A DNA stretch of 64,000 nt. It comes from Tissierella sp. Yu-01. Lineage in GTDB: Bacteria > Bacillota > Clostridia > Tissierellales > Tissierellaceae. The notes below the pieces were generated by a model that saw nothing but the letters and a program-made list of their open reading frames with translations, did not search any database and had not been told where the DNA came from. How positions within the stretch are numbered: position 1 is the first letter of the stretch; every line of letters starts with the position of its first letter. Positions 1 through 64,000 of this stretch are shown here, in pieces. The translations under genes were made by a program, and so were the position numbers. Where the stretch lies: NCBI RefSeq assembly GCF_029537395.1, contig NZ_CP120677.1, forward strand, positions 992,001 to 1,056,000. Reading direction: 5' to 3'.

Positions 1-220
1 AAGCCCCCGTTGAAATTCCTTTGAATACTGACCATATAATCCTAAATAATATATTACTCATACCTATAGCTCCTACGGCTATGGAGTTAATTCTGCCAAC
101 CATAGCCATAGAAACAACACCAGCAGTCATTTGTAGGATATTTTCGGCAGTTATTGGCAATATCATAGAAAAGATCCTATTACGTATAGTTTTATCATCT
201 AGTTGTTGTTTTGTTTCCAT
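1..220 (-). CDS. MATE family efflux transporter, 5' part only
   Basis: On the minus strand an ATG at 220 opens a frame that runs off the left edge of the window, so only about 73 N-terminal residues are visible. After a short charged leader (METKQQLDD...) comes a hydrophobic segment with the pattern ILPITAENILQMTAGVVSMA and then VGRINSIAVGAIGMSN. This matches the first two helices of MATE (NorM/DinF) multidrug and toxin exporters, which move cationic or other toxic compounds out of the cell in exchange for Na+ or H+. An AAGG-rich ribosome binding site lies directly upstream. It follows dppA on the same strand with a 21-base gap, so the two may be cotranscribed. Substrate cannot be told. Confidence 0.8.
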   Translation of the reverse strand, partial: METKQQLDDKTIRNRIFSMILPITAENILQMTAGVVSMAMVGRINSIAVGAIGMSNILFRIIWSVFKGISTGA

Positions 221-241
221 CCTTAACCCTTTCTAGTAAAA

Positions 242-1039
242 TTAAATTAGATAATTCATCATTTGCAATACTTCCATATAATCCTCTGATTTAAATTTAA
301 TTGTATTTTCATCTATTCTCTTTATTCCTGGGTAAAAAGATGCTCTATAAGCATCCTTATGTTCCTTATATCTCATTTCAATATCAAATTCTTTAGGTAA
401 TTCAATTATACAGTTTGACCTATCTACTTTTAGAGCATTTTTTACTCCTTCTTTTATTAAGTCCAAAGCTAATTGAGGATGAATATTTATTGTGGAGTTT
501 CCTCTTCCTTCCTTTACTGCAACAGTTTCGATATTATTATTCAGTGTCTTTGCCTCGCTGCACAAGCCCTTATCCCCAGATAGGAAAACGACTGGTACAC
601 CTAAATAAGCAGCTATATATGAATGTATCAAAAATTCACTGGCAACAACGCCGTTTATCTTTATATAGTCTAAGGATAATGTCATAGTATGTGATAATGG
701 ATTAGTATCAGTGCTAGCAGCAGAATGGTATCCAATAAATATCAGAGCATCGAAAGTTTCATCAAACTCCTGAATCATTGAAAACAATCCTCCTGACCAT
801 CCTCTTACCAGTTTTGTATTTCTAGGCAATTTACTGTGATCTATATTTCTACCAGAATCATGAGCATCTTTTATTATAATTTCTTTTACACCGACCATAT
901 TAGCACCTTCACAGGCAGCATTTACTTCTCTTGTCATTTGCTCAGCAAATATATCATACCCTAATTTGCCCTTTTCCGTTTCATCCCAAACAGTACACCC
1001 TGTAACTCCTTCAATATCAGCACTAATAAATATTCTCAT
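242..1039 (-). CDS. dppA: D-aminopeptidase, M55 family (DppA-like)
   Basis: A 265-residue protein starting MRIFISADIEGVTG, the N-terminal signature of M55 zinc peptidases such as Bacillus subtilis DppA. In that family the Asp and Glu of SADIEG and later His residues bind two zinc ions. The HDSGRNID stretch, the GYHS motif (GYHSAAS, about residue 104) and the later FLSGD stretch are all in the expected order and the length fits the family. These cytoplasmic enzymes cleave D-Ala-D-Ala and related D-peptides, recycling cell-wall or exogenous peptides. A GGAGGGG ribosome binding site precedes the ATG. It is followed at 21 bases by a MATE exporter. The role is known for the family; the substrate here is inferred. 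Confidence 0.93.
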   Translation of the reverse strand: MRIFISADIEGVTGCTVWDETEKGKLGYDIFAEQMTREVNAACEGANMVGVKEIIIKDAHDSGRNIDHSKLPRNTKLVRGWSGGLFSMIQEFDETFDALIFIGYHSAASTDTNPLSHTMTLSLDYIKINGVVASEFLIHSYIAAYLGVPVVFLSGDKGLCSEAKTLNNNIETVAVKEGRGNSTINIHPQLALDLIKEGVKNALKVDRSNCIIELPKEFDIEMRYKEHKDAYRASFYPGIKRIDENTIKFKSEDYMEVLQMMNYLI

Positions 1040-1115
1040 CTCTATATCCCCTCCATTTTCCTAATAATACTATATCATGTCAATTCTTACCCTTCCAGTG
1101 AAATATTCACAAAAT

Positions 1116-1240
1116 CATACCCTTTCGATGAAATATTATGAAATCAAAGATTTCTTAAGCTTTTATGAAACTGCCTGCAGTTTCTACACACCGCTGCAAC
1201 GAGTTTATCTCGTTTTATTTCTATCGCTGGGCACAAGCAG
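1116..1240 (+). repeat. Dispersed hairpin repeat, copy 1 (forward)
   Basis: About 125 bases in the 335-base gap before rpsD. It reads CATACCCTTTCGATGAAATA, a GATTTCTTAAGC block, then a hairpin GAAACTGC/GCAGTTTC, a CACACCGCTGCAA block, a second hairpin AACGAG/CTCGTT, and a TTTCTATNGNNGGGCACA end. A nearly identical copy lies inverted at 2268-2387, a diverged one at 32641-32745 and an internally deleted one at 21650-21742. No transposase or convincing protein is associated. Confidence 0.85.
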
Positions 1241-1273
1241 ATTTTGGAAATTTGAATTATTTCACTTTTTTAA

Positions 1274-1324
1274 TGATAATAATTATCATTTATTCTTTAC
1301 AAATCCCTAGTGTTTTGGTATGAT
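1274..1324 (+). promoter_or_regulatory. rpsD promoter with perfect Fur-type box
   Basis: Bases 1274-1288 read TGATAATAATTATCA, an exact 7-1-7 match to the Fur box; the palindrome extends to nine bases per arm (1272-1290). Seven bases downstream is a -35 hexamer TTTACA (1296-1301), a 17-base spacer and a -10 TATGAT (1319-1324). The start codon of rpsD follows about 50 bases later. The layout implies control of rpsD by a Fur-family metal sensor (Fur, Zur or PerR); which one is inference. Confidence 0.75.
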
Positions 1325-1374
1325 ATATTTGGCTTAAATAATCCGCGGCAAATATTAAACGGAGATGATATTAT

Positions 1375-1974
1375 TTGGCTAAAATGATGGGACCTAGATT
1401 TAAAGAATCTAGAAGATTAGGATTAAATGTATGCGGTCATCCAAAGGCGATGAACAGAGCAACAAAAGGCACTAGTAGAGCTGATAAAAAGCTTTCTGAT
1501 TACGGACAACAATTATTAGAAAAACAAAGATTAAGATCATATTATGGTGTTATGGAAAAGCAATTCGTAAAATATGTACGAATGGCTAAAAAATCACCAG
1601 ACCAAACAGGTCATGCTCTAGTTAAAATACTAGAATCTAGACTAGATAACTTAGTATATAGAATTGGTTATGCTTCATCAATAAGACAAGCAAGGCAGAT
1701 GGTTGTTCATGGACATATATTAGTTAACGGTAAAAAGATAGATATTCCTTCCTACTTATGTGAGGTAGGAGATACTATTACACTAAGAGAAAAATCAAGA
1801 GATGTAGAATTATTTAAAGACAACTTCCACAATGCAATGTTAAATACTTTACCTTATATCGTTAAGGATGAGGAAAACTTCTCTGCCAAGTATATAAAGA
1901 TACCTGAAAGAGAAGAGATACCAATAGAAATAGAAGACCAATTAGTTGTTGAATACTATTCAAAGACTATGTAA
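1375..1974 (+). CDS. rpsD: Ribosomal protein S4 (metal-free form, stand-alone gene)
   Basis: A 199-residue S4. The N-terminal part ([19 protein letters not shown]...) is the S4/S9 domain and residues about 90-150 hold the S4 RNA-binding domain ([13 protein letters not shown]...[14 protein letters not shown]). S4 nucleates 16S rRNA folding in the small subunit. The four-cysteine metal site of C+ S4 proteins is absent: only Cys20 and one cysteine near 128 remain. It starts at TTG (1375), chosen because ACGGAGATGATA sits just upstream and MAKM fits the family. The gene is alone, not in the rpsM-rpsK-rpsD-rpoA cluster usual in Clostridia, so it may be a second S4. It has its own promoter with a Fur-type box and its own terminator, and lies between inverted repeats. 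Confidence 0.95.
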
Positions 1975-1980
1975 TTAATG

Positions 1981-2005
1981 AAGGGAGGCATGAAGCCTCC
2001 CTTTT
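1981..2005 (+). terminator. rpsD terminator
   Basis: AAGGGAGGC and GCCTCCCTT pair around a five-base loop and are followed by a T-rich run, seven bases after the rpsD stop codon. Confidence 0.9.
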
Positions 2006-2078
2006 ATTTATTTGAAAATCACAAATATTGTTGAAAATCACAAACATAAGATACTTTTAAAGCTATGCTAATACTATA

Positions 2079-2236
2079 CAAACCCGAGATTCCTCGACAA
2101 GCTCGGAATGACAGTTAAGGGCTCCACAGGCCGCTCCTACGCATATTATAGTCATCTTGAGTATTAGACTGAATGACTACTATCTGTCATTCTGAGACGG
2201 CCGGAATAATGTATGCTACCGAAGAATCTCGGGTTT
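2079..2236. repeat. Nested inverted-repeat element of the CCGAGAT family
   Basis: Outer arms AAACCCGAGATTC (2080-2092) and GAATCTCGGGTTT (2224-2236) enclose inner arms CTCGGAATGACAG (about 2102-2114) and CTGTCATTCTGAG (about 2184-2196), giving a hairpin of about 158 bases. Related pieces occur at 27355-27408, 39643-39675 and 53857-53959, always between genes. Together with 2011-2078, which holds a short direct repeat of TTGAAAATCACAAA, and the next repeat, it fills the 418-base gap after rpsD. Confidence 0.8.
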
Positions 2237-2267
2237 CAATTGTGTGAACTGTGAATTGTGGATTGCT

Positions 2268-2387
2268 GTGTACCCTACAATAGAAATAAAACGAGATAAA
2301 CTCGTTGCAGCGGTGTGTAGAAACTGCAGGCAGTTTCATTAAAGCTTAAGAAATCTTGATTTCGTAATGTTTCATTGGGAGGGTATG
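2268..2387 (-). repeat. Dispersed hairpin repeat, copy 2 (inverted relative to copy 1)
   Basis: The reverse complement is close to identical to 1116-1240 over about 115 bases, including the GAAACTGC/GCAGTTTC and AACGAG/CTCGTT hairpins, and continues into a CACAATTCACAGTTCACA tail. It ends only a few bases from the stop codon of the neighbouring ABC permease. With copy 1 it forms an inverted pair around rpsD. Confidence 0.85.
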
Positions 2388-2392
2388 AATTG

Positions 2393-4060
2393 TTACTCTA
2401 TCTCTCTAAATTGCTTCTCAATTAATTTTTTTAGTATGGTGAAAAATATGAATATGGATATTAGTAATACAACGGTTAATACTGAATATACCATCCATAT
2501 ATCAATCTTACTAAACATAAATTTGACTAATAAAAAAAGTAATCCTCCATATAATGCGCCTACTCCCATTCCAATCAAGACATTTAAATTCTGCTTCATT
2601 GCTTGCTGTGGGTTAGACCAACTAAGCATTGGCCTTAAAATGTCTATAATCATTCCAATTTGAGTCATTGGGATACTTGCAATTAATCCAATTATAATAA
2701 TTAGTAAAATACTTATAAAATCTAGTCTGATTATAAATAACATACTACCTATTAAAATAACTGCCCCTATAACTTGTATAACCAAGGAAGCCAATACCCT
2801 CCCCATTATTTGAGCCGCTGGTTTAATTGGAAGAGTTCTTTGTATCCAAAAATGCTTCCCTTCTCTTGAAAAGGTTGTAGCACCAACTGAATTTAAAATT
2901 CCTAATGCTCCAATCATACCAATAGCTCCAAGTACTACTATATCCATATTTCCATATAACAATTGAGTCACTGGCTCCATTGACTGATCTCCAGAAACTA
3001 CGCTCATAACAATAATTATAGGTCCTATGATAACTCCACCTACGGAATTCATTAAATATATAGGAGTCTTAAATAACATAATTAGCTCTTTTTTAGCTAT
3101 TGCTAAATATGGTTTTGTTACAGATGAAACCTTATCTAAATCCTTTCTTTTTCCTTTTCCCTTAGTAGCTGTTACTTCAATATTTCCAATAAGTCCATCA
3201 AAGAATATCCTTTCTGAGAGAAAAATCATTAATAAGAACCCAATAATACTAGTTACTACAAACATCATAATATTTGTTAATCCTAATAATTCATCAAAGT
3301 TTGCTAAAGACAAGGCTCCCCACATACTTGGTGGAAATACTAAACCTAGATTTTTTACTAATAAATTTGCATCTCTAGCAAGATTAAAATAGAAGTCTTC
3401 ACCTTCAAGAATTGCTTTCTGAGCTAAGTTTTGTATTTTCAATTGACCATATAGCATTAACACAATAAATAATATAGATGATATTGTTCTAATTAAATCT
3501 CTCTTACCCTTAATATTGGTATATTTCATTAATACCATAATGACTATGGAAGCTAATACCAGTGGTAAAATAGGCAACGTTATTGTTGCTAATAAGGAAT
3601 AAAACCAATAAAGTAGACCTGCTCTTCCTTTAATCCCATATATAATGACAAATGGTAAAAACACAGGTAGGGATGTTAAATATTCACTAACCATTATGGT
3701 TATAAACTTTGAAGTTAGTATATGTGATGGTTTTATAGGAAGTGGCAAAAGATGAACTAAATCATTTGAAAAATAATATTTACTCATTACATATAATAGG
3801 CCAAAGAAAAAAACTATTAATTGAGAACCTAAAAAGCCCATTAGTAAGAAATATGACTGTTGTCCAATCTGCCTAAAAGCATCATAAAATGTTCCTAAGG
3901 CCCTTATCATTAGTATATAAGTAGGAATTAAGGATAGCATAGCAATGCCAAATAAAATTATCTGCCATCTTTGTTTTTTAGCTTTGAAACTATATAATAT
4001 GGATGATAACCCAAAGGTTATATTTAAATCCGTCTTAATCAAGGAAAATAATTTATTCAT
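2393..4060 (-). CDS. ABC exporter membrane subunit
   Basis: A 555-residue integral membrane protein with about twelve hydrophobic segments arranged in two halves, split near residues 295-320 by a basic loop (KGKGKRKDLDK). The second half contains GATTFSREGKHFWIQRTLPI, a motif typical of large Firmicute ABC-2-like permeases. Its start overlaps the end of the ATPase gene upstream by eight bases, so the two are translationally coupled and almost certainly form one transporter. Such pairs export drugs, peptides or unknown lipophilic compounds; no substrate can be deduced. The 3' end abuts a repeat element. Confidence 0.85.
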   Translation of the reverse strand: MNKLFSLIKTDLNITFGLSSILYSFKAKKQRWQIILFGIAMLSLIPTYILMIRALGTFYDAFRQIGQQSYFLLMGFLGSQLIVFFFGLLYVMSKYYFSNDLVHLLPLPIKPSHILTSKFITIMVSEYLTSLPVFLPFVIIYGIKGRAGLLYWFYSLLATITLPILPLVLASIVIMVLMKYTNIKGKRDLIRTISSILFIVLMLYGQLKIQNLAQKAILEGEDFYFNLARDANLLVKNLGLVFPPSMWGALSLANFDELLGLTNIMMFVVTSIIGFLLMIFLSERIFFDGLIGNIEVTATKGKGKRKDLDKVSSVTKPYLAIAKKELIMLFKTPIYLMNSVGGVIIGPIIIVMSVVSGDQSMEPVTQLLYGNMDIVVLGAIGMIGALGILNSVGATTFSREGKHFWIQRTLPIKPAAQIMGRVLASLVIQVIGAVILIGSMLFIIRLDFISILLIIIIGLIASIPMTQIGMIIDILRPMLSWSNPQQAMKQNLNVLIGMGVGALYGGLLFLLVKFMFSKIDIWMVYSVLTVVLLISIFIFFTILKKLIEKQFREIE

Positions 4061-4781
4061 TATCAGTCAACTCCAGGAATATATTCTCCAAGGATTCTCT
4101 TTCTTTTGCGTGTGCTCTTAGTTCATCCATTGTTCCTAAAGCGATTATCTTTCCTTTGTTGATGATAGCAATTCTGTCACATAATTTTTCCGCTACTTCC
4201 ATTACGTGAGTGGAAAAGAAAACTGTTTTACCTTGATCACACTTCTGTCTCATTATTTCCTTTAAGTTAAATGAAGATTTAGGATCCAATCCTACCATAG
4301 GTTCATCTAGTATAAACAAATTAGGGTCATTAAGAAGTGCAGAAGTCAGTACAAGCTTTTGCTTCATACCATGTGAAAAGCTACTGATTATATCCCCTAA
4401 GGAATCCTCGATATTAAATAGCTTTGTATAGTAATCTACTTTCTTTGTTCTATCTTCCTTTGAAATTCCGTACATATCGGCTATGAAGTTCAAATACTCT
4501 ATCCCATTTAATCTATCATAAATTTCAGGATTATCTGGAACATAACTAATCATGGATTTAGCCTTTAAAGAATCTTCCCATACGTCTACTTCATCTAGTA
4601 AAATCTTACCTTCATCTGGTTTTAGCAAGCCTACTATCATTTTTATAGTAGTAGTTTTCCCGGCTCCATTAGGTCCTAAAAACCCAAATATCTCTCCTGA
4701 TTTAATTTCTATGTCTAAATTATCAACTGCTTTTATCTTGCCCTTATTATATGATTTAGAAATATTGCTTAATTTTAACAT
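4053..4781 (-). CDS. ABC transporter ATP-binding protein
   Basis: A 242-residue nucleotide-binding subunit. Walker A is GPNGAGKTT near residue 36, the Q-loop precedes SYVPDNPEIYDRL, the signature region is FSHGMKQKL, Walker B is LFILDEP and the switch His is in FFSTHVME. It belongs to the CcmA/YadG-like export ATPases and partners the twelve-helix permease whose start it overlaps. A GGAGGG ribosome binding site precedes the ATG. A hairpin separates it from the PadR operon upstream, so it is probably a separate transcription unit. Confidence 0.93.
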   Translation of the reverse strand: MLKLSNISKSYNKGKIKAVDNLDIEIKSGEIFGFLGPNGAGKTTTIKMIVGLLKPDEGKILLDEVDVWEDSLKAKSMISYVPDNPEIYDRLNGIEYLNFIADMYGISKEDRTKKVDYYTKLFNIEDSLGDIISSFSHGMKQKLVLTSALLNDPNLFILDEPMVGLDPKSSFNLKEIMRQKCDQGKTVFFSTHVMEVAEKLCDRIAIINKGKIIALGTMDELRAHAKERESLENIFLELTDNE

Positions 4782-4844
4782 TGCATCCCTCCTTTTATCA
4801 ATTTTATTATATGCTTTATTTAATTTCTTATCAATTAGGATAGT

Positions 4845-4874
4845 AAAAAGAGACCAAACAATTGGTCTCTTTTG
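4845..4874 (-). terminator. Terminator of the padR operon
   Basis: AGAGACCAA pairs with TTGGTCTCT around a short loop; on the minus strand it is followed by TTTTTAC. It lies just after the stop of the last padR-operon gene. Confidence 0.85.
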
Positions 4875-4888
4875 TAATACGGTATATA

Positions 4889-5119
4889 CTAATCTTTGTG
4901 TTTATATGGCAACATTGAGCAAATCTTATCTAATACCTTATCTGCTACGTAGTAGGCGGTTATCAATATTGCAATATCTATTAATATTAAAATTATATTA
5001 AATACTTCACCAAACATATTATATGACAGTCCAGTTAATCTTCCAACTATTCTTCCAACTATTTTTGCAATAAAGTAAGTAACAATAAAATTTAATATAA
5101 TTCTATTTTTACTTTTCAA
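4889..5119 (-). CDS. Small two-helix membrane protein of unknown function
   Basis: About 76 residues with two hydrophobic stretches (IILNFIVTYFIAKIVGRIVG and ILILIDIAILITAYYVADK). A longer reading from 5137 would put the GGAGGAGG ribosome binding site inside the coding region, so the TTG at 5119, eight bases after that site, is the better start. It is the last gene of a padR operon and follows the HAAS-like membrane protein by 25 bases. I do not recognise a family. A membrane partner of the upstream protein is a guess from position. Confidence 0.6.
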   Translation of the reverse strand: MKSKNRIILNFIVTYFIAKIVGRIVGRLTGLSYNMFGEVFNIILILIDIAILITAYYVADKVLDKICSMLPYKHKD

Positions 5120-5144
5120 GAAATCAACCTCCTCCAATGCTATT

Positions 5145-5843
5145 CTAATCCGTTAAATCTTCATAGTAATTGCTTCTATCCTGTGCTAAATTTTTAATGT
5201 TTTTTCTGTAGAAATATTCTGAAACTAAATAGATTAAACCTGCTACTAACAAAACATAACCTTTGTTTATAAATACTTTAAAATTTTCATTCATGGCCGT
5301 ACCAAGGGATCCAAAAATTATAGCGTAAGAATATGTTGATATTCCTACATACGCACTCCAGTAAAATCCAAATCTATGCCATCCTTCCATATTTAAAAGT
5401 GGTCGAACTAATTTAGATATTAAGAAGAAATAGGTAATATAATTTACAAGCGAAAATAGTCCTAGAAGGCTCACATCCCATGAAAATTGAGTTAAATTTA
5501 TTGTACCAAAAAATCCAAGCGATAAAAGGACTATGCCTGATATAGATTTTAAATATAGCAATATAATCTCAAGCTTACTGGATCCCCTGCTGTTCTTAAT
5601 AAGATCATAGGTAAACAGTTTTATATCATCGCCTATAACTTCTTTCATATTAGAACTCCTGAGTCTTGCCTCTTCTGCCATTCCGATTAAGTCTCTTCTA
5701 ATTACCTGTGCATCAAAGGAATTGACTCTGAATATTCCTAAGCTTTCCATGATTTTATCGATTATGTCTTCATCCTCTTCAGGTAGCCACCTAGCAATGT
5801 CATCATTTTCTTTTTTCAGTAATCTGGCTTCATCTTTAAACAT
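5145..5843 (-). CDS. Membrane protein with HAAS/DUF1700-like N-terminus, PadR partner
   Basis: About 232 residues. The N-terminal 85 or so are soluble, acidic and helical and end in a pattern (IRRDLIGMAEEARLR...VIGDDIKLFTYDLI) resembling the HAAS/DUF1048-type domains that accompany PadR regulators. Four to five membrane segments follow (for example IVLLSLGFFGTINL and INKGYVLLVAGLIYLVSEYF). I start it at the ATG at 5843, four bases after the padR stop and eight bases after GGGAGAG, rather than at the longer overlapping start at 5873. It is probably coupled to padR and may mediate the response sensed or controlled by that regulator. The function is unknown. Confidence 0.65.
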   Translation of the reverse strand: MFKDEARLLKKENDDIARWLPEEDEDIIDKIMESLGIFRVNSFDAQVIRRDLIGMAEEARLRSSNMKEVIGDDIKLFTYDLIKNSRGSSKLEIILLYLKSISGIVLLSLGFFGTINLTQFSWDVSLLGLFSLVNYITYFFLISKLVRPLLNMEGWHRFGFYWSAYVGISTYSYAIIFGSLGTAMNENFKVFINKGYVLLVAGLIYLVSEYFYRKNIKNLAQDRSNYYEDLTD

Positions 5844-5847
5844 AATA

Positions 5848-6171
5848 TCACTCTCCCTCAAATACTCGATCAACCGAACTTTTTACATCATTCCATACGG
5901 ATACAAATTGTTTTAGATACTCTTCCCCTGATTTTGTTGTAAAATAATACTTTCTCTTTGGGCCTAATGGCGATTCCTTATATACTGAGGATATGATTCC
6001 CTTTTTTTCTAGACGTACTAGAAGTGGATAAATAGTTCCTTCTTTGGCATCAATAAAGCCATATCCCTGTAATCGGGAAACTATTTCATAACCATAAGTC
6101 TCTTCCTCACTAATAATTTTGACAATACAACCTTCTAACGTTCCTCTCATCAACTGAGATCGATCTATCAT
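5848..6171 (-). CDS. PadR family transcriptional regulator
   Basis: About 107 residues. A winged helix-turn-helix covers residues 5-85, with the PadR pattern LRGT-like (MRGTLEGCIVKII), ETYGYEI, EGTIYPLL and GPKRKYYFTT, and a short C-terminal helix follows. PadR proteins are repressors of detoxification and envelope operons. I prefer the ATG at 6171, six bases after AAGGTAGGTG, over the GTG nine bases upstream, which falls within that ribosome binding site. It is first in an operon with two membrane proteins and its own promoter holds a candidate operator, so it is likely autoregulated. Confidence 0.9.
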   Translation of the reverse strand: MIDRSQLMRGTLEGCIVKIISEEETYGYEIVSRLQGYGFIDAKEGTIYPLLVRLEKKGIISSVYKESPLGPKRKYYFTTKSGEEYLKQFVSVWNDVKSSVDRVFEGE

Positions 6172-6209
6172 TTTTTTCACCTACCTTGTACCGCCTAATA
6201 GTTAACTAT

Positions 6210-6238
6210 ATTGTACCACCAAGTAGTAAAATTATCAA
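6210..6238 (-). promoter_or_regulatory. padR promoter and candidate PadR operator
   Basis: Minus strand: -35 TTGATA (6233-6238), exactly 17 bases, -10 TACAAT (6210-6215). Between them is an imperfect inverted repeat TACTACTTGGTGGTA (6214-6228), and a palindrome ATAGTTAACTAT follows downstream. The dyad sits where a repressor would block RNA polymerase. The promoter is seen; assigning the dyad to PadR is inference. Confidence 0.65.
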
Positions 6239-6250
6239 TACAAAAAATGT

Positions 6251-6282
6251 AAAAAGCTGAAATCTTTCGATTTCAGCTTTTT
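6251..6282. terminator. Bidirectional terminator after the NuoG/GltD-like gene
   Basis: AAAAAGCTGAAATC pairs with GATTTCAGCTTTTT around TTTC. It terminates the electron-transfer operon from the right (minus strand), just past the stop codon at 6295. Confidence 0.92.
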
Positions 6283-6294
6283 ATAGGATTATAT

Positions 6295-9200
6295 TTATGC
6301 TTGTGCATCAGCTAATTCTTCAGTTACTGGTTCTTCACCAATACTTTCAACTACCTTGTTAAATTCCTTTTCTACGAAGTCTGTAATAGTTCTTCTTTCA
6401 AATAGTTTTGAATCTCCTACTATAAGTAGATTAGCCTTCTTATCAGGTGTATAGAATCCATCTACATAAAGTACATTGGATTCTCCAAGTGGCCAGTAGG
6501 CAGCTTCAGTTAATTTTCCTAGTCCCTTATAACCATGAATATTTCTTGAAATTTCCTCAGTTAATTCTTCAATGCTATTATAGTTTTCCGTCTTACCTAG
6601 TACATACATCATTTCATTTACAACTTCCCAGTTCTTATATCCACTTAAAGCTGGTATCGCTGCATTAGTCTTTTGAATTCTTCTTTCTGTACTAGTATAG
6701 GTTCCTGTGGATTCTGCATAACTTACTGCTGGTAAAACTACATCAGCTAGTTCTGCTGTTGGTGTTAAATATAGATCTTGAACTACTAAGAATTCTAGAT
6801 TTTCTAAGTTAACTCCTTCTATATCCTCACCAAAGATCATTAACCCCTTAAGAGTCTTATCTTCAATTGCTTTTACTATATCAACACTTGGCTTATCTAT
6901 TCCCATATCTACCAAGCCTTGGCTGTTGTTCTTTGGTTTTAGTTGAATAATTCCACGTCTTGGCTTAGCTACTTGACCTGATACTACTGCAATATCAGCA
7001 ATTAATCTTGCTGCATCGTTAGTTAAATAGTTTTGGTCAAATACTATCATAGCCTTCTTAGCCTTGGTATAGCTTTCGGCTATTTCCTTAGCATCTGTAC
7101 TTGGAACTACATCCTTTAGACTTTCCTGTAACTCCTCATATCCGTTAGCATTCTTTGGAGCAAAGCCTAAGTCTATAATAGCTTTTAAGATCTCCTTTAA
7201 GAAGTTTGCGTTGTTATCAGCATAAACTGTCTTACTTGCCCAGTCATCAACTTGGCTATTGAAATCATTAATTACAACAAGCTTACCTCCATTTTTAACA
7301 GCTTCCTTAATCTTAAGGGCTGCAATTGTATGGTCCTTCATTACATCTGAGCCTACTAATAGAATATATTCAGCTAATTTTAGTTCATCGAATGTATTTG
7401 TTGATGCATCAAGACCAAGAACATCTGCTATTCCACCGTAGTTTCTATTGAATGATGTTATATTATCCGTACTTAAGAAGTCTTTAGCGAATTTCTTAAT
7501 TATATATATTTCTTCATTAGTATATCTATCAGAAACAGTAAAGCCTACTGCTTCATGACCGCATTGCATCTTAAGGCTTTGCATTTTCTTAGCTGCAAGT
7601 TTTAATGCTTCTTCCCATGTTGTTTCTTCTAACTTGCCATTCTTTCTAACAAGTGGTTTAACAAGTCTTGTCTTTTTATTAGCCTGATCATATCCAAATC
7701 TACCTTTAACACATAGTAATCCATTATCTACTTTACTATCTTTATCAGGTAATGCTCTGTATAGCATATCTCCCTTTGTATTTAAGCTTATATTACATCC
7801 AACAGAACAGAATGAACATACAGTCTTTGTTTCTTCTGCTTTAACTGGAACAGATTTTTCTATTTGTAATCTTTCTTGAATAGCACCAACTGGACATACA
7901 CTTACACATTGACCACAGGAGATACAAGATGTTTCTGCAAGAGATAAATCCAATGATGGTTTGACTATTGTATCAAAGCCTCTGTTTACTAGTCCCAATG
8001 CTCCATTGTCCATTACTTGGTCACAAACTCTAACGCAAAGACCGCATAGTATACACTTATCTGAATTTCTAACTATGAAAGGATGAGCATCGTCAAATTC
8101 TCTACGATGTACTTCACCTTCAAATTTCTCAGGATGAACATCATATTCATTAGCGTAAGTATATAGTTTACATTCAAATACATCATGGCATCCACATTCT
8201 AAACATCTTTTAGCATCTTCCATTGCCTTTTCAGGACTAAATCCTAAATTTACTTCCTCAAAGTTATATCTTCTATCTTCTGATGATAAGTGTGGCATAG
8301 GGGATCTATGTTTTACTTGCCTATCTACAAAGTCCTCTGCTGTTATTGTATTATCTCTAGTTACAACATAAGGAGCTTCATATGGAACTATATCTCCTTC
8401 TAAGTATGAGTTAATAACATCAGCTGCTTTTTTAGCGTCTCCTATTGCCTTTATAGCTATATCTGCACCCTTATTTATAACGTCTCCACCTGCAAATACA
8501 CCTGTTGTACTTGTAGAGAATGTAGCTTCATCAGCTGATATTGTTCCCTTAGGAGTTTTTTCGATGGACTCAAAGCCCTCAAGATTTGATTGTTGTCCAA
8601 TAGCTCCTATTATTAAATCCACATCTAAGAATTCAAATTCTCCCTCAATTGGCATAGGTCTTCTTCTGCCACTTGAATCTGGCTCGCCTAATTCCATCTT
8701 TTGAAGTTTAATCTTTGCCGCTCTACCGTTTTCTTCTATTATTTCTTCAGGAGCAACTAAGAACTTAAATGTAACGCCCTCTTCTCTTGCCTCTATTATT
8801 TCAATTTCTTCTGCAGGCATTTCCTCTTCTGTTCTTCTATATAGTAAATAGACTTCTTTCGCTCCAAGCCTAATAGCAGTTCTGCATGCGTCCATTGCAG
8901 TATTACCGCCACCAACTACTGCTATTTTTTCTCCTATATCCATTGGAATGTTAAGTGCTGCATTTCTTAAGAAGTCTATACCTCCAATTACACCTGGAAG
9001 CTCTTCACCTTTAACTCTTAGGCTAGTGCTCTTCCAAGCTCCTACTGAAATATATACAGCATCAAAATTCTTTCTTACATAATCTAAATCCAAATCTCTA
9101 CCAATTTTGATATTGTTAACTAATTTCGCACCCAATTTTTCTATTATTGCTATTTCTTGATCTAGAACCTTCTTTGGCAGACGATACTCAGGTATACCAT

Positions 9201-9900
9201 ATCTCAACATTCCACCCATTTGTGGCATCATATCATAGATTGTAACATCATGACCAGCTGCCAATAAGAAATAAGCTGCTGAAAGTCCACCAGGTCCTCC
9301 ACCAATGATACCTACTTTTTTCCCAGTAGATGGAGCCATTTCAGGCATAAATATCTCTTTATCTCTTAAATCTATATCAGCTACAAATGACTTTAAGTAT
9401 GCTATTGAAACAGGTTCTTCAACTAATTGTCTACGACATGCATCTTCACATGGATGTGGGCAAACTCTTCCTATACTGGCTGGAAGTGGTAGTTGTTCCT
9501 TGATTAATTTCAATGCTTCCTTAAACTCACCATTAGCTATTAACCCTACATATCCTTGACAATCAGTACTTCCTGGACATGCTCTTTTACAGGGAGCATA
9601 ACAATCACCTGTATGGTCTGACAAAAGCAATTCTAAAGCTGCTTTTCTGGTACTAATCACCTTAGGTGTATTTGTGTTGATTACCATACCATCTGATGCT
9701 ACTGTAGCACAAGCTCTAAGAAGTTTTGGAACACCTTCTGCTTCAATAACACATAGGCCGCAGGATCCATAAATCTCTACTCTTCCATCAAAACACATAG
9801 TAGGGATTTCTATTCCATTAGCTCTAGCTATATCTAAAATAGTCTGACCCATATTACCCTGTACTTCTTTACCATTTATATTAAGATGTATAATAGTCAT
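6295..9900 (-). CDS. NuoG/GltD-type fusion: large subunit of an Nfn/Stn-like electron-transfer complex
   Basis: A 1201-residue soluble iron-sulfur flavoprotein. Order: a [2Fe-2S] ferredoxin domain (Cys36, 47, 50, 64); a cysteine-rich linker (Cys100, 104, 108, 114, then 147, 151, 155); a GltD/NfnB-like NAD(P)H:FAD domain at 190-505 with two dinucleotide motifs (GIIGGGPGGL and VVGGGNTAMD); more clusters at 567-571, a two-[4Fe-4S] ferredoxin domain at 612-675 (CILCGLCVRVC, CISCGQCVSVCP); and from 690 a formate-dehydrogenase/NuoG-like molybdopterin fold (CSFCSVGC, Cys730). At the place of the Mo/W-binding Cys or Sec (near 821) the sequence is NRNYGG, so formate dehydrogenase activity is unlikely. 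With the NuoF- and NuoE-like genes upstream it resembles the Sporomusa-type transhydrogenase StnABC, which couples NADH, NADPH and ferredoxin. The exact reaction is inference. Confidence 0.82.
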   Translation of the reverse strand: MTIIHLNINGKEVQGNMGQTILDIARANGIEIPTMCFDGRVEIYGSCGLCVIEAEGVPKLLRACATVASDGMVINTNTPKVISTRKAALELLLSDHTGDCYAPCKRACPGSTDCQGYVGLIANGEFKEALKLIKEQLPLPASIGRVCPHPCEDACRRQLVEEPVSIAYLKSFVADIDLRDKEIFMPEMAPSTGKKVGIIGGGPGGLSAAYFLLAAGHDVTIYDMMPQMGGMLRYGIPEYRLPKKVLDQEIAIIEKLGAKLVNNIKIGRDLDLDYVRKNFDAVYISVGAWKSTSLRVKGEELPGVIGGIDFLRNAALNIPMDIGEKIAVVGGGNTAMDACRTAIRLGAKEVYLLYRRTEEEMPAEEIEIIEAREEGVTFKFLVAPEEIIEENGRAAKIKLQKMELGEPDSSGRRRPMPIEGEFEFLDVDLIIGAIGQQSNLEGFESIEKTPKGTISADEATFSTSTTGVFAGGDVINKGADIAIKAIGDAKKAADVINSYLEGDIVPYEAPYVVTRDNTITAEDFVDRQVKHRSPMPHLSSEDRRYNFEEVNLGFSPEKAMEDAKRCLECGCHDVFECKLYTYANEYDVHPEKFEGEVHRREFDDAHPFIVRNSDKCILCGLCVRVCDQVMDNGALGLVNRGFDTIVKPSLDLSLAETSCISCGQCVSVCPVGAIQERLQIEKSVPVKAEETKTVCSFCSVGCNISLNTKGDMLYRALPDKDSKVDNGLLCVKGRFGYDQANKKTRLVKPLVRKNGKLEETTWEEALKLAAKKMQSLKMQCGHEAVGFTVSDRYTNEEIYIIKKFAKDFLSTDNITSFNRNYGGIADVLGLDASTNTFDELKLAEYILLVGSDVMKDHTIAALKIKEAVKNGGKLVVINDFNSQVDDWASKTVYADNNANFLKEILKAIIDLGFAPKNANGYEELQESLKDVVPSTDAKEIAESYTKAKKAMIVFDQNYLTNDAARLIADIAVVSGQVAKPRRGIIQLKPKNNSQGLVDMGIDKPSVDIVKAIEDKTLKGLMIFGEDIEGVNLENLEFLVVQDLYLTPTAELADVVLPAVSYAESTGTYTSTERRIQKTNAAIPALSGYKNWEVVNEMMYVLGKTENYNSIEELTEEISRNIHGYKGLGKLTEAAYWPLGESNVLYVDGFYTPDKKANLLIVGDSKLFERRTITDFVEKEFNKVVESIGEEPVTEELADAQA

Positions 9901-9916
9901 ATTTCACCCCTACCTT

Positions 9917-11659
9917 CTAGTTTATTTCCACAGCATTAAACTTACACACATCATGACATTTACCACATTTCGTACATATCTCTTTATCTATAACATGCAT
10001 TCCCTTTAGTACACCAGTTATTGCATCTACTGGACAATTCCTAGCACAAATTGTACATCCAGTACAATTATCTTTAATTTCATAGGTAATCAAACTTTTA
10101 CACACATGAGCAGGACATTTTTTCTCATTTATATGAGCTTCAAATTCACTTCTAAAATTCTTTATCATACTTAAAACTGGATTTGGTGCTGTAATTCCTA
10201 ATTGACACAATGACCCTGCTTGGACATCTCTAGCTAATTGTTCTAGTGTTTCAATATCCCCTTCTTTTCCTTTACCCTCTGTTATTCTTTCAAGTATCTC
10301 AAGCATTCTCTTGGTTCCTAAACGGCAATGGATACACTTACCACAAGATTCCTTTCTAGTAAATGATAGAAAGAATTTAGCCATTTCAACCATACATGCA
10401 CTTTCATCTATTACAACCATACCTCCGGAACCCATTATAGCTCCAACTTTAGATACGGATTCATAGTCAATTGGAGTGTCAATTAACTCTGCAGGAATAC
10501 ATCCTCCTGATGGTCCCCCCATTTGAACAGCCTTGAATTTTTTATTCCCACTTAATCCTCCACCAATATCATATATAATTTCTCTAAGAGGCATTCCCAT
10601 TGGAACTTCAACTAGACCACCCTTTTTAATCTTTCCTGTTAATGCAAAAACCTTTGTACCCTTGGATTTTTCTGAACCAAGTCTTGCATATTCTTCTCCA
10701 CCGTGTTTAAATATCCATGGAACATTTGCAAATGTCTCTACATTATTTATATTAGTTGGTTTGTTCCAGAAACCCTTTTGTGCAGGAAATGGTGGTTTTA
10801 ATCTAGGCATACCTCTTTCACCTTCAAGGGAGGCAATCAATGCTGTTTCTTCTCCGCAAACAAATGCTCCAGCTCCAGCTTTTATTCTAATGTCAAAATC
10901 AAATCCCAAACCTAGTATATTCTTACCTAAATATCCGACATTTCTAGCCTGAGCAATTGCTATTTCAAGTCTCTTTATAGCAAGTGGATATTCGGCTCTA
11001 ACATAAATAATTCCTTCATTAGCGCCCATTGCATAACCACCAATAATCATACCTTCAAGTATTCTGTGTGGATCTCCTTCAAGTACACTTCTATCCATAA
11101 ATGCACCAGGGTCACCTTCATCAGCATTACAAACCATATATTTTGGAGTAGCCTTTTCTTTATATGCAGCATTCCACTTAAACCATGTAGGGAATCCTGC
11201 CCCACCTCTACCTCTTAATCCAGCTATCTTTACCTCTTCAATAACTTCTTCTTGAGTCATCTTAAGGGCTTTCTTTAACCCATCATAACCACCTGTTGCT
11301 ATGTAATCATCTATCTCTTCGGGATTTATATAACCACAGTTTTCAATTGCTATTCTAACTTGTCTGTTTTGAGCTTCCATATCTTCTTTAGATATTATTG
11401 ACGCTTCATCGAATTCCTTTTTCAATGCTTTTTCTAGAAGGTTTAGAACATTATCAGGAGATACCTTAACACATCTGTCTAAATGACCTTCTTCATCATA
11501 GAAATCAACTATTGGCTCTAAATGACAAGAACCTACGCACCCTGCTATTCTTAAATCTATGTCTAAATCCTTTTTTTCTATTTCATCCTTAAGTAAATTA
11601 AATACTTTATTAGCACCAGCTGCTATACCACAGCTTCCAAGACCAACAACAACTTTCAT
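9917..11659 (-). CDS. NuoF/HydB-like NADH- and FMN-binding subunit
   Basis: A 580-residue protein. Residues 1-90 form a thioredoxin-like [2Fe-2S] domain (SCGIAAGA, AGCVGSCH); residues about 130-420 are the NuoF core with the FMN/NADH motifs GLRGRGGAGFPTW and CNADEGDPGAFMDR; an SLBB domain follows; ESCGKCIHCRLG binds a [4Fe-4S] cluster near 470; the C-terminus has a two-[4Fe-4S] ferredoxin domain (CTGCTICARNCP, CTKCGKCHDVC). This layout is that of HydB/HndC and of StnB, the flavin subunit that in bifurcating complexes exchanges electrons with NADH. It lies between the NuoE-like gene (1-base gap) and the large subunit (16-base gap) in one operon. Confidence 0.93.
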   Translation of the reverse strand: MKVVVGLGSCGIAAGANKVFNLLKDEIEKKDLDIDLRIAGCVGSCHLEPIVDFYDEEGHLDRCVKVSPDNVLNLLEKALKKEFDEASIISKEDMEAQNRQVRIAIENCGYINPEEIDDYIATGGYDGLKKALKMTQEEVIEEVKIAGLRGRGGAGFPTWFKWNAAYKEKATPKYMVCNADEGDPGAFMDRSVLEGDPHRILEGMIIGGYAMGANEGIIYVRAEYPLAIKRLEIAIAQARNVGYLGKNILGLGFDFDIRIKAGAGAFVCGEETALIASLEGERGMPRLKPPFPAQKGFWNKPTNINNVETFANVPWIFKHGGEEYARLGSEKSKGTKVFALTGKIKKGGLVEVPMGMPLREIIYDIGGGLSGNKKFKAVQMGGPSGGCIPAELIDTPIDYESVSKVGAIMGSGGMVVIDESACMVEMAKFFLSFTRKESCGKCIHCRLGTKRMLEILERITEGKGKEGDIETLEQLARDVQAGSLCQLGITAPNPVLSMIKNFRSEFEAHINEKKCPAHVCKSLITYEIKDNCTGCTICARNCPVDAITGVLKGMHVIDKEICTKCGKCHDVCKFNAVEIN

Positions 11660-11660
11660 G

Positions 11661-12191
11661 TTAATTTGCCTCCTTTGCTAATGACTTAGACTTTATTTCT
11701 CTTAATATCTTTTTTGTTTTCTGTGGTGTAAGACTTCCATAGGTTTCTCCGTTTATCATCATTACAGGAGATAAGCTACAGCATCCTAGGCATGCCACAT
11801 TATTTAATGTAAATAGCTTGTCCTCAGTCGTCTCTCCATCTTGTATATTAAGCTCTTCTACAATAGCATCTTCAATTTTATCTGCACCATTTACATGGCA
11901 TGCAGTTCCTTTGCAAAGCATTATAATATTTTCACCTACAGGACTTAATCTAAATTGAGCATAAAATGTTGCAACACCATATACTTGGGAACACTTTACT
12001 CCTGTTTCATGAGATATATAGTCTAACACTGATAGTGGTAGATAGCCATATACTTCTTGTGCATGCTGTAAAATTGTTATCAAACTTCCCTTTATTCCTT
12101 TGTACTCATGTAGAACATCATTAAGTAAGGATAAATCCACGTCCGCATCAGCAAATCTTGACTTTAAGCCTTTTCCTTCACAACAGCCCAC
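11661..12191 (-). CDS. NuoE/HydC-like [2Fe-2S] subunit
   Basis: A 176-residue thioredoxin-like protein. Helical N-terminus (residues 20-85) with the NuoE pattern LITILQHAQEVYGYLP, then Cys93, Cys98, Cys134 and Cys138 in the C-x4-C...C-x3-C spacing that binds one [2Fe-2S] cluster. It starts at GTG, eight bases after AAAGGAG. It is the first gene of the three-gene complex and passes electrons to or from the NuoF-like flavin subunit. About 210 bases upstream are free of genes; a TTGACA on the minus strand near 12283-12288 could be its -35, but no good -10 is visible. Confidence 0.94.
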   Translation of the reverse strand: MGCCEGKGLKSRFADADVDLSLLNDVLHEYKGIKGSLITILQHAQEVYGYLPLSVLDYISHETGVKCSQVYGVATFYAQFRLSPVGENIIMLCKGTACHVNGADKIEDAIVEELNIQDGETTEDKLFTLNNVACLGCCSLSPVMMINGETYGSLTPQKTKKILREIKSKSLAKEAN

Positions 12192-12364
12192 GGTATCAAC
12201 TCCTTTACATATTTTGTGATATACACTAATACAAATACCATATCGAGGAAAACGTTACCTATAGATTGCCTATATTTGTACTTATGTCAAAAAAGTATCA
12301 CATATATATTGTATATCTATAAAGTATTATTATCAACATAAAAATATGCAAGATAGTGACGTAA

Positions 12365-12395
12365 TAAAAAATCCCGTTGATACGGGACTTTTTAT
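12365..12395 (-). terminator. Terminator of the small hydrophobic protein gene
   Basis: TCCCGT/ACGGGA stem flanked by A and T runs on both sides, ten bases past the stop at 12405; it can work in both directions. Confidence 0.88.
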
Positions 12396-12404
12396 TGTAT
12401 TATT

Positions 12405-12614
12405 CTAGAAGAATTCTCCACTAAATATTATTACTAATAATAGGAAGAAGAATAATAACGAATCATCTGATTCTCCTCCTCCAAAGAAGCATCCATTGGA
12501 GAATAAAATCACTAATATTAGGAAGAAGAATAATAAGGAATCGTCAATATCATTGAATCCTCCAAATAATCCGTCTCTTCTACGGTTGTTGTTTAAAGTT
12601 AGATCTTCAGACAT
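12405..12614 (-). CDS. Small glycine/phenylalanine-rich hydrophobic protein
   Basis: A 69-residue protein with a charged start (MSEDLTLNNNRRRDG) and two near-repeats of a hydrophobic helix: DDSLLFFFLILVILFS and DDSLLFFFLLLVIIFS, separated by a GGG-containing turn. AAGGAGG precedes the ATG and a terminator follows, so it is an independent gene. A similar protein lies at 15865-16071. Such tiny Gly-rich membrane proteins resemble in style the YjcZ-like and spore-associated peptides of Firmicutes, but I do not recognise the family and the function is unknown. Confidence 0.7.
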   Translation of the reverse strand: MSEDLTLNNNRRRDGLFGGFNDIDDSLLFFFLILVILFSNGCFFGGGESDDSLLFFFLLLVIIFSGEFF

Positions 12615-12749
12615 AATAATCCTCCTTTTGATTTATTACTCAATTCATTTTATGAAATCTATATAATAGTTGTTACATCCTTTACATAAATAATCAATAA
12701 TTGGAGAAACTTCTGTTAAATATTAAACTTAATAATTAAGGAGGCATTT

Positions 12750-12959
12750 ATGGATTCAATAGCATTAACACTTGTAATTATTGGTGCATTAAATTGGTTA
12801 TTAGTAGGCTTATTTCAATTTGACCTAGTAGCTAGTCTATTTGGCGGAATGGATTCAATACTCAGTAGAATTATATATTCCCTAGTAGGTCTTGCTGGTA
12901 TATATAGCTTCAAGTTCTATGGAAGGGAAAGATCAGATAAAAAAACAAGAGTGGATTAA
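12750..12959 (+). CDS. DUF378 family small membrane protein
   Basis: A 69-residue protein with two membrane helices and the DUF378 pattern: ALTLVIIGALNWLLVGLFQFD, then LFGG and IIYSLVGLAGIY. The tail is short and basic. Members are widespread in Firmicutes and other bacteria and are of unknown function. AAGGAGG lies nine bases before the ATG. It stands alone, divergent from the small hydrophobic protein gene and convergent with pmbA across a shared terminator. Confidence 0.9.
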   Translation: MDSIALTLVIIGALNWLLVGLFQFDLVASLFGGMDSILSRIIYSLVGLAGIYSFKFYGRERSDKKTRVD

Positions 12960-12981
12960 TTAATTCCACTCTTGTTTTTTT
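12941..12981. terminator. Bidirectional terminator between DUF378 gene and pmbA
   Basis: AAAAACAAGAGTGGA and TCCACTCTTGTTTTT form a 15-base stem with T runs on both strands; it overlaps both stop codons. Confidence 0.93.
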
Positions 12982-14329
12982 ATTCTCCTGCTATCGATAG
13001 TGATTTTACTTTTACAGTTGGAGAACCAAAGTATCCATTACCCGGGAATCCAAATTTTAAATCATCACCTATTACTTCTATATTCTTTAATAATTCAAAG
13101 AAATTACCTGCTATTGTGATCTGATTTATAGGTCTATTTATTTTACCATTAAGTATCTCATAACCATATGCAGATAATGAGAAATCACCCGAAACTGGAT
13201 TTAATCCAGAATGTAGACCTGCGACACTTATTATATAAACACCGATATCAATATCTTTTATTATGTCATCGAAAGATGTTTCTCCCTTTTCAACATAAAA
13301 ATTACTTGGTGAAATTGCTAAGGTTGATTTATATGAAGTTCTAGAACCATTTCCAGTTGACTCTATACCTTCCTTTTTGGCTGTTCTCCAATTATGCAAT
13401 AATGTTTTTAGTACTCCCTTGTCTATTACCTTTTTGTACTTTGTACTAGTGCCTTCGTCATCAAAAGAACTTGTAGCGAATCCTTCTTCTAATAAAGGAT
13501 TATCAACTAAAGTTAGTACAGGAGTAGCTATTTCTTCCCCTACCTTATCCTTTAATAAGGATAGTCCTTTTTGCGCACTATCGGCAGAAAATACAGAAGT
13601 AAATGCTTCAAGTAAATCGGCAAATATCTTATTCTTTATAACTGTTGGATAGTCCCCTGTTTTTATCGGAGTTGCCCCTAACATGGATATAGCCTCATCA
13701 ACAGCATCTTTGGCTATATCTTTAGAATCTATGGTAGAAAGATTAGAAAATACTCTATAACCAATACCCGTCTTTGTATCATCACCATCTTTGACTACTA
13801 CTGAAATATAGGCTAATCCACCATTTTGTTTATGATGTAAATCTACTCCATTTGTGTTCTTTAGCATTTTCTCTTGTTCAAATTCTTGATATCCACAATT
13901 TTGTACTGCAACTACTCTATTATCTAAAGTATATGCAAATTTCTCTATATTTTTGGCAAATTCTATTTTGTCTTCAATTGGGACAGCAGTAAGGCTACTA
14001 TTGTATACATTTATTTCTCCATATTCAGGTGAACCGTTAAATATTTCGTCCCCGTCAACAATATCTATATACCTTCCATTTTCAAATGCATCTTCAATCA
14101 ACATATCTATAGAACTCTCATCAAGCTTTTCAGTATATGCATATCCCATTTTCTCATTTGCAATTCCTCTTAAAGATAATCCCCCTGATTCAGAGATACT
14201 ATATTTATCAAGTTCTCCTTTAAATACTCCTATTTCAATAGATTTGTTCTTAACTAAATAGGTTTCAAGCTCTTTCATCTTTGTCTTTCCCCTAGTTAAT
14301 ATCTCATCAATTAGTTTTATATTATCCAT
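12980..14329 (-). CDS. pmbA: PmbA/TldE-like subunit of the TldD-TldE protease
   Basis: A 449-residue protein of the TldD/PmbA family. Recognisable family patterns are SGGLSLRGI near residue 50, SKSANILFF-equivalent core, LHNWRTAKKEGIESTGNGSR in the middle third and SGDFSLSAYGYEILNG near the end. It lacks the HExxxH zinc motif, as expected for the TldE-type partner. TldD/TldE heterodimers degrade unfolded peptides and mature some ribosomally made peptides. It follows tldD by two bases on the same strand, so the two are coupled. A GGGGG-rich ribosome binding site precedes the ATG. Confidence 0.94.
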   Translation of the reverse strand: MDNIKLIDEILTRGKTKMKELETYLVKNKSIEIGVFKGELDKYSISESGGLSLRGIANEKMGYAYTEKLDESSIDMLIEDAFENGRYIDIVDGDEIFNGSPEYGEINVYNSSLTAVPIEDKIEFAKNIEKFAYTLDNRVVAVQNCGYQEFEQEKMLKNTNGVDLHHKQNGGLAYISVVVKDGDDTKTGIGYRVFSNLSTIDSKDIAKDAVDEAISMLGATPIKTGDYPTVIKNKIFADLLEAFTSVFSADSAQKGLSLLKDKVGEEIATPVLTLVDNPLLEEGFATSSFDDEGTSTKYKKVIDKGVLKTLLHNWRTAKKEGIESTGNGSRTSYKSTLAISPSNFYVEKGETSFDDIIKDIDIGVYIISVAGLHSGLNPVSGDFSLSAYGYEILNGKINRPINQITIAGNFFELLKNIEVIGDDLKFGFPGNGYFGSPTVKVKSLSIAGE

Positions 14330-14331
14330 TA

Positions 14332-15723
14332 TTACTCATCCCCCTTTCTTCCACCAACTGTTAAAGCCTTTACTCTTATGGAAGGTTGGCCTACATTTGC
14401 AGGTATAGATCCACTTTCAGCACCACACATCCCCTGTCCTAATGATAGATTGTTGCCCACCATATCTATTAATTCTAATACCTTATTTCCTTTACCAATC
14501 AATGTTGCTCCTCTGACTGGCTTGATAATTTTGCCTTCTTCCACTATATAACCTTCCATAACTGCAAAGTTAAAATCACCTGTTGCAGGATTTACACTTC
14601 CACCACCTAATTTCTTAGCATATAATCCCTTTTCAGTATTTGAGATCATATGGTCAAGACTTGAATTTCCAGCAGCAATAAACGTATTATTCATACGAGA
14701 AGTAGGTGCAAACTTATAAGATTGTCTACGTGCTGAACCTGTAGACTTCATTCCCATTCTTCTTCCATTCAACTTATCTATTAAATATGATTTTAGAATT
14801 CCATTTTCAATCAATATATTCCTTTGAGTCGGAGTACCTTCATCATCAATATTTGTTGTACCCCAGCCATTAGGAATTGTTCCATCGTCTATTGCTGTGA
14901 CTAAGGGAGATGCTACTACCTGACCAAGTCTATCGGCAAAGGCTGATGTTCCTTTGGAAACGAAAGCAGCCTCCAGAGCATGGCCGCAAGCTTCATGAAA
15001 TAATACTCCACCAAATTCATTGTCTATGATTACAGGCATTACTCCACTTGGGCAATAGTCTGCATATACCATTGTCTTGGCTATTCTTGAAGCTTCCCTG
15101 GCTATATCTTCAACTTTTATTTTGTCATAGAATTCAAAACCCATGGACGACCCCGGTGAGTAGTATCCCTGCTGCATTTCACCATCTTTAGAAGCCACAG
15201 AATTTACAGAGTATCTGGTTCTAACTCTTTTGTCAGCGGCCAATAGTCCATCAGTATTAGCTATTAAAACATTTTGTTCTTCCTCCATATAGCTAACAAC
15301 AACCTGAGAAATAACAGAATCATAGTTCTTTGCTGCTTCAAATCCCCTTCTTAAAAGCTCTATCTTATGTGACATCGGAATATTGATAGGATATTTTAAA
15401 ATTGGATTATTATTGCTAGTAGTTGCCTTCATAAAATTCAACTTTAAATCTATTTTGGTTGAATTCAATGCTGCTGAAGCTTTCTTTGCAACTTTAATCA
15501 GATTTTGTTCCGATGAATCGTTTGTATAGGCATAAATACTATTGAATTTATCTAATATTCTTATTCCTACACCAAAATCCCTTCCTGATATATTGTTTTC
15601 AATTAGTCCACCAACAAGTTTTATATTTCCGTTATTTTTGTCTTCAACAAAGAGTTCTGCAAAATCTCCACCCTTTGATAAGGCCGCATTAAGCACATTT
15701 TCTATTACTTTTTCCTTTAACAA
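14332..15723 (-). CDS. tldD: TldD zinc metalloprotease
   Basis: A 463-residue member of the TldD/PmbA family with the HEACGH zinc motif at residues 243-248 and the downstream cysteine in GQGMCGAESG near 440, which supplies the third zinc ligand in the Escherichia coli enzyme. It starts at TTG, five bases after GGGAGGCGG. Paired with pmbA it forms the peptide-threading protease. No modified-peptide precursor or maturation enzyme is visible next to it, so general peptide turnover is the more likely role. Confidence 0.95.
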   Translation of the reverse strand: MLKEKVIENVLNAALSKGGDFAELFVEDKNNGNIKLVGGLIENNISGRDFGVGIRILDKFNSIYAYTNDSSEQNLIKVAKKASAALNSTKIDLKLNFMKATTSNNNPILKYPINIPMSHKIELLRRGFEAAKNYDSVISQVVVSYMEEEQNVLIANTDGLLAADKRVRTRYSVNSVASKDGEMQQGYYSPGSSMGFEFYDKIKVEDIAREASRIAKTMVYADYCPSGVMPVIIDNEFGGVLFHEACGHALEAAFVSKGTSAFADRLGQVVASPLVTAIDDGTIPNGWGTTNIDDEGTPTQRNILIENGILKSYLIDKLNGRRMGMKSTGSARRQSYKFAPTSRMNNTFIAAGNSSLDHMISNTEKGLYAKKLGGGSVNPATGDFNFAVMEGYIVEEGKIIKPVRGATLIGKGNKVLELIDMVGNNLSLGQGMCGAESGSIPANVGQPSIRVKALTVGGRKGDE

Positions 15724-15828
15724 ATTACCGCCTCCCTATATGTATTTCTATTTTATAAGCACTAAGATATTCCTCACATTGTTGTAATCAGTTACACTTA
15801 TTATATCAAATAAAGCTAATGCTGGAAG

Positions 15829-15866
15829 AAAAAACACAGTAGATTTAACTCTACTGTGCTTTTTCT
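15829..15866 (-). terminator. Terminator of the second small Gly-rich gene
   Basis: AAAACACAGTAGA pairs with TCTACTGTGCTTTT around a short loop; the minus strand ends in a T run. Confidence 0.9.
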
Positions 15867-16071
15867 AAAAATGTTTGTGATCCTTATCGTCATTTAATAG
15901 GAAGAAAAGAATGATTATCCAGATAATCAAATTATCATCAAATAGTCCACCGCCACCATGATGTCCTCCGCCTCCGAATATTCCTTTTCCGTCCCCAGAT
16001 AATAATAAGAATAAAAGAATAATTAGGATAATGTTGTTATCTTTTCCGAAAATGCCCTGTAACATGCACAT
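15865..16071 (-). CDS. Small glycine/histidine-rich hydrophobic protein
   Basis: A 68-residue protein: a short start, a hydrophobic helix (NIILIILLFLLLSGDG), a Gly/His linker (GGGGHHGGGG), a second helix introduced by LFDD (NLIIWIIILFFLLND) and a histidine-containing tail (DKDHKHF). The two-helix, Asp-Asp and Gly layout parallels the protein at 12405-12614, suggesting paralogy. AGGGGG lies upstream and a terminator follows. No family recognised; histidines could bind metal but this is speculation. Confidence 0.65.
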   Translation of the reverse strand: MCMLQGIFGKDNNIILIILLFLLLSGDGKGIFGGGGHHGGGGLFDDNLIIWIIILFFLLNDDKDHKHF

Positions 16072-16119
16072 ACCCCCTTCATTGAATTAATATATATTAT
16101 TCAACGAGGGTAGTATGTG

Positions 16120-16665
16120 TTACTCCTTATCTAGCTCATCCCTAAGTTCAACGATTGACTTTGTTGAGATATTTTCTGGATTTATTTCAAGCATATTAAT
16201 TATCTTATCCAATGCTTTCTCATTCTCTACCTCAATTTCCATATATGGATAAGGATAAGTATTCTCATCCCATATATCTAAATCAATTCTAGCATTCTCC
16301 AATAAATATGAAGTTCTTTTTTTATGGCCTGCCTCAATTTTGTCAAAGCCTAAATCATGTAATATTTCCAACATAACATCTTTGTTTTCAATATTAGTAT
16401 TAAGTTCTATGTTTTCTCTTACATAATTATTTTTTAGATTCTTCTTTAAAGTCAAAGTAGTAGTTTCTTTATCATTCAATAAGTCCTTGGTTTCTCTTAT
16501 TCTAAGATAGGCATCTATAGAAGATTTAATAGGATTCTTACTAGAATCTATTAATGTATTAACTTGAAGTTCCTTGGAAATAAGCTTGCCACCAAGAGCT
16601 AAAATCTTCACTTCTATCTGTTCTATATCAATATTTAAAATCTTCACTTCTAGTTCTTTTACCAT
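16120..16665 (-). CDS. CYTH domain protein (class IV adenylate cyclase-like)
   Basis: A 181-residue protein with the CYTH signature ExExK at the start (KELEVKI), RIRE and TLTLKK basic strands, and acidic residues MEIEVEN in the last third, all expected of the eight-stranded triphosphate tunnel. Relatives are class IV adenylate cyclases (CyaB) and inorganic triphosphatases. Which of these it is cannot be told from sequence. It is the last gene of a minus-strand run, eight bases after nagB, and has AGGTGATA before its ATG. Confidence 0.87.
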   Translation of the reverse strand: MVKELEVKILNIDIEQIEVKILALGGKLISKELQVNTLIDSSKNPIKSSIDAYLRIRETKDLLNDKETTTLTLKKNLKNNYVRENIELNTNIENKDVMLEILHDLGFDKIEAGHKKRTSYLLENARIDLDIWDENTYPYPYMEIEVENEKALDKIINMLEINPENISTKSIVELRDELDKE

Positions 16666-16673
16666 ATTATCAC

Positions 16674-17405
16674 CTATTTTGATTTACCATAAGCTTCTTC
16701 ATCGATGATTAATGTAAAATCTGGATGAAGCAACAGGAATGAAGCTGGATTTTGAGTTGAAATCCTATCACATTTTAGAATATTTTTTATGGCTTCTGCT
16801 TTCCTAGTTCCGTTTGCTAAAAGTATTATCTTCCTTGCCTTAAGTATACTTCCTATTCCCATAGAAATAGCTTTTTTAGGTACTTCTTCAAGAGAATCAA
16901 AAAATCTTGAATTAACTTTAATAGTATCTTCTGTTAAGTCTTCTATACTAGTACCAATGGACAGTGAATTATCTGGTTCATTAAATGCAATATGTCCATT
17001 TTCACCAACGCCAAGGATTTGTATATCTATTCCGCCTGCCTCTTCTATATATTTATCATATAACTTACAGTACTCTTCTGGATTAACTGCTTTACCATCT
17101 GGAACGTGAGTATTGTTCTTATCTATATTAATATGATTAAACAGATTTTCATCCATAAAATATCTATAGCTGCTAGGATTATTCCCATCTAGTCCTAAGT
17201 ATTCGTCTAGATTAAAGGTTTTAACTTTTGAAAAATCAAGTTCTTCCTCTTTATGCATTCTGATTAATTCCTTGTATGCACCCATTGGGGTACTGCCAGT
17301 TGCTAACCCAAGTACAATAGTAGGATTTTTCCTAACCTCATCAGAAATTATTTTTCCTGCAGTCTTGCTAACATCTTCATAATTCTTTTCAATTATTATT
17401 TTCAT
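16674..17405 (-). CDS. nagB: Glucosamine-6-phosphate deaminase
   Basis: A 243-residue NagB. Landmarks are LGLATGSTPMGAY near residue 35, the catalytic region FNLDEYLGL, GVGENGHIAFNEP and STQNPASFLL-type C-terminal strands. It converts glucosamine-6-phosphate to fructose-6-phosphate and ammonia, feeding amino sugars into glycolysis. The start is the ATG at 17405 preceded by GGGGAGTG; a longer reading from 17462 would add 19 residues and overlap the next gene. No nagA lies nearby. It is embedded in an operon-like run with unrelated functions. Confidence 0.95.
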   Translation of the reverse strand: MKIIIEKNYEDVSKTAGKIISDEVRKNPTIVLGLATGSTPMGAYKELIRMHKEEELDFSKVKTFNLDEYLGLDGNNPSSYRYFMDENLFNHINIDKNNTHVPDGKAVNPEEYCKLYDKYIEEAGGIDIQILGVGENGHIAFNEPDNSLSIGTSIEDLTEDTIKVNSRFFDSLEEVPKKAISMGIGSILKARKIILLANGTRKAEAIKNILKCDRISTQNPASFLLLHPDFTLIIDEEAYGKSK

Positions 17406-17409
17406 ATAT

Positions 17410-18096
17410 TCACTCCCCATATATTTTTTTAGGAATAAAGTCCAAGTAATCACTAGATACACAGTGAAAATTTATCCCTTTTATATTACCTTCAATTACA
17501 AATTTATGGCCTTCAGAATGTAAATGACCATAAAGACATGTTTCTACACCATATTCTTTCATAATGTCTACAAACTCATTGGGACTAAAGTCAATATTAA
17601 ATGGCGGATAATGAATTATTGCTATTTTTTTCTTTAATTCCCTCAGACTATCTAAAGAAAGTTTAAACCTACTAAGTTCTCGTTCAAATATTCTTTCATC
17701 ATCTTCATTGAAATCTTCATTATCCCTCGCTATCCATCCTCTTGTTCCGACAATCCCAAAATCTTTAAATATATAGCTATTGTTCTGTAGAAAAAATATA
17801 GAATTTAGACTTAGTCCATTTAGTTTAGATAAACTAGACCACCAATAATCATGATTTCCCTTAAGCATAACTTTTTTACCAGGTAGAGCATCTATTCTTT
17901 TCAAATCTGCTATAGCCTCATTTAATTTCAAAGCCCATGAAATATCACCAGGTATAATCACTAAATCATCTTCTTTAACTATATCTATCCAATTTTTAAT
18001 TATTTTTTCTTCATGGTCTAGCCAGGTCTCTCCAAAGATATCCATTGGTTTTTCTTTAGAAAAATCAAAATGTAAATCGGCTATTGCATATATCAT
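17410..18096 (-). CDS. Metallophosphoesterase
   Basis: A 228-residue calcineurin-like phosphoesterase. The five metal-binding blocks are present: DLHFD at the start, IPGDISW near residue 48, KGNHDYWW near 78, IHYPP near 160 and GHLHSEGH near 193. The family hydrolyses phosphoesters with two metal ions. Close types in Firmicutes are uncharacterised cytoplasmic proteins. It sits ten bases after the YhaN-like gene and four before nagB, but a functional tie to the SbcCD-like pair is only positional. Confidence 0.9.
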   Translation of the reverse strand: MIYAIADLHFDFSKEKPMDIFGETWLDHEEKIIKNWIDIVKEDDLVIIPGDISWALKLNEAIADLKRIDALPGKKVMLKGNHDYWWSSLSKLNGLSLNSIFFLQNNSYIFKDFGIVGTRGWIARDNEDFNEDDERIFERELSRFKLSLDSLRELKKKIAIIHYPPFNIDFSPNEFVDIMKEYGVETCLYGHLHSEGHKFVIEGNIKGINFHCVSSDYLDFIPKKIYGE

Positions 18097-18105
18097 TAAT
18101 TCACC

Positions 18106-20541
18106 TCATCTTAATGTAACCAAATTAAATTCAATACCAAAATTACTTAATAAATCTTTTTCTCTATTATGACATGAGAATAGAATTACTTGCCTATCCT
18201 GTGATATTTCTTCTAATAATTTTAGAATATTACTCAACCTTATATCATCATATTGAACAAAACAATCATCCAATATCAATGGAAGACTATCTCCATTAAT
18301 AAAATTAATTATACCAAATCTTAAGGAGAAGTAAAGTTGATCTATAGTTCCTCCACTTAAAACATCTACGTTAATTAATTCTCCAGTATCAGGTTTAATG
18401 ACACCAATATCTAATTTATCATTTATTCTTACACCTGAATATACTCCATTAGTTATTCTTTTAATCAAACTACCCACTTTAACATTGATTTCAGGGGCAA
18501 ATTGATCTTGAATATCCTTGGATAGTTCTTCAATTGTAGATTTTGCAAGTTCTAAAGACTTCTTTTGATCATCTAATTTTAGTAATGTTACTTTACTTCT
18601 CTCTATGTCTTCCTCTATATCAACAAGTTTTGAAATCTCAGGTATAAGGAGATTTATTCTTTCTTCTATTCCTTTTTTATCAATTCTAACATTTGAAATA
18701 TCTTCTGTTATTTTATCTATTCTATTCTGTATGATTTCCTTATCTTCAGTAATTAATAGATCCATTTCAAAATGTTGCTGTACTAATTCTACTTCAAGTT
18801 GAACTAGGGTATAAACCCCTAGTACCTTTCTCAATAATTCCTTCTTAGTATGATACTCTACCAATGAATCATCATAAATCTTTTTCTTTTCTAATCCTAT
18901 TTCAAAATCTTTAAGGTTGCTTACTGAATACTTAGCCAGAATCTCACTTATCTTTATTATTAATTTATTTTGCTCTAATGTTAATGAGTCGGCTTTGTTA
19001 TTTAAATGATTCACCTTATTTCTATTTTCAACTATAGTCTTCAATTTTTCATCTCTTATGTATTGAGAATGTTGTAGGCTGTTATATAAATTTTTCAATT
19101 GAATTTTTGAAGTAAAATTATACTTTTCTAGAATTATCTGTTGCCTTTTTACAATTTCTTCTAATGATTGTTTTCTACTTTTCTCTTCTCTTTCTACATA
19201 CATTAATTCTATGTCTTTTTTAGCTAGTACTTTATTTATATTCTTATATTTAATCATAAGTACTATTATGGGTATGAGAAGTACTTGAAAAGATACAGAA
19301 AAATAAAAATTGTTTTTTAATAATGAAACTACCATAAGAACAAGATATAATATTCCTATCACTGCTATAGCAATCTTATAATGAGAAGCTTTGTTTTTAA
19401 TTGATTCATAATCCCTTATTATAAATTCTTTTTGTGTATTGCCATTAGCATAAATTAATTTATTCTTATCATCTTCTAATGCGTCAATTTCCAAATAATC
19501 ATTTGAAATATCCTTAATATTATTATCATCGTTATTCTTTATTTTAAAACTTTCTTCATTTATAGCTTTATTCAATTCCTCGGCTTGACTGTTAATATCC
19601 TCAATTCTATTAGATATGATCTGAATTTCATTATTTATTTTAGTTGCCAGCAAATAATCATCATTGGATAAACCTCTATATGTATGATATTTTTCAATAT
19701 TTTCTTCTAACTCTGTCAATCTGCTCTCAATTTTTAATGCTTCATCATATACATCCTTTTTCTCTTTAAGCAATACAAGATTTAGCAATTCCTTTTCCGA
19801 CTTCAGTTGCTTTTCTAAACCCTCTAGTTTCCTCACTATTTCATTATTATCATCTAATAATTTTTCATACTCTGTTTTACACCTATGAATATGTTCTTTC
19901 TCTATAAGTAAATTACTTAATTGTATGGATAACTTTCCATATGTTGAAGTAGTAGCTTTTTCAGTACCAATTTCCTTTATTGCTTTGTCTAATTCCTTTA
20001 TTGCCCTCTCAACATATATATTATCATCTAATGAAGATGTTATGTTTACAAGCTTGTCCCTAACTTCGTTTGCTAGGTTCACATCCGTCCTTGAACCCAA
20101 CTGTTTTATGGACACTGTATTTGAGAAAACACTGTTCTCGAAGCCCATAAAATGAATACCAGGCTGAAGAACTCTGCCATTAGTACCATTATTTATCTTA
20201 TAAGTAATATCCTCTGCAGTATTCTCTAAAAAAACTTTTGTTTCTTCTTTACCTTTTGTAAAGTTACGCTCTATTCTATAATCTTCTCCATTTGATATAA
20301 ATTTAAGTATACCGGCATATCTATCTGAATTCCAAGGTTCATACTTTTTATGTTCTTCTGTATATAAAGTAGATTTTACATATGGTCTTAAAAAACCATA
20401 AAACATTCCATCTATAAAACTGTGTATCGTAGATTTCCCACCTTCATTTTCTCCGTATATAATATTGATACCATTTTTTAGTTTTATAACTTGATTCTTA
20501 AACTTTCCAAATCCTATCAAATTTAATTCTTTAATAATCAT
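18106..20541 (-). CDS. YhaN/SbcC-like SMC-type ATPase
   Basis: An 811-residue protein. Residues 1-170 carry the N-terminal ATPase half with Walker A GENEGGKST near 37; long coiled coils (200-370 and 415-650) flank a hydrophobic pair of helices near 380-420; the C-terminal half has DVLSGGTIDQLYFSLR (signature) and PLILDDCFVQYD (Walker B). This is the layout of SbcC/Rad50 and of Bacillus YhaN, with a membrane-like hairpin in place of a zinc hook. It follows the SbcD/YhaO-like nuclease by one base and likely forms an ATP-gated DNA-end nuclease with it. The hydrophobic insertion suggests membrane association. Confidence 0.88.
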   Translation of the reverse strand: MIIKELNLIGFGKFKNQVIKLKNGINIIYGENEGGKSTIHSFIDGMFYGFLRPYVKSTLYTEEHKKYEPWNSDRYAGILKFISNGEDYRIERNFTKGKEETKVFLENTAEDITYKINNGTNGRVLQPGIHFMGFENSVFSNTVSIKQLGSRTDVNLANEVRDKLVNITSSLDDNIYVERAIKELDKAIKEIGTEKATTSTYGKLSIQLSNLLIEKEHIHRCKTEYEKLLDDNNEIVRKLEGLEKQLKSEKELLNLVLLKEKKDVYDEALKIESRLTELEENIEKYHTYRGLSNDDYLLATKINNEIQIISNRIEDINSQAEELNKAINEESFKIKNNDDNNIKDISNDYLEIDALEDDKNKLIYANGNTQKEFIIRDYESIKNKASHYKIAIAVIGILYLVLMVVSLLKNNFYFSVSFQVLLIPIIVLMIKYKNINKVLAKKDIELMYVEREEKSRKQSLEEIVKRQQIILEKYNFTSKIQLKNLYNSLQHSQYIRDEKLKTIVENRNKVNHLNNKADSLTLEQNKLIIKISEILAKYSVSNLKDFEIGLEKKKIYDDSLVEYHTKKELLRKVLGVYTLVQLEVELVQQHFEMDLLITEDKEIIQNRIDKITEDISNVRIDKKGIEERINLLIPEISKLVDIEEDIERSKVTLLKLDDQKKSLELAKSTIEELSKDIQDQFAPEINVKVGSLIKRITNGVYSGVRINDKLDIGVIKPDTGELINVDVLSGGTIDQLYFSLRFGIINFINGDSLPLILDDCFVQYDDIRLSNILKLLEEISQDRQVILFSCHNREKDLLSNFGIEFNLVTLR

Positions 20542-20542
20542 T

Positions 20543-21628
20543 TTAATCCCTGTCCTTTAAAAGAACCTCTAGACCATAATATAAAGCTTGTTTTGATATC
20601 TGATCATCGAGATTTTTTTCCTTCATTGTTTTTATAAAAAGTCCAATAATATTATTTTCGTTCGAAACTTCTAAAGCTTCCAAATCATAATCAGGGGTAG
20701 TCTCATTTATTAATTCCAAGTGATAAAACACTTCTTCCAAATCCTTTTGGATATCATTTAAATTTATATCCTTTTGTATAAATCCTTTTAATTTAATCCT
20801 ATAAAAATCCTTTGAAGGAGTGCCCACTTCTACAGCATGTATCATATTAATTATATCTAGATAACCTAGATTCTCATTTAGATCTAGTCTTAATTCATAG
20901 AAACATCTTTTGCTAAATGGTACAAATTGAATATTTACAACTTTGTTTTCTATTTTTCCTTCTATTATGCCTCTTGGACCTACTTCTCCAAAATCAAGTG
21001 GTTCAGGACATCCACAATAGGCAATATTATTAACGAAGATATTTGGTTTATGTATGTGACCAAGGGCAATATAGTCCATATTTAATCCTTTTAGAACATC
21101 TAAACTCATAGGAAGGTAATTAGATTCCCTACTTACATCCCCATGAATAATTAGAATATTATTCATACTTTTATCTATCTTAGGAAAATCAATGAATAAT
21201 TTATTATCTCTAAATTCAACCCTATCCCAACTATAACCATAAACATTTGTATTTAGTTCTGGAAACACTTTTTTTTCTATATCATTAGAATTAAATATTG
21301 TAACATTATCACTCCATTGAACTCTTCTATAAAGGGAATTCTTACCTAAGTAATCATGATTCCCAGCAGATATTAGAATATTAACATCTTCAGCACTAGC
21401 TAATATATCCCTAACCTTTTTTATATCTCCTAATGTAAAATAATCTGCTTCGAATAAATCACCTGCAATAAATAGAAAATCAGCTTTTTCTTTTACACTA
21501 TAATCAACTATTCTTTGAAATGTGGACCAAAGTTCTCTTCTTCTATCAAATGCCTTCTCCTTTTGGAAGGATACTGTTTTAAATTGGAGACCTAAATGCA
21601 AGTCCCCAGTATGTATAAATTTAATCAT
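20543..21628 (-). CDS. YhaO/SbcD-like DNA repair exonuclease
   Basis: A 361-residue metallophosphoesterase of the Mre11/SbcD type: TGDLHLGLQF at the start, IAGDLFEAD near residue 55, SAGNHDYLG near 92, IIHGDVSRE near 158 and ALGHIHKP near 190. A C-terminal domain of about 120 residues follows. The protein is the nuclease partner of the SMC-like ATPase immediately downstream (one-base gap). GGTGGTGAT precedes the ATG. Upstream there is no other gene, only a repeat element at 21650-21742. Confidence 0.9.
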   Translation of the reverse strand: MIKFIHTGDLHLGLQFKTVSFQKEKAFDRRRELWSTFQRIVDYSVKEKADFLFIAGDLFEADYFTLGDIKKVRDILASAEDVNILISAGNHDYLGKNSLYRRVQWSDNVTIFNSNDIEKKVFPELNTNVYGYSWDRVEFRDNKLFIDFPKIDKSMNNILIIHGDVSRESNYLPMSLDVLKGLNMDYIALGHIHKPNIFVNNIAYCGCPEPLDFGEVGPRGIIEGKIENKVVNIQFVPFSKRCFYELRLDLNENLGYLDIINMIHAVEVGTPSKDFYRIKLKGFIQKDINLNDIQKDLEEVFYHLELINETTPDYDLEALEVSNENNIIGLFIKTMKEKNLDDQISKQALYYGLEVLLKDRD

Positions 21629-21649
21629 AAAATCACCACCCTAGTTCAA

Positions 21650-21742
21650 TGCATACCCTTCCAATGAAATATATCAAAATCAAAGATTTCGGATATTTCT
21701 ATTGTTGGGCACACAGCAATTTACAGTACACAATTCACAATT
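21650..21742 (+). repeat. Dispersed hairpin repeat, copy 3 (internally deleted)
   Basis: Reads GCATACCCTTCCAATGAAAT, AAATCAAAGATTTC, then directly TTTCTATTGTTGGGCACACA and the tail CACAATTCACAA. Compared with copies at 1116 and 2268 the central part with both hairpins is missing, leaving the two ends joined. Confidence 0.8.
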
Positions 21743-21772
21743 TTTATGGCCATTCTCTTAGGCCCAGACCAA

Positions 21773-22906
21773 TTATCCTTTAAAAATCATCTTATGCAAT
21801 GGATGTCTCTTTATGCCTACTGCACCTTTTGGACAGAGTTCATGACAGCAGAAACACCTGATACATTCTTCTGTATTTATAACTGGTTTACCTGATTCCA
21901 TTGAAATAATCTTTGCTGGACAATTCTTAGCACAAATTGCACAAGATATGCACATATCATCCTTTATCGTGGGAAAAGGTCGCATATTATCTAGTATAAA
22001 ATCTTCTACAAACTTAGGTATTCTACCAGAGATAAAGTTAACATGAGTTGATTTAGGTAATTTAAATGGTAGGATTTCCATATCAGAAATATCATCCCCA
22101 TAATATACAAGCTCTTCCTTGGGAGAAAGTAATCCTCTTTTAGCTGATTCTATAATAGTAGGAACATTTTGTATTCTGGTAATTTTTGCTGCAACATAGT
22201 CTAAATCATATGGATTGTCACCAGCTAGAATAAGTCCTAAATTTCTAATTTCACCGCTAGAAGGTCCATCACCTTCCATAGCCTCAATGCCATCTAGAAT
22301 GGAAATAACAGGCTTCATATACTCACATATATCTATAAGAGCATTTGCGAAATGTATAATATTGTTCATCTTGAGATGGTAATCAGCCTTTATGACACCA
22401 GGTATTACTCCAAAAAGATTCTTCACAGCTCCAGTGTAGGTCATCATAGTATGAGTTTTCAACTTACCACAAGACACAACATAATCAACTTCATTAAATA
22501 CTTTAACTACCTTCATATTCTTTAGGAATATTGCTTCATCATTATGAACATCCATTGAATCAGTATCAAAATTCAACTCACAATTTGTTGTATTTGCAAC
22601 TTTCGTAAGCCCTGAAGTTTCATAATATGATTTTAATAGTCCAGGTAAAAAAGGACCACCTGGACTGTCGCCTACTATAACTTTATGACCTCTTTCTTGA
22701 AAGTATCGAACTACTCCTTCGACTATATAAGGATGAGTAGTGACACCATCCTCTGGTTTATTTTTCTTTAAAAGGTTAGTTTTAACCAACACTCTACCAG
22801 TCTTCAGATTCTTAATATTATCCAATCCATCTAAGGCTTTAAAAACTCCTTTTATAACCTTGTCATAATCATAGCTTTCGCATTTAACAATTCCAATTTT
22901 ACTCAT
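21773..22906 (-). CDS. DUF362 domain protein with C-terminal ferredoxin domain
   Basis: A 377-residue protein. Residues 1-290 form a DUF362 domain with the patterns VLVKTNLLKKNKPEDGVTTHP, VIVGDSPGGPF, SCGKLKTHTMMTYTGAVKNLFG and ILDGIEAMEGDGP; residues about 310-365 hold two [4Fe-4S] sites (CISCAICAKNCP and CIRCFCCHELCP). DUF362 proteins are widespread in anaerobes and their activity is not established in general. A cytoplasmic iron-sulfur role is likely. It follows the degenerate PfkB gene by 15 bases and may share its transcript. Confidence 0.9.
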   Translation of the reverse strand: MSKIGIVKCESYDYDKVIKGVFKALDGLDNIKNLKTGRVLVKTNLLKKNKPEDGVTTHPYIVEGVVRYFQERGHKVIVGDSPGGPFLPGLLKSYYETSGLTKVANTTNCELNFDTDSMDVHNDEAIFLKNMKVVKVFNEVDYVVSCGKLKTHTMMTYTGAVKNLFGVIPGVIKADYHLKMNNIIHFANALIDICEYMKPVISILDGIEAMEGDGPSSGEIRNLGLILAGDNPYDLDYVAAKITRIQNVPTIIESAKRGLLSPKEELVYYGDDISDMEILPFKLPKSTHVNFISGRIPKFVEDFILDNMRPFPTIKDDMCISCAICAKNCPAKIISMESGKPVINTEECIRCFCCHELCPKGAVGIKRHPLHKMIFKG

Positions 22907-22921
22907 ACATTCTCCTATTAT

Positions 22922-23851
22922 CTAGTAATTAAATTTGGTAATTTCAATATCGCCCATTATTCTCTTAATGTCGCTCATATCTATTTCATCTCTATGTTTA
23001 AAACTGTTTACTATTCCGCAAGCTTGTCCTACCTTAAGAAATGTTTCAAAATCATAATTTCTCACCAAAGCCAATGCATAACCGCCAATCATATATCCGT
23101 AATTTGGTTCAACATGTTGTTTTTCCACAAAAGGTACATCCACCCTATAAACAAACTCTTTAGTCAGTACAATACTACCTCTATTACCTAAGGATATAAC
23201 AACTATTTTTACATTTTTATCAATTATAAAAAGACCTGCTTTAATAATTTCATATTCATAGTCTAATTTAAGGTTGGTTAAATCCTCCAATTGATACTTT
23301 TCCATTACAACTAGATATGGTTTAGCCTCTAAGCAATACTTAAGTCCTTCTCCCTTAATAGCTATTAATGACTGTTTACCTAATATATTTGCATTAACTA
23401 CAAGATCAAAAAATACATCCTTTGGTGTATTAATAGGCAGCTCCCCTACACAACAGATCATCTTTGCGCTCAGTATCAGTTTATTGTAAAGTCCTAAAAA
23501 GTTTTCATATTCATCTCTTGTAATTCTTGGTCCTTTTGAATTGATAATAATTTTTTCATCATTTTTTACTGATATAATTATACTTTCCGCTGTTTCATCC
23601 TTAATTTGTAAAAAATCATGAGGAATAGTTTCATTTTCCAGTTTTGCCTTAATACTAGTTCCGTTTACTCCTCCAAGAAATCCCGTAGACATAGCCTCTT
23701 CATTTAAGGCATTTAATAAATATGTTAGCTCTATACCATTACCTCCGGGACCATATATAACGTCATTTGGAATATTGACATTATTTTCACTGATAGCATC
23801 TAAATTAAATTTTCTTTTTAATAATGGGTTAAGATCAACTGACAAAATCAC
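22922..23851 (-). CDS. Degenerate PfkB/1-phosphofructokinase-like protein
   Basis: About 309 residues with the fold order of FruK/LacC-type PfkB kinases: a start resembling ILSVDLNPLLKRKF, a GGNG loop near residue 35 (YGPGGNGIEL), strands around ISLGNRGSIVLT. Both signature motifs are altered: GGKGxN is GGNGIE, and the GAGD motif that carries the catalytic Asp is replaced by NYGYMIGG. Kinase activity is therefore doubtful. I take the GTG at 23851, eight bases after GGAGG, as start rather than the GTG three codons earlier. The gene precedes the DUF362 gene and is divergent from sdaAB. It may be a sugar-phosphate-binding pseudoenzyme. Confidence 0.75.
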   Translation of the reverse strand: MILSVDLNPLLKRKFNLDAISENNVNIPNDVIYGPGGNGIELTYLLNALNEEAMSTGFLGGVNGTSIKAKLENETIPHDFLQIKDETAESIIISVKNDEKIIINSKGPRITRDEYENFLGLYNKLILSAKMICCVGELPINTPKDVFFDLVVNANILGKQSLIAIKGEGLKYCLEAKPYLVVMEKYQLEDLTNLKLDYEYEIIKAGLFIIDKNVKIVVISLGNRGSIVLTKEFVYRVDVPFVEKQHVEPNYGYMIGGYALALVRNYDFETFLKVGQACGIVNSFKHRDEIDMSDIKRIMGDIEITKFNY

Positions 23852-23917
23852 AACGATCACCTCCGATTATCTATATTATACACTTGATTACTATAAAATG
23901 GGTATAATATTATCTGA

Positions 23918-23945
23918 TTGAAAGATTTTATTAAACATATATAAT
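23918..23945 (+). promoter_or_regulatory. Promoter of the serine dehydratase operon
   Basis: -35 TTGAAA (23918-23923), 16-base spacer, -10 TATAAT (23940-23945), about 28 bases before the sdaAB start, with AGGAGG between. Confidence 0.65.
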
Positions 23946-23972
23946 ATTAGTATAAGTTTAGGAGGTTATAAA

Positions 23973-24641
23973 ATGAAAGAATACTCTGCATTTGATATAT
24001 TAGGTCCAATAATGATAGGCCCTTCCAGTTCTCACACTGCTGGTGCTGCAAGACTTGGTAAAATTGCAAGTGAAATTGCTGGCACTGGTTTTTATAAAGT
24101 GGAATTTTATCTTCATGGTTCCTTTGCTAAAACATACAAAGGTCATGGTACTGATAAGGCATTAGTCGCTGGAATACTTGGCTTTGATCCATCTGATGAA
24201 AGATTAAGAGATTCATTTGATATTGCCAAGGACCATAATATTAGATATGAATTTATTGAATCAGATTTAGGATATTTACATCCGAACTCTGTTAAGATAG
24301 TGTTCAAATATCGCGATAAAGATGATTTTTATGTACTAGGCTCATCCATAGGCGGTGGTAGCATTATTATAGATAACATTAATGGAGATCAGGTAGAATT
24401 TACTGGAAGTTATCCTACAATAATACTTAAATATCCCGATGAAAAAGGTGTAATAAGTATCATTAGCTCTTTACTTGCAAATGCTGAGATTAATATCGCC
24501 ACTATGAGAGTAACTAGAGAAGGAAATATTGCAACGATGATTTGTGAATTAGATTCTCAAATTGATGAAGAGACTATAAATGAAATTTCTAAATTAAAGA
24601 ATTTGGCATATGTCAGGTTCATTAACACAAAGAGGAGTTGA
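23973..24641 (+). CDS. sdaAB: L-serine dehydratase, beta subunit
   Basis: A 222-residue SdaAB. Residues 1-140 are the beta domain with the hallmark GPIMIGPSSSHTAGAARLG and HGTDKALVAGILG; residues about 148-220 form an ACT domain (KGVISIISSLLANAEINIATM). Together with SdaAA it makes the oxygen-sensitive [4Fe-4S] L-serine dehydratase that converts L-serine to pyruvate and ammonia, an energy-yielding step in amino-acid fermenters. AGGAGG precedes the ATG. The stop lies four bases before the sdaAA start. Confidence 0.97.
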   Translation: MKEYSAFDILGPIMIGPSSSHTAGAARLGKIASEIAGTGFYKVEFYLHGSFAKTYKGHGTDKALVAGILGFDPSDERLRDSFDIAKDHNIRYEFIESDLGYLHPNSVKIVFKYRDKDDFYVLGSSIGGGSIIIDNINGDQVEFTGSYPTIILKYPDEKGVISIISSLLANAEINIATMRVTREGNIATMICELDSQIDEETINEISKLKNLAYVRFINTKRS

Positions 24642-24645
24642 AATA

Positions 24646-25515
24646 GTGTTTAATAAAGGTAGCGAATTAATGGAGCTGTGCAATGAAAAAAATGCAAAAA
24701 TTTATGAAATAGTTATAGAAAAAGAACATATTACATCAGGTTTATCATATGACGAAATAAGAAATAAGATGAAGGAAACTCTAGAGGTAATGAAGACATC
24801 TGCCACTTCTGCCTTAGACAAAGATATTATTTCAGTATCAGGTTTGACCGGTGGAAATTCTAAAAAAGTTCAAGATTATAAGAACACTCACAAAACTTTA
24901 AGTGGTCCATTTATTAACTCTGCAATGGCTAAAGCTTTTTCGACTTCAGAGGTTAATGGCTCAATGGGTAAAATTTGTGCTTCCCCTACTGCTGGGGCTT
25001 CTGGTATTGTACCTAGCGCCCTATTAGCAGCTCAGGAAAAATTAGATTTATCAGATGAGATGCTTATAAATGCACTATTTACCGCTGCTGGAATAGGCGA
25101 AATTGTAGCAAAAAATGCTACAGTTGCAGGTGCTGAAGGTGGATGCCAAGCTGAATGTGGTGTTGCTGCTGCGATGGCAGCTGGAGCTATAGTAGAGATG
25201 GCTGGTGGAACACCTAATCAAGCCTTAGATGCAGCAGGATTTGCCCTTACAAACATTATGGGCCTTGTATGCGATCCAATAGCTGGTTTAGTTGAATACC
25301 CGTGCAATCTAAGAAATGCTTCAGGTGTTGTAAATGCTTTAATTTCTGCAGACTTAGCCTTAGCTGAAGTTCAAGCTTTAATTCCATTTGATGAAGTTGT
25401 AGAAGCAATGTATAAAGTAGGTAAGTCATTACCAGAGTCATTAAGAGAGACTGCACAGGGTGGTTTAGCTGATACCCCTACAGGTAGAGAACTTGCAAAG
25501 AAAGTAATAGATTAA
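24646..25515 (+). CDS. sdaAA: L-serine dehydratase, iron-sulfur alpha subunit
   Basis: A 289-residue SdaAA. The cluster-binding cysteines are seen in KICASPTAGASG, GGCQAECGVAAAMAAG and CDPIAGLVEYPCNLRN, the standard alpha-subunit pattern. The start is the GTG at 24646, five bases after AGGAGTTGA; an upstream ATG at 24610 lies inside sdaAB and lacks a ribosome binding site. It forms the catalytic half of serine dehydratase with the gene before it. A hairpin terminator follows. Confidence 0.97.
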   Translation: MFNKGSELMELCNEKNAKIYEIVIEKEHITSGLSYDEIRNKMKETLEVMKTSATSALDKDIISVSGLTGGNSKKVQDYKNTHKTLSGPFINSAMAKAFSTSEVNGSMGKICASPTAGASGIVPSALLAAQEKLDLSDEMLINALFTAAGIGEIVAKNATVAGAEGGCQAECGVAAAMAAGAIVEMAGGTPNQALDAAGFALTNIMGLVCDPIAGLVEYPCNLRNASGVVNALISADLALAEVQALIPFDEVVEAMYKVGKSLPESLRETAQGGLADTPTGRELAKKVID

Positions 25516-25524
25516 AATAAATGA

Positions 25525-25556
25525 TAAAGCCTTCCAATGGGAAGGCTTATCTTATC
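25525..25556. terminator. Terminator between sdaAA and the phosphohexomutase gene
   Basis: AAGCCTTCC pairs with GGAAGGCTT; it serves convergent genes and lies eight bases from each stop. Confidence 0.85.
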
Positions 25557-25563
25557 TCGTAAC

Positions 25564-27249
25564 TTATTCTACAGTTTCCATTCTTTCTCTTACTGTTTTT
25601 TCAATTAAGTCTATCTTTGTAAATGATTCATCTATTGTTTTAGCTGTTGAATAAATATATAATTTTATCTTTGGCTCCGTACCAGATGGTCTTATTGCAT
25701 ACCAAGAACCATCGTCTAAATAATATTTTAATACATCAGATACACCTACGTCCGTCTTATCATATAGAAAATCTATAGTTTTTTCTAATCTTATATCTCC
25801 AATTGTTTCTATAGGATTATGTCTGATATTTTCCATTATTCTTTTAATTTTTTGTTGTCCTTCTAATCCCTCAAGTACTATTGATATTAACTTTTCACTA
25901 TAATATCCGTATTCTTCATATATATCATCTAGAACCTCTAGAATTGATTTTCCCTGTTTCTTATAATAAGCTGCCATTTCAGCAATCATCATGGAGGTTA
26001 CTACTCCATCCTTATCTCTTACCAACGTGCCATATACATATCCAATGCTCTCTTCATAACCTAATATATATTCAAATTCCTTTGTCTTTTCCCACTCATT
26101 TGCTTTTGAGCAGATATTCTTAAATCCAGTCAAAGTTTCAACTGTTTTTACGCCGTATTTTTCAGCTATAACTTTACCTAGATCACCTGTGACAATACTC
26201 TTAACAATTGCAGAGTTTTTAGGCAAATCATTTTTTGAATGTCTGCTTGATAAGATGTAGTTAATGATTAGGGCTCCAGTTTGATTACCATTTAAATATG
26301 TGTAACCATTTTCATTCATAGCTCCTATGGCCACTCTATCACAGTCTGGATCTGTTGCAATAAGCAATTCAGCACCTATTTTGCCTCCTAACTCTGCTGC
26401 ATAGGTAAATGCTTTAACATCTTCAGGATTTGGATAACCAACTGTAGTGAAGTTTGAATCTGGGTTTTCCTGTTCTGGTACAACAGTAACGTTAGTAAAG
26501 CCTCTTTCTCTTAGAATTCTTCTTACAGGTATATTTCCTGTCCCATTTAAAGGAGTATATACTATTTTTATATCCTTATCTATATCATCATTAATAGTCA
26601 TCTTAAGAAGTTCTTCGTTATAAGCATCATCAATTTCTTTACCAATTATCTCAATTAGACCATTTTTGATAGCTGATTCTTTCTCCATTATCTTTACTTC
26701 ACTGAAACTATTAATTTTTCCTATTTCATCTAATACCTCATCAGCTATATTGTCAAGAATTTGAGAACCTTCTTCCCAGTAAACCTTATAACCATTATAA
26801 TCCTTAGGATTATGGCTAGCTGTGACTACAACACCAGAAATGCATTTTAATTTTCTTACGGTATAGGAAAGTATTGGTGTTGCTCTTAAATTATCAAAAA
26901 GATACGCCTTTACACCATTTGCTGCTAATACTCTAGCAGTTATTTCTGCAAATTCCTTTGAAAACTTTCTAACATCATAAGCGATTGCAACACCTCTATC
27001 CATTGCCTCTTTTCCTTTATTGACAATGGTTTGAGCTAATCCCTGAGTAGCTAAGGAAACAGTGTACTGGTTCATTCTATTCGTTCCTGCACCTATTTTC
27101 CCTCTTAAGCCCGCAGTTCCAAATTTTAAGTCAGTATAGAATCTGTCTTCAATTTCTTTTTCATCAGTTATGGTTCTTAATTCCTGTTTTGTTTCCTCGT
27201 CAAAGTAGACATCATTCAACCAAAGATTATATTTTTCTTTATATCCCAT
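25564..27249 (-). CDS. Phosphoglucomutase/phosphomannomutase (alpha-D-phosphohexomutase)
   Basis: A 561-residue alpha-D-phosphohexomutase of the PgcA/PGM2 type. The phosphoserine loop TASHNPKDYNGYKVY is near residue 145, the metal loop DPDCDRVAIG near 300, the sugar loop GYEESIGYV near 395 and the phosphate-binding loop RPSGTEPKIKLY near 515. It interconverts glucose-1- and glucose-6-phosphate and feeds UDP-glucose and envelope polysaccharide synthesis. GGGGGAG precedes the ATG. It is monocistronic by the terminators around it. Confidence 0.94.
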   Translation of the reverse strand: MGYKEKYNLWLNDVYFDEETKQELRTITDEKEIEDRFYTDLKFGTAGLRGKIGAGTNRMNQYTVSLATQGLAQTIVNKGKEAMDRGVAIAYDVRKFSKEFAEITARVLAANGVKAYLFDNLRATPILSYTVRKLKCISGVVVTASHNPKDYNGYKVYWEEGSQILDNIADEVLDEIGKINSFSEVKIMEKESAIKNGLIEIIGKEIDDAYNEELLKMTINDDIDKDIKIVYTPLNGTGNIPVRRILRERGFTNVTVVPEQENPDSNFTTVGYPNPEDVKAFTYAAELGGKIGAELLIATDPDCDRVAIGAMNENGYTYLNGNQTGALIINYILSSRHSKNDLPKNSAIVKSIVTGDLGKVIAEKYGVKTVETLTGFKNICSKANEWEKTKEFEYILGYEESIGYVYGTLVRDKDGVVTSMMIAEMAAYYKKQGKSILEVLDDIYEEYGYYSEKLISIVLEGLEGQQKIKRIMENIRHNPIETIGDIRLEKTIDFLYDKTDVGVSDVLKYYLDDGSWYAIRPSGTEPKIKLYIYSTAKTIDESFTKIDLIEKTVRERMETVE

Positions 27250-27304
27250 ATACTAGCTCCCCCATCTCTAAATATCATATATCCATTTTATATTATACCC
27301 AATA

Positions 27305-27413
27305 TCCAGGCAATTCACAATTCACAAAGCACATTTCATAACCTTTAAAACACTAAACCCGAGATTTTTCGTTAGTTAACTTAATTCTTTCGAAAGTTCT
27401 CGGGCTTTAAATT
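27305..27413. repeat. Repeat remnants forming the nhaC terminator
   Basis: CAATTCACAATTCACAA (27311-27327) is the tail of the dispersed hairpin repeat. It is followed by an inverted pair AAACCCGAGA (27355-27364) and TCTCGGGCTTT (27398-27408) of the CCGAGAT family. On the minus strand the hairpin lies directly after the nhaC stop and probably ends its transcript. Confidence 0.7.
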
Positions 27414-27419
27414 TTTATA

Positions 27420-28844
27420 TTAACGCTCTTCAGCAGCTTTTATTACTGTATCTGGATCGTCTTTAATTTTATATATAAATAATCCTGCAAAACCAAAGAT
27501 TATAACAACAATTGGTGCGAGATAATTAAATACTGCATACCTTGCATACTCCCGCGCAGAAACACCTAATACACCATATAAGAAAACTCCACATGTATTC
27601 CATGGTATCAGCGCTGATGTAACTGTTCCTGCTCCTTCTAATGCATTAGAAAGAAGTTTAGGATGTAGTCCTTTTTCCTTATATGCTTTAGCATACATTC
27701 TACCTGGAACTACTATTGATATATACTGCTCAGGCATTGTAATGTTACTGAATATACATGTCAATACAGTTGTAGTTATCAAGCCACCAGCCGACTTAAT
27801 TCTCCTTAACAATGAATTTACTATAACTTCTAATTGACCAGTCTTCTCCATTATTCCTCCAAACATCATAGCAATAATGGTTAATGAAATTGATGACATC
27901 ATTCCCATCAATCCACCTACAGAAAGTAATTCATCTATTACGGCTATACCAGTTTCAGATACGTACCCTTTATAGGCAGCGGATATAAGTACTCCTAAAT
28001 CAGCTCCTTGGAAAACAAAACCAAGTATTCCTCCCAATATGATTCCCACAGTAATACCTGGTATAGCAGGCAACTTAAATGCCATAGCTAATATAACAGC
28101 TAATGGTGGCAAGAGTAATATAGGAGAGACATTGAAATTAGAAATTATTCCTTCCCTAATTATATTAATAGTGGATACATCTGAACTACCACTACTATAT
28201 TGAATTCCAACAACTAAAAAAAATACAAGCGTAATACCATATGATACCATTGTTGTAGGTATCATCCCCTTTACATGTGTAAAGACATCTGTACCAGAGA
28301 CGGCTGGCGCAAGATTAGTTGTATCAGATAGAGGAGACATTTTATCGCCAAAGTAAGCACCGGATATAATTGCACCTGCTGCCACTGCTGCTGGAATATC
28401 TAATCCTTTTGCGATTCCCATCAAAGCTATTCCTATGGTACCCGCAGTTCCCCAGCTTGTTCCTGTAGCTAGTGATGTTACAGAACAAATAAGAACAGTT
28501 GCAACGAGAAAAATACTAGGTTTCAAAATAGATAATCCATAATAAATCATACTTGGTACAACCCCAGAGGCTAACCATATACCTATAAGCACACCTATAA
28601 TAATTAATATAATTACTGCTTGTAATGCTTGATATATCCCGTCAAACATTGATTTTTCAATTTCGTTCCAGCTAAATCCAATCTTCATTGCCATAAGAAC
28701 GGCAAATAATGTTCCTATTAACATTGGTATGTGTGGATCTACTTCGTATTTGATAATACTAACTGCCATTACTAAAATCAAGAAACCAAAAGATAATAAA
28801 GCTTCCCATAAATGCGGTTTTCGTGCTACTCTTCTCTCTTTCAT
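27420..28844 (-). CDS. nhaC: NhaC family Na+/H+ antiporter
   Basis: A 474-residue membrane protein with about eleven to twelve helices. Family patterns include VTSLATGTSWGTAGTIGIAL near residue 130, GAIISGAYFGDKMSPLSDTTNLAP near 160 (acidic residue in the transport path) and PWNTCGVF near 415. NhaC exporters remove Na+ or exchange organic acids (the family includes malate/lactate antiporters), so the substrate is not certain. A GGGAGG site precedes the ATG at a longish distance. The upstream 225 bases hold two hairpins and a terminator. Confidence 0.88.
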   Translation of the reverse strand: MKERRVARKPHLWEALLSFGFLILVMAVSIIKYEVDPHIPMLIGTLFAVLMAMKIGFSWNEIEKSMFDGIYQALQAVIILIIIGVLIGIWLASGVVPSMIYYGLSILKPSIFLVATVLICSVTSLATGTSWGTAGTIGIALMGIAKGLDIPAAVAAGAIISGAYFGDKMSPLSDTTNLAPAVSGTDVFTHVKGMIPTTMVSYGITLVFFLVVGIQYSSGSSDVSTINIIREGIISNFNVSPILLLPPLAVILAMAFKLPAIPGITVGIILGGILGFVFQGADLGVLISAAYKGYVSETGIAVIDELLSVGGLMGMMSSISLTIIAMMFGGIMEKTGQLEVIVNSLLRRIKSAGGLITTTVLTCIFSNITMPEQYISIVVPGRMYAKAYKEKGLHPKLLSNALEGAGTVTSALIPWNTCGVFLYGVLGVSAREYARYAVFNYLAPIVVIIFGFAGLFIYKIKDDPDTVIKAAEER

Positions 28845-28932
28845 TATAAAATTATCTTCCTCCCTTATTATAAAATTATTTTTTTATTATATACTATACA
28901 GATATTGATTACAATAATAATTATTTTAATAT

Positions 28933-29030
28933 ATAAGAAAAGCTTCTGAAGAAGCGTTAGATGTAGCTTTTCTTGTTACTAATTGACGGAAAGTTCTTTA
29001 TTAATAATTAGAAAAGTAGAACTTTCCTAA
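28933..29030 (-). other. Two hairpins in the nhaC upstream region
   Basis: Minus strand: first GGAAAGTTCT...AGAACTTTCC (about 28989-29028), then AAGAAAAGCT...AGCTTTTCTT (about 28936-28974). They lie between the terminator of the preceding gene and nhaC. They may be a structured leader, a small RNA or remnants of terminators. No known riboswitch consensus was recognised. Confidence 0.4.
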
Positions 29031-29040
29031 TTATTAATAA

Positions 29041-29076
29041 AAAATTAAGGTAGAAAGATTCCCTCCACCTTAATTA
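29041..29076 (-). terminator. Terminator of the J-domain-like gene
   Basis: On the minus strand AATTAAGGT and ACCTTAATT enclose a 15-base loop and are followed by TTTTTATT. The stem includes the stop codon at 29070. Confidence 0.85.
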
Positions 29077-29891
29077 ATATAAGTGTTTCCATTTAGCATC
29101 AAAAGATAATGGTCCTCTAATATTCCTAGTACACTAAATCCTTCTTTAATGTTCTTTCTTAGCTCACTTTGAATTTCTTTTATTTTATAATCGTTGTTTA
29201 ATAATTCCTCTTTATTAAAAGGAAAGTTATCTTGAATGTTTTTTATTTCTTCAAGAAGCTCCTTTATTATGTCTTCCATATGATTAATGCTATGTTGCAA
29301 CTCATCTAATGAATAATCTTCAATCTTTTGAGCATTTAAAGATTCGTCATTAGCAAGTTTATAGATTATTTTCAAATACTCCAATTCATTATTTTCATAG
29401 GCTGTTTTTGCTTTTCCCCAAAGCCTTTTTTGAGTCTCAGTAAGGTTTATATTTAAATCTGGATGTAACAATCTAGTTATATTTTTGAAATACTTATTTA
29501 ATTCATTAAACTCATCTTCTGATAGTTTTCTAGTTGAACTACAACTTTTTACAATCTTTATTTCATATTCATTACTCTTTAAAAAATTTATTAGTTCTTC
29601 AAACTCATAATTTACCCTTGCCTCAATCATTGATACATTAACCTGTCCTTGATTTTTCATATATATTTGCGCAAGTTCTATTTTTCTCTTTATTAAACCA
29701 AGTCTTATATCTGTGTCAAGTAGCTCATGCTCTAGAATTCCTATTTTTATTATATAGTTATTTTTCAAATCATAGTATTTGTGCTTTAATAGATACTCCT
29801 TTGTACCTAAGACATTGATAATCTGATTTTTTAAGTTCTTGTACTTTTTTAAAAACCTTTCATAATCAGTTTGAATTGCTATGTCCCCCAT
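29070..29891 (-). CDS. J-domain-like helical protein of unknown function
   Basis: About 273 residues, soluble, mostly helical and charged. Around the middle (near residue 140) it contains FKNITRLLHPDLN followed by TETQKRLWGKAKTAYENNE, which resembles the HPD motif and helices III-IV of DnaJ J domains, so it may recruit an Hsp70. The N-terminal and C-terminal parts look like coiled coil. Start chosen at the ATG at 29891 with GGAGGTG five bases before it; a longer reading to 29936 would overlap the carbonic anhydrase gene. The partner gene upstream is a gamma-carbonic-anhydrase homologue, 16 bases away. The true function is unknown. Confidence 0.65.
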   Translation of the reverse strand: MGDIAIQTDYERFLKKYKNLKNQIINVLGTKEYLLKHKYYDLKNNYIIKIGILEHELLDTDIRLGLIKRKIELAQIYMKNQGQVNVSMIEARVNYEFEELINFLKSNEYEIKIVKSCSSTRKLSEDEFNELNKYFKNITRLLHPDLNINLTETQKRLWGKAKTAYENNELEYLKIIYKLANDESLNAQKIEDYSLDELQHSINHMEDIIKELLEEIKNIQDNFPFNKEELLNNDYKIKEIQSELRKNIKEGFSVLGILEDHYLLMLNGNTYIN

Positions 29892-29907
29892 TAAAACACC
29901 TCCAAAG

Positions 29908-30411
29908 CTAGATGTGTTTAGTCCGCCATAATTCACTGTACCTCATAGCATTTTTCCTTACTTTTTCTAACTCTTCTTCAGTAACCATTCTTATGACCTT
30001 ACCAGGAGTTCCTATTACCATTGAATTAGGTGGGATTTCTTTTCGTTCAGTTATAAGTGTTCCGGCACCAATTATACAGTTATCTCCTATAACTGCGCCA
30101 TTTAAAATAATTGCACCCATACCAATCAGACAGTTGTTACCTATTGTGCAACCATGAACTATAGCATTATGACCAACTACAGTATAGTCACCGATCTTTG
30201 CAGGTATATTAGTCTCATTATGTACTGTGGCATTATCTTGTACATTAGAGAATTTACCTATTGTTATTGGTGCAATATCTCCCCTTAATACTGCTCCATA
30301 CCATATACTGGACCCTTCTCCAATTGTAACTTCTCCAAGTACAGATGCTGTTTCTGCAACAAATGCATCTTCATGAACTCTAGGTGTAATTCCATTTAAA
30401 TCCTTAATCAT
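29908..30411 (-). CDS. Gamma-carbonic anhydrase family protein
   Basis: A 167-residue left-handed beta-helix protein of the YrdA/Cam type. Hexapeptide repeats (for example VLGEVTIGEGSSIWYGAVLRGD and GDYTVVGHNAIVHGCTIGNN) run from residues 15-135 and the zinc-ligand histidines are in NATVHNETN and GHNAIVHG. The family binds a metal; many members have no proven carbonic anhydrase activity. GGAGATTGG precedes the ATG. It is followed by the J-domain-like gene. Confidence 0.93.
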   Translation of the reverse strand: MIKDLNGITPRVHEDAFVAETASVLGEVTIGEGSSIWYGAVLRGDIAPITIGKFSNVQDNATVHNETNIPAKIGDYTVVGHNAIVHGCTIGNNCLIGMGAIILNGAVIGDNCIIGAGTLITERKEIPPNSMVIGTPGKVIRMVTEEELEKVRKNAMRYSELWRTKHI

Positions 30412-30500
30412 CAGCCAATCTCCTTAGTTTTTATTATATTAATCATATTCATTATGTACAACAAAATAAACTATATATTAATACTACCCATATTTTATTA

Positions 30501-30971
30501 CTATATATCAAAGCTTACATTATATTCATCATTTATATTCTCAACAGTTATTGTGAAATTACCTTTCTCCAGTATTTTTTCAGGAATTTTTATCTCTTTG
30601 TTTGTCAAACTATATAGAAGTTCCTCCATGGATTCTACAGCTTTAGATTCAGTAGCATCTACTTCAGCAATTAGCACCTTTTTTCCAGTTGGATTTATAG
30701 TTGTTTTAATTCCCTTACCAGTTAATACAAGACCTTTATCTGTAATTACATCTTCTTTTAAATATATTATATCAGAAGATATATTAGTAGATAATTCCTT
30801 TAAGGACATTTCAGTAATGGGTTTATCTTTATATTCTAGTTCATTAATTTTTGTTTTAAATTCATCAACTACGTTATTAACCTTTTGGCTTGCCTCATCA
30901 TTTAGCATACCAGTAAAATTTAAAACTAGAATAACGGATATTACTATTAACCCTACCTTAATTAGTTTCAA
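30501..30971 (-). CDS. Membrane-anchored extracytoplasmic protein of unknown function
   Basis: About 156 residues: a basic start, one N-terminal hydrophobic helix (KVGLIVISVILVLNFTGML) without a lipobox, then a soluble polar domain rich in Lys, Glu and Thr. It is probably anchored in the membrane facing outwards. Two starts are possible; the TTG at 30971 fits the spacing from GAGAGG better than the ATG two codons upstream, and longer readings lack any site. No family recognised. It lies downstream of the YdbC-like gene on the same strand, 87 bases away. Confidence 0.6.
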   Translation of the reverse strand: MKLIKVGLIVISVILVLNFTGMLNDEASQKVNNVVDEFKTKINELEYKDKPITEMSLKELSTNISSDIIYLKEDVITDKGLVLTGKGIKTTINPTGKKVLIAEVDATESKAVESMEELLYSLTNKEIKIPEKILEKGNFTITVENINDEYNVSFDI

Positions 30972-31058
30972 ACTCATCACCTCTCTATAATACCTAAAAA
31001 TATGAATATTATTATAACATAAAGAAACTCTAGATAACAATCTAGAGGTCATTTATCT

Positions 31059-31283
31059 TTAATCTAAGTCTAAACTATTTAATAAATCCCTAAGTTTTTT
31101 AATTTCTTCTAAATTAAATGTAACACCCTTACCCATCTTAATATGTTCAGGATCCCATTCCCTAATATCATATTTAGGTGGATAGTTATTCCAAGCTACC
31201 ATGTTTAATTCCTTAGTCCAGCCCTTTGGTGTTTCAGCTATAACTCCTATTTCTTTAGTAATTTCATATTTAATCTCAGCCAT
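31059..31283 (-). CDS. YdbC/PC4-like single-strand-binding protein
   Basis: A 74-residue protein matching the YdbC/PC4 family of Firmicutes: EIGVIAETPKGWTKELNMVAWN, PPKYDIREWDPEH and MGKGVTFNLEEIKKLRDLL. Family members are small beta-rich dimers related to transcriptional coactivator PC4 that bind single-stranded DNA or RNA. AAGGAGGA precedes the ATG. It appears monocistronic or cotranscribed with the membrane-anchored protein downstream. Confidence 0.88.
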   Translation of the reverse strand: MAEIKYEITKEIGVIAETPKGWTKELNMVAWNNYPPKYDIREWDPEHIKMGKGVTFNLEEIKKLRDLLNSLDLD

Positions 31284-31392
31284 TTTGTCCTCCTTAGTAC
31301 CATCTTATTTACATTATGCGATATATCTTTGTTCTTTTCAACTATTAATATACTGAGTATATGTACCTTATATATTGTTATATTATTAACGT

Positions 31393-31421
31393 TTGAATTT
31401 GTTAATATAAACATGTATAAT
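31393..31421 (+). promoter_or_regulatory. Candidate distal promoter of the small membrane protein operon
   Basis: -35 TTGAAT (31393-31398), 17-base spacer, -10 TATAAT (31416-31421). It would give a leader of about 170 bases before the first gene. The 312-base gap 31284-31595 holds this, the next promoter and no recognisable RNA. Confidence 0.5.
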
Positions 31422-31528
31422 ATAAGTAATGAATTGAGGTTATTACACATTTGTCTAAATATTTAATATATTTACACAATCTGATTTTATCAAATCATTA
31501 ATTAATTTAACAAATTTTACTATAATTA

Positions 31529-31557
31529 TTGACATTATATTATCAATTTGCTAATAT
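31529..31557 (+). promoter_or_regulatory. Proximal promoter of the small membrane protein operon
   Basis: -35 TTGACA (31529-31534), exactly 17 bases, -10 TAATAT (31552-31557); a GGGAGG ribosome binding site and ATG follow within 40 bases. Confidence 0.75.
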
Positions 31558-31595
31558 TAATTTTATATTTCAACTATGACAGGGAGGATTTGAAT

Positions 31596-31760
31596 ATGCT
31601 TAAGATATTTGGATTCATAGCATTCGTTCTTACAGGATTAGGTTTAATACTAACATCTGATATTAATGATATGAGTCTTATTAATATATGCTTTATATTA
31701 ATAGTAGGATTATTCTTTTCTATAAGTGTTATCGGACATTATTATGAACTGAAAGACTAG
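31596..31760 (+). CDS. Small two-helix membrane protein, first of a three-gene operon
   Basis: A 54-residue protein with two hydrophobic helices (IFGFIAFVLTGLGLILT and INICFILIVGLFFSISVIG) and a short polar end. The ATG at 31596 is preceded by GGGAGG at eight bases; a longer reading from 31548 would start inside the promoter. It is eight bases from the next gene and shares its transcript. No family recognised. It may be an accessory subunit of the two larger membrane proteins. Confidence 0.65.
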   Translation: MLKIFGFIAFVLTGLGLILTSDINDMSLINICFILIVGLFFSISVIGHYYELKD

Positions 31761-31768
31761 GTGAATTT

Positions 31769-32128
31769 ATGAATATTAATAAGAATAAATTTTATATTTT
31801 AATATGTTCCATAATTGGGACAACCTTTACATGGTTTATTAATCATCAAATGGGCTATGGTGCAATCGTTGCAAGTGGGTTAGTTGGTGTTATAGCAGCA
31901 ATTCTTTTACCTGATTACTTAGCTGGAGCAACATATACAGCTTCTTTTGTTGGTATGGGAGCAATTACAATTATACCTTCTTTTATGGTTGCTTTATTTG
32001 CAGGCATAGTAGTAGGATTATTAATAGTTTCTACAACTGAAATTTATGCTGGGATTGGTGGTAAAGGTGGTACTACAGCAACCTTAGCTACTATTTTGAC
32101 AAAAACAATACTTGTAATCTTTAGATAG
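31769..32128 (+). CDS. Small membrane protein, paralogue A of a pair
   Basis: A 119-residue protein with about four helices. It contains GAIVASGLVGVIAAILLPDYL and later STTEIYAGIGGKGGTTAT. The next gene has the same order of features: FASATVTLISGIFLPYVF and SSAYIGIGGRLGSIAA. The two are therefore likely paralogues of a half-transporter or channel that assemble together. I do not recognise a named family. The preceding gene ends eight bases upstream and the next begins eight bases downstream after AGGAGG. Confidence 0.7.
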   Translation: MNINKNKFYILICSIIGTTFTWFINHQMGYGAIVASGLVGVIAAILLPDYLAGATYTASFVGMGAITIIPSFMVALFAGIVVGLLIVSTTEIYAGIGGKGGTTATLATILTKTILVIFR

Positions 32129-32136
32129 GAGGACCT

Positions 32137-32541
32137 ATGTTTCTAAATATAATGATTTTACTTGTTGCTGTATTAGCAGGCACAGCTACCTATGCAATAT
32201 CCTACATTTTAAATAAGGGAACGGTTTTTGCCTCTGCAACTGTTACATTAATATCAGGAATTTTTTTACCCTATGTTTTCCCTGAAATTGGTTCTACACT
32301 TATGGCAGTTGCTGCCTGCACATCATATGCAGGTATGGTATCAATCAAGAACGTCCCTAACCTTAAAGAAATGGTTATTGTGTCATTAATTACAGGAACT
32401 TTATTCATGATTTTTTCATCAGCATATATAGGAATTGGTGGAAGACTTGGTTCAATAGCTGCAATTTCCTGTATTTCTTGGGTTGGGTTTAAAAAAGTAA
32501 TTGCAAATGATAATTTAACCAGTAAAAGATCTTTAATCTAA
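32137..32541 (+). CDS. Small membrane protein, paralogue B of a pair
   Basis: A 134-residue protein with four to five helices and a basic C-terminal tail (NDNLTSKRSLI). It shares with the preceding 119-residue protein the spacing of a VxASxxVxLIxGIxLP-like helix pair and a YxGIGGxxGxxA turn. The tail is the only long polar segment. AGGAGG precedes the ATG. A terminator hairpin follows at 32570. Function unknown; a heteromeric membrane complex is inferred from paralogy and gene order. Confidence 0.7.
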   Translation: MFLNIMILLVAVLAGTATYAISYILNKGTVFASATVTLISGIFLPYVFPEIGSTLMAVAACTSYAGMVSIKNVPNLKEMVIVSLITGTLFMIFSSAYIGIGGRLGSIAAISCISWVGFKKVIANDNLTSKRSLI

Positions 32542-32569
32542 TAAGAATAATGTTAATTTAACTAATGAG

Positions 32570-32605
32570 TAGAAAAAAACTATATGGAAATGTATAGTCT
32601 TTTTC
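32570..32605 (+). terminator. Terminator of the small membrane protein operon
   Basis: AAAACTATA pairs with TATAGTCTTTTT (one bulge), followed by T-rich sequence, about 30 bases past the stop. Confidence 0.75.
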
Positions 32606-32640
32606 CTTTAGTTTAGAATAATCTTTTCAATTAGGTAAAA

Positions 32641-32745
32641 TATAACGAGGTAAAGATGTCTCCACTTCTTTTAGTGGCGGGTACCTATTTAAATTTGCAG
32701 TGGTGTGATGAAATTGCTACGCAATTTCTTTCGATACTTAAAAAT
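32641..32745 (-). repeat. Dispersed hairpin repeat, copy 4 (diverged)
   Basis: Read on the minus strand: ATCGAAAGAAATTGC, GCAATTTCATCACACCACTG, then an inserted segment with its own hairpin CCACT/AGTGG, then CTCGTTATATTTT. It matches copies 1 and 2 in order, but the hairpin is GAAATTGC/GCAATTTC instead of GAAACTGC/GCAGTTTC: both partners of one base pair have changed. It lies in the 228-base gap before the exonuclease gene. Confidence 0.7.
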
Positions 32746-32769
32746 TAATATGCCTAAAGGAGCAAATTT

Positions 32770-33510
32770 ATGCACTATATCGTTTTTGACCTGGAGTTTA
32801 ACCAAGACTTCACTTCTTTTTCTGAAGTACTCAGAAAAAGAAGTCAATACCCTTTTGAAATTATACAAATAGGTGCTGTTAAACTAGATTCAGATTTTAA
32901 TTATATAGGTAAATTTAATCGTTATATAAAATCAACTATGTATTCAAATATTAGTCAATTTATTACGGATCTTACAGGAATCACAAATGAAAAATTAGAG
33001 GATGAAGAAACTTTTACTAAAGTTTACAAGTCCTTTATAAATTTTATAAATGATGATACTATATTCTGTACTTGGGGATTATCTGATGTAAAGGAATTAT
33101 ATAAAAATGCTATATATCATAGTTTAAATACAAATCTTTTACCACGTTCCTACATTAATATTCAACCCTATTTATCAAAATATTTAGGATTTTCGTCCAA
33201 AAAATTAATTAGACTTCAGAGTGCTGTAGAATTACTAAATATAGATATGAAACATAAATTCCATGATGCTTTGAACGATGCATATTATACAGCTGAGATA
33301 TTTAAAAAAATATATAGTCCTCTTATACATGCAAAGATCTATGACCCTCATTTTGTTAAGCCTAGACCTCAAAAAAGAAAGGAAACAGTTGACTATGAGG
33401 CTCTGATAAATCAGTTTAATAAGATGTATAATGGAAAAATTACTGAAAAAGAACAGGAAATGATTAAGCTTGCTTATAATATGGGCAGAACTAGACAGTT
33501 TATAAAATAA
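32770..33510 (+). CDS. DnaQ-like 3'-5' exonuclease (KapD/ERI1-like)
   Basis: A 246-residue DEDDh-type exonuclease: Exo I is VFDLEFNQD at the start, Exo II lies around TWGLSDVKELYKN near residue 100, and Exo III is HDALNDAYYTAEIF near 175. The C-terminal 60 residues are basic and helical. Proteins of this type in Firmicutes (KapD-like) trim RNA or DNA 3' ends; the substrate is not known. AAGGAGC precedes the ATG. It is convergent with the EamA gene with no gap. Confidence 0.88.
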   Translation: MHYIVFDLEFNQDFTSFSEVLRKRSQYPFEIIQIGAVKLDSDFNYIGKFNRYIKSTMYSNISQFITDLTGITNEKLEDEETFTKVYKSFINFINDDTIFCTWGLSDVKELYKNAIYHSLNTNLLPRSYINIQPYLSKYLGFSSKKLIRLQSAVELLNIDMKHKFHDALNDAYYTAEIFKKIYSPLIHAKIYDPHFVKPRPQKRKETVDYEALINQFNKMYNGKITEKEQEMIKLAYNMGRTRQFIK

Positions 33511-34371
33511 TTATTTGCAATCCTCTGCTTCCTTTTTTGAAATATAAACACCTCTTGCTATTACTGAACCAACAACTATAATTCCACCTACAACAGCTAA
33601 AATTCCTGGTTTCTCCCCAGATATTAGAAATACCCAAACTGGATTTAATATAGGCTCTAGTACAGTCAATAAAATTCCTTCTAGAGCTGTTACATATTTC
33701 AACCCATTTACATAAAAAACATAAGAAATTCCCAATTGAAAGATTCCTAGAATTAGAATAAATATAATACTTCTAATATCAGGTTTAACCTGCAATATAA
33801 ATGGTATTGCTATAATAAAGGTTATCACATTTCCTAAAAATGTACTTTCTATAGCTGAACCATCTTTTTGTAACCTAAGGGCAATAGTTGTACAAGCTAA
33901 AAAGAACCCTGATAATATTGCTAAAACATTTCCTAAGGCATTACCATAACTAATATTTTGCACAAAAAATAGAGTCATTCCTAAAAATACAAAAATAATA
34001 GCTATTACATCAACCTTTACTATTTTTTCATGTAATAACCAAGCACTTAATATTGCCACAAAAATTGGTGCTGTAAATTGTAGAAGTATAACATTGGCTG
34101 AAGTTGTGAGTTTATTCGCAATGACAAACATAAAAACAGTTATAGCATAAGTTCCAGCTCCCAAAAACAAAGGCTTTGACTTTGTCATCTTAGGTTTCTT
34201 CATATAAGCAAGAATAACCAGGGATGCAATTAAACTTCTCAAACCAGAAATCGCTATAGGATTCCAGTCGATTAATTTAATCAATATACCTCCAGTACTC
34301 CATAGTACAGCTGCTAATACACAGTACAATATTCCCTTTGATCTGTTTTTATTTAAGTGCTGCTCTTCCAA
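33511..34371 (-). CDS. EamA/DMT family transporter
   Basis: A 286-residue membrane protein with ten helices in two EamA halves (residues 15-140 and 150-280). Typical patterns are AAVLWSTGGILIKL, LRSLIASLVIL, QFTAPIFVAILSAWLLHEKI and, in the second half, LEGILLTVLEPILNPVWVF. Drug/metabolite transporters of this type export amino acids or other metabolites; the substrate is unknown. It starts at TTG seven bases after AGGAGG. Its 3' end touches that of the exonuclease gene. Confidence 0.92.
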   Translation of the reverse strand: MEEQHLNKNRSKGILYCVLAAVLWSTGGILIKLIDWNPIAISGLRSLIASLVILAYMKKPKMTKSKPLFLGAGTYAITVFMFVIANKLTTSANVILLQFTAPIFVAILSAWLLHEKIVKVDVIAIIFVFLGMTLFFVQNISYGNALGNVLAILSGFFLACTTIALRLQKDGSAIESTFLGNVITFIIAIPFILQVKPDIRSIIFILILGIFQLGISYVFYVNGLKYVTALEGILLTVLEPILNPVWVFLISGEKPGILAVVGGIIVVGSVIARGVYISKKEAEDCK

Positions 34372-34539
34372 TGTAATCCTCCTAACTATAAGTCATACAC
34401 GTTTTACATTTATATTAATACATTTGGTTAACTTTAGCAATAGGTACTATGCGGGTAGCAATTGACTTCCGAACCAATTTCGATTTTATGAATATAATAA
34501 TAAGAGGGTGCATCCGTTTATTAGAAAGTGGGGGATCTT

Positions 34540-35451
34540 ATGGAAGTCATGAAATATAAACAGATACAACATGTACAGATAATTGTAATTATACTAAATC
34601 TAGCTGCTTCTCTATCTAAATTATTTATAGGAGCAGTTACTAAATCTGCTTCTATAACAGCTGATGGATTTCATTCCTTAGGTGATGGACTAAATAATAT
34701 TGTAGGAATAGTAGGTGTTTATTTTGCCTTTCAACCTATAGACAAAAAACATCCTTATGGACATCGGAAATTTGAAACAATGACAACTTTATTTATTGCT
34801 GGACTTCTGATAATAACCTCTATAAAGGTATTAACTGATGCATATAATAGAATAGTTAACCCATTAACTCTAGAAGTAAATATGCTTAGTTTTATTGTAA
34901 TGATTTTTACTATTTTAATAAATATCTTTGTAACTACCTATGAGAAAAAGAAAGGCAAGGAATTAAAAAGTGATTTCTTGATTTCAGACGCTACTCATAC
35001 TCTCAGCGATGTTTTTATATCTATATCAGTAATGGTAACCTTAATAGCAGTTAAACTTGGCTTTCCCTGGGTAGATACCGCAGTTTCCATATTGATATCA
35101 TTACTTATAATAAAAGCTGCATTTGATATACTAAGAAGTGGTACAGATGTATTATGTGATGCTGCTGTTCTTGAACCTGGTAATATTTCAAAGATAGTCT
35201 GTGAATTACCAGAGGTATATTCCTGTCATAAAATAAGATCAAGAGGAGTTTTAGATGATATACATCTTGATTTTCACATAGTAGTTAAAAGTAATATGAC
35301 TCTTGAAAGAGCTCATAGTTTAGTACATGAAATAGAAGATTTACTTAAAATTAGAATTCCAGGAGTCACAGATGTTAATGTACATGTGGATCCATATGAA
35401 TATATAAGAACTAATTCGCAATTCACAAATCACGATTCACAATTATATTGA
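34540..35451 (+). CDS. Cation diffusion facilitator transporter
   Basis: About 303 residues, six helices, with the CDF metal-site patterns SASITADGFHSLGDGLNN in helix II and DATHTLSDVFISISV in helix V, and a C-terminal cytoplasmic domain with HLDFHIVV and HVDPYEYI. It exports Zn2+, Fe2+, Mn2+ or similar ions in exchange for H+. The ATG at 34540 follows GTGGGGG at five bases. The last fourteen residues (NSQFTNHDSQLY end) are encoded by tail sequence of the dispersed repeat, so the C-terminus has been extended by repeat DNA. Confidence 0.93.
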   Translation: MEVMKYKQIQHVQIIVIILNLAASLSKLFIGAVTKSASITADGFHSLGDGLNNIVGIVGVYFAFQPIDKKHPYGHRKFETMTTLFIAGLLIITSIKVLTDAYNRIVNPLTLEVNMLSFIVMIFTILINIFVTTYEKKKGKELKSDFLISDATHTLSDVFISISVMVTLIAVKLGFPWVDTAVSILISLLIIKAAFDILRSGTDVLCDAAVLEPGNISKIVCELPEVYSCHKIRSRGVLDDIHLDFHIVVKSNMTLERAHSLVHEIEDLLKIRIPGVTDVNVHVDPYEYIRTNSQFTNHDSQLY

Positions 35452-35456
35452 AGCTA

Positions 35457-35505
35457 ATAAAAAAGTAATCTAAGCCATTCCAGAGACTCCGATTACTTTT
35501 TTTAT
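35457..35505. terminator. Bidirectional terminator between CDF gene and yqeB-like gene
   Basis: AAAAAAGTAATC (35459-35470) pairs with GATTACTTTTTTT (35491-35503); T runs on both strands. Confidence 0.88.
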
Positions 35506-36318
35506 TTATGCATTTATTAGAATTTCATTTTTTCTCATCATAATCGCCTCTAGTACGGCCCCACCAATGACCCGTGCTTTATCCGATATGGTAAAACAGT
35601 TTTCTAGCTGGTCTTTTCGTGGGTCAACATCCCCTACCTTAAACCCATTTGTTACAAGAGTTCCATTTCTAATAAGTCCTCTTAATATCCCATCTATTTT
35701 AGATATTACAACTTCACCGTTGACAGTTGCAATTACCTCATTTTTGATAACAATATCACCTATATTATGCTCAGTCACAAATATACCATTTGCTGGAGAA
35801 TATAGTACCCTTTCAGTCGTATATCCATCTATATTTCCAGGATTCCCAGTATTATTATCCGCGAATCCTTGAAAAATAAGCCTACCAAGGTTATGTCCTC
35901 TATTACTTTCTATCACTATATCTACATCTTTACCAGCCTTAAAACCTGGACCTATTCCTATAGTAATTGGTGCTAAATCCTTATTCATACCTAAGTTTTT
36001 CTTTGCTATTATTGCATCAATAACAGCTAGTGGATTCACCTTTTTTATAAAATTTCCATCTGGGTCAATTACAACTGGTATAAGATTACTATTCCAAGCT
36101 TCGAATACTTCTTCTTCACTTTTTACAAGGATAGATGTTAGTCCTTCTAATTTCATCATGCCTAAATATACAGCTTCAGAGAAACAAACAGTTCTCCGAA
36201 TTGAAGTAGGCTGTTTTATTTCTAAAATAAGTACTCTAAATCCAGCCCTATGCATCTTTTGGATTACACCCGAAGCGACATCCCCACCACCTCTAATTAT
36301 AACAATATCACCTTGCAT
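35506..36318 (-). CDS. yqeB: Selenium-dependent molybdenum hydroxylase system protein YqeB (EF2563 family)
   Basis: A 270-residue protein beginning MQGDIVIIRGGGDVASGVIQ, with EIKQPTSIRRTVCFSEAVY near residue 35, IGIGPGFKAGKDVDIVIE near 120 and a C-terminal domain ending in ARVIGGAVLEAIM. This is the EF2563/YqeB family found with XdhC in clusters for selenium-dependent molybdenum hydroxylases, probably in handling the labile cofactor selenium. No molybdenum hydroxylase gene is beside it in this window, although xdhC is at 59 kb. It seems monocistronic. Confidence 0.9.
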   Translation of the reverse strand: MQGDIVIIRGGGDVASGVIQKMHRAGFRVLILEIKQPTSIRRTVCFSEAVYLGMMKLEGLTSILVKSEEEVFEAWNSNLIPVVIDPDGNFIKKVNPLAVIDAIIAKKNLGMNKDLAPITIGIGPGFKAGKDVDIVIESNRGHNLGRLIFQGFADNNTGNPGNIDGYTTERVLYSPANGIFVTEHNIGDIVIKNEVIATVNGEVVISKIDGILRGLIRNGTLVTNGFKVGDVDPRKDQLENCFTISDKARVIGGAVLEAIMMRKNEILINA

Positions 36319-36359
36319 ATAATATTCACCAGTACTTTCTTTTTCTTTGACAAATTATA

Positions 36360-37610
36360 CTATTTTTTATTTTGTCTGCCCCTGGAACTCTTACTAATTC
36401 TCTTTCTATACTTCTTAGGTATAGCATCTATATTGACTGTAGATTTCTTATCCTTTTTATCATCTTTCTTGTCTGATTTCTTTTTGATTTCCTTTTTATC
36501 TTCCATTTTCTTTGATTTTAACTTTGTCTTTATCTTTCTCTCAATTGAAGCAAGGTCATCATTATCTCTAGGAGTCACTAGGGTTATTGCCATTCCTAAA
36601 TTTCCTATCCTACCAGTTCTACCTATTCTATGAATATAATTGTCCACATCGTTTGGAATATCATAGTTTATTACATGTGTTACCCCTTCTACATCTATTC
36701 CTCTAGCTGCAATATCCGTAGCAACTAAAATTTGAAGCTTCAAATCTCTGAAGTCTTTCATTACTCTTTCTCTCTTAGCTTGAGTAAGGTCTCCATGGAG
36801 TTCATCAGAATCATAACCTCTGGCTAGTAAGTCCATGTTCAACTGACTTACTCGACGCTTAGTACGACAGAAAACAATTGCAATATATGGTCTGTATTCA
36901 TCAATAATTCTACATAAGGTATCGAACTTATTTCTATCTGTAGTTTCTATAACCACTTGTTTTATTTCTTCCAGGGTTACATTTTTACTTTCTATTTCAA
37001 TTTGAAGAGGATTTTTCATAAATCTCTCTCCTAACTTCCTCACTTCATTTGGCATAGTAGCCGAAAACAACATGGTCTGTCTTGTTTTTGGTGTAGTATT
37101 TACTATACTTACTATATCCTCAAGGAAACCCATATTCAACATTTCATCTGCTTCATCTAACACAAGACATTTAAGTTTTCCTAAATCAATATTTTCTCTT
37201 CTAATATGATCCAATAATCTTCCCGGTGTTGCTATAACTAAATGCATGCCATTCTTAAGCTTACGTATTTGTTGTTCAACATCTTGACCACCATATGCTG
37301 CTAAAATTTTAAAATCCTTTGCAGCTGTTAATGTCTTGGCAACATTGGTAATTTGTATAGCTAGTTCTCTAGTTGGAGTAATTATAATCCCCTGAATACA
37401 ATTTTTTTCAATATTAATCTTATCTATTAATGGTAATAAAAACGCTAAAGTTTTTCCTGTTCCTGTTTGTGCCTGGGCAATAACATCCTTTCCTTTAACT
37501 AATTCAGGGATTGCCCTCTCTTGAATTGGTGTAGGTTTTGTAATACCATTTTTATTTAATATCATCTCTATCTCATTACTAATTCCTAATTCTCTAAATC
37601 CGTTTCCCAA
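36360..37610 (-). CDS. DEAD-box ATP-dependent RNA helicase
   Basis: A 416-residue DEAD-box helicase with all motifs: Q motif (GITKPTPIQERAIP), I (AQTGTGKT), Ia (TPTRELA), II (VLDEADE), III (FSATMP), V (ATDIAARGID), VI (HRIGRTGR). The C-terminal 55 residues are a highly basic low-complexity tail (KKSDKKDDKKDKK) that should bind RNA non-specifically. It unwinds structured RNA in ribosome assembly or mRNA turnover. It starts at TTG nine bases after GAGGAG. It resembles the CshA/RhlE group; the exact orthologue is unsure. Confidence 0.95.
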   Translation of the reverse strand: MGNGFRELGISNEIEMILNKNGITKPTPIQERAIPELVKGKDVIAQAQTGTGKTLAFLLPLIDKINIEKNCIQGIIITPTRELAIQITNVAKTLTAAKDFKILAAYGGQDVEQQIRKLKNGMHLVIATPGRLLDHIRRENIDLGKLKCLVLDEADEMLNMGFLEDIVSIVNTTPKTRQTMLFSATMPNEVRKLGERFMKNPLQIEIESKNVTLEEIKQVVIETTDRNKFDTLCRIIDEYRPYIAIVFCRTKRRVSQLNMDLLARGYDSDELHGDLTQAKRERVMKDFRDLKLQILVATDIAARGIDVEGVTHVINYDIPNDVDNYIHRIGRTGRIGNLGMAITLVTPRDNDDLASIERKIKTKLKSKKMEDKKEIKKKSDKKDDKKDKKSTVNIDAIPKKYRKRISKSSRGRQNKK

Positions 37611-37800
37611 CCTTATCTACTCCTCTTTAATTGTCGTAATAATTATATTATACCAATAAATTCAAAATTTAAGTAATGTTATCATAACACAATGGATTGT
37701 CTTTAACAATTATAATAAATTTACTATGATATAATTTTGACTATGAATGGTATAATTAATAAAAGGTAAATATAAATAAAGACTTATTGGAGGAGTTCTT

Positions 37801-38727
37801 ATGAATAATTATGTTTGTGTAATAGGAGGAGCAAATATAGATATAATTGGCACACCTTATTCAAGACTTAATGAACATGATTCCAATCCTGGAAGGTTAT
37901 CTACTACATTAGGTGGGGTTGGAAGAAATATTGCAGAAAATTTAAGTAAAATGGGTGTACAAGTAGAGTTTATATCAGTATTTGGCAACGATAATTATGC
38001 AAGAGAAATTGAAGAAAATTGTAATGAATTAAACATAGGTTTAGAACATTCCGAAATAATTGAAAAAGAAAATACATCTACATACCTATGTATTAACAAT
38101 GAAAAAGGTGAAATGCAGCTTGCCATATCAGATATGGGTATATATGAATATATGACTCCTTTTTTTCTAAGCAGTAGGCTTCATATTATCAATAATGCAC
38201 AGGCATGTGTTATTGATACAAATATCCCTAGTGTTTCTTTAGATTATTTAATGGATAATGTCAGAGTACCAATATTTGTAGATACTGTATCTAAAAAGAA
38301 GACAGAGAAAATCAAGGATTTCATTCATAATATATATGCAATTAAACCTAACATATACGAGGCTGAAATACTCTCAGGAATGAGTATTAAATCTGAAGAT
38401 GATTATAAATTGGCAACAGAAATCATTTTAGATAAGGGAGTTAAAGAGATTTATATGTCCCTAGGATCAGAAGGAGTTTACTATACAGATGGCAAATCTT
38501 TTGGGAAACTTCCTGTGATTAGTGATAAAATAGTAAATACAACAGGAGCTGGAGATAGCTTCCTAGCAGGTGTAGTATGGGCATACTTAAATGAAATGGA
38601 TATCTTATCCTGTACTAAAGCAGGTCTTGCTGCATCCTATATAACTATAAATTCACCTAAGACTGTAAGTGAAAACATCTCAGAAGAAAAGATTAAACAA
38701 ATTATTGAAGATAATTGGAGGAATTAA
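37801..38727 (+). CDS. psuK: Pseudouridine kinase (PfkB family)
   Basis: A 308-residue PfkB sugar kinase: GGANIDIIGTP near the start, TLGGVGRNIAENL near residue 40 and the catalytic NTTGAGDSFLAGVVWAYL near 250. The pairing with a pseudouridine-5'-phosphate glycosidase directly downstream identifies the substrate as pseudouridine, phosphorylated to pseudouridine 5'-phosphate. GGAGGAG lies nine bases before the ATG. The psuG ribosome binding site is inside its last codons. Confidence 0.92.
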   Translation: MNNYVCVIGGANIDIIGTPYSRLNEHDSNPGRLSTTLGGVGRNIAENLSKMGVQVEFISVFGNDNYAREIEENCNELNIGLEHSEIIEKENTSTYLCINNEKGEMQLAISDMGIYEYMTPFFLSSRLHIINNAQACVIDTNIPSVSLDYLMDNVRVPIFVDTVSKKKTEKIKDFIHNIYAIKPNIYEAEILSGMSIKSEDDYKLATEIILDKGVKEIYMSLGSEGVYYTDGKSFGKLPVISDKIVNTTGAGDSFLAGVVWAYLNEMDILSCTKAGLAASYITINSPKTVSENISEEKIKQIIEDNWRN

Positions 38728-38729
38728 TA

Positions 38730-39644
38730 ATGATGGATTATTTAGTAGTATCACCGGAAGTAAAAAAAGCCATTGAGGAAAATAAACCAGTTGTAGCTCT
38801 TGAATCAACTATAATTTCACATGGAATGCCTTATCCGAAAAATGTTGAAACAGCATTAAAAGTTGAAGAAATAGTGAGAGAAAATGGCGCAATCCCTGCA
38901 ACTATAGCAATAATACAAGGAAAATTAACTGTTGGTATTACACCAGAAGAAATTGATTATTTAGGGAAAAAAGGATTAGATGTAGCTAAAGCAAGCAGGA
39001 GGGATATTCCTGTATTAGTTTCTCGTGGAGAAGACGGAGCTACTACTGTAGCTGCTACTATGATAATAGCAAACCTAGCTGGAATTAAGTTATTTGCTAC
39101 TGGTGGAATTGGTGGAGTCCATAGAGGAGCTGAAACAACTATGGATATATCAGCAGATTTAGAAGAATTGTCAAATACCAATGTGAATGTAGTTTGTGCG
39201 GGAGCAAAATCCATATTGGATATAGGTCTTACCCTAGAGTATTTAGAAACAAAAGGTGTTCCAGTAATTGGATATAAAACTGAGGAATTACCAGCTTTCT
39301 ATACTCGAGAAAGTGGCTTCAAAGTAAATTATAAAATGGATAGTCCATCAGATATAGCTAAGGCAATTAAAGCAAAGAATGAACTAGGTTTAAATGGTGC
39401 AATGCTTATAACAAACCCTATTCCAGAGGAATATTCAATGGATAAGGATTTAATCAATGGAGTTATTGAAGAAGCTGTATTAGAAGCGAATAAATTAGGT
39501 GTAAAAGGTAAAGATATTACGCCATATTTACTTGATAAGATTCAAAAAATAACAGAAGGTAAAAGTCTTGAAGCTAATATACAACTAGTTTTCAATAATG
39601 TAAAACTAGGGGCACAAATAGCTAAGGAACTTTGTAGCTTATAA
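38730..39644 (+). CDS. psuG: Pseudouridine-5'-phosphate glycosidase
   Basis: A 304-residue PsuG. Conserved patterns are ALESTIISHGMPYPKN near residue 23, KASRRDIPVLVSRGEDGATTVAATM near 90, GGIGGVHRGAETTMDISADL near 125 and NPIPEEYSM near 230. It splits pseudouridine 5'-phosphate to uracil and ribose-5-phosphate. The ATG at 38730 lies two bases after the psuK stop and eight after GGAGG. Its stop codon is the beginning of a CCGAGAT-family repeat. Confidence 0.95.
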   Translation: MMDYLVVSPEVKKAIEENKPVVALESTIISHGMPYPKNVETALKVEEIVRENGAIPATIAIIQGKLTVGITPEEIDYLGKKGLDVAKASRRDIPVLVSRGEDGATTVAATMIIANLAGIKLFATGGIGGVHRGAETTMDISADLEELSNTNVNVVCAGAKSILDIGLTLEYLETKGVPVIGYKTEELPAFYTRESGFKVNYKMDSPSDIAKAIKAKNELGLNGAMLITNPIPEEYSMDKDLINGVIEEAVLEANKLGVKGKDITPYLLDKIQKITEGKSLEANIQLVFNNVKLGAQIAKELCSL

Positions 39645-39704
39645 ACCCGAGATCCCTCCACTACGGTCGGGATGACAAAAGGCGTCTTAAAAAGACGCCT
39701 TTAA
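39643..39704. terminator. Repeat fragment plus bidirectional terminator between psuG and the BMP lipoprotein gene
   Basis: 39643-39675 is a CCGAGAT-family element (AAACCCGAGATCCC, CGGTCGGGATGACA). It is followed by a strong hairpin AAAGGCGTCTT/AAGACGCCTTT (39678-39702). Confidence 0.85.
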
Positions 39705-39707
39705 CTG

Positions 39708-40766
39708 TTATTCTCCTTTATATGGATTCTCAATATTACCAGCTTTTAGTTCTTCTATTACTTCAGCTACTTTATCCTTTACTTCTTGAGTAGCCATATC
39801 GCCCCATTGCATATCTAAAACGCCATCAGCCCAACCTAGGGATTCTCCTACTGGCTTTAGCTCTCCATTCATAAGCATTTCAACAGTTGATTTGAACAGT
39901 CCAGGGGTATTATATGTGACACTTGATATTACTGTATCTGGTGCTATTTCATTTTGAGGAGCTATATATCCAATTGCCTTAACTCCTTTGGACTTAGCTG
40001 CTTCAATTGAGCCTAATCCAACCTGATTAGCACTACAGAATATTATATCGGAACCTGCTTCTGCCATAGCAAGTGCAGTTTCCTTACCTTTTTGGATATC
40101 TTCCCAGGAGTTTACATAAGTCTTCGTTACTTCTATTGAAGGATCAATAGCTTGTGCTGCTGCTTCAAAGGCATCTAATGTACCAGCTATTACTGGGAAT
40201 GGGAATGAGCCTATAGCTCCCATTTTCTTAGCTTCAGTATACATTCCTGCTATTGTACCTGCTATATATCCACCTTCCCACTCTCTAACACCAATTCCAC
40301 CAACATTTGGTTCTACTCCTTCTTCACTATTTATAACCATATAGAAGGTGTCAGGAAACTGTGGTCCTACCTTCGCTGCCGCATCAAAAAATTGTGTTCC
40401 ATGGGCAAATACTAAGTCATAACCTTTGGTTCCATAATCCGTAAATACTGCTTCAAAATCTGCTTGTTGTACGCTTTCTATATATTCCATCTTAACACCA
40501 AGCTCTTGTTCAACTAACTGTAAACCTTGATATGCCGTAGCATTCCAACCTTGGTCATTAATAGGGCCAGGTAAAATCAGCACTATTTTATATTCATCTT
40601 CTTCAGTGATTTCTGGAGTCTCAGCTACTTCATGTGTTTCAGGCGTTTCAGCTGCAGGAGTCTCCGTAGATGCTGGTGGAGCAGCCGGCTCTGTTGCGCA
40701 TCCAATTAATGATGATAAAGTAAGTACTAAAACTAGAAGTAAAATAATCTTCTTGTTTCTAAACAT
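39708..40766 (-). CDS. BMP family substrate-binding lipoprotein
   Basis: About 352 residues. A signal peptide with lipobox LIGC (near residues 20-23) is followed by a Pro/Ala/Glu/Thr-rich linker and a BMP domain: KIVLILPGPINDQGWNATAYQGL, AHGTQFFDAAAKVGPQFP, GGIGVREWEGGYIAGTIAGM and FCSANQVGLGSIEAAKSKG. BMP proteins of this type bind purine or pyrimidine nucleosides outside the cell. The start is the ATG at 40766, seven bases after GAGGGGGAG. It is the 3'-most gene of a four-gene ABC importer cluster on the minus strand, next to psuK-psuG. Confidence 0.92.
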   Translation of the reverse strand: MFRNKKIILLLVLVLTLSSLIGCATEPAAPPASTETPAAETPETHEVAETPEITEEDEYKIVLILPGPINDQGWNATAYQGLQLVEQELGVKMEYIESVQQADFEAVFTDYGTKGYDLVFAHGTQFFDAAAKVGPQFPDTFYMVINSEEGVEPNVGGIGVREWEGGYIAGTIAGMYTEAKKMGAIGSFPFPVIAGTLDAFEAAAQAIDPSIEVTKTYVNSWEDIQKGKETALAMAEAGSDIIFCSANQVGLGSIEAAKSKGVKAIGYIAPQNEIAPDTVISSVTYNTPGLFKSTVEMLMNGELKPVGESLGWADGVLDMQWGDMATQEVKDKVAEVIEELKAGNIENPYKGE

Positions 40767-40839
40767 TCTATAACTCCCCCTCAAATTTTCTAATTATTAA
40801 TCATACACATTTACCAGATTTTTATATCCACCCCTCCTT

Positions 40840-41772
40840 CTATTTTTCATAAGGTCTTCCTAAGGCTTTAGGTGCTGAGGTCTTTCCAACTATCCCAGTA
40901 ACTGCAATAATTGTCAACAGATAAGGGAACATCAATAGGAATTGATATGGAATACTTAATCCTGTCATCTGAATTCTTATCTGTAGTGCATCTGCAAATC
41001 CAAATAAAATTGAAGCTAATAATATTCCTTTTGGGCTCCACTTACCAAAAATTACTGCTGCTACTGCAATAAAACCTCTACCTGAAACCATATTGTCTAC
41101 AAACATATTAAACTGTCCCAAGGATAAAAAACATCCTCCTAAACCTCCTAGGGCACCACTTAGTAGAACACATATTGTTCTTACCTTATCAACTGGAATA
41201 CCTACTGTATCAGCCGCCATAGGATGTTCACCTACTGTTCTTATATTCAATCCCCAGGATGTTCTATATAATATATAAGCTGAAATTGGTACTAATATGA
41301 AAGCAATATATACTAATATTGTTTGCTTAAAAATCACATCACCGATAATTGGTATACTAGACAACAAAGGAATCTCAAGTGATTCAAAGGCGTTTACAGT
41401 AATAGGTACTGTTGTAATCCCAAATAAAGCTCTAAAGAAAAAGCTTGTAAGTCCAACGGCCAACAGATTTATTGCCACACCACTAACTATCTGATTAATC
41501 TTAATCTTCACAGTTGCATATGCAAATATTGCAGCAATAAGAATCCCACATATAACTGCAAATAACGCTCCCATCCAATAACTTTCTGTATAATATGATC
41601 CTACTACTCCAGTAAATGCACCAACTAACATTATCCCTTCAAGTCCAATATTGTTAACCCCTGATAGCTCAGAATACATCCCTCCTAATGCAGCAAAAAG
41701 TATTGGTACAGTAAGTCTTATAGAAGCAGATAATAAAGCTATTAAAAATGTGGTACTTAATATATCTTCCAT
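40840..41772 (-). CDS. Nucleoside ABC transporter permease (NupQ-like)
   Basis: A 310-residue permease of the BPD_transp_2 family with eight to ten helices. Typical patterns are LSGVNNIGLEGIMLVGAF near residue 35, IKINQIVSGVAINLLAVGLTSFFFR near 90 and VAAVIFGKWSPKGILLASILFGFADALQI near 240. With the second permease, the fused ATPase and the BMP lipoprotein it forms a NupNOPQ/BmpABCD-like nucleoside importer. The start abuts the end of the upstream permease (overlap of one base). Confidence 0.92.
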   Translation of the reverse strand: MEDILSTTFLIALLSASIRLTVPILFAALGGMYSELSGVNNIGLEGIMLVGAFTGVVGSYYTESYWMGALFAVICGILIAAIFAYATVKIKINQIVSGVAINLLAVGLTSFFFRALFGITTVPITVNAFESLEIPLLSSIPIIGDVIFKQTILVYIAFILVPISAYILYRTSWGLNIRTVGEHPMAADTVGIPVDKVRTICVLLSGALGGLGGCFLSLGQFNMFVDNMVSGRGFIAVAAVIFGKWSPKGILLASILFGFADALQIRIQMTGLSIPYQFLLMFPYLLTIIAVTGIVGKTSAPKALGRPYEK

Positions 41773-42845
41773 TATTCCGCCTCCTGTTTTTTATTTAATT
41801 TGAGTTCTATAATTGGTCTTAATTTATTCCCAAATAGTACTAATAAGATTATTAGAGCCTGTATTATGCTAACTATATTTGCTGGGATTCCAACTCCTCT
41901 TTGCATTGCATTAGCACCTGTTTGTAACATCCCCAATAATATAGATGCGGTTACAACACCAATTGGATTCGTATTTCCTAAAAGTGCAGCTGCTATACCA
42001 TCAAAGCCAACATTTCTAGAGAAATTATCCAATAGTCTATGGTGAATTCCATTAATCTCCGTAAATCCTGCAACCCCTGCTAAAGCTCCACTAATTACCA
42101 GGGAAATTATTATATTCTTCTTAATGGAAATCCCTGAATACTCTGCACCATCTGGATTGAATCCCACTGCTCTAAGTCTATAGCCAAAAGGTGTCTTCCA
42201 TAATATTAGATAGACTAGGGCAGCTAAGATCAAGGCAATAATAAACCCAATATGTAATCGAGTATTAGGTACTATATACGGAAGAAAGGCATTCTCGCCT
42301 ATTAAATCAGTCTGAGGATAAAACCCACTCGCCTCCCTTAAGGGTTTGTCAACAACATAGCTTACAAGATATTGGGCAATATAGTTTAACATTATAGTTA
42401 TAATTATCTCACTTGAACCAAATATTCCTTTTAATAATCCAGGAATCAATCCACATATGGCACCAGCAATAATTGAAGCTACTAAACATAATGGAATTGA
42501 AATAATAGGACTTAAATGTCCTGTCTTTAAACCCATATACACAGCTGCTATAGCTCCGGCAAACATCTGTCCATCTGCTCCTATATTAAATAATCCTGTT
42601 CTATAAGCAAATGTAAATGCTAAACCAGTTAAAATTATTGGAGTAGCTTTAACAAATATTTCAGATATATTGTATATGTTTGTGAAGTTCCCAAATATTA
42701 GGTACTTATAAGCTTCAAGTGGATTTACATTAATTATTAGTAATAGAATACTACCTATTAATAATGCTAATAACACAGATAAAATAGGTATTCCTATTGT
42801 TAATAGCAAATTATTTGAGGTCCTGAGCATTAGCTTCTTTAGCAA
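41772..42845 (-). CDS. Nucleoside ABC transporter permease (NupP-like)
   Basis: A 357-residue permease with ten helices. Characteristic patterns are FAYRTGLFNIGADGQMFAGAIAAVYMGL near residue 80, SEIIITIMLNYIAQYLVSYV near 145 and FDGIAAALLGNTNPIGVVTASILLGMLQTGANAMQ near 280. It pairs with the NupQ-like permease downstream. It starts at TTG seven bases after GGGAGGG, overlapping the end of the ATPase gene by seven bases. Confidence 0.92.
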   Translation of the reverse strand: MLKKLMLRTSNNLLLTIGIPILSVLLALLIGSILLLIINVNPLEAYKYLIFGNFTNIYNISEIFVKATPIILTGLAFTFAYRTGLFNIGADGQMFAGAIAAVYMGLKTGHLSPIISIPLCLVASIIAGAICGLIPGLLKGIFGSSEIIITIMLNYIAQYLVSYVVDKPLREASGFYPQTDLIGENAFLPYIVPNTRLHIGFIIALILAALVYLILWKTPFGYRLRAVGFNPDGAEYSGISIKKNIIISLVISGALAGVAGFTEINGIHHRLLDNFSRNVGFDGIAAALLGNTNPIGVVTASILLGMLQTGANAMQRGVGIPANIVSIIQALIILLVLFGNKLRPIIELKLNKKQEAE

Positions 42846-44362
42846 TTTACTTCCCTCCCGTCTTTACTACCTGCCATCATCAGTCCAATTCTATTTTCAT
42901 CGAAGTCTTCCTTATGCACTTCACCAACAATACTTCCTTTATATATAACAGCAATTCTGTCAGATAGTAGATTTATCTCTGAGAGCTCAGTTGATATCAA
43001 TAATACAGCTGTCCCATTTTCCTTAGCCTTGATTATTTGTTTGTGAATGAACTCAGTTGCACCTATATCAACACCTCTAGCTGGCTGTACTGCAATAAGA
43101 AGTTTAGGCATTTTATCTATTTCTCTTGCTACAACAATTTTTTGTTGGTTTCCACCCGAAAGTTTTCTTGCCTGCGAGTGCCTACTTGATGTTTTTATAG
43201 AGTATTTTGAAATCATTTTATCCGCATGGGTATTTATACTATCAAAATCAAAGAAAATTCTATTAGAAAAAGGTCTCTTGTTATAATCCTTCAATATTAG
43301 ATTTTCACTTACTGTAAAATCCAGGATCAAGCCCCTCTTATGCCTGTCCTCTGGAATATAACCGACGCCAAGATTGATAATCTCGCTTAAGGCTTTTCCC
43401 TTTAATTCAATGCCAGAAAGTCGAATACTACCTTCTGATACTTTAATTAGCCCGACTATTCCTTCTGCAATTTCCTTCTGCCCATTTCCATCTACTCCAG
43501 CTATTCCAAATACCTCACCTGCATGTACCCTAAAGTTTATATTATCTAAAACCTTTACTCCCTGATTATTTTTATGGGATATTCCATCTAATTCAAGAAT
43601 AACTTTTTGATTATTGCATTTATTGATGTTTTTTAGTGGAGAAAGTTCCCTTCCTATCATGTATCTAATCAGTTCATCCTCATTTGTATCTTTTATTGAA
43701 ATCGTATGAGTCACTCTGCCATCCCTAAGTACAGTAACCCTATCACATACAGCCATTACCTCTTTTAATTTATGGGTAATTAAGATAATAGCCATTCCTC
43801 TATCTGCCATTTTTCTTAGAGTTATAAATAATTCTTCTGTTTCCTGAGGAGTAAGCACTGCTGTCGGCTCATCCATGATTAGTAGCTTAGCCTGTCTATA
43901 TAGGGCTTTTACTATTTCTACTCTTTGCTGCTCTCCTACTGAGAGTTCCGCTACTTTTTTATGTAATGAAATCTTCATACCGTAATTATTTGCTAGTTCT
44001 AGGATCTCTTTTTCCAACATCTTTTCATTTATAACAAAACCTTTTTCTTTTCCCATTCCCATGATGATATTTTCAAATACTGTGTGAACAGGAATTAACA
44101 TAAAATGCTGATGAATCATACCAATGCCTAAGTCTATAGCATCTTTAGAGGATTTAAGATTTAGTTTCTTGTCTTCAAAATAGATTTCTCCTCTTTCTGG
44201 TTTATAAAGACCATAAAGAACATTCATCAAGGTTGATTTACCTGCCCCATTCTCCCCTAATAATGAGTGTATTTCTCCTTTCTCTACCTCAAGGTTTACA
44301 TCTTCATTAGCAGCAAAATTTCCAAAATATTTGGATATGGAGACCATTCTTAGCAAAGTCAT
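42839..44362 (-). CDS. Nucleoside ABC transporter ATPase, two fused nucleotide-binding domains (NupO-like)
   Basis: About 507 residues with tandem ABC domains. First domain: Walker [10 protein letters not shown] near residue 35, signature LSVGEQQRV, Walker B LLIMDEP, switch ILITHKL. Second domain: [13 protein letters not shown] in the P-loop place, signature [14 protein letters not shown], and [12 protein letters not shown] in place of a classical Walker B. This pattern is that of RbsA/NupO-type sugar and nucleoside importers. I use the ATG at 44362, six bases after GGAGTG, not the GTG three codons earlier. About 190 bases upstream hold no recognised riboswitch. Confidence 0.93.
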
Positions 44363-44537
44363 ATCTATCACTCCAATACATTACTATGATAATATCTTAT
44401 ATAATTTGTCCTACTTTCTTTTTATTCAATATATAAATAAAATCGTAATAATATGCTTATAAATAATATATTTGTAGAATTCTACTAAGAGATTTTATAA
44501 GTATTCTCAACATCCAAGATATATTAGATAATAATCA

Positions 44538-44568
44538 TAAAAAAACAGGGTTTTTATACCCTGTTATC
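44538..44568 (-). terminator. Terminator of the PqqD-like gene
   Basis: Minus strand: AACAGGGT/ACCCTGTT stem followed by a run of seven T. The 5' arm includes the end of the coding region at 44554. Confidence 0.9.
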
Positions 44569-44949
44569 ATATATTTTAATTTCTTCTATCTTTTTTACTT
44601 TTTTATATCTAATCCAACCTCGTTTTGAAATGTACTTTATAAATTCTATTAATCTTCTTAAGTTGTCATAGAATTCATCATCTGTACATTGACTATCAAG
44701 TCTAGCTATTTCATATATGGATCTTTCACCATCTATTTTTATCCATGCAGAAGTACACTTTTCATCAAATAAAATATCTCTTATAGGCTCTCTTTTTGAT
44801 AGAAACCCTGCAAGTCTTGTTATGGGATTTGTCACCTTAACATTTAGAAGCACTCTATTATTTATTATCTCCCAGTCATCATGAGTAATTTCTGGTACAA
44901 ACAATATATAATTTTGTCCATCATTATTTTCTTTTTTAAGTTTAAGCAT
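44554..44949 (-). CDS. PqqD-like small protein coupled to an OPT transporter
   Basis: A 131-residue protein. Residues about 70-120 resemble the PqqD winged-helix-like fold: SAWIKIDGERSIYEIARL, then DDEFYDNLRRLIEFIKYISKRGWI. PqqD proteins bind peptide substrates for radical-SAM enzymes, but none lies here. Its ATG overlaps the 3' end of the OPT transporter gene, so expression is coupled to that transporter and a peptide-related accessory role is inferred. The N-terminal half is unlike known domains I recall. A terminator follows. Confidence 0.7.
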   Translation of the reverse strand: MLKLKKENNDGQNYILFVPEITHDDWEIINNRVLLNVKVTNPITRLAGFLSKREPIRDILFDEKCTSAWIKIDGERSIYEIARLDSQCTDDEFYDNLRRLIEFIKYISKRGWIRYKKVKKIEEIKIYDNRV

Positions 44950-46876
44950 TGTCTTTATTACCTCTTCTACTTACTGAATAGTTATATAGCCAGCCACCAA
45001 GAGCTATAAATACTCCTAATGTAATTATATTCCTTAAGGTTTCATTTTGAATAATACTAGCAAGGAAATTTGTTTGTATATTTAACGCAGCAAATATACC
45101 AATTAATATACCAGTAAGAGCATCTCCTGCAACAAGACCTGAGGAAATCAAGGTCCCTCTTTCAATTGCTGCATCCATTGCATTTTCATCCTTTTTATAT
45201 CTCATTTCCACGAGTTTGCGTATAATCCCACCAAAAAAAATAGCACTATTCAATGAAATTGGCAGGTATATACCTAATGCAACTGGTAAGATTGGAAGCT
45301 TTGCCAATGCACAAAATATAGCTATTACTGCTCCAATAATTACAAGTGTCCATGGCAATTGTCCTGTCATAATTCCCTCTACAATTAATCTCATTAATGT
45401 AGCCTGGGGAGCTGTAACTTGTTCACTACCTATTCCATATGCGTTGTGCAAGAGTAATACAGTTGCGCCAGCAATAATTGATGCTATAGCCAAAGATACA
45501 AACATACCATGCTGTATCTTTCTAGGAGTACCCCCAATTATATATGTTGCCTTTAAAGACTGAGCTACTCCACCTGCAACAGCTATAGCAACACATACAA
45601 CACCAGCAGCTAATAAAACTATGTGCATTCCTTCATTACCAGTAGAACCCATAGCCCTATAAACTGAAGCAATAACTAGAAGTGTTGCAATAGTCATACC
45701 AGATACTGGATTATTACTAGCACCTATAACTCCTACCATTCTAGCAGAAACAACTGAGAAGAAGAATGAGAAGAATACTGCTAGTATAGCACCAACAGGT
45801 CCTACATTTATTGTAGGGACAAACCATGTTAATAATAAACCAAGTACAGCTGCTGCTAATACCCATATAACTGATGGTTCCTCATCTACTCTTCTATTTG
45901 ATGTTCCTCCTTTGCCAAATCCAGCCATAGCTTCTCTAAATGATGAAATAATAGTAGGTAAAGACCTAGCTAATGAAATAAATCCTCCCATGGCTACGGC
46001 TCCTGCACCTATATATCTAATATAGTTGGACCAAATTGCTGAAGCTGGCATCTCTGAAATCAATTGTGTAGATGGAAATATCGCTTCTGATGCAAATACA
46101 CCGAAAAATCTTATTAATGGAATAAGCGAAAGCCATGCTAATACTGAACCTGCAAACATTAGAGCCGAAGTACCTGTACCTACAATAAATCCAACTCCTA
46201 AAAGTGATGCAAGAGTATCCATACCTATGGCTGTTCCCTGATACATTGTTAGTGTATATGAAGCCGATTCATTCCATAAACCAAGGCCTCCAGATAATAT
46301 TTTATACCCAACACCTACTCCAAGACCCTTTAGTACAGACTGGAATCCTTTACCACCTTGATTTGCATTTACTAAAACTTCAGCTTGAGCCATTGACTCA
46401 GGATAAATTAATTCTCCATGTTCCTGAACTATTAGAAATTTACGTACTGGAGTTACAAAGTACACTCCCATAATTCCCCCAATAATAGTAACCAAAGCTA
46501 CTGTAACAACCGAAAGATTTAGGCCTATTAAAATTATAGCAGGTAAAACAAATATGATGCCTCCTGCAATGGATTCTCCTACCGCAGCTAAAGATGCCAC
46601 ATAGTTTGCCTCTAATATACTATTTCTTTTAAAAATTGATTTTAATAATCCTGTTGCAAGAATTGCGCCTGGTATACCTGCAGAAATAGTAAGCCCTACC
46701 TTAAGGCCTAAATAAGTATTCGCTGCAGCAAATACAACAGCAAATATCATACCCATTATTATTGAATAACCTGTTGCCTCAGGCATAACCTCACTTGTTG
46801 AGATAAAAGGAATATAATCCTCTCCTTTAACTCCACCATATGCCTGTTTTGACAATCTTTTTGATTCATTAGACAT
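44942..46876 (-). CDS. OPT family oligopeptide transporter
   Basis: A 644-residue membrane protein with about fourteen to sixteen helices. The OPT signature is seen in GMIFAVVFAAANTYLGLKVGLTISAGIPGAIL-like helices at 25-60, EANYVASLAAVGESIAGGI near 90 and FVTPVRKFLIVQEHGELIYPESMAQAEVL near 150. The family moves oligopeptides or peptide-metal complexes with H+. GGAGGAG precedes the ATG. Downstream is the coupled PqqD-like gene and upstream the dipeptidase gene pepD, 22 bases away, forming a peptide-use operon. Confidence 0.93.
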   Translation of the reverse strand: MSNESKRLSKQAYGGVKGEDYIPFISTSEVMPEATGYSIIMGMIFAVVFAAANTYLGLKVGLTISAGIPGAILATGLLKSIFKRNSILEANYVASLAAVGESIAGGIIFVLPAIILIGLNLSVVTVALVTIIGGIMGVYFVTPVRKFLIVQEHGELIYPESMAQAEVLVNANQGGKGFQSVLKGLGVGVGYKILSGGLGLWNESASYTLTMYQGTAIGMDTLASLLGVGFIVGTGTSALMFAGSVLAWLSLIPLIRFFGVFASEAIFPSTQLISEMPASAIWSNYIRYIGAGAVAMGGFISLARSLPTIISSFREAMAGFGKGGTSNRRVDEEPSVIWVLAAAVLGLLLTWFVPTINVGPVGAILAVFFSFFFSVVSARMVGVIGASNNPVSGMTIATLLVIASVYRAMGSTGNEGMHIVLLAAGVVCVAIAVAGGVAQSLKATYIIGGTPRKIQHGMFVSLAIASIIAGATVLLLHNAYGIGSEQVTAPQATLMRLIVEGIMTGQLPWTLVIIGAVIAIFCALAKLPILPVALGIYLPISLNSAIFFGGIIRKLVEMRYKKDENAMDAAIERGTLISSGLVAGDALTGILIGIFAALNIQTNFLASIIQNETLRNIITLGVFIALGGWLYNYSVSRRGNKDNA

Positions 46877-46898
46877 GATAAACTCCTCCTATGTTTAT

Positions 46899-48335
46899 CT
46901 ATTTCAAACTTTCAAGTAATTTTACTAGGAATTCCCATACTCTTCTGACCGAAGAAATACTTAAATATTCTTTTTCAGTGTGCACATCGTATAGATTAGG
47001 CCCGAAACTTATCATATCAGTATCAGGCAGTATCTCCTTTAAAAGACCGCATTCAAGTCCTGCATGGATCGCACTAACTTCTGCCTTTTTATCGAATAAC
47101 TCTTCGTAAACCTCAACTGCTTTATCACGAATCTTTGAATCTTTATCATACTGCCAAGCAGGATAAGCTCCGCTCTCCTCTGCCCTTGCATTAGTTCTCT
47201 TTGCAATAACTGAAAGTATATTAAGAATCTCCCGTAGAGAACTACTAGAAGCAGAACGTACAGAGGTAGTTATTTCAATACTATTTTCTTTTTCTTCTAT
47301 GATGGCATTATTTAAACTAGTCTGAACTAAGCCTTCAATGTCCTTTGACATATATTGAACACCGTCAGGAACTATCATGATATAATCTATTAAATTATCG
47401 CTTATTTCTTTTGTATACACTTCATCTACACTTACTTCTTGAACCTCTATATTTAGCTCACTATCCTCTACACGATATTCTTCCTTTAAATCCTTAGTAA
47501 TACTATCAATAAGTTTCTTTACATTTTCAAAGTCCTCAGTTAAAACAACAGCCTTTGAATCACTTGGTATAGCATTATGTTTTGTACCACCATGAATCCT
47601 AGAAAGCCTAATATTAGCTTCTTCGTTACAAAGATGTAGAATTCTTCCAAGTAGTTTTAAAGCGTTTGCTCTCTGTTTTACTATCTCCATACCAGAGTGA
47701 CCACCCTTTAGACCTGAGATTATAATCTCCAATCCTTTACCACTTTTTTTCTCTTTTTCAAGATTAAATGTGGTAATCATATTAGCTCCGCCTGCACAGC
47801 TCACCAAAAAAACTCCCTCTTCCTCTGAATCTATATTTAAGAGAATTTTACCGGATAAGTGTTTATTTGTTAAGGCATGTGCACCATCCATGCCAGTTTC
47901 CTCACTGGTAGTAACTAATAATTCAAGTGGAGGATGTTTAAAATTATCAGCGTCTAATATTGCAAGTCCATAGGCAACTGCAATACCATTATCCCCACCT
48001 AAAGTAGTGTTATTCGCTCTTAATATATCTTCTTCTACTAGCATTTCTATAGGATCCTTTGTAAAGTCATGCTTAGAGCCTTTTCCCTTAATACAAACCA
48101 TGTCCATATGGCCCTGTATGATTATAGTATCTGTATTTTCATAACCTTTTGTCGCTGGTTTTTTTATAATCACATTATATGCCTCATCCTGAAATGCTTC
48201 TAAGTTCCTTTCTTTTGCAAAGTTCACTAAAAAATCACTAATCTTTTTTTCATTACCAGAGCATCTTGGAATTTGATTCAACTCATAAAACCAGTGAAAT
48301 ACCTTTTGGGGTTCTATATTTTGTAGCTTTGACAT
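46899..48335 (-). CDS. pepD: Aminoacyl-histidine dipeptidase (peptidase D)
   Basis: A 478-residue M20C metallopeptidase. Metal and catalytic blocks: IIQGHMDMVCIKG near residue 75, LGGDNGIAVAYGLAIL near 115, TTSEETGMDGA near 140 and IDSEEEG near 170; the dimerisation domain has SGLKGGHSGMEI and the last ligand lies in FGPNLYDVHTEKEYL. It hydrolyses Xaa-His and other dipeptides in the cytoplasm. AGGAGGAG precedes the ATG. It lies upstream of the OPT transporter, a sensible pair for peptide import and cleavage. Confidence 0.95.
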   Translation of the reverse strand: MSKLQNIEPQKVFHWFYELNQIPRCSGNEKKISDFLVNFAKERNLEAFQDEAYNVIIKKPATKGYENTDTIIIQGHMDMVCIKGKGSKHDFTKDPIEMLVEEDILRANNTTLGGDNGIAVAYGLAILDADNFKHPPLELLVTTSEETGMDGAHALTNKHLSGKILLNIDSEEEGVFLVSCAGGANMITTFNLEKEKKSGKGLEIIISGLKGGHSGMEIVKQRANALKLLGRILHLCNEEANIRLSRIHGGTKHNAIPSDSKAVVLTEDFENVKKLIDSITKDLKEEYRVEDSELNIEVQEVSVDEVYTKEISDNLIDYIMIVPDGVQYMSKDIEGLVQTSLNNAIIEEKENSIEITTSVRSASSSSLREILNILSVIAKRTNARAEESGAYPAWQYDKDSKIRDKAVEVYEELFDKKAEVSAIHAGLECGLLKEILPDTDMISFGPNLYDVHTEKEYLSISSVRRVWEFLVKLLESLK

Positions 48336-48442
48336 CTAACTCCTCCTAATATTTTTGTATAATTTTAGTAGTTAATATTTCCTTAAATATTAGTTATCCC
48401 CTATAATATTTACTTTATCCTATAGTACAGAGTAAATAAGAA

Positions 48443-48475
48443 TAAAAAAAGAAGCGAAATAAAATTCGCTTCTCA
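48443..48475 (-). terminator. Terminator of fba
   Basis: AGAAGCGAA (48450-48458) pairs with TTCGCTTCT (48465-48473); on the minus strand seven T follow. Confidence 0.92.
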
Positions 48476-48486
48476 ATACTTTTATA

Positions 48487-49437
<951 letters not shown>

Positions 49438-49542
49438 TTAATCTATAGTCAAAAGTTGACCTCTATTAATACTATATACCCTCATAGTACCAATTAACTA
49501 TATTATAATCAATATTTACCAAAATGGCAATGAAAGAGGATA

Positions 49543-49626
49543 TTAAACAACATATTATGTTGTTTAAACACATAAAAATACCGTTTATGCAAATCATATT
49601 TACAATTCGATTAAATTTGCTAAAAT
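49543..49626. promoter_or_regulatory. Perfect 25-base palindrome and agrB promoter
   Basis: TTAAACAACATA (49543-49554) and TATGTTGTTTAA (49556-49567) are exact inverted copies around one T. Downstream a LytTR-like half site ACCGTTTAT (49580-49588) and a promoter TTTACA (49599-49604), 16 bases, TAAAAT (49621-49626) lead to agrB. The palindrome could serve agrBD, the divergent fba, or both; the binding protein is unknown. Confidence 0.65.
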
Positions 49627-49653
49627 AACAATTAAGGCTGGGGGGTCTAATCT

Positions 49654-50223
49654 ATGAATAGTATAATAAACTACTTTGATAAGGAATTTGGTCTTACGGA
49701 TATTGAGAAGGCAAAATTAAAGTATACTTTAGATGTACTATTTACAGATGTTTCAAAATTATTAATTCTTTTTGTCATATTTCATATATTAGGAGTGTCA
49801 AAAGATTTTATATATTCAGTATTGGCATTACTAACTATCAGACCATTTACTGGGGGTCTGCATTTTAAAACATATACTACTTGTTTTATATTTACTTTTT
49901 TCTTTTTTTCAATAGCAATAATTTTAAACAACATTATATCATTAGGATATAGTGCAATTTACTTAATGATTTTCTCTTGTATTGTAGTACTAAGTATTGC
50001 ACCAATAATACATAAAAATAGGCCAGGCTATTCAAACCATAAAAAAAGACATTTTAAATACTTAGCATTATCAGTTGTTTTACTTCATTTAATACTTTAC
50101 TTAATTGCAATGGCAAACCCATATCTAAATATTTCAATATGGGTTATAACGTTACAATCAATTCAATTATTAATTAGAAAAGGGGTAGATATTTATGAGA
50201 AAATCAACAAAAACTTTACTTAA
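49654..50223 (+). CDS. agrB: AgrB: accessory gene regulator peptidase
   Basis: A 189-residue membrane protein with about six helices. The catalytic His70 and Cys77 lie in RPFTGGLHFKTYTTC, spaced seven apart as in Staphylococcus aureus AgrB, with the conserved GG before the histidine. AgrB cuts the C-terminal tail off the AgrD precursor and forms the thiolactone of the autoinducing peptide. GGGGGG precedes the ATG. The downstream agrD overlaps its last 29 bases in another frame. Preceded by its own promoter and a 25-base palindrome. Confidence 0.95.
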   Translation: MNSIINYFDKEFGLTDIEKAKLKYTLDVLFTDVSKLLILFVIFHILGVSKDFIYSVLALLTIRPFTGGLHFKTYTTCFIFTFFFFSIAIILNNIISLGYSAIYLMIFSCIVVLSIAPIIHKNRPGYSNHKKRHFKYLALSVVLLHLILYLIAMANPYLNISIWVITLQSIQLLIRKGVDIYEKINKNFT

Positions 50224-50344
50224 TTTTTTATGTACATTTTTAATTGCTTTAGCTCCAGTAATAATAGAAAAAACAAATTGTATACTTGTATGGGGAGAAC
50301 CTGAATGTCCTGATGCTCTTAAAGAATTATATTCTGACAAGTAG
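50195..50344 (+). CDS. agrD: AgrD: autoinducing peptide precursor
   Basis: A 49-residue gene: ATG at 50195, stop TAG at 50342-50344, GGGG about ten bases upstream. An amphipathic basic leader (MRKSTKTLLNFL) and hydrophobic stretch lead to EKTNCILVW, followed by the acidic tail GEPECPDALKELYSDK. This is the AgrD layout: a cysteine four residues before the cleavage point and a tail beginning GEPE-P. The predicted mature signal is a peptide ending in Cys29-Ile-Leu-Val-Trp33, closed as a five-residue thiolactone. The N-terminal trim site is unknown. The 3' end overlaps agrC on the other strand by 18 bases. Confidence 0.92.
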   Translation: MRKSTKTLLNFLCTFLIALAPVIIEKTNCILVWGEPECPDALKELYSDK

Positions 50345-51610
50345 CACTTTAAAAACAATGTAATTATGTTTATCAATAGTTTCATTATAAACACTAAGTA
50401 AACCAGTATTATTAGAAACTATTTTCTTTACATTAGTTAAACCGTAACCATGATTTTTTTCAGATTTTGTTGAATATCCTGGAGTAAACATTTTGGAAAT
50501 AGTATTACTATTTAAGTATGAGTGCTTATTTTTAATTTCAATAACACTCATATTTTTTTCTTCTTTTATTTCTAATATTACACAATTATTTTTTACACCT
50601 GTATCAAACGCGTTATCTATAAGATTACCTAGAACTTCTATTAGTTCATAGTCTTTTACATTTGTTTTAAATTCATAGTCCTTAATGTCAATCTGAAAAC
50701 TTATACCACATTCTTTTGCTTTCCTAGTCTTATTATATAAAAAACCTGCTAATATCTTATTATCTAATTTAATTAATTTCCTAAATTCGCTATCTACATC
50801 TAAGTCCTTTATATATCTTTTCATTGACTCTACAATGCTTTCATAATCCGTGCTTGTAACAGAAATCATATTTATTGCCTGAATATGATTATCGAAGTCA
50901 TGTTGTCTTGATCTCAATTCTTTCATTAAATCATCTATTATAGGTAAATACTTTTTATATGTAGCAAGCATCTTTTCTTCATATTCATTTCTTAATCCAT
51001 CTTTAACAATAACTAAATTTACAAATAGCATCCCAAATGATAATATAGCTATTACTAATATGTTTCTTAGGAGCCTTTCCATTTCGATATATCTATATAT
51101 TAAAATGCAAATTACAATTATGAACATATTAAGAATTAATCCAGAAAATAGCCTATTTTTATCTTCGATAAACTTGAACAATAGATTTAATGGCACTAAT
51201 TTATAAATTAATATAATAATAGGTAAGATTATGGATTGTGCCAATAGCCCACCTTCAAAGTCCAAAGACCTGTCAAAGTTAAATACTAATAGTATTGTAA
51301 GAGCTAAATATTGAATTATAAGTATGATAACTGTTGATATGAAGTATGTATAAATTGTTTCTTTCAAGTTTTTTCTATATACAAAATATATAAATATATT
51401 AGAAGTAAGCATACCGAATATGAAGCTATATTTTCCAAAAGAACTTACTCCTATTACTCCCATTATAGAAGATAATGATGCCATTAGAAAAATAATTTTT
51501 ATTAATCTCTTAATATTAAATGAAGTTTCATTTCGAATTAGTTTACTTGAAATTATTAAATAACTTGTCAAATCGAAAAGGGACATAATAATTGTTTCAA
51601 ATAGACTCAT
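50327..51610 (-). CDS. agrC: AgrC-like sensor histidine kinase
   Basis: A 427-residue HPK10-type kinase. Six to seven membrane helices fill residues 1-205; the dimerisation helix carries the phosphorylated His237 in RSRQHDFDNH; the ATPase has an N box LGNLIDNAFDTG near 335 and a G box HGYGLTNVKKIV near 390. It should sense the thiolactone made by AgrBD and phosphorylate the LytTR regulator encoded before it (overlap of 14 bases). The gene points towards agrBD and the 3' ends overlap, unlike the usual agrBDCA order. Confidence 0.93.
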   Translation of the reverse strand: MSLFETIIMSLFDLTSYLIISSKLIRNETSFNIKRLIKIIFLMASLSSIMGVIGVSSFGKYSFIFGMLTSNIFIYFVYRKNLKETIYTYFISTVIILIIQYLALTILLVFNFDRSLDFEGGLLAQSIILPIIILIYKLVPLNLLFKFIEDKNRLFSGLILNMFIIVICILIYRYIEMERLLRNILVIAILSFGMLFVNLVIVKDGLRNEYEEKMLATYKKYLPIIDDLMKELRSRQHDFDNHIQAINMISVTSTDYESIVESMKRYIKDLDVDSEFRKLIKLDNKILAGFLYNKTRKAKECGISFQIDIKDYEFKTNVKDYELIEVLGNLIDNAFDTGVKNNCVILEIKEEKNMSVIEIKNKHSYLNSNTISKMFTPGYSTKSEKNHGYGLTNVKKIVSNNTGLLSVYNETIDKHNYIVFKVLLVRI

Positions 51611-52301
51611 AGACTTCGCCCCCTAAATTGTCTTTATATTTTCTACCCATTGGAATTATATCTTCTGTGCCGTCTAAGTTAATATAATTATTGGACTTAT
51701 CTATACATGAAATGTAATTAACATTAACTATAAATCCTTTATGGCATCTGATAAAATTGCTCGTTAATTCATTTTCAAGTTTTTTTAATGTATAGTGTGA
51801 CAAATAAAATTGCTCATTAACAGTAACTACTTTTATCCTTCTCTGGATAACTTCAAAATAAATAATATCGTCTATTTTCACCCGATAAATGTAATTTTTC
51901 AAATTAAAACTCATATACTCTTCTTTTTTTATTCCATAATTTATAATTGTACTTAAGGCTTCAGTAACATCTTTTTCATTAAAGGGTTTAATTATATAGT
52001 CATAACAATGTATCTGCTTAAACGCCATTAACTCCTTAGTAGGAACGGCTGTAATAAAAACAATAGGTGTTAATTTGTAGTTATCAATTTTTCTAATCTC
52101 TTTTGCTAATTCAAATCCTGAATAATCTAATAACTGTATATCTAATAAAAAAAGATCATATGGTATTTTGTGCGATTCATCCAATGCCTCTTTTGCATAT
52201 CCAGTAATAAATACATCTATATCATCTCTAATTGACATTATAATGGATTTTAACCCAGCTGCTATATTGTTCTCATCTTCAACAATCATCACATTTGCCA
52301 T
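51597..52301 (-). CDS. agrA: AgrA-like LytTR response regulator
   Basis: A 234-residue regulator. Receiver domain at 1-120 with acidic pocket EDE (8-10), phosphorylated Asp54 in LLDIQL and Lys105 in IIKPF; LytTR DNA-binding domain at about 135-232 with YFEVIQRRIKVVT, FIRCHKGFIVN and MGRKY. It is the response regulator for the AgrC-like kinase and probably controls agrBD. GGAGGATAG precedes the ATG. It forms a separate minus-strand operon with agrC. Confidence 0.94.
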   Translation of the reverse strand: MANVMIVEDENNIAAGLKSIIMSIRDDIDVFITGYAKEALDESHKIPYDLFLLDIQLLDYSGFELAKEIRKIDNYKLTPIVFITAVPTKELMAFKQIHCYDYIIKPFNEKDVTEALSTIINYGIKKEEYMSFNLKNYIYRVKIDDIIYFEVIQRRIKVVTVNEQFYLSHYTLKKLENELTSNFIRCHKGFIVNVNYISCIDKSNNYINLDGTEDIIPMGRKYKDNLGGEVYESI

Positions 52302-52412
52302 ATTCTATCCTCCTTAATAGATTAAGAGCTTGTCCTCATCCATTATCTCATTTTCTTATTTATAATTCTACTTTTAATTTTTTAGAATAAAATATGCTGA
52401 AAATAATCTAAA

Positions 52413-52464
52413 ACAAAAAAAGCTTTAAACCGTTCATATTAGAAGGTTGCAAAGCTTTTTTATT
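52413..52464 (-). terminator. Terminator of the molybdopterin-binding protein gene
   Basis: AAAAAAAGCTTT (52415-52426) pairs with AAAGCTTTTTT (52451-52461); it separates this gene from agrA. Confidence 0.82.
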
Positions 52465-52477
52465 TATCATATTAAAA

Positions 52478-53503
52478 TTAATATTTACCAAAATGACAAT
52501 CTGGGAATGTACATACATGACATTTCAAGCATTGTCCACCATAACCCATACGTGTTATATCCCTTCTAACTATTTTCTCACCAGCTATTACTCTTGGTAA
52601 TAGCAGATCAAAGGCTGTTGTAGCACTGAACATTACACAACCAGGAAGTCCAAATACTGGTATTCCATCTAAGTATGCAAATAATAGCATAGCACCAGGT
52701 AATATTGGAGTTCCATAAGTAACTATTTCTGCTCCAGTAGCTTTTATCGCTCCAGGTGTTTTATCATCTGGGTCAACCGACATACCACCGGTAACAACTA
52801 TAAGTTCAGCGCCCATTTCCTTAGCTTTTAATACTTCTTTCCTTATCACTTCTAATTCATCAGGAACTATTGTCCTATGCAATATTTCTGTACTAAAGTT
52901 TAATAACTTTTTCTCAACTACAGGACCAAACTTGTCCTCAATTCTACCTTTATAAACCTCGCTACCTGTGACAATAATTACAGCCTTTAAAGATTTAAAT
53001 GGTTTTACCTCAAAAATAGGTCCCCTGTCACCTATGATTTTCTTAACTTCCTCTATCTTTTCCTTTTTTATTGTCAATGGAATAACCCTGCAACCGCCAA
53101 TTAGTCCATCTTCCTCTATGGTTCGATTACCATGGATAGTGGCAATACATATATCCTGTATGTCATTTACATCATCTAATATATCTCTATTAATTTTTAG
53201 TAATCCCCTATAATCAGGTTGTATATTTATCTTACCTTCACGAGGTGGGTTAGTAAAATGAACTCCCCTTCCACAAATAAGTTTTCCAAGCTCTAATGCA
53301 GCTTCATCCTCATGGTATTCATCATAATTAAGCTCAAATATGTATATATGCTCTTTTCCAATTCTTAGAAGTCTCTCTACATCTTCTTTCTTGATAACAT
53401 GTCCCTTTTTGAAGGCTACGCCCTTGAATTCACCAGGAACAATTTCAGTAATATCATGTCCAAGTACCATTCCTACTGCATTTTCTGTATTTACAACCTT
53501 CAT
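52478..53503 (-). CDS. Molybdopterin-binding protein (MoeA/MogA-like)
   Basis: A 341-residue protein. The N-terminal 160 residues include VGMVLGHDITEIVPGEFKG, as in MoeA-related proteins; residues about 170-320 hold a MoCF (MogA/MoeA) domain with IIVTGSEVYKGRIEDKFGP, VTGGMSVDPDDKTPGAI and GLPGCVMF. The C-terminus has a cysteine-rich end (CLKCHVCTFPDCHFGK) that may bind metal or Fe-S. It likely works in molybdenum or tungsten cofactor handling for the AOR enzymes nearby. GGAGG precedes the ATG. The tatA-like gene upstream is 28 bases away. Confidence 0.88.
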   Translation of the reverse strand: MKVVNTENAVGMVLGHDITEIVPGEFKGVAFKKGHVIKKEDVERLLRIGKEHIYIFELNYDEYHEDEAALELGKLICGRGVHFTNPPREGKINIQPDYRGLLKINRDILDDVNDIQDICIATIHGNRTIEEDGLIGGCRVIPLTIKKEKIEEVKKIIGDRGPIFEVKPFKSLKAVIIVTGSEVYKGRIEDKFGPVVEKKLLNFSTEILHRTIVPDELEVIRKEVLKAKEMGAELIVVTGGMSVDPDDKTPGAIKATGAEIVTYGTPILPGAMLLFAYLDGIPVFGLPGCVMFSATTAFDLLLPRVIAGEKIVRRDITRMGYGGQCLKCHVCTFPDCHFGKY

Positions 53504-53531
53504 AATAAACCTCCACTATATATAACAAATA

Positions 53532-53723
53532 TTATTCTTCTTCCTTTTTTTCCTTTTTTGTACCTTCAAGAGATAAATCCTCTTTCATTTCACTTGAGAA
53601 CTTCTTGAATTCATTTACTGTTTTACCTAGTGATTTACCTAATTCAGGTAACTTAGATGGTCCTACAACTATTAAAGCAATAGCTAATATAACTACTAAT
53701 TCTCCTGGACCTAATCTACCCAT
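53532..53723 (-). CDS. tatA: TatA/TatE-type twin-arginine translocase subunit
   Basis: A 63-residue protein starting MGRLGPGELVVILAIALIVV, then GPSKLPELGKSLGKTVNEFK and a charged tail, the standard TatA form: one short membrane helix, hinge and amphipathic helix. TatA oligomers form the pore for folded Tat substrates. The ATG at 53723 is used, eight bases after AGAGG, not the GTG nine bases before. It precedes the molybdopterin-binding protein gene. A second TatA-like gene lies at 58085-58285; no tatC is in the window. Confidence 0.95.
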   Translation of the reverse strand: MGRLGPGELVVILAIALIVVGPSKLPELGKSLGKTVNEFKKFSSEMKEDLSLEGTKKEKKEEE

Positions 53724-53856
53724 TATTTTCACCTCTTTATTTTAATACATTCTATTACTCATCTGATTGATTACATAAGTCAACTATATTATACCAAAGT
53801 AATGTATTTAATGCATTACTGAGTTTATCTAAAAAGTCATTATATATTTCTTCTAC

Positions 53857-53959
53857 GTTTTTGTCATCCCGAGCGAAGTCGAGGGATCTCCTAATTTCAA
53901 TGCTATAAAAAGGGGAGATTTCTCCATTCCACTTCGTTCCAGTCGAAATGACAAAAATA
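53857..53959. repeat. Inverted-repeat element with GTCATCCCGAG end
   Basis: TTTTTGTCATCCCGAGCGAA at the left and TTCCAGTCGAAATGACAAAAAT at the right are inverted, with GAGGGATCTCC and GGGGAGATTTCTCC arms inside. It resembles the 2079-2236 element. It occupies the 267-base gap between tatA and the following ferredoxin gene; nothing else is seen there. Confidence 0.75.
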
Positions 53960-53999
53960 GATACTTTTTCAATCGTCTAGATGGATTAAATACATTACT

Positions 54000-55070
54000 T
54001 TAATATGAGGATAATATTTTTCTCAAATTATCCTTCTTAAAACAAACTACACATTTTTCCGATTGATCTTTAGAAACGAATTTTTTTCCACAAGATTTAC
54101 ATGTAGTAAGTACTATTTCATTCTTTATCCTAAACCCCTCTAATTCATTTAAGTTTAAAATTGCATTACTAATGGCTTTTTCAGGGCAATTTTCTTTACA
54201 TAACCCACAATTATGGCACTGGCTTACATTATGATAAACTCTAATACTTGATTCACCATAGTCAACTTTCCAAGCTCCATCTGGACAGTTTTTCTCACAT
54301 TTGCCACATCCATTACAATTTTTATTTACTTCATAACTCATGAAGTATATGGGTTCCTCAATATTTTCAATATTAAAACTTCTACTATTTATAGCATTAA
54401 GAAGAATCTTCCGTATTGATAAATAGTCATCCTTTTGGCTAACAATAGTATCTATGGTCTGGGTTGCTATGTTAGCAGTCCCTATTTTTAACATTCTAAA
54501 TAATTCTCTTCTAGAAATAGTTATATCAGATAGTGATATAACCTCTTCTTCATCAAAATGTATTTCATATATCGGATCTATATTCAATTTCTTTACAAAG
54601 CTTATGGCTTTATTTAGTGATTCTTTGAAAATATTATTACTGTTACAATATTTGCATGTTTTACATCTACTAAGGTTGAAATTAAACTTTTTATCTTCAT
54701 ATAATATAAAAAGAGTTGCTAATAATTCTGGATGAAATGAATTTAAACAGTTTAGTTTCAAATTACCTATTCCATCTTCATAGGAACAAGTAAATATGAT
54801 ATTTTTTTTATCTTTTATTTCATGTAGAATATTTTCTTCTCCAATGCCTTTTATAGCTATAGCCTGTGTAGGACAAATAGCCTTACAGATACCACATGCA
54901 CTACACAAATCTTCATCTATATTAACCTGATATTCGATAGATATTGCTCCTTCTGAGCATACATTCTTACATTTGTCGCAGCTATTATTTTTATAATAGA
55001 TGCACTTATCTTCTATTACTTTTGCATGATTTTGCTCTGTCAATCTATCAAAAATATAATCAAATATCAT
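54000..55070 (-). CDS. Multi-cluster ferredoxin-type protein with zinc-ribbon tail
   Basis: About 356 residues. An N-terminal ferredoxin domain (CDKCKNVC, CSACGICKAICP), a middle domain with CKTCKYC, an internal SRRELFRML segment near residue 195, a second two-[4Fe-4S] domain (CNGCGKCEKNCP, CHNCGLCKENCP) and a terminal CxxC...CxxC zinc-ribbon (CKSCGKKF, CVVC). Start: I prefer the ATG at 55070, after GTGGG, over the one six codons before, which has no site. It lies downstream of the YdhV-like AOR across a hairpin and probably carries electrons for it. The family is common beside AOR genes; its precise role is not known. Confidence 0.7.
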   Translation of the reverse strand: MIFDYIFDRLTEQNHAKVIEDKCIYYKNNSCDKCKNVCSEGAISIEYQVNIDEDLCSACGICKAICPTQAIAIKGIGEENILHEIKDKKNIIFTCSYEDGIGNLKLNCLNSFHPELLATLFILYEDKKFNFNLSRCKTCKYCNSNNIFKESLNKAISFVKKLNIDPIYEIHFDEEEVISLSDITISRRELFRMLKIGTANIATQTIDTIVSQKDDYLSIRKILLNAINSRSFNIENIEEPIYFMSYEVNKNCNGCGKCEKNCPDGAWKVDYGESSIRVYHNVSQCHNCGLCKENCPEKAISNAILNLNELEGFRIKNEIVLTTCKSCGKKFVSKDQSEKCVVCFKKDNLRKILSSY

Positions 55071-55097
55071 AAATATCCCACTTTCCATTAGTTAGTA

Positions 55098-55128
55098 AAC
55101 AAGGAAGGTTACCAACCTTCCTTGTTCG
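55098..55128 (-). terminator. Hairpin between the AOR and ferredoxin genes
   Basis: AACAAGGAAGGTT and AACCTTCCTTGTT make a 13-base stem with a three-base loop. The following T tract is weak, so it may only partly terminate transcription of the AOR operon. Confidence 0.7.
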
Positions 55129-55148
55129 CTAAATCTATATATAAATTT

Positions 55149-57254
55149 CTAAGGGAGCAAGTTTAATGAGTCTAACTCATCAGCTATATCCTTTAATCCT
55201 AATCTTTCTAGTGTTTCTCTAGTTGGTGCTCCTGTTTTTTCATCCCAACCATATTCCTTATACAACATAGTCAATGCAAGTTGCATATCATCTCTATCAA
55301 GTTTAACTGTTCCTTCTGTAAATGGCTTCATATCAGGATCTACATCAAATACCCATTCAGGAATAGTATCATGTTCATTTCTCATATCAATTGTATTCAT
55401 ATCTCTAACTGTTAATGCTCTATGAAGATTTGTTATTCTTTCAGCTTGTAAATCCAACTCTTCCTCAGACATTTCTATACCTGTTGCTAAGGAATAGAAT
55501 TTAGCTTCAAGTGCTAAGTCCCCTCTATAGTTTCTGCTCTTTGAAGGTGATACGGTCATAGGCCATACCCAGTTACATAAAGTAATTGAGTCATGAAGCA
55601 TGTTTCTATCAATTGACCATTTCGCGAATTTTGCTTTATATTCATTCATTGGAGTATAGTTCTTAGGCGCATCTAATGCATCAGGGGATCCCCAAACTTC
55701 ACCAGCAATTTCCTTTAATAACTCTATAGGAAGTCCAGCACCTATGAAATTCATATGGGAGTGGTTATTACAATCTCTGTTGAAAAATGTATTTATTAAT
55801 GCTCCAACCTGAGCTCCAGCTTCATTACTATGATGTTTAGGATATGCCATCTTTGACCATACATTATTTCCAGATCCAGTCCAATAATCTTTTCCAAGAT
55901 TCCATCTTTTATCTAATTCATAAGGTCCATCTAATAGATGTGAGAATTCTCCATCTGCTATTAAGTTGTTGTAGAACTCAAGCATCCAGCCTGGATCTCC
56001 ACTTTCCATTAGCGACCAGTCTATACTATCCCATTCTTCTTTAGGTAGTACTTCCTTTAATTTACCTGAATTATATGCATATCTAAAGTCTCTGTGTAAT
56101 TGTCCATAGTTACTCCATACACCATAATCATCAGCAAGTCTTGAACCTAAACATTTAGTTATAAGAGCAACTTCTCCTTTGTTTTCTCCATCTGAATATC
56201 CATTTAACATTGCAGTACCTGGTGTACTAAAGTTGATACATGTACTTGTAGCATATGGAGTTAAACCATATTTCTCAAGTTCAGGTACATGTAAATTAGA
56301 TTGACATCTAATTGGACATGAATAGCAACCGCCCATTTTTATGGTTCTTTCTTCAGCAACTTCACCTAAGTCAAATATTGCCTTTTGAGTTCTTAGTCCT
56401 ACTTTATTTAAATCTCCTGGAGGACATTCTCCTGTTTCTACTGGAGGGTTTGCAGCACCCCAGAAAAGTGCTGTTTGTGCTGTCCAACGACTTCCCGCAC
56501 TATGATATTCTGCCCATGTTTGAGGTGTACTTGGTACAACGTGGTTGTTATTAGCACCTATGATTTCACCTAACATATATTTATTTAAATCTAACCAGTC
56601 TCTATTTTTCCCATCAGCTATATGTACTGCTCCAGTTCCCTTAACACCAATAGCTTTAAGATTTTTCGAACCTAGAACACCTCCGTGACCACCAGCAGAG
56701 TGATTTACTGTGTTTACAATAGATGCTAAATTCTTCATCTTTTCTCCAGCAGGTCCAATAGCAGCTATACAAGCTTCTTTGCCCATTATCTTATTTATTT
56801 CATTTGTTGTATCTATAACCCCTTTACCCCATAGGCCACTTGCATCTTCAATAGAAACTTTATCATCTTCAATCTTTATCCATACTGGAGATTTAGATGC
56901 CCCTTCAATAATAATTGCATCATATCCAGCAAATTTCATCCAAGGACCAAAATTACCACCCATATGACTATCAGTTACTGCATGATAAGGATTCGCAGGT
57001 GCAAGAGATGTAATATTTGTTCTACCACTACAAGGTGCTGTTGTTCCTGTTAATGGTCCAACTGCAATAACTACCTTGTTTGCTTCATCAAATGCCTTAG
57101 TTCCCTGTGGAACTTCATCAAATATTACTTTATATCCAAGTCCTGCTCCACCGATTAAGTCTTTATTATATTTCATTGAATCTTCAATTTTAATATCGCC
57201 AGTAGATAAGTTAACTCTTAATAACTTACCAGTCCAGCCAGTTATATTAGCCAT
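55149..57254 (-). CDS. YdhV-like oxidoreductase of the aldehyde ferredoxin oxidoreductase family
   Basis: A 701-residue AOR-family enzyme, the same length as Escherichia coli YdhV and longer than classical AOR. N-terminal cofactor domain: GWTGKLLRVNLSTGDI, GPLTGTTAPCSGRTN, VTDSHMGGNFGPWMKFAGYD, GSKNLKAIGVKG. The [4Fe-4S] cysteines are in GGCYSCPIRCQ and CNWVWPMTVSP. Stretches such as GANNNHVVPSTPQ and FNRDCNNHSH are typical of YdhV. The family binds a tungsten or molybdenum bis-pyranopterin cofactor; the substrate of YdhV-type enzymes is not established. GGGAGG precedes the ATG. The YdhY-like gene is upstream. Confidence 0.9.
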   Translation of the reverse strand: MANITGWTGKLLRVNLSTGDIKIEDSMKYNKDLIGGAGLGYKVIFDEVPQGTKAFDEANKVVIAVGPLTGTTAPCSGRTNITSLAPANPYHAVTDSHMGGNFGPWMKFAGYDAIIIEGASKSPVWIKIEDDKVSIEDASGLWGKGVIDTTNEINKIMGKEACIAAIGPAGEKMKNLASIVNTVNHSAGGHGGVLGSKNLKAIGVKGTGAVHIADGKNRDWLDLNKYMLGEIIGANNNHVVPSTPQTWAEYHSAGSRWTAQTALFWGAANPPVETGECPPGDLNKVGLRTQKAIFDLGEVAEERTIKMGGCYSCPIRCQSNLHVPELEKYGLTPYATSTCINFSTPGTAMLNGYSDGENKGEVALITKCLGSRLADDYGVWSNYGQLHRDFRYAYNSGKLKEVLPKEEWDSIDWSLMESGDPGWMLEFYNNLIADGEFSHLLDGPYELDKRWNLGKDYWTGSGNNVWSKMAYPKHHSNEAGAQVGALINTFFNRDCNNHSHMNFIGAGLPIELLKEIAGEVWGSPDALDAPKNYTPMNEYKAKFAKWSIDRNMLHDSITLCNWVWPMTVSPSKSRNYRGDLALEAKFYSLATGIEMSEEELDLQAERITNLHRALTVRDMNTIDMRNEHDTIPEWVFDVDPDMKPFTEGTVKLDRDDMQLALTMLYKEYGWDEKTGAPTRETLERLGLKDIADELDSLNLLP

Positions 57255-57316
57255 ATATAATTCCTCCCATCTTAAATACTAAAGGTATAACAATCGTATA
57301 CATGTAAATTAAAACT

Positions 57317-57997
57317 TTATGATAATCTATAACCTCTTCTTCTAAGCATAGCTTCTAGCTTTTCCCAAGGTATTAAACTAAGTGAACCTGTAATACAGTT
57401 CTCAGCACATTCACCACATAAAATACATTTTGTGGATTTACCAGTTTCAGGGTCAATGGTAGGCATATTCCATGGGCAAGCTTGAACACAAGCTCCACAT
57501 CCTACACATTTATTTTCATCAACAGTCCATGCACCTGTTGCTTCATTCTGACTTATAGCATCTGCTGGACACGCTGCTGCACATTTAGCATCCTCACATT
57601 GACGACATGTTTCTGGTGTCATTAAAAAATTTCCAAAATAACCATTTTCATTTCTATAATTATCAGTCATTTCTGACCCATAGTTGAAGTTTCTAGCGAT
57701 CTTAACTCTAGATACATATGGATGAACCTTTCCATCATTAGCTACAGTACATACCATTTCACATCTTTGACATCCAGTACATCTATTTGGCTGTGATACT
57801 ATTAACCCTTTAGGTATAACAAACGCCGCTGCTCCAGTAGGTACTTCAGTACTCGTTGGCTCCTCTTTAGTACATCCAATTAAGTTTAATACGGAAGCAG
57901 TTACTGTAATACCAGCTAATCCTTTTCCACTCATTTTAAGGAATTCACGTCTAGTTCTTACTTTTTCAATAAATTCTTCAATTTCTTTTTCAAACAT
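57317..57997 (-). CDS. YdhY-like Tat-exported ferredoxin lipoprotein
   Basis: A 226-residue protein with a twin-arginine signal TRREFLKMSGKGLAG near residue 16 and a lipobox LIGC near 40, so it is exported folded and lipid-anchored outside. Four [4Fe-4S] sites follow: CTGCQRCEMVC, CRQCEDAKCAAACP, CVGCGACVQACPW and CILCGECAENC, as in DmsB/HybA-type electron carriers and in E. coli YdhY, with which it shares the SGKGLAG start. It would move electrons between a membrane or outside partner and the AOR module. GGAGGG precedes the ATG; a TatA gene lies upstream. Confidence 0.9.
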   Translation of the reverse strand: MFEKEIEEFIEKVRTRREFLKMSGKGLAGITVTASVLNLIGCTKEEPTSTEVPTGAAAFVIPKGLIVSQPNRCTGCQRCEMVCTVANDGKVHPYVSRVKIARNFNYGSEMTDNYRNENGYFGNFLMTPETCRQCEDAKCAAACPADAISQNEATGAWTVDENKCVGCGACVQACPWNMPTIDPETGKSTKCILCGECAENCITGSLSLIPWEKLEAMLRRRGYRLS

Positions 57998-58084
57998 ATT
58001 TACTCTCCCTCCTAATCTACATTGTAAAGTTTGATATTTAACTAACTTTATTAAATAAGGTTATAAATTGCATTAAAGTAAAAC

Positions 58085-58285
58085 TTAAGCATCTAAGCTT
58101 TCTTCTTCTTTTAGAACTGACGTTTTATCTTCTAATGGTTCTTCACTAACCTTATTTGCATGATCTTTAAATTGTTTGATTGTTTGTCCCATAGCTTTTC
58201 CTATTTCAGGTAGTTTCTTCGGACCAAATACCACCAATGCTATTCCTAATATTAATACTAACTCCATCGGACCTAATCTTGCCAT
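58085..58285 (-). CDS. tatA: Second TatA/TatE-type translocase subunit
   Basis: A 66-residue TatA: MARLGPMELVLILGIALVVF, then GPKKLPEIGKAMGQTIKQFK and an acidic tail. The ATG at 58285 is eight bases after GGAGAG. It lies inside the YdhV-type cluster just before the Tat-exported ferredoxin, so it may be dedicated to export of that protein. It differs from the TatA at 53532 mainly in the tail. Confidence 0.95.
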   Translation of the reverse strand: MARLGPMELVLILGIALVVFGPKKLPEIGKAMGQTIKQFKDHANKVSEEPLEDKTSVLKEEESLDA

Positions 58286-58301
58286 TATGTACACTCTCCT
58301 T

Positions 58302-58901
58302 TTATGGATTTTGCTCTGCTTCTACCTCTACCCACTCTGCTAGGGATCTAGCATAGGCATTCTTCATGTATTTATCTGAATACAAATAAAGTGCCTGGTT
58401 AGATGCTCTTGTTTCCTTTATGTCCATATATTCTTCCTTCTTCTTAAGTTCATCATAAACTTGTATAAATTCATCTCTTGAAAGCTTAAATGGAGCTTTT
58501 GAAAATAACTTGATATCAGTTGGCCTTGGATAAATCCTAGACTCCTCTCTTACTGTTTCAGCTATCATCTTAAAAAAGTCTTTTTCTTCAACTAAAATCA
58601 TCAATTTAGCATAATTTAAGGTTATATAATTCACAGAAAACAAATAAATTGTTTCTGCACCTTTTTTCATGATTATATCTGAAAATTCTTCTCTTCCCTT
58701 AAGTTCTTCCAATAAAGGTAGCACTTCATCAACTTCTAGAGAAAAAGGTTCATCTATGAAATCCTCTGCTTTAGTCAGATTTCCGCTCATAGAATTATCT
58801 CTAATGAATTCCCCAATAAGAGTAACTTTATCTTCTAGTTCAACTTCAACATCTACTACTTCTTGCACAGCATCTTCTTCTACTGAATCGAAATCACTCA
58901 T
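58302..58901 (-). CDS. YdhW-like protein of unknown function in the AOR cluster
   Basis: About 199 residues, acidic, soluble. After a Glu/Val-rich start (EEDAVQEVVDVEVELEDK) it holds two similar halves: EPFSLEVDEVLPLLEELKGREEFSD...LFSVNYITLNYAK and APFKLSRDEFIQVYDELKKKEEYMD...LYSDKYMKNAYAR. This indicates an internal duplication. It occupies the position of the unknown gene ydhW in the ydhYVWXUT cluster of E. coli; homology is inferred from position only. It is the first gene of the operon. The start is the ATG at 58901, six bases after GGAGAG. Confidence 0.55.
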   Translation of the reverse strand: MSDFDSVEEDAVQEVVDVEVELEDKVTLIGEFIRDNSMSGNLTKAEDFIDEPFSLEVDEVLPLLEELKGREEFSDIIMKKGAETIYLFSVNYITLNYAKLMILVEEKDFFKMIAETVREESRIYPRPTDIKLFSKAPFKLSRDEFIQVYDELKKKEEYMDIKETRASNQALYLYSDKYMKNAYARSLAEWVEVEAEQNP

Positions 58902-59020
58902 ATGCATCTCTCCTTAAATATTAAATGATTCCCACTTGTTAAATGTATCACAAAGAGACAAGCTAAGTCAATATTTTTGTTAATTTTTTAATAATTAAAG
59001 CTAACTCTAATTCCAATATA

Positions 59021-59048
59021 TTGTAATGAAAATTAAATCTGTTATAAT
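59021..59048 (+). promoter_or_regulatory. xdhC promoter
   Basis: -35 TTGTAA (59021-59026), 16-base spacer, -10 TATAAT (59043-59048), 55 bases before the start codon. Confidence 0.6.
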
Positions 59049-59103
59049 ATATATTTAAATATACTATGTTCTATACATATAAAATAAGAAATGAGTGAGA
59101 TTT

Positions 59104-60153
59104 ATGTTTGAAAAATTATATGGTGAATTATTAGAAAAGCTAAATGAAGACAGTGAAGTAGCGCTTTTAACTTCACTATCCACGAAGGATCTTACTATTA
59201 ATAAAAAGCAAGTATTATCAAAAACTGAGTTAGACGCGAGCATTGATATTGAGCTTAAAAATAATATATTAGAGTCTTTTGACACTGGTATACCAACTAC
59301 ATATAATACAGATGAAGAATCAATTTTAATTGAACCATTTTTCCCAAAACCAAGACTAATAGTATTTGGAGGTGGCCATATTGCTAAGCCATTGACTGAA
59401 TTTAGCCGAAAAGTTGGTTTTTCTGTTGTTGTAATAGATGACAGACCATTCTTTGCTAATTCTGGAAGATTTCCTGATGCGGATGAGGTTATTTGTGAAG
59501 ATTTTAATAAAGTCTTTGACAAAATTAGATTAAAATCTTCTGACTTTGTTGTAATAGTAACAAGAGGACATAAATATGATGGTGTTTGTTTGAGAAATAC
59601 TTTACGATATACGACTGCTTATACTGGGATGATAGGTTCTAAACGTAGAGTAAGAGCAATGATGGAAGAACTATCAAAAGAAGGTTATGATAAAGAAAAA
59701 TTAGATAAGGTATGTTCCCCTATAGGTCTTGATATAGGAGCTGTAACACCAGAAGAAATTGCAATTGCAGTAATTGCTCAAGTGATCAGCTATAGAAGAG
59801 CTTCTAACTCCAAGTTATCAAGAAGTAAATTCAACTGGCCTGAATTTGATATGGATGTGATGAAAGAGGCAGCATCAAAATCTGAGATTCCAAGAGCCTT
59901 AATTACTATTATTGGATCAAAAGGGTCTGTTCCTAGAAAAGCTGGAGCTAAAATGATAGTATGGCTTGATGGCAGATTAATAGGAACTATTGGTGGAGGA
60001 TGTAGCGAAGCAAATATCCTATCTTTAGCACGTAATGTTATACAAAAAAAGGGTTATTCAATTGAACATGTTGATATGACTGGAGATGTAGCTGAGGATG
60101 AAGGTATGGTTTGCGGTGGAGTCATGGATGTTCTCATAGAATCTATCGATTAA
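59104..60153 (+). CDS. XdhC family molybdenum cofactor insertion protein
   Basis: About 349 residues. After a short N-terminal segment there is a Rossmann domain at about 85-225 (PRLIVFGGGHIAKPLTEFSR, VIDDRPFFANSGRFPDAD, GMIGSKRRV, GLDIGAVTPEEIAIAVIAQV), then an XdhC/CoxI domain at about 245-345 (IIGSKGSVPRKAGAKMIVW, GTIGGGCSEANI). XdhC proteins bind and sulfurate the molybdenum cofactor and insert it into hydroxylases. The order of the two domains is reversed from the classical XdhC. ATG at 59104 chosen after GAGTGAG. It is divergent from the YdhV-type operon. Confidence 0.92.
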   Translation: MFEKLYGELLEKLNEDSEVALLTSLSTKDLTINKKQVLSKTELDASIDIELKNNILESFDTGIPTTYNTDEESILIEPFFPKPRLIVFGGGHIAKPLTEFSRKVGFSVVVIDDRPFFANSGRFPDADEVICEDFNKVFDKIRLKSSDFVVIVTRGHKYDGVCLRNTLRYTTAYTGMIGSKRRVRAMMEELSKEGYDKEKLDKVCSPIGLDIGAVTPEEIAIAVIAQVISYRRASNSKLSRSKFNWPEFDMDVMKEAASKSEIPRALITIIGSKGSVPRKAGAKMIVWLDGRLIGTIGGGCSEANILSLARNVIQKKGYSIEHVDMTGDVAEDEGMVCGGVMDVLIESID

Positions 60154-60162
60154 AATAATGAG

Positions 60163-60208
60163 TTAAGGCGAAAAGGATGAACCGACCCCTTTTCGCCTTT
60201 CTTTTTTA
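60163..60208. terminator. Terminator between xdhC and hxlR
   Basis: AAGGCGAAAAGG (60165-60176) pairs with CCTTTTCGCCTT (60188-60199) followed by a T run; it serves the convergent genes. Confidence 0.92.
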
Positions 60209-60526
60209 GTTCCATTTCTCTGCCCATTTTTGGATTTCTTCCATGGATTTGTGTAAATCCTTTCCCTTTTCAGTTAACTCATACTCAATTCTGACAGGAG
60301 TTTCTGGATATACATGTCTAATGATTATTCCATGTTGCTCAAGTTCTTTAAATCTCTCTGTAAGCATTCGTGCACTTAAGTTTGGTATAGCCATTTCTAT
60401 ATCTGAAAACCTCTTTTGACCACTAAGAAGGGTTTGGATGATAAGACCTGTCCATCTTTTTCCTAGTAATTCAAACGCTGATTCAAACTTTGGACATAAA
60501 TGGAATTTATCAATATTCCCCATCAT
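60206..60526 (-). CDS. HxlR family transcriptional regulator
   Basis: About 106 residues: the conserved N-terminal cysteine in FHLCPKFESAFELLGKRW, then ILLSGQKRFSDIEMAIPNLSARMLTERFKELEQHGII and a wing ending VRIEYELTEKG. HxlR/MarR-like winged-helix proteins often sense reactive carbonyls or redox state through that cysteine. Start: one of two adjacent ATGs at 60526/60523 after AGGTGG. It sits between xdhC and the AOR-SHMT operon and could control either by responding to aldehydes; this is inference. Confidence 0.9.
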   Translation of the reverse strand: MMGNIDKFHLCPKFESAFELLGKRWTGLIIQTLLSGQKRFSDIEMAIPNLSARMLTERFKELEQHGIIIRHVYPETPVRIEYELTEKGKDLHKSMEEIQKWAEKWN

Positions 60527-60543
60527 TAACACCACCTACTATT

Positions 60544-60572
60544 ATTATACCCTACATGGTTACAAATAGTAA
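60544..60572 (-). promoter_or_regulatory. hxlR promoter with candidate operator
   Basis: Minus strand: -35 TTACTA (60567-60572), 17 bases, -10 TATAAT (60544-60549). A dyad TTACTATTTGTAA (60560-60572) overlaps the -35, a place where an HxlR repressor could bind its own promoter. Confidence 0.5.
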
Positions 60573-60593
60573 GTAAATTTTTAATTATTATTT

Positions 60594-60626
60594 TAAAAAG
60601 CTACTAATCAAAATCAGTAGCTCTTT
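60594..60626 (-). terminator. Terminator of the AOR-moaD-SHMT operon
   Basis: Minus strand: AGCTACT and AGTAGCT form a stem followed by a run of T; it lies just past the stop codon at 60637. Confidence 0.82.
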
Positions 60627-60636
60627 AAAAGAGGGT

Positions 60637-61860
60637 TTAGAATGAAAAATCTATTCCAGTAAAATTTCTAGCATAATTTTCTACATCTTTTCCTACTTCT
60701 TCAATTGAATCCTTATCTATAAGTAATCGTTTAAAAAATATTGCTATAGTCTCCATATCATTTTCTTTGAATCCTCTTCTTGTTATTTCAGGTGTACCTA
60801 TTCTAACTTCAGGTGCTCCGCCGGAAAAGTCGTCAGAAACAAGTATATTAGCCTTCTCAAGATATTTTGCTGGTGCAGTATCTATAATATCACCCAAATT
60901 AAGAAGCAAAAGATGTGATTCAGTAAAGCCTCTATTTTTACCGATTACATCAAATCCATATTTATCTAATGCTTTTGCCAAGGCTTTAGAGTTCTTCACT
61001 ATCTGTTGACCATACTCATATCCAAATTCTTTCATCTCTAAAATTGAAGCTGCTAAGGCTGGTAATCTATTAAGATGGTGACTTGTCACTAATGATGGAG
61101 ATAATGTATTACCAACTTTATTGATTAATTCTTTATTATTGGATACTACAAATCCACCTTGAGGTCCAGGAAATGATTTATGAGTACTCCCAAACATTAT
61201 GTCTGCGCCCTCTTCTAGAGGGTTCTTAAACACTCCTGAAGCAATAAGACCAGTTACATGAGCTGCATCATATGCAATGTGAAAACCAATTTCATCAGCC
61301 AATGGCCTTAATTCCCTAACAGGCTCCTGGAACAATGTGCCTGAACCTCCAAATATAACAAGCTTTGGATTTAATTCTTTTACTTGAATTTTTAAGGCTT
61401 CAACATCAACTTCTCTATCTTCTGTAAACTTCATATATTTAACTCTTATAGTCTCATCAAATTGTCTGACTTGGCACATTGGACCAACTAAACCATGACC
61501 CCAGTCTTTAAGACTCACTTCTATAACTAGATCCCCTGGCTCGAGTAAGGCCAGAACAACTGACATACCTGCCATATGTCCCCCAATAGGTCTTAAATCA
61601 GCATATTTTGCCTTGAAAACTTCTTTTATCAATTCTTGTGTTTCCATCTCAATTTCATGTATATATTTGTTTCCCGTATATTCCCTATCAGATGGATCTA
61701 ATGTTGAGTAACATCCATATCTATTTCCTAAATCACAACTTAAATAACTGCGTACCTTCTCGCTGGAAAAGTTTTCAGAAGCAATTAAATTTAGGCAACC
61801 TTCTCTGTATACTGAATGTTTCTTTATCATATTATCTATATCTCTAGTTGACTTAAACAT
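60637..61860 (-). CDS. Serine hydroxymethyltransferase-like PLP enzyme (divergent)
   Basis: A 407-residue fold-type I PLP enzyme. It shows LNLIASENFSSEKVRSYL, RPIGGHMAGMSVVLAL, YDAAHVTGLIASG, the PLP lysine Lys228 in FGSTHKSFPGPQGG and RIGTPEITRRGF, all as in SHMT. But the stretch that in GlyA reads NKYAEGYPG and holds the catalytic Glu is here NRYGCYSTLDPSD, so the general acid/base for tetrahydrofolate-linked transfer is missing. An aldolase reaction (for example on threonine or a 3-hydroxyamino acid, releasing an aldehyde) is a sensible alternative. It lies 20 bases after moaD in one operon with an AOR. Confidence 0.8.
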   Translation of the reverse strand: MFKSTRDIDNMIKKHSVYREGCLNLIASENFSSEKVRSYLSCDLGNRYGCYSTLDPSDREYTGNKYIHEIEMETQELIKEVFKAKYADLRPIGGHMAGMSVVLALLEPGDLVIEVSLKDWGHGLVGPMCQVRQFDETIRVKYMKFTEDREVDVEALKIQVKELNPKLVIFGGSGTLFQEPVRELRPLADEIGFHIAYDAAHVTGLIASGVFKNPLEEGADIMFGSTHKSFPGPQGGFVVSNNKELINKVGNTLSPSLVTSHHLNRLPALAASILEMKEFGYEYGQQIVKNSKALAKALDKYGFDVIGKNRGFTESHLLLLNLGDIIDTAPAKYLEKANILVSDDFSGGAPEVRIGTPEITRRGFKENDMETIAIFFKRLLIDKDSIEEVGKDVENYARNFTGIDFSF

Positions 61861-61880
61861 ATACGTCCCCCCTAAATTAA

Positions 61881-62078
61881 TTAGCCACCACCTAAAGGTT
61901 TTATAATCTTTACAGTATCTTTGTCCTTTAATAAGTAATCATCATATTGAGACATCAATAATTGTTTACCATTTACGAATACTGCAACAGATTTATTGTA
62001 ACTTAAATGTTCTAAAAGATTTAATATTTTAAAATCATGTGGAATTGTGATGGCTTTGTTATTTACTGTTATTTCCAC
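61881..62078 (-). CDS. MoaD/ThiS-like sulfur carrier protein
   Basis: A 65-residue beta-grasp protein: MEITVNNKAITIPHDF at the start, VAVFVNGKQLL in the middle and a C-terminal KDKDTVKIIKPLGGG. The terminal Gly-Gly is the thiocarboxylation site of MoaD and ThiS. Start: the GTG at 62078, five bases after AGGAGGTA; a longer reading would include this site. Its position right after an AOR gene suggests a MoaD role in making tungstopterin or molybdopterin for that enzyme, though ThiS cannot be excluded. Confidence 0.88.
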   Translation of the reverse strand: MEITVNNKAITIPHDFKILNLLEHLSYNKSVAVFVNGKQLLMSQYDDYLLKDKDTVKIIKPLGGG

Positions 62079-62089
62079 ATATCTACCTC

Positions 62090-63991
62090 CTATTGATCCA
62101 ATAACCATTGTAATGATAATTTTTTCATTATAACCCCTGTAGGATTTCCTGTTTCCTTATCCCACCCAGCGAATTCGTAGTACACGTCTTTAGCTTTATC
62201 ATGAGCTTTTCTATCCAATACTACTCCATCTGTTGGACCTCCTTTAAGAGGTTCAAATATTCTTTCTGGAAGTTTGTCATCATCTTTTGTAAAGCCTTCC
62301 CTAGAGTTGAAGTATCTCATCATATTAAGCCTTCTTTCACCGACCTGCATTAATTCAAATAAAGAAGTATCCCATCCAATACCATATTTACATAAGTCCA
62401 CCATTTCATCTGGACCATATAATTCCCAAGACGGTCCCCAAACAAATTGACATAAACACAAAGTATCTAAAATAGAGAAGTATTTATGAGTATCTAATGC
62501 AAATCTTACCTTATCATCATCCATAGTAAAGTTATCTTCATAACCCTTGTGAATACCAATCTTAGCCAATCTAATTCTTTCCCTGCTATCAGGTGGCATA
62601 ACTAGAAATGGATCATGCTCACTAGATTGGTGATCTGCACCAAATGGGTTAACAGCGTAAATAAGTCCCACTGCAGGCTTATATTGAGGCATATGTGCAG
62701 GTAGCTCCTGTTTTTTAACACTTATGCTCAATGGCAAAGCTTCCTTCCCAATTTTCTCTGCAGCTCGATAACTACCCTCAGCTAAAAGTTCCCCTATTCC
62801 TTCTTCCCTCTTAGCTATTTTACTAATTATTACTGGTAAGGCTTCTGCATTACCAAAATTTAAATCAATACCATCGCACTCTTCTTTACTAAGCAATCCT
62901 TTTTCATAACATTCCATAGCAAATGCAATTGTAGCACCGCAAGATATTGTATCCAAACCGTGCATGTTACAAAGCTGGTTTGCTAATGATACATATTCAA
63001 GACTAGTAACACCACAGTATGATCCAAAGGTACCTACTGTTTCATATTCGGGTCCACCATATAAAGGATCAACCATACCAGGAATTTCAACAACTCTTTT
63101 ACATTTTACTGCACAGGCAAAACATGTATCCCTTTCTTTTAGAATCGTGTCATACATGGTGGTTCCAGTTAATTTTTCAGCTCCTTCAGGGAAATGTCCA
63201 GATGTCCAGTTTCTTGTTACAAGGAAGCCTTCTTCACTGAATCCCTGTAAATCTCCATCAGTGCCATATTTACCAAGTCCTGCAACGGATTCATTTTCTT
63301 CTAGTCTTTGTGTTACACTCTTGGCTAGTTCCATAAAATTCTCTTTATATACAGGTTTCATAGCCTTTCCTTTTGCAACAACAACTGCTTTAAGATTCTT
63401 AGACCCCATTACAGCACCCATACCATTTCTTCCATTTGCCCTGTTACACATATTTATAATGCAGGCATATTTAACTAAATTCTCTCCACCAGGTCCTATC
63501 TGAGCAATTTCTACATCATCTCTATTTAACTCTTCCCTAATGGCATCTTCTGCTTCACCTGTTACCTTACCCCAAAGATTTTCTGCACTCTTTAATTCAA
63601 CATTATCACCATTAATAAATAAATATACTGGTTTCTCTGCTTTTCCATTAAATACAATAGCATCATATCCATTGCTCTTTAAATGAACAGGGAAAAAACC
63701 ACCGGCTTGACTATCTCCAATAGTCCCAGTTAGCGGACTTTTAGCTGTAACATTCATTCTGCTTATACCGCTTATTGGAAGTCCTGTTAAAGCTGATACT
63801 GAAAAAACCAATGTGTTTTCAGGGGACAATGGATCAATTCCTGTTTTAATATCCTGCATAGCCAAATAAAGACCTAATGCTGAACCCCCTGGATATAGTC
63901 TATAAATATCCCCAGGTAATATTTCAGTATTTACATCTCCTTTTGTTAGATCTACTCTTAAGATTTTTGCATCAGGAAATTGATTATACAT
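62090..63991 (-). CDS. Aldehyde ferredoxin oxidoreductase
   Basis: A 633-residue AOR. N-terminal domain with AKILRVDLTKGDV, PGGSALGLYLA, VSALTGLPISGISRMN and SQAGGFFPVHLKSNGYDA; cofactor and cluster domain with GSKNLKAVVVAKG, the [4Fe-4S] cysteines CFACAVKCKRVV and the later CLCQFVWGPSW; a typical AEGSYRAAEKIG stretch sits near 410. AOR oxidises aldehydes to acids and reduces ferredoxin, using a tungsten bis-pyranopterin. The start is nine bases from the window edge, so its ribosome binding site cannot be judged. It is followed by moaD (11 bases) and the SHMT-like gene. Confidence 0.93.
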   Translation of the reverse strand: MYNQFPDAKILRVDLTKGDVNTEILPGDIYRLYPGGSALGLYLAMQDIKTGIDPLSPENTLVFSVSALTGLPISGISRMNVTAKSPLTGTIGDSQAGGFFPVHLKSNGYDAIVFNGKAEKPVYLFINGDNVELKSAENLWGKVTGEAEDAIREELNRDDVEIAQIGPGGENLVKYACIINMCNRANGRNGMGAVMGSKNLKAVVVAKGKAMKPVYKENFMELAKSVTQRLEENESVAGLGKYGTDGDLQGFSEEGFLVTRNWTSGHFPEGAEKLTGTTMYDTILKERDTCFACAVKCKRVVEIPGMVDPLYGGPEYETVGTFGSYCGVTSLEYVSLANQLCNMHGLDTISCGATIAFAMECYEKGLLSKEECDGIDLNFGNAEALPVIISKIAKREEGIGELLAEGSYRAAEKIGKEALPLSISVKKQELPAHMPQYKPAVGLIYAVNPFGADHQSSEHDPFLVMPPDSRERIRLAKIGIHKGYEDNFTMDDDKVRFALDTHKYFSILDTLCLCQFVWGPSWELYGPDEMVDLCKYGIGWDTSLFELMQVGERRLNMMRYFNSREGFTKDDDKLPERIFEPLKGGPTDGVVLDRKAHDKAKDVYYEFAGWDKETGNPTGVIMKKLSLQWLLDQ

Positions 63992-64000
63992 TAATTCGCC

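Follow-up and report, generated by a model that had tools for sequence, protein, structure and literature searches.

What could join a tungsten-type aldehyde oxidoreductase, a small sulfur carrier and a homologue of serine hydroxymethyltransferase (SHMT) in one locus? Three such genes lie side by side on the minus strand near the end of the stretch of Tissierella sp. Yu-01 DNA analysed here (the window; 64,000 nucleotides of contig NZ_CP120677.1). The first, AOR (62090..63991), encodes a 633-aa aldehyde:ferredoxin oxidoreductase with AFOR_N and AFOR_C domains, the second, worX (61881..62078), a ThiS/MoaD-like sulfur carrier with a C-terminal GGG, and the third (60637..61860) an SHMT-like PLP enzyme of 407 aa (PF00464). 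The worX reading frame was listed as 61881-62108, and its best start is the GTG at 62078, which is preceded by AGGAGG, so that AOR and worX are 11 bases apart; worX and the SHMT-like gene are separated by 20 bases. An intrinsic terminator (60591..60630, minus strand) stands 3' of the SHMT-like stop codon and consists of a hairpin (−19.2 kcal/mol, z −7.4, equalled in 0 of 200 shuffles) followed by a T-rich tail; this hairpin was absent from the list of a simple pattern scan for terminators, and a promoter scan of the sequence found no more sites than in shuffles. With the worX start at 62078, the coordinates and the hairpin agree with an earlier note on this DNA, which had described gaps of 11 and 20 bases and one shared terminator, and the three genes are confirmed to form a real unit. 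By contrast, the HxlR gene, suggested in the same note as an aldehyde sensor, lies past the terminator and is not conserved, and was ruled out as an operon member on these grounds; in most other genomes, it is a GntR gene that comes first in the operon.

By its sequence, the SHMT-like enzyme is one that has kept the PLP machinery of its family and lost both folate-specific elements. The PLP lysine, Lys228 (THK motif), is invariant in the orthologues, and the Ser, the PLP-stacking His and the carboxylate-binding Arg of SHMT are retained. At the YAEG position of GlyA, the protein has NRYGCYSTLDPSD, which had been noticed before together with the conserved lysine. In every full-length orthologue, YAEG is replaced by YGCY with a three-residue insertion (YGCY...P..REY), and nearly all distant relatives outside an archaeal sister group carry YAEG or YSEG. 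The folate-binding NKN..P loop (Asn347-type) is lost through an eight-residue deletion, with VSDDFSG in its place. The earlier argument against normal folate chemistry is supported, and the loss extends from the motif to the loop. The AlphaFold model (pLDDT 89) has the SHMT fold, with a TM of about 0.9 to 4uqv, and the SHMT-like proteins form a clade apart from GlyA (support 100/99). The protein scores 174 bits against PF00464 and stays below the NCBIfam SHMT cut-off (304 versus 335 bits required); the canonical GlyA elsewhere in the same genome reaches 588 bits to the SHMT family. That SHMT is the best Pfam match would suit an ordinary folate-dependent SHMT adjoining AOR by accident, but the loss of the catalytic Glu motif and the folate loop throughout the clade, together with the canonical GlyA encoded elsewhere, renders this explanation extremely improbable. 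Folate-dependent SHMT identity was ruled out on the motifs.

The closest PDB match of the AOR is Pyrococcus furiosus AOR 1aor, and its Fe-S cysteines, a CxxCxxxC motif plus one Cys further along, are kept, as are the Glu and His aligned to Glu313 and His448. No small or bifurcating subunit genes were found beside AOR and WorX is encoded nearby, an arrangement expected of a class I WorL, for which a ThiS-like WorX has been named as a neighbour (PMC13328260). The worX product scores 45.6 bits against TIGR01683 (cut-off 37.45). Orthologues of the AOR in the same operon are 69-86% identical, and paralogues, at 64-66% identity, occur in unrelated contexts, one of them beside a fuculose-phosphate-type aldolase. 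We propose, from these sequence features, that the AOR is a class I tungsten-type oxidoreductase that may serve as an aminoacetaldehyde oxidase; the AOR class oxidises many aldehydes, and a role is known for only five of 92 WOR clades (PMC13328260).

The three genes make up the final third of a nine-gene operon which extends beyond the window and reads GntR, DoeA/EutD-like ectoine hydrolase, TRAP DctQ-DctM, M20 deacylase, TeaA/UehA-like DctP, AOR, worX and SHMT-like gene. The AOR-worX-SHMT-like order was found again in nine other genomes, so that the arrangement is not due to chance, and the earlier note's own ground for refutation, genes that are not neighbours elsewhere, does not apply. In one genome (L017), an aldehyde dehydrogenase occupies the exact AOR-worX slot of the operon, and a search of that genome for AOR gave no match. 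This replacement, the conserved gene order and the motif losses support the idea of a folate-independent aldolase feeding its aldehyde to AOR. Within a 150-genome order sample, DoeA is present in all 10 genomes bearing the SHMT-like gene, compared with 12 of 150 overall (Fisher 5.6e-14, or 1.2e-9 when counted by genus, both values being optimistic because the sampled genomes share kinship); in two of these ten, DoeA lies on another contig or far off. Among the SHMT-like-bearing Bacillota genomes examined, DoeA was found in 16 of 18; the other two lack it, and in one of these the gene is a fragment. A further genome (G407) has a DoeA operon with EutB and without the SHMT-like gene. Sarcosine reductase genes are located near the operon locus in L033. 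Glycine-reductase-type genes were present in 22 of 22 bacterial genomes tested, a co-occurrence that is uninformative and a weak link because comparison genomes lacking the SHMT-like gene also carry such genes.

These gene contents bear on what the aldolase might cleave. Given that folate is dispensable when SHMTs cleave allo-threonine and phenylserine (PMC3291962; PMC6294363), and that the AOR class is broad (PMC13328260), the protein could be a general aldolase for threonine or other 3-hydroxyamino acids, with AOR oxidising the aldehyde (e.g., acetaldehyde) and no tie to ectoine. We regard this as very unlikely, since it leaves the conserved DoeA, M20 and TRAP genes and the co-occurrence unexplained. 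Threonine-like amino acids in general, the substrates envisaged in the earlier note, are not supported, because the operon also encodes a DoeA-like ectoine hydrolase and a deacylase, as well as a TRAP importer of the TeaA/UehA kind.

The DoeA-like protein is closest to DoeA 6twk among PDB chains (E 2.4e-116, versus 8e-27 for the next non-DoeA chain). Its score against the curated DoeA model is 505 bits, short of the 613 required, and the M20 deacylase matches CpsA (396 bits) better than DoeB2 (264 bits, cut-off 550), so hydroxyectoine remains a candidate substrate. The PDB chains closest to DctP are 4pfi, an unassigned chain, TeaA (2vpn, 3gyy) and 3fxb, with 216-236 bits against 135 for SiaP; we take 2vpn to be TeaA and 3fxb to be UehA. 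Of the TeaA/UehA ligand residues, the carboxylate-binding Arg and the Asn are retained in DctP, whereas the aromatic contacts (TeaA tryptophan region) are not, and hence we make no call on ligand specificity. By inspection, the operon has no EutE-type gene, and neither EutA and EutC nor Atf, Ssd and EnuR were seen within it; a search of this genome for EutB at E 1e-30 gave nothing, and no SHMT-like-bearing genome had an EutB match above the cut-off. Known routes pair a PLP transaminase (Atf/DoeD) with a subsequent semialdehyde dehydrogenase (Ssd/DoeC) (PMC13188858, PMC8739950), and in a classical ectoine breakdown built this way the SHMT-like enzyme would transaminate diaminobutyrate to aspartate semialdehyde for oxidation to aspartate by AOR. 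However, the protein is by sequence and fold an SHMT rather than an aminotransferase, it retains the Ser, His and carboxylate-binding Arg set for C-alpha retro-aldol chemistry, and transamination is a side reaction in the SHMT family (PMC3291962), which makes a transaminase role improbable.

We consider it probable that the AOR-worX-SHMT-like genes end an operon for the anaerobic use of 5-hydroxyectoine. This salt-stress osmolyte would enter through the TeaA/UehA-like TRAP transporter, and the DoeA-like hydrolase would open its ring to yield N-acetyl-3-hydroxy-2,4-diaminobutyrate, from which the M20 enzyme would take off the acetyl group. The product, (2S,3S)-3-hydroxy-2,4-diaminobutyrate, is an allo-threonine analogue, and its folate-free retro-aldol cleavage by the SHMT-like enzyme would give glycine and aminoacetaldehyde. 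The WorX-matured AOR, exchangeable with the aldehyde dehydrogenase, would then oxidise aminoacetaldehyde to a second glycine and reduce ferredoxin, for a predicted net reaction of hydroxyectoine + 3 H2O → acetate + 2 glycine + 2[H]; the glycine would pass to glycine reductase in Sedimentibacter, Schnuerera, Acidaminobacter and their relatives. EutD/EutE make hydroxy-ADABA and possibly hydroxy-DABA (PMC8739950), and retro-aldol cleavage would be the most direct use of hydroxy-DABA, whose 2S,3S configuration matches L-allo-threonine; E. coli SHMT acts on allo-threonine 200-fold better than on threonine when folate is absent (PMC3291962). All reactions, the identity of the substrate and whether deacylation precedes cleavage are inferred. 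Operon content, DoeA homology and co-occurrence, the DctP matches and the exchange of AOR for an aldehyde dehydrogenase point to the pathway, and we count the genes of G407 and L033 with them, whereas the DoeA-like and M20 scores, the DctP tryptophan region, the two genomes without DoeA, kinship, the weak glycine-reductase link and the AOR paralogues elsewhere count against it.

The position of the M20 step could differ. The SHMT-like enzyme might cleave N-gamma-acetyl-3-hydroxy-2,4-diaminobutyrate directly to glycine and N-acetylaminoacetaldehyde, with AOR forming N-acetylglycine and the M20 enzyme acting last to release acetate and glycine. The M20 enzyme indeed resembles DoeB2 less than it does CpsA and the N-acyl amino acid hydrolases in general, and N-acetylaminoacetaldehyde would be chemically tamer than free aminoacetaldehyde. 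DoeA can also make the gamma isomer (PMC5924519), but characterised EutD/DoeA yields mainly the alpha-acetyl isomer (PMC5924519, PMC8739950), which forms no PLP aldimine because its alpha-amino group is blocked; we judge this order unlikely. We lean instead towards deacylation before cleavage, in an undescribed anaerobic 5-hydroxyectoine route in which a folate-free SHMT retro-aldol reaction and a tungsten enzyme (or an aldehyde dehydrogenase) would bypass EutABC and feed glycine reductase.

Titles and abstracts in the literature showed nothing relevant on a link of SHMT with AOR and MoaD or of AOR with threonine aldolase, nor on hydroxyectoine with aldolase and glycine, aminoacetaldehyde with ectoine, or ectoine with glycine reductase. 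No description of anaerobic ectoine fermentation was found in the literature searched, and the route from hydroxyectoine to two glycines appears to be undescribed. Even in aerobes, in which the EutABC reactions are uncertain (PMC8739950), it is an open point what becomes of hydroxy-diaminobutyrate once deacetylation of the hydroxyectoine product has formed it. If true, the pathway would be complete and testable in cultured species, would give a defined substrate to one of the many WOR clades lacking a known role, would assign a function to a folate-free SHMT family that annotation readily mistakes for GlyA, and would link osmolyte turnover in anaerobic habitats to glycine-reductase metabolism.

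Each component has known counterparts. With the SHMT-derived L-threonine transaldolases (7k34, fluorothreonine transaldolase), the SHMT-like enzyme shares the SHMT fold and its proposed use for folate-free beta-hydroxyamino acid chemistry, but it scores far under the family cut-off (211 versus 650 bits) and its context is catabolic, whereas theirs is biosynthetic. With GlyA, especially the Methanocaldococcus jannaschii SHMT (4uqv/4bhd), it has the fold, PLP lysine, stacking His and carboxylate Arg in common, and differs in the replaced YAEG, the deleted folate loop and its separate clade. Like the WorX-associated class I tungsten oxidoreductases (PMC13328260), the AOR is a single WorL with an adjoining ThiS-like WorX and the same Glu/His and Fe-S cysteines; its place in a putative osmolyte-catabolic operon, to which an SHMT-like aldolase would tie it, is a context absent from the main text of that paper. 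Finally, the ectoine/5-hydroxyectoine clusters (Ruegeria pomeroyi eut, Halomonas doe and the putative Gram-positive clusters of PMC13188858) group a DoeA/EutD-type hydrolase and a deacylase with a TRAP transporter of the ectoine type, a PLP enzyme and an enzyme for aldehyde oxidation, and the operon described here has putative counterparts to all of these. No EutABC, Atf, Ssd or EnuR gene was seen in it; the SHMT-like enzyme is accompanied instead by an AOR of the tungsten type (or by an aldehyde dehydrogenase), an M20 deacylase stands where EutE is usual, and the predicted end product is glycine rather than aspartate.

The genes for the class I tungsten-type aldehyde:ferredoxin oxidoreductase (AOR, 62090-63991), the ThiS/MoaD-like sulfur carrier (worX, 61881-62108 by open reading frame) and the GlyA homologue (SHMT-like, 60637-61860), all on the minus strand, close an operon that likely turns hydroxyectoine into glycine. 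The start of worX is most likely GTG 62078, with AATAGGAGGTAGATAT ahead of it, and this choice reproduces the gaps of 11 and 20 bases between the three genes. A T-tailed hairpin (−19.2 kcal/mol, z −7.4) ends the unit, in agreement with the single terminator of the earlier note; the HxlR gene (60206-60535), suggested there as a possible aldehyde sensor, lies past this terminator, which argues against that role. The operon continues on the same strand beyond the right edge of the window, at locus L013 of the same genome, in the order GntR, DoeA-like M24 hydrolase, DctQ, DctM, M20 deacylase, DctP, AOR, worX, SHMT, with gaps mostly below 65 bases (88 between GntR and DoeA). Of the NCBIfam models, that of the ectoine hydrolase DoeA fits the M24 protein best, although its 505 bits fall short of the 613-bit cut-off. 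Among PDB chains, DoeA (6twk) matches at E 2.4e-116 and the next different one at 8e-27. DctP is matched far better by 4pfi and the ectoine-type binding proteins 3gyy, 2vpn and 3fxb than by sialic-acid SiaP. The M20 protein belongs to the amidohydrolases, and its match to DoeB2 is weaker.

Besides Tissierella sp. Yu-01, nine genomes show the AOR-worX-SHMT order, for which the earlier note had proposed a survey; among them are Sedimentibacter hydroxybenzoicus, Gudongella, Schnuerera, Clostridium sp. Cult1 and a pair of Acidaminobacter genomes. At two more loci, AOR-SHMT occurs without detectable worX. At most such loci, the GntR, DoeA, TRAP and M20 genes share the cluster, sometimes in changed order. 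Among the 150 genomes of the order sample, 10 carry the SHMT-like gene and 12 DoeA, and all 10 of the former have both (Fisher 5.6e-14; 1.2e-9 by genus; optimistic, as the genomes are related); in two, DoeA lies away from the SHMT-like locus. In the class sample (391 genomes), the respective numbers are 3, 4 and 2. With named genomes added, DoeA is present in 16 of 18 Bacillota bearing the SHMT-like gene and was not found in the other two, L028 and L039, of which L039 has only a fragment of the SHMT gene. The gene tree crosses family boundaries, the Tissierella sp. Yu-01 gene grouping with Sedimentibacter (100/99) away from a same-family genome, which suggests that the operon has moved between lineages.

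In the protein tree, 17 SHMT-like sequences of Bacillota make up one clade (100/99); it has an archaeal sister group and stands well apart from GlyA. As noted earlier, the PLP lysine (Lys228) is kept and the YAEG motif is lost, with YGCY...P..REY in its place; the PLP-stacking His, Ser173, Asp198, His201 and Arg353 are also retained, and eight residues are missing from the folate loop. We take the roles of these residues to be those generally assigned in SHMT. The AlphaFold model has the SHMT fold (pLDDT 89, lowest at the shortened loop), and its nearest structure is 4uqv. On a Bathyarchaeota contig (L038:4025-7584), an SHMT-like gene of 40% identity, in which a three-residue insert is likewise present, is transcribed divergently from an AOR gene; that genome has no DoeA. 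Another SHMT-like family of archaea (L040-L047; Asgard, Thermoplasmata) is without the YAEG motif and folate loop.

In the L017 operon (GntR-DoeA-DctQ-DctM-M20-DctP-ALDH-SHMT), ALDH occupies the exact slot of AOR-worX, and no AOR match was found in this genome at E 1e-60; Schnuerera has AOR plus a nearby ALDH of 82% identity. That two unrelated aldehyde-oxidising enzymes occupy one slot indicates that the operon produces an aldehyde. Genome G407 has a DoeA operon that lacks the SHMT-like gene and contains an EutB-like hydroxyectoine dehydratase, whose scores of 357-392 bits stay under the cut-off. In the DoeA tree, most SHMT-linked DoeAs separate from those adjoining a PRK07475-family gene, possibly EutA, the exceptions being Halanaerobium and the genome of L027. 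Clusters of this other DoeA-TRAP-M20 type (L121, L124, L125, L136) carry PRK07475-family, glutamate dehydrogenase-like and PanB-like genes, and genome G121 carries both types.

5-Hydroxyectoine has the (4S,5S) configuration, so that 3-hydroxy-2,4-diaminobutyrate (hydroxy-DABA) derived from it would be 2S,3S, as in L-allo-threonine. SHMT cleaves allo-threonine without folate (E. coli kcat/KM 20 vs 0.1 for threonine; PMC3291962). EutD/EutE open 5-hydroxyectoine, which is possibly then deacetylated to hydroxy-DABA, the fate of which is uncertain, with EutABC involved in Ruegeria (PMC8739950). Gene conservation, co-occurrence, motif losses and enzyme swaps are observed directly, and from here on the substrate, the reactions and their order are inferred. 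Retro-aldol cleavage would convert hydroxy-DABA into glycine and aminoacetaldehyde, and oxidation of the latter would yield a second glycine (net, C6H10N2O3 + 3 H2O -> C2H4O2 + 2 C2H5NO2 + 2[H]). The gene arrangement described in the earlier note is confirmed, its idea of an aldolase handing its aldehyde to AOR is probably right, and the threonine-type substrate guessed for it gives way to a likely hydroxyectoine-derived one. Glycine/sarcosine/betaine reductase-type genes occur in 22/22 bacterial genomes tested and are not specific; at L033, a sarcosine reductase component B gene is close to the locus.

The window holds a second tungsten oxidoreductase (WOR), of class V type, with ydhV (1143.6 bits, above the 868-bit cut-off), Tat-targeted ydhY, tatA and ydhW in one run (55149-58907). 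Between both WOR operons lies an XdhC-family AOR maturation factor (59095-60153, plus strand; 298 of 350 bits), which, with a MoCF_biosynth gene (52478-53503) and a ThiF/MoeB-like gene past the window edge (L013:12463-13473), may form a local tungsten/molybdenum cofactor supply. A further pairing of aldolase and AOR occurs in genome G063 (L138:8005-10621), where PTS genes and a class II aldolase of fuculose-phosphate type lie next to an AOR from the subfamily of the window's class I enzyme.

WorX next to class I WORs has already been described, in a paper that says nothing of SHMT in its main text (PMC13328260). The hydroxyectoine-to-glycine route was not found in the open-licence papers searched, an absence that is not proof of novelty. 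Putative ectoine clusters in Clostridia have been reported from a search based on EutD, EutE and EutB (PMC13188858); the Gram-positive clusters set out in that paper differ from the operon with AOR-worX-SHMT.
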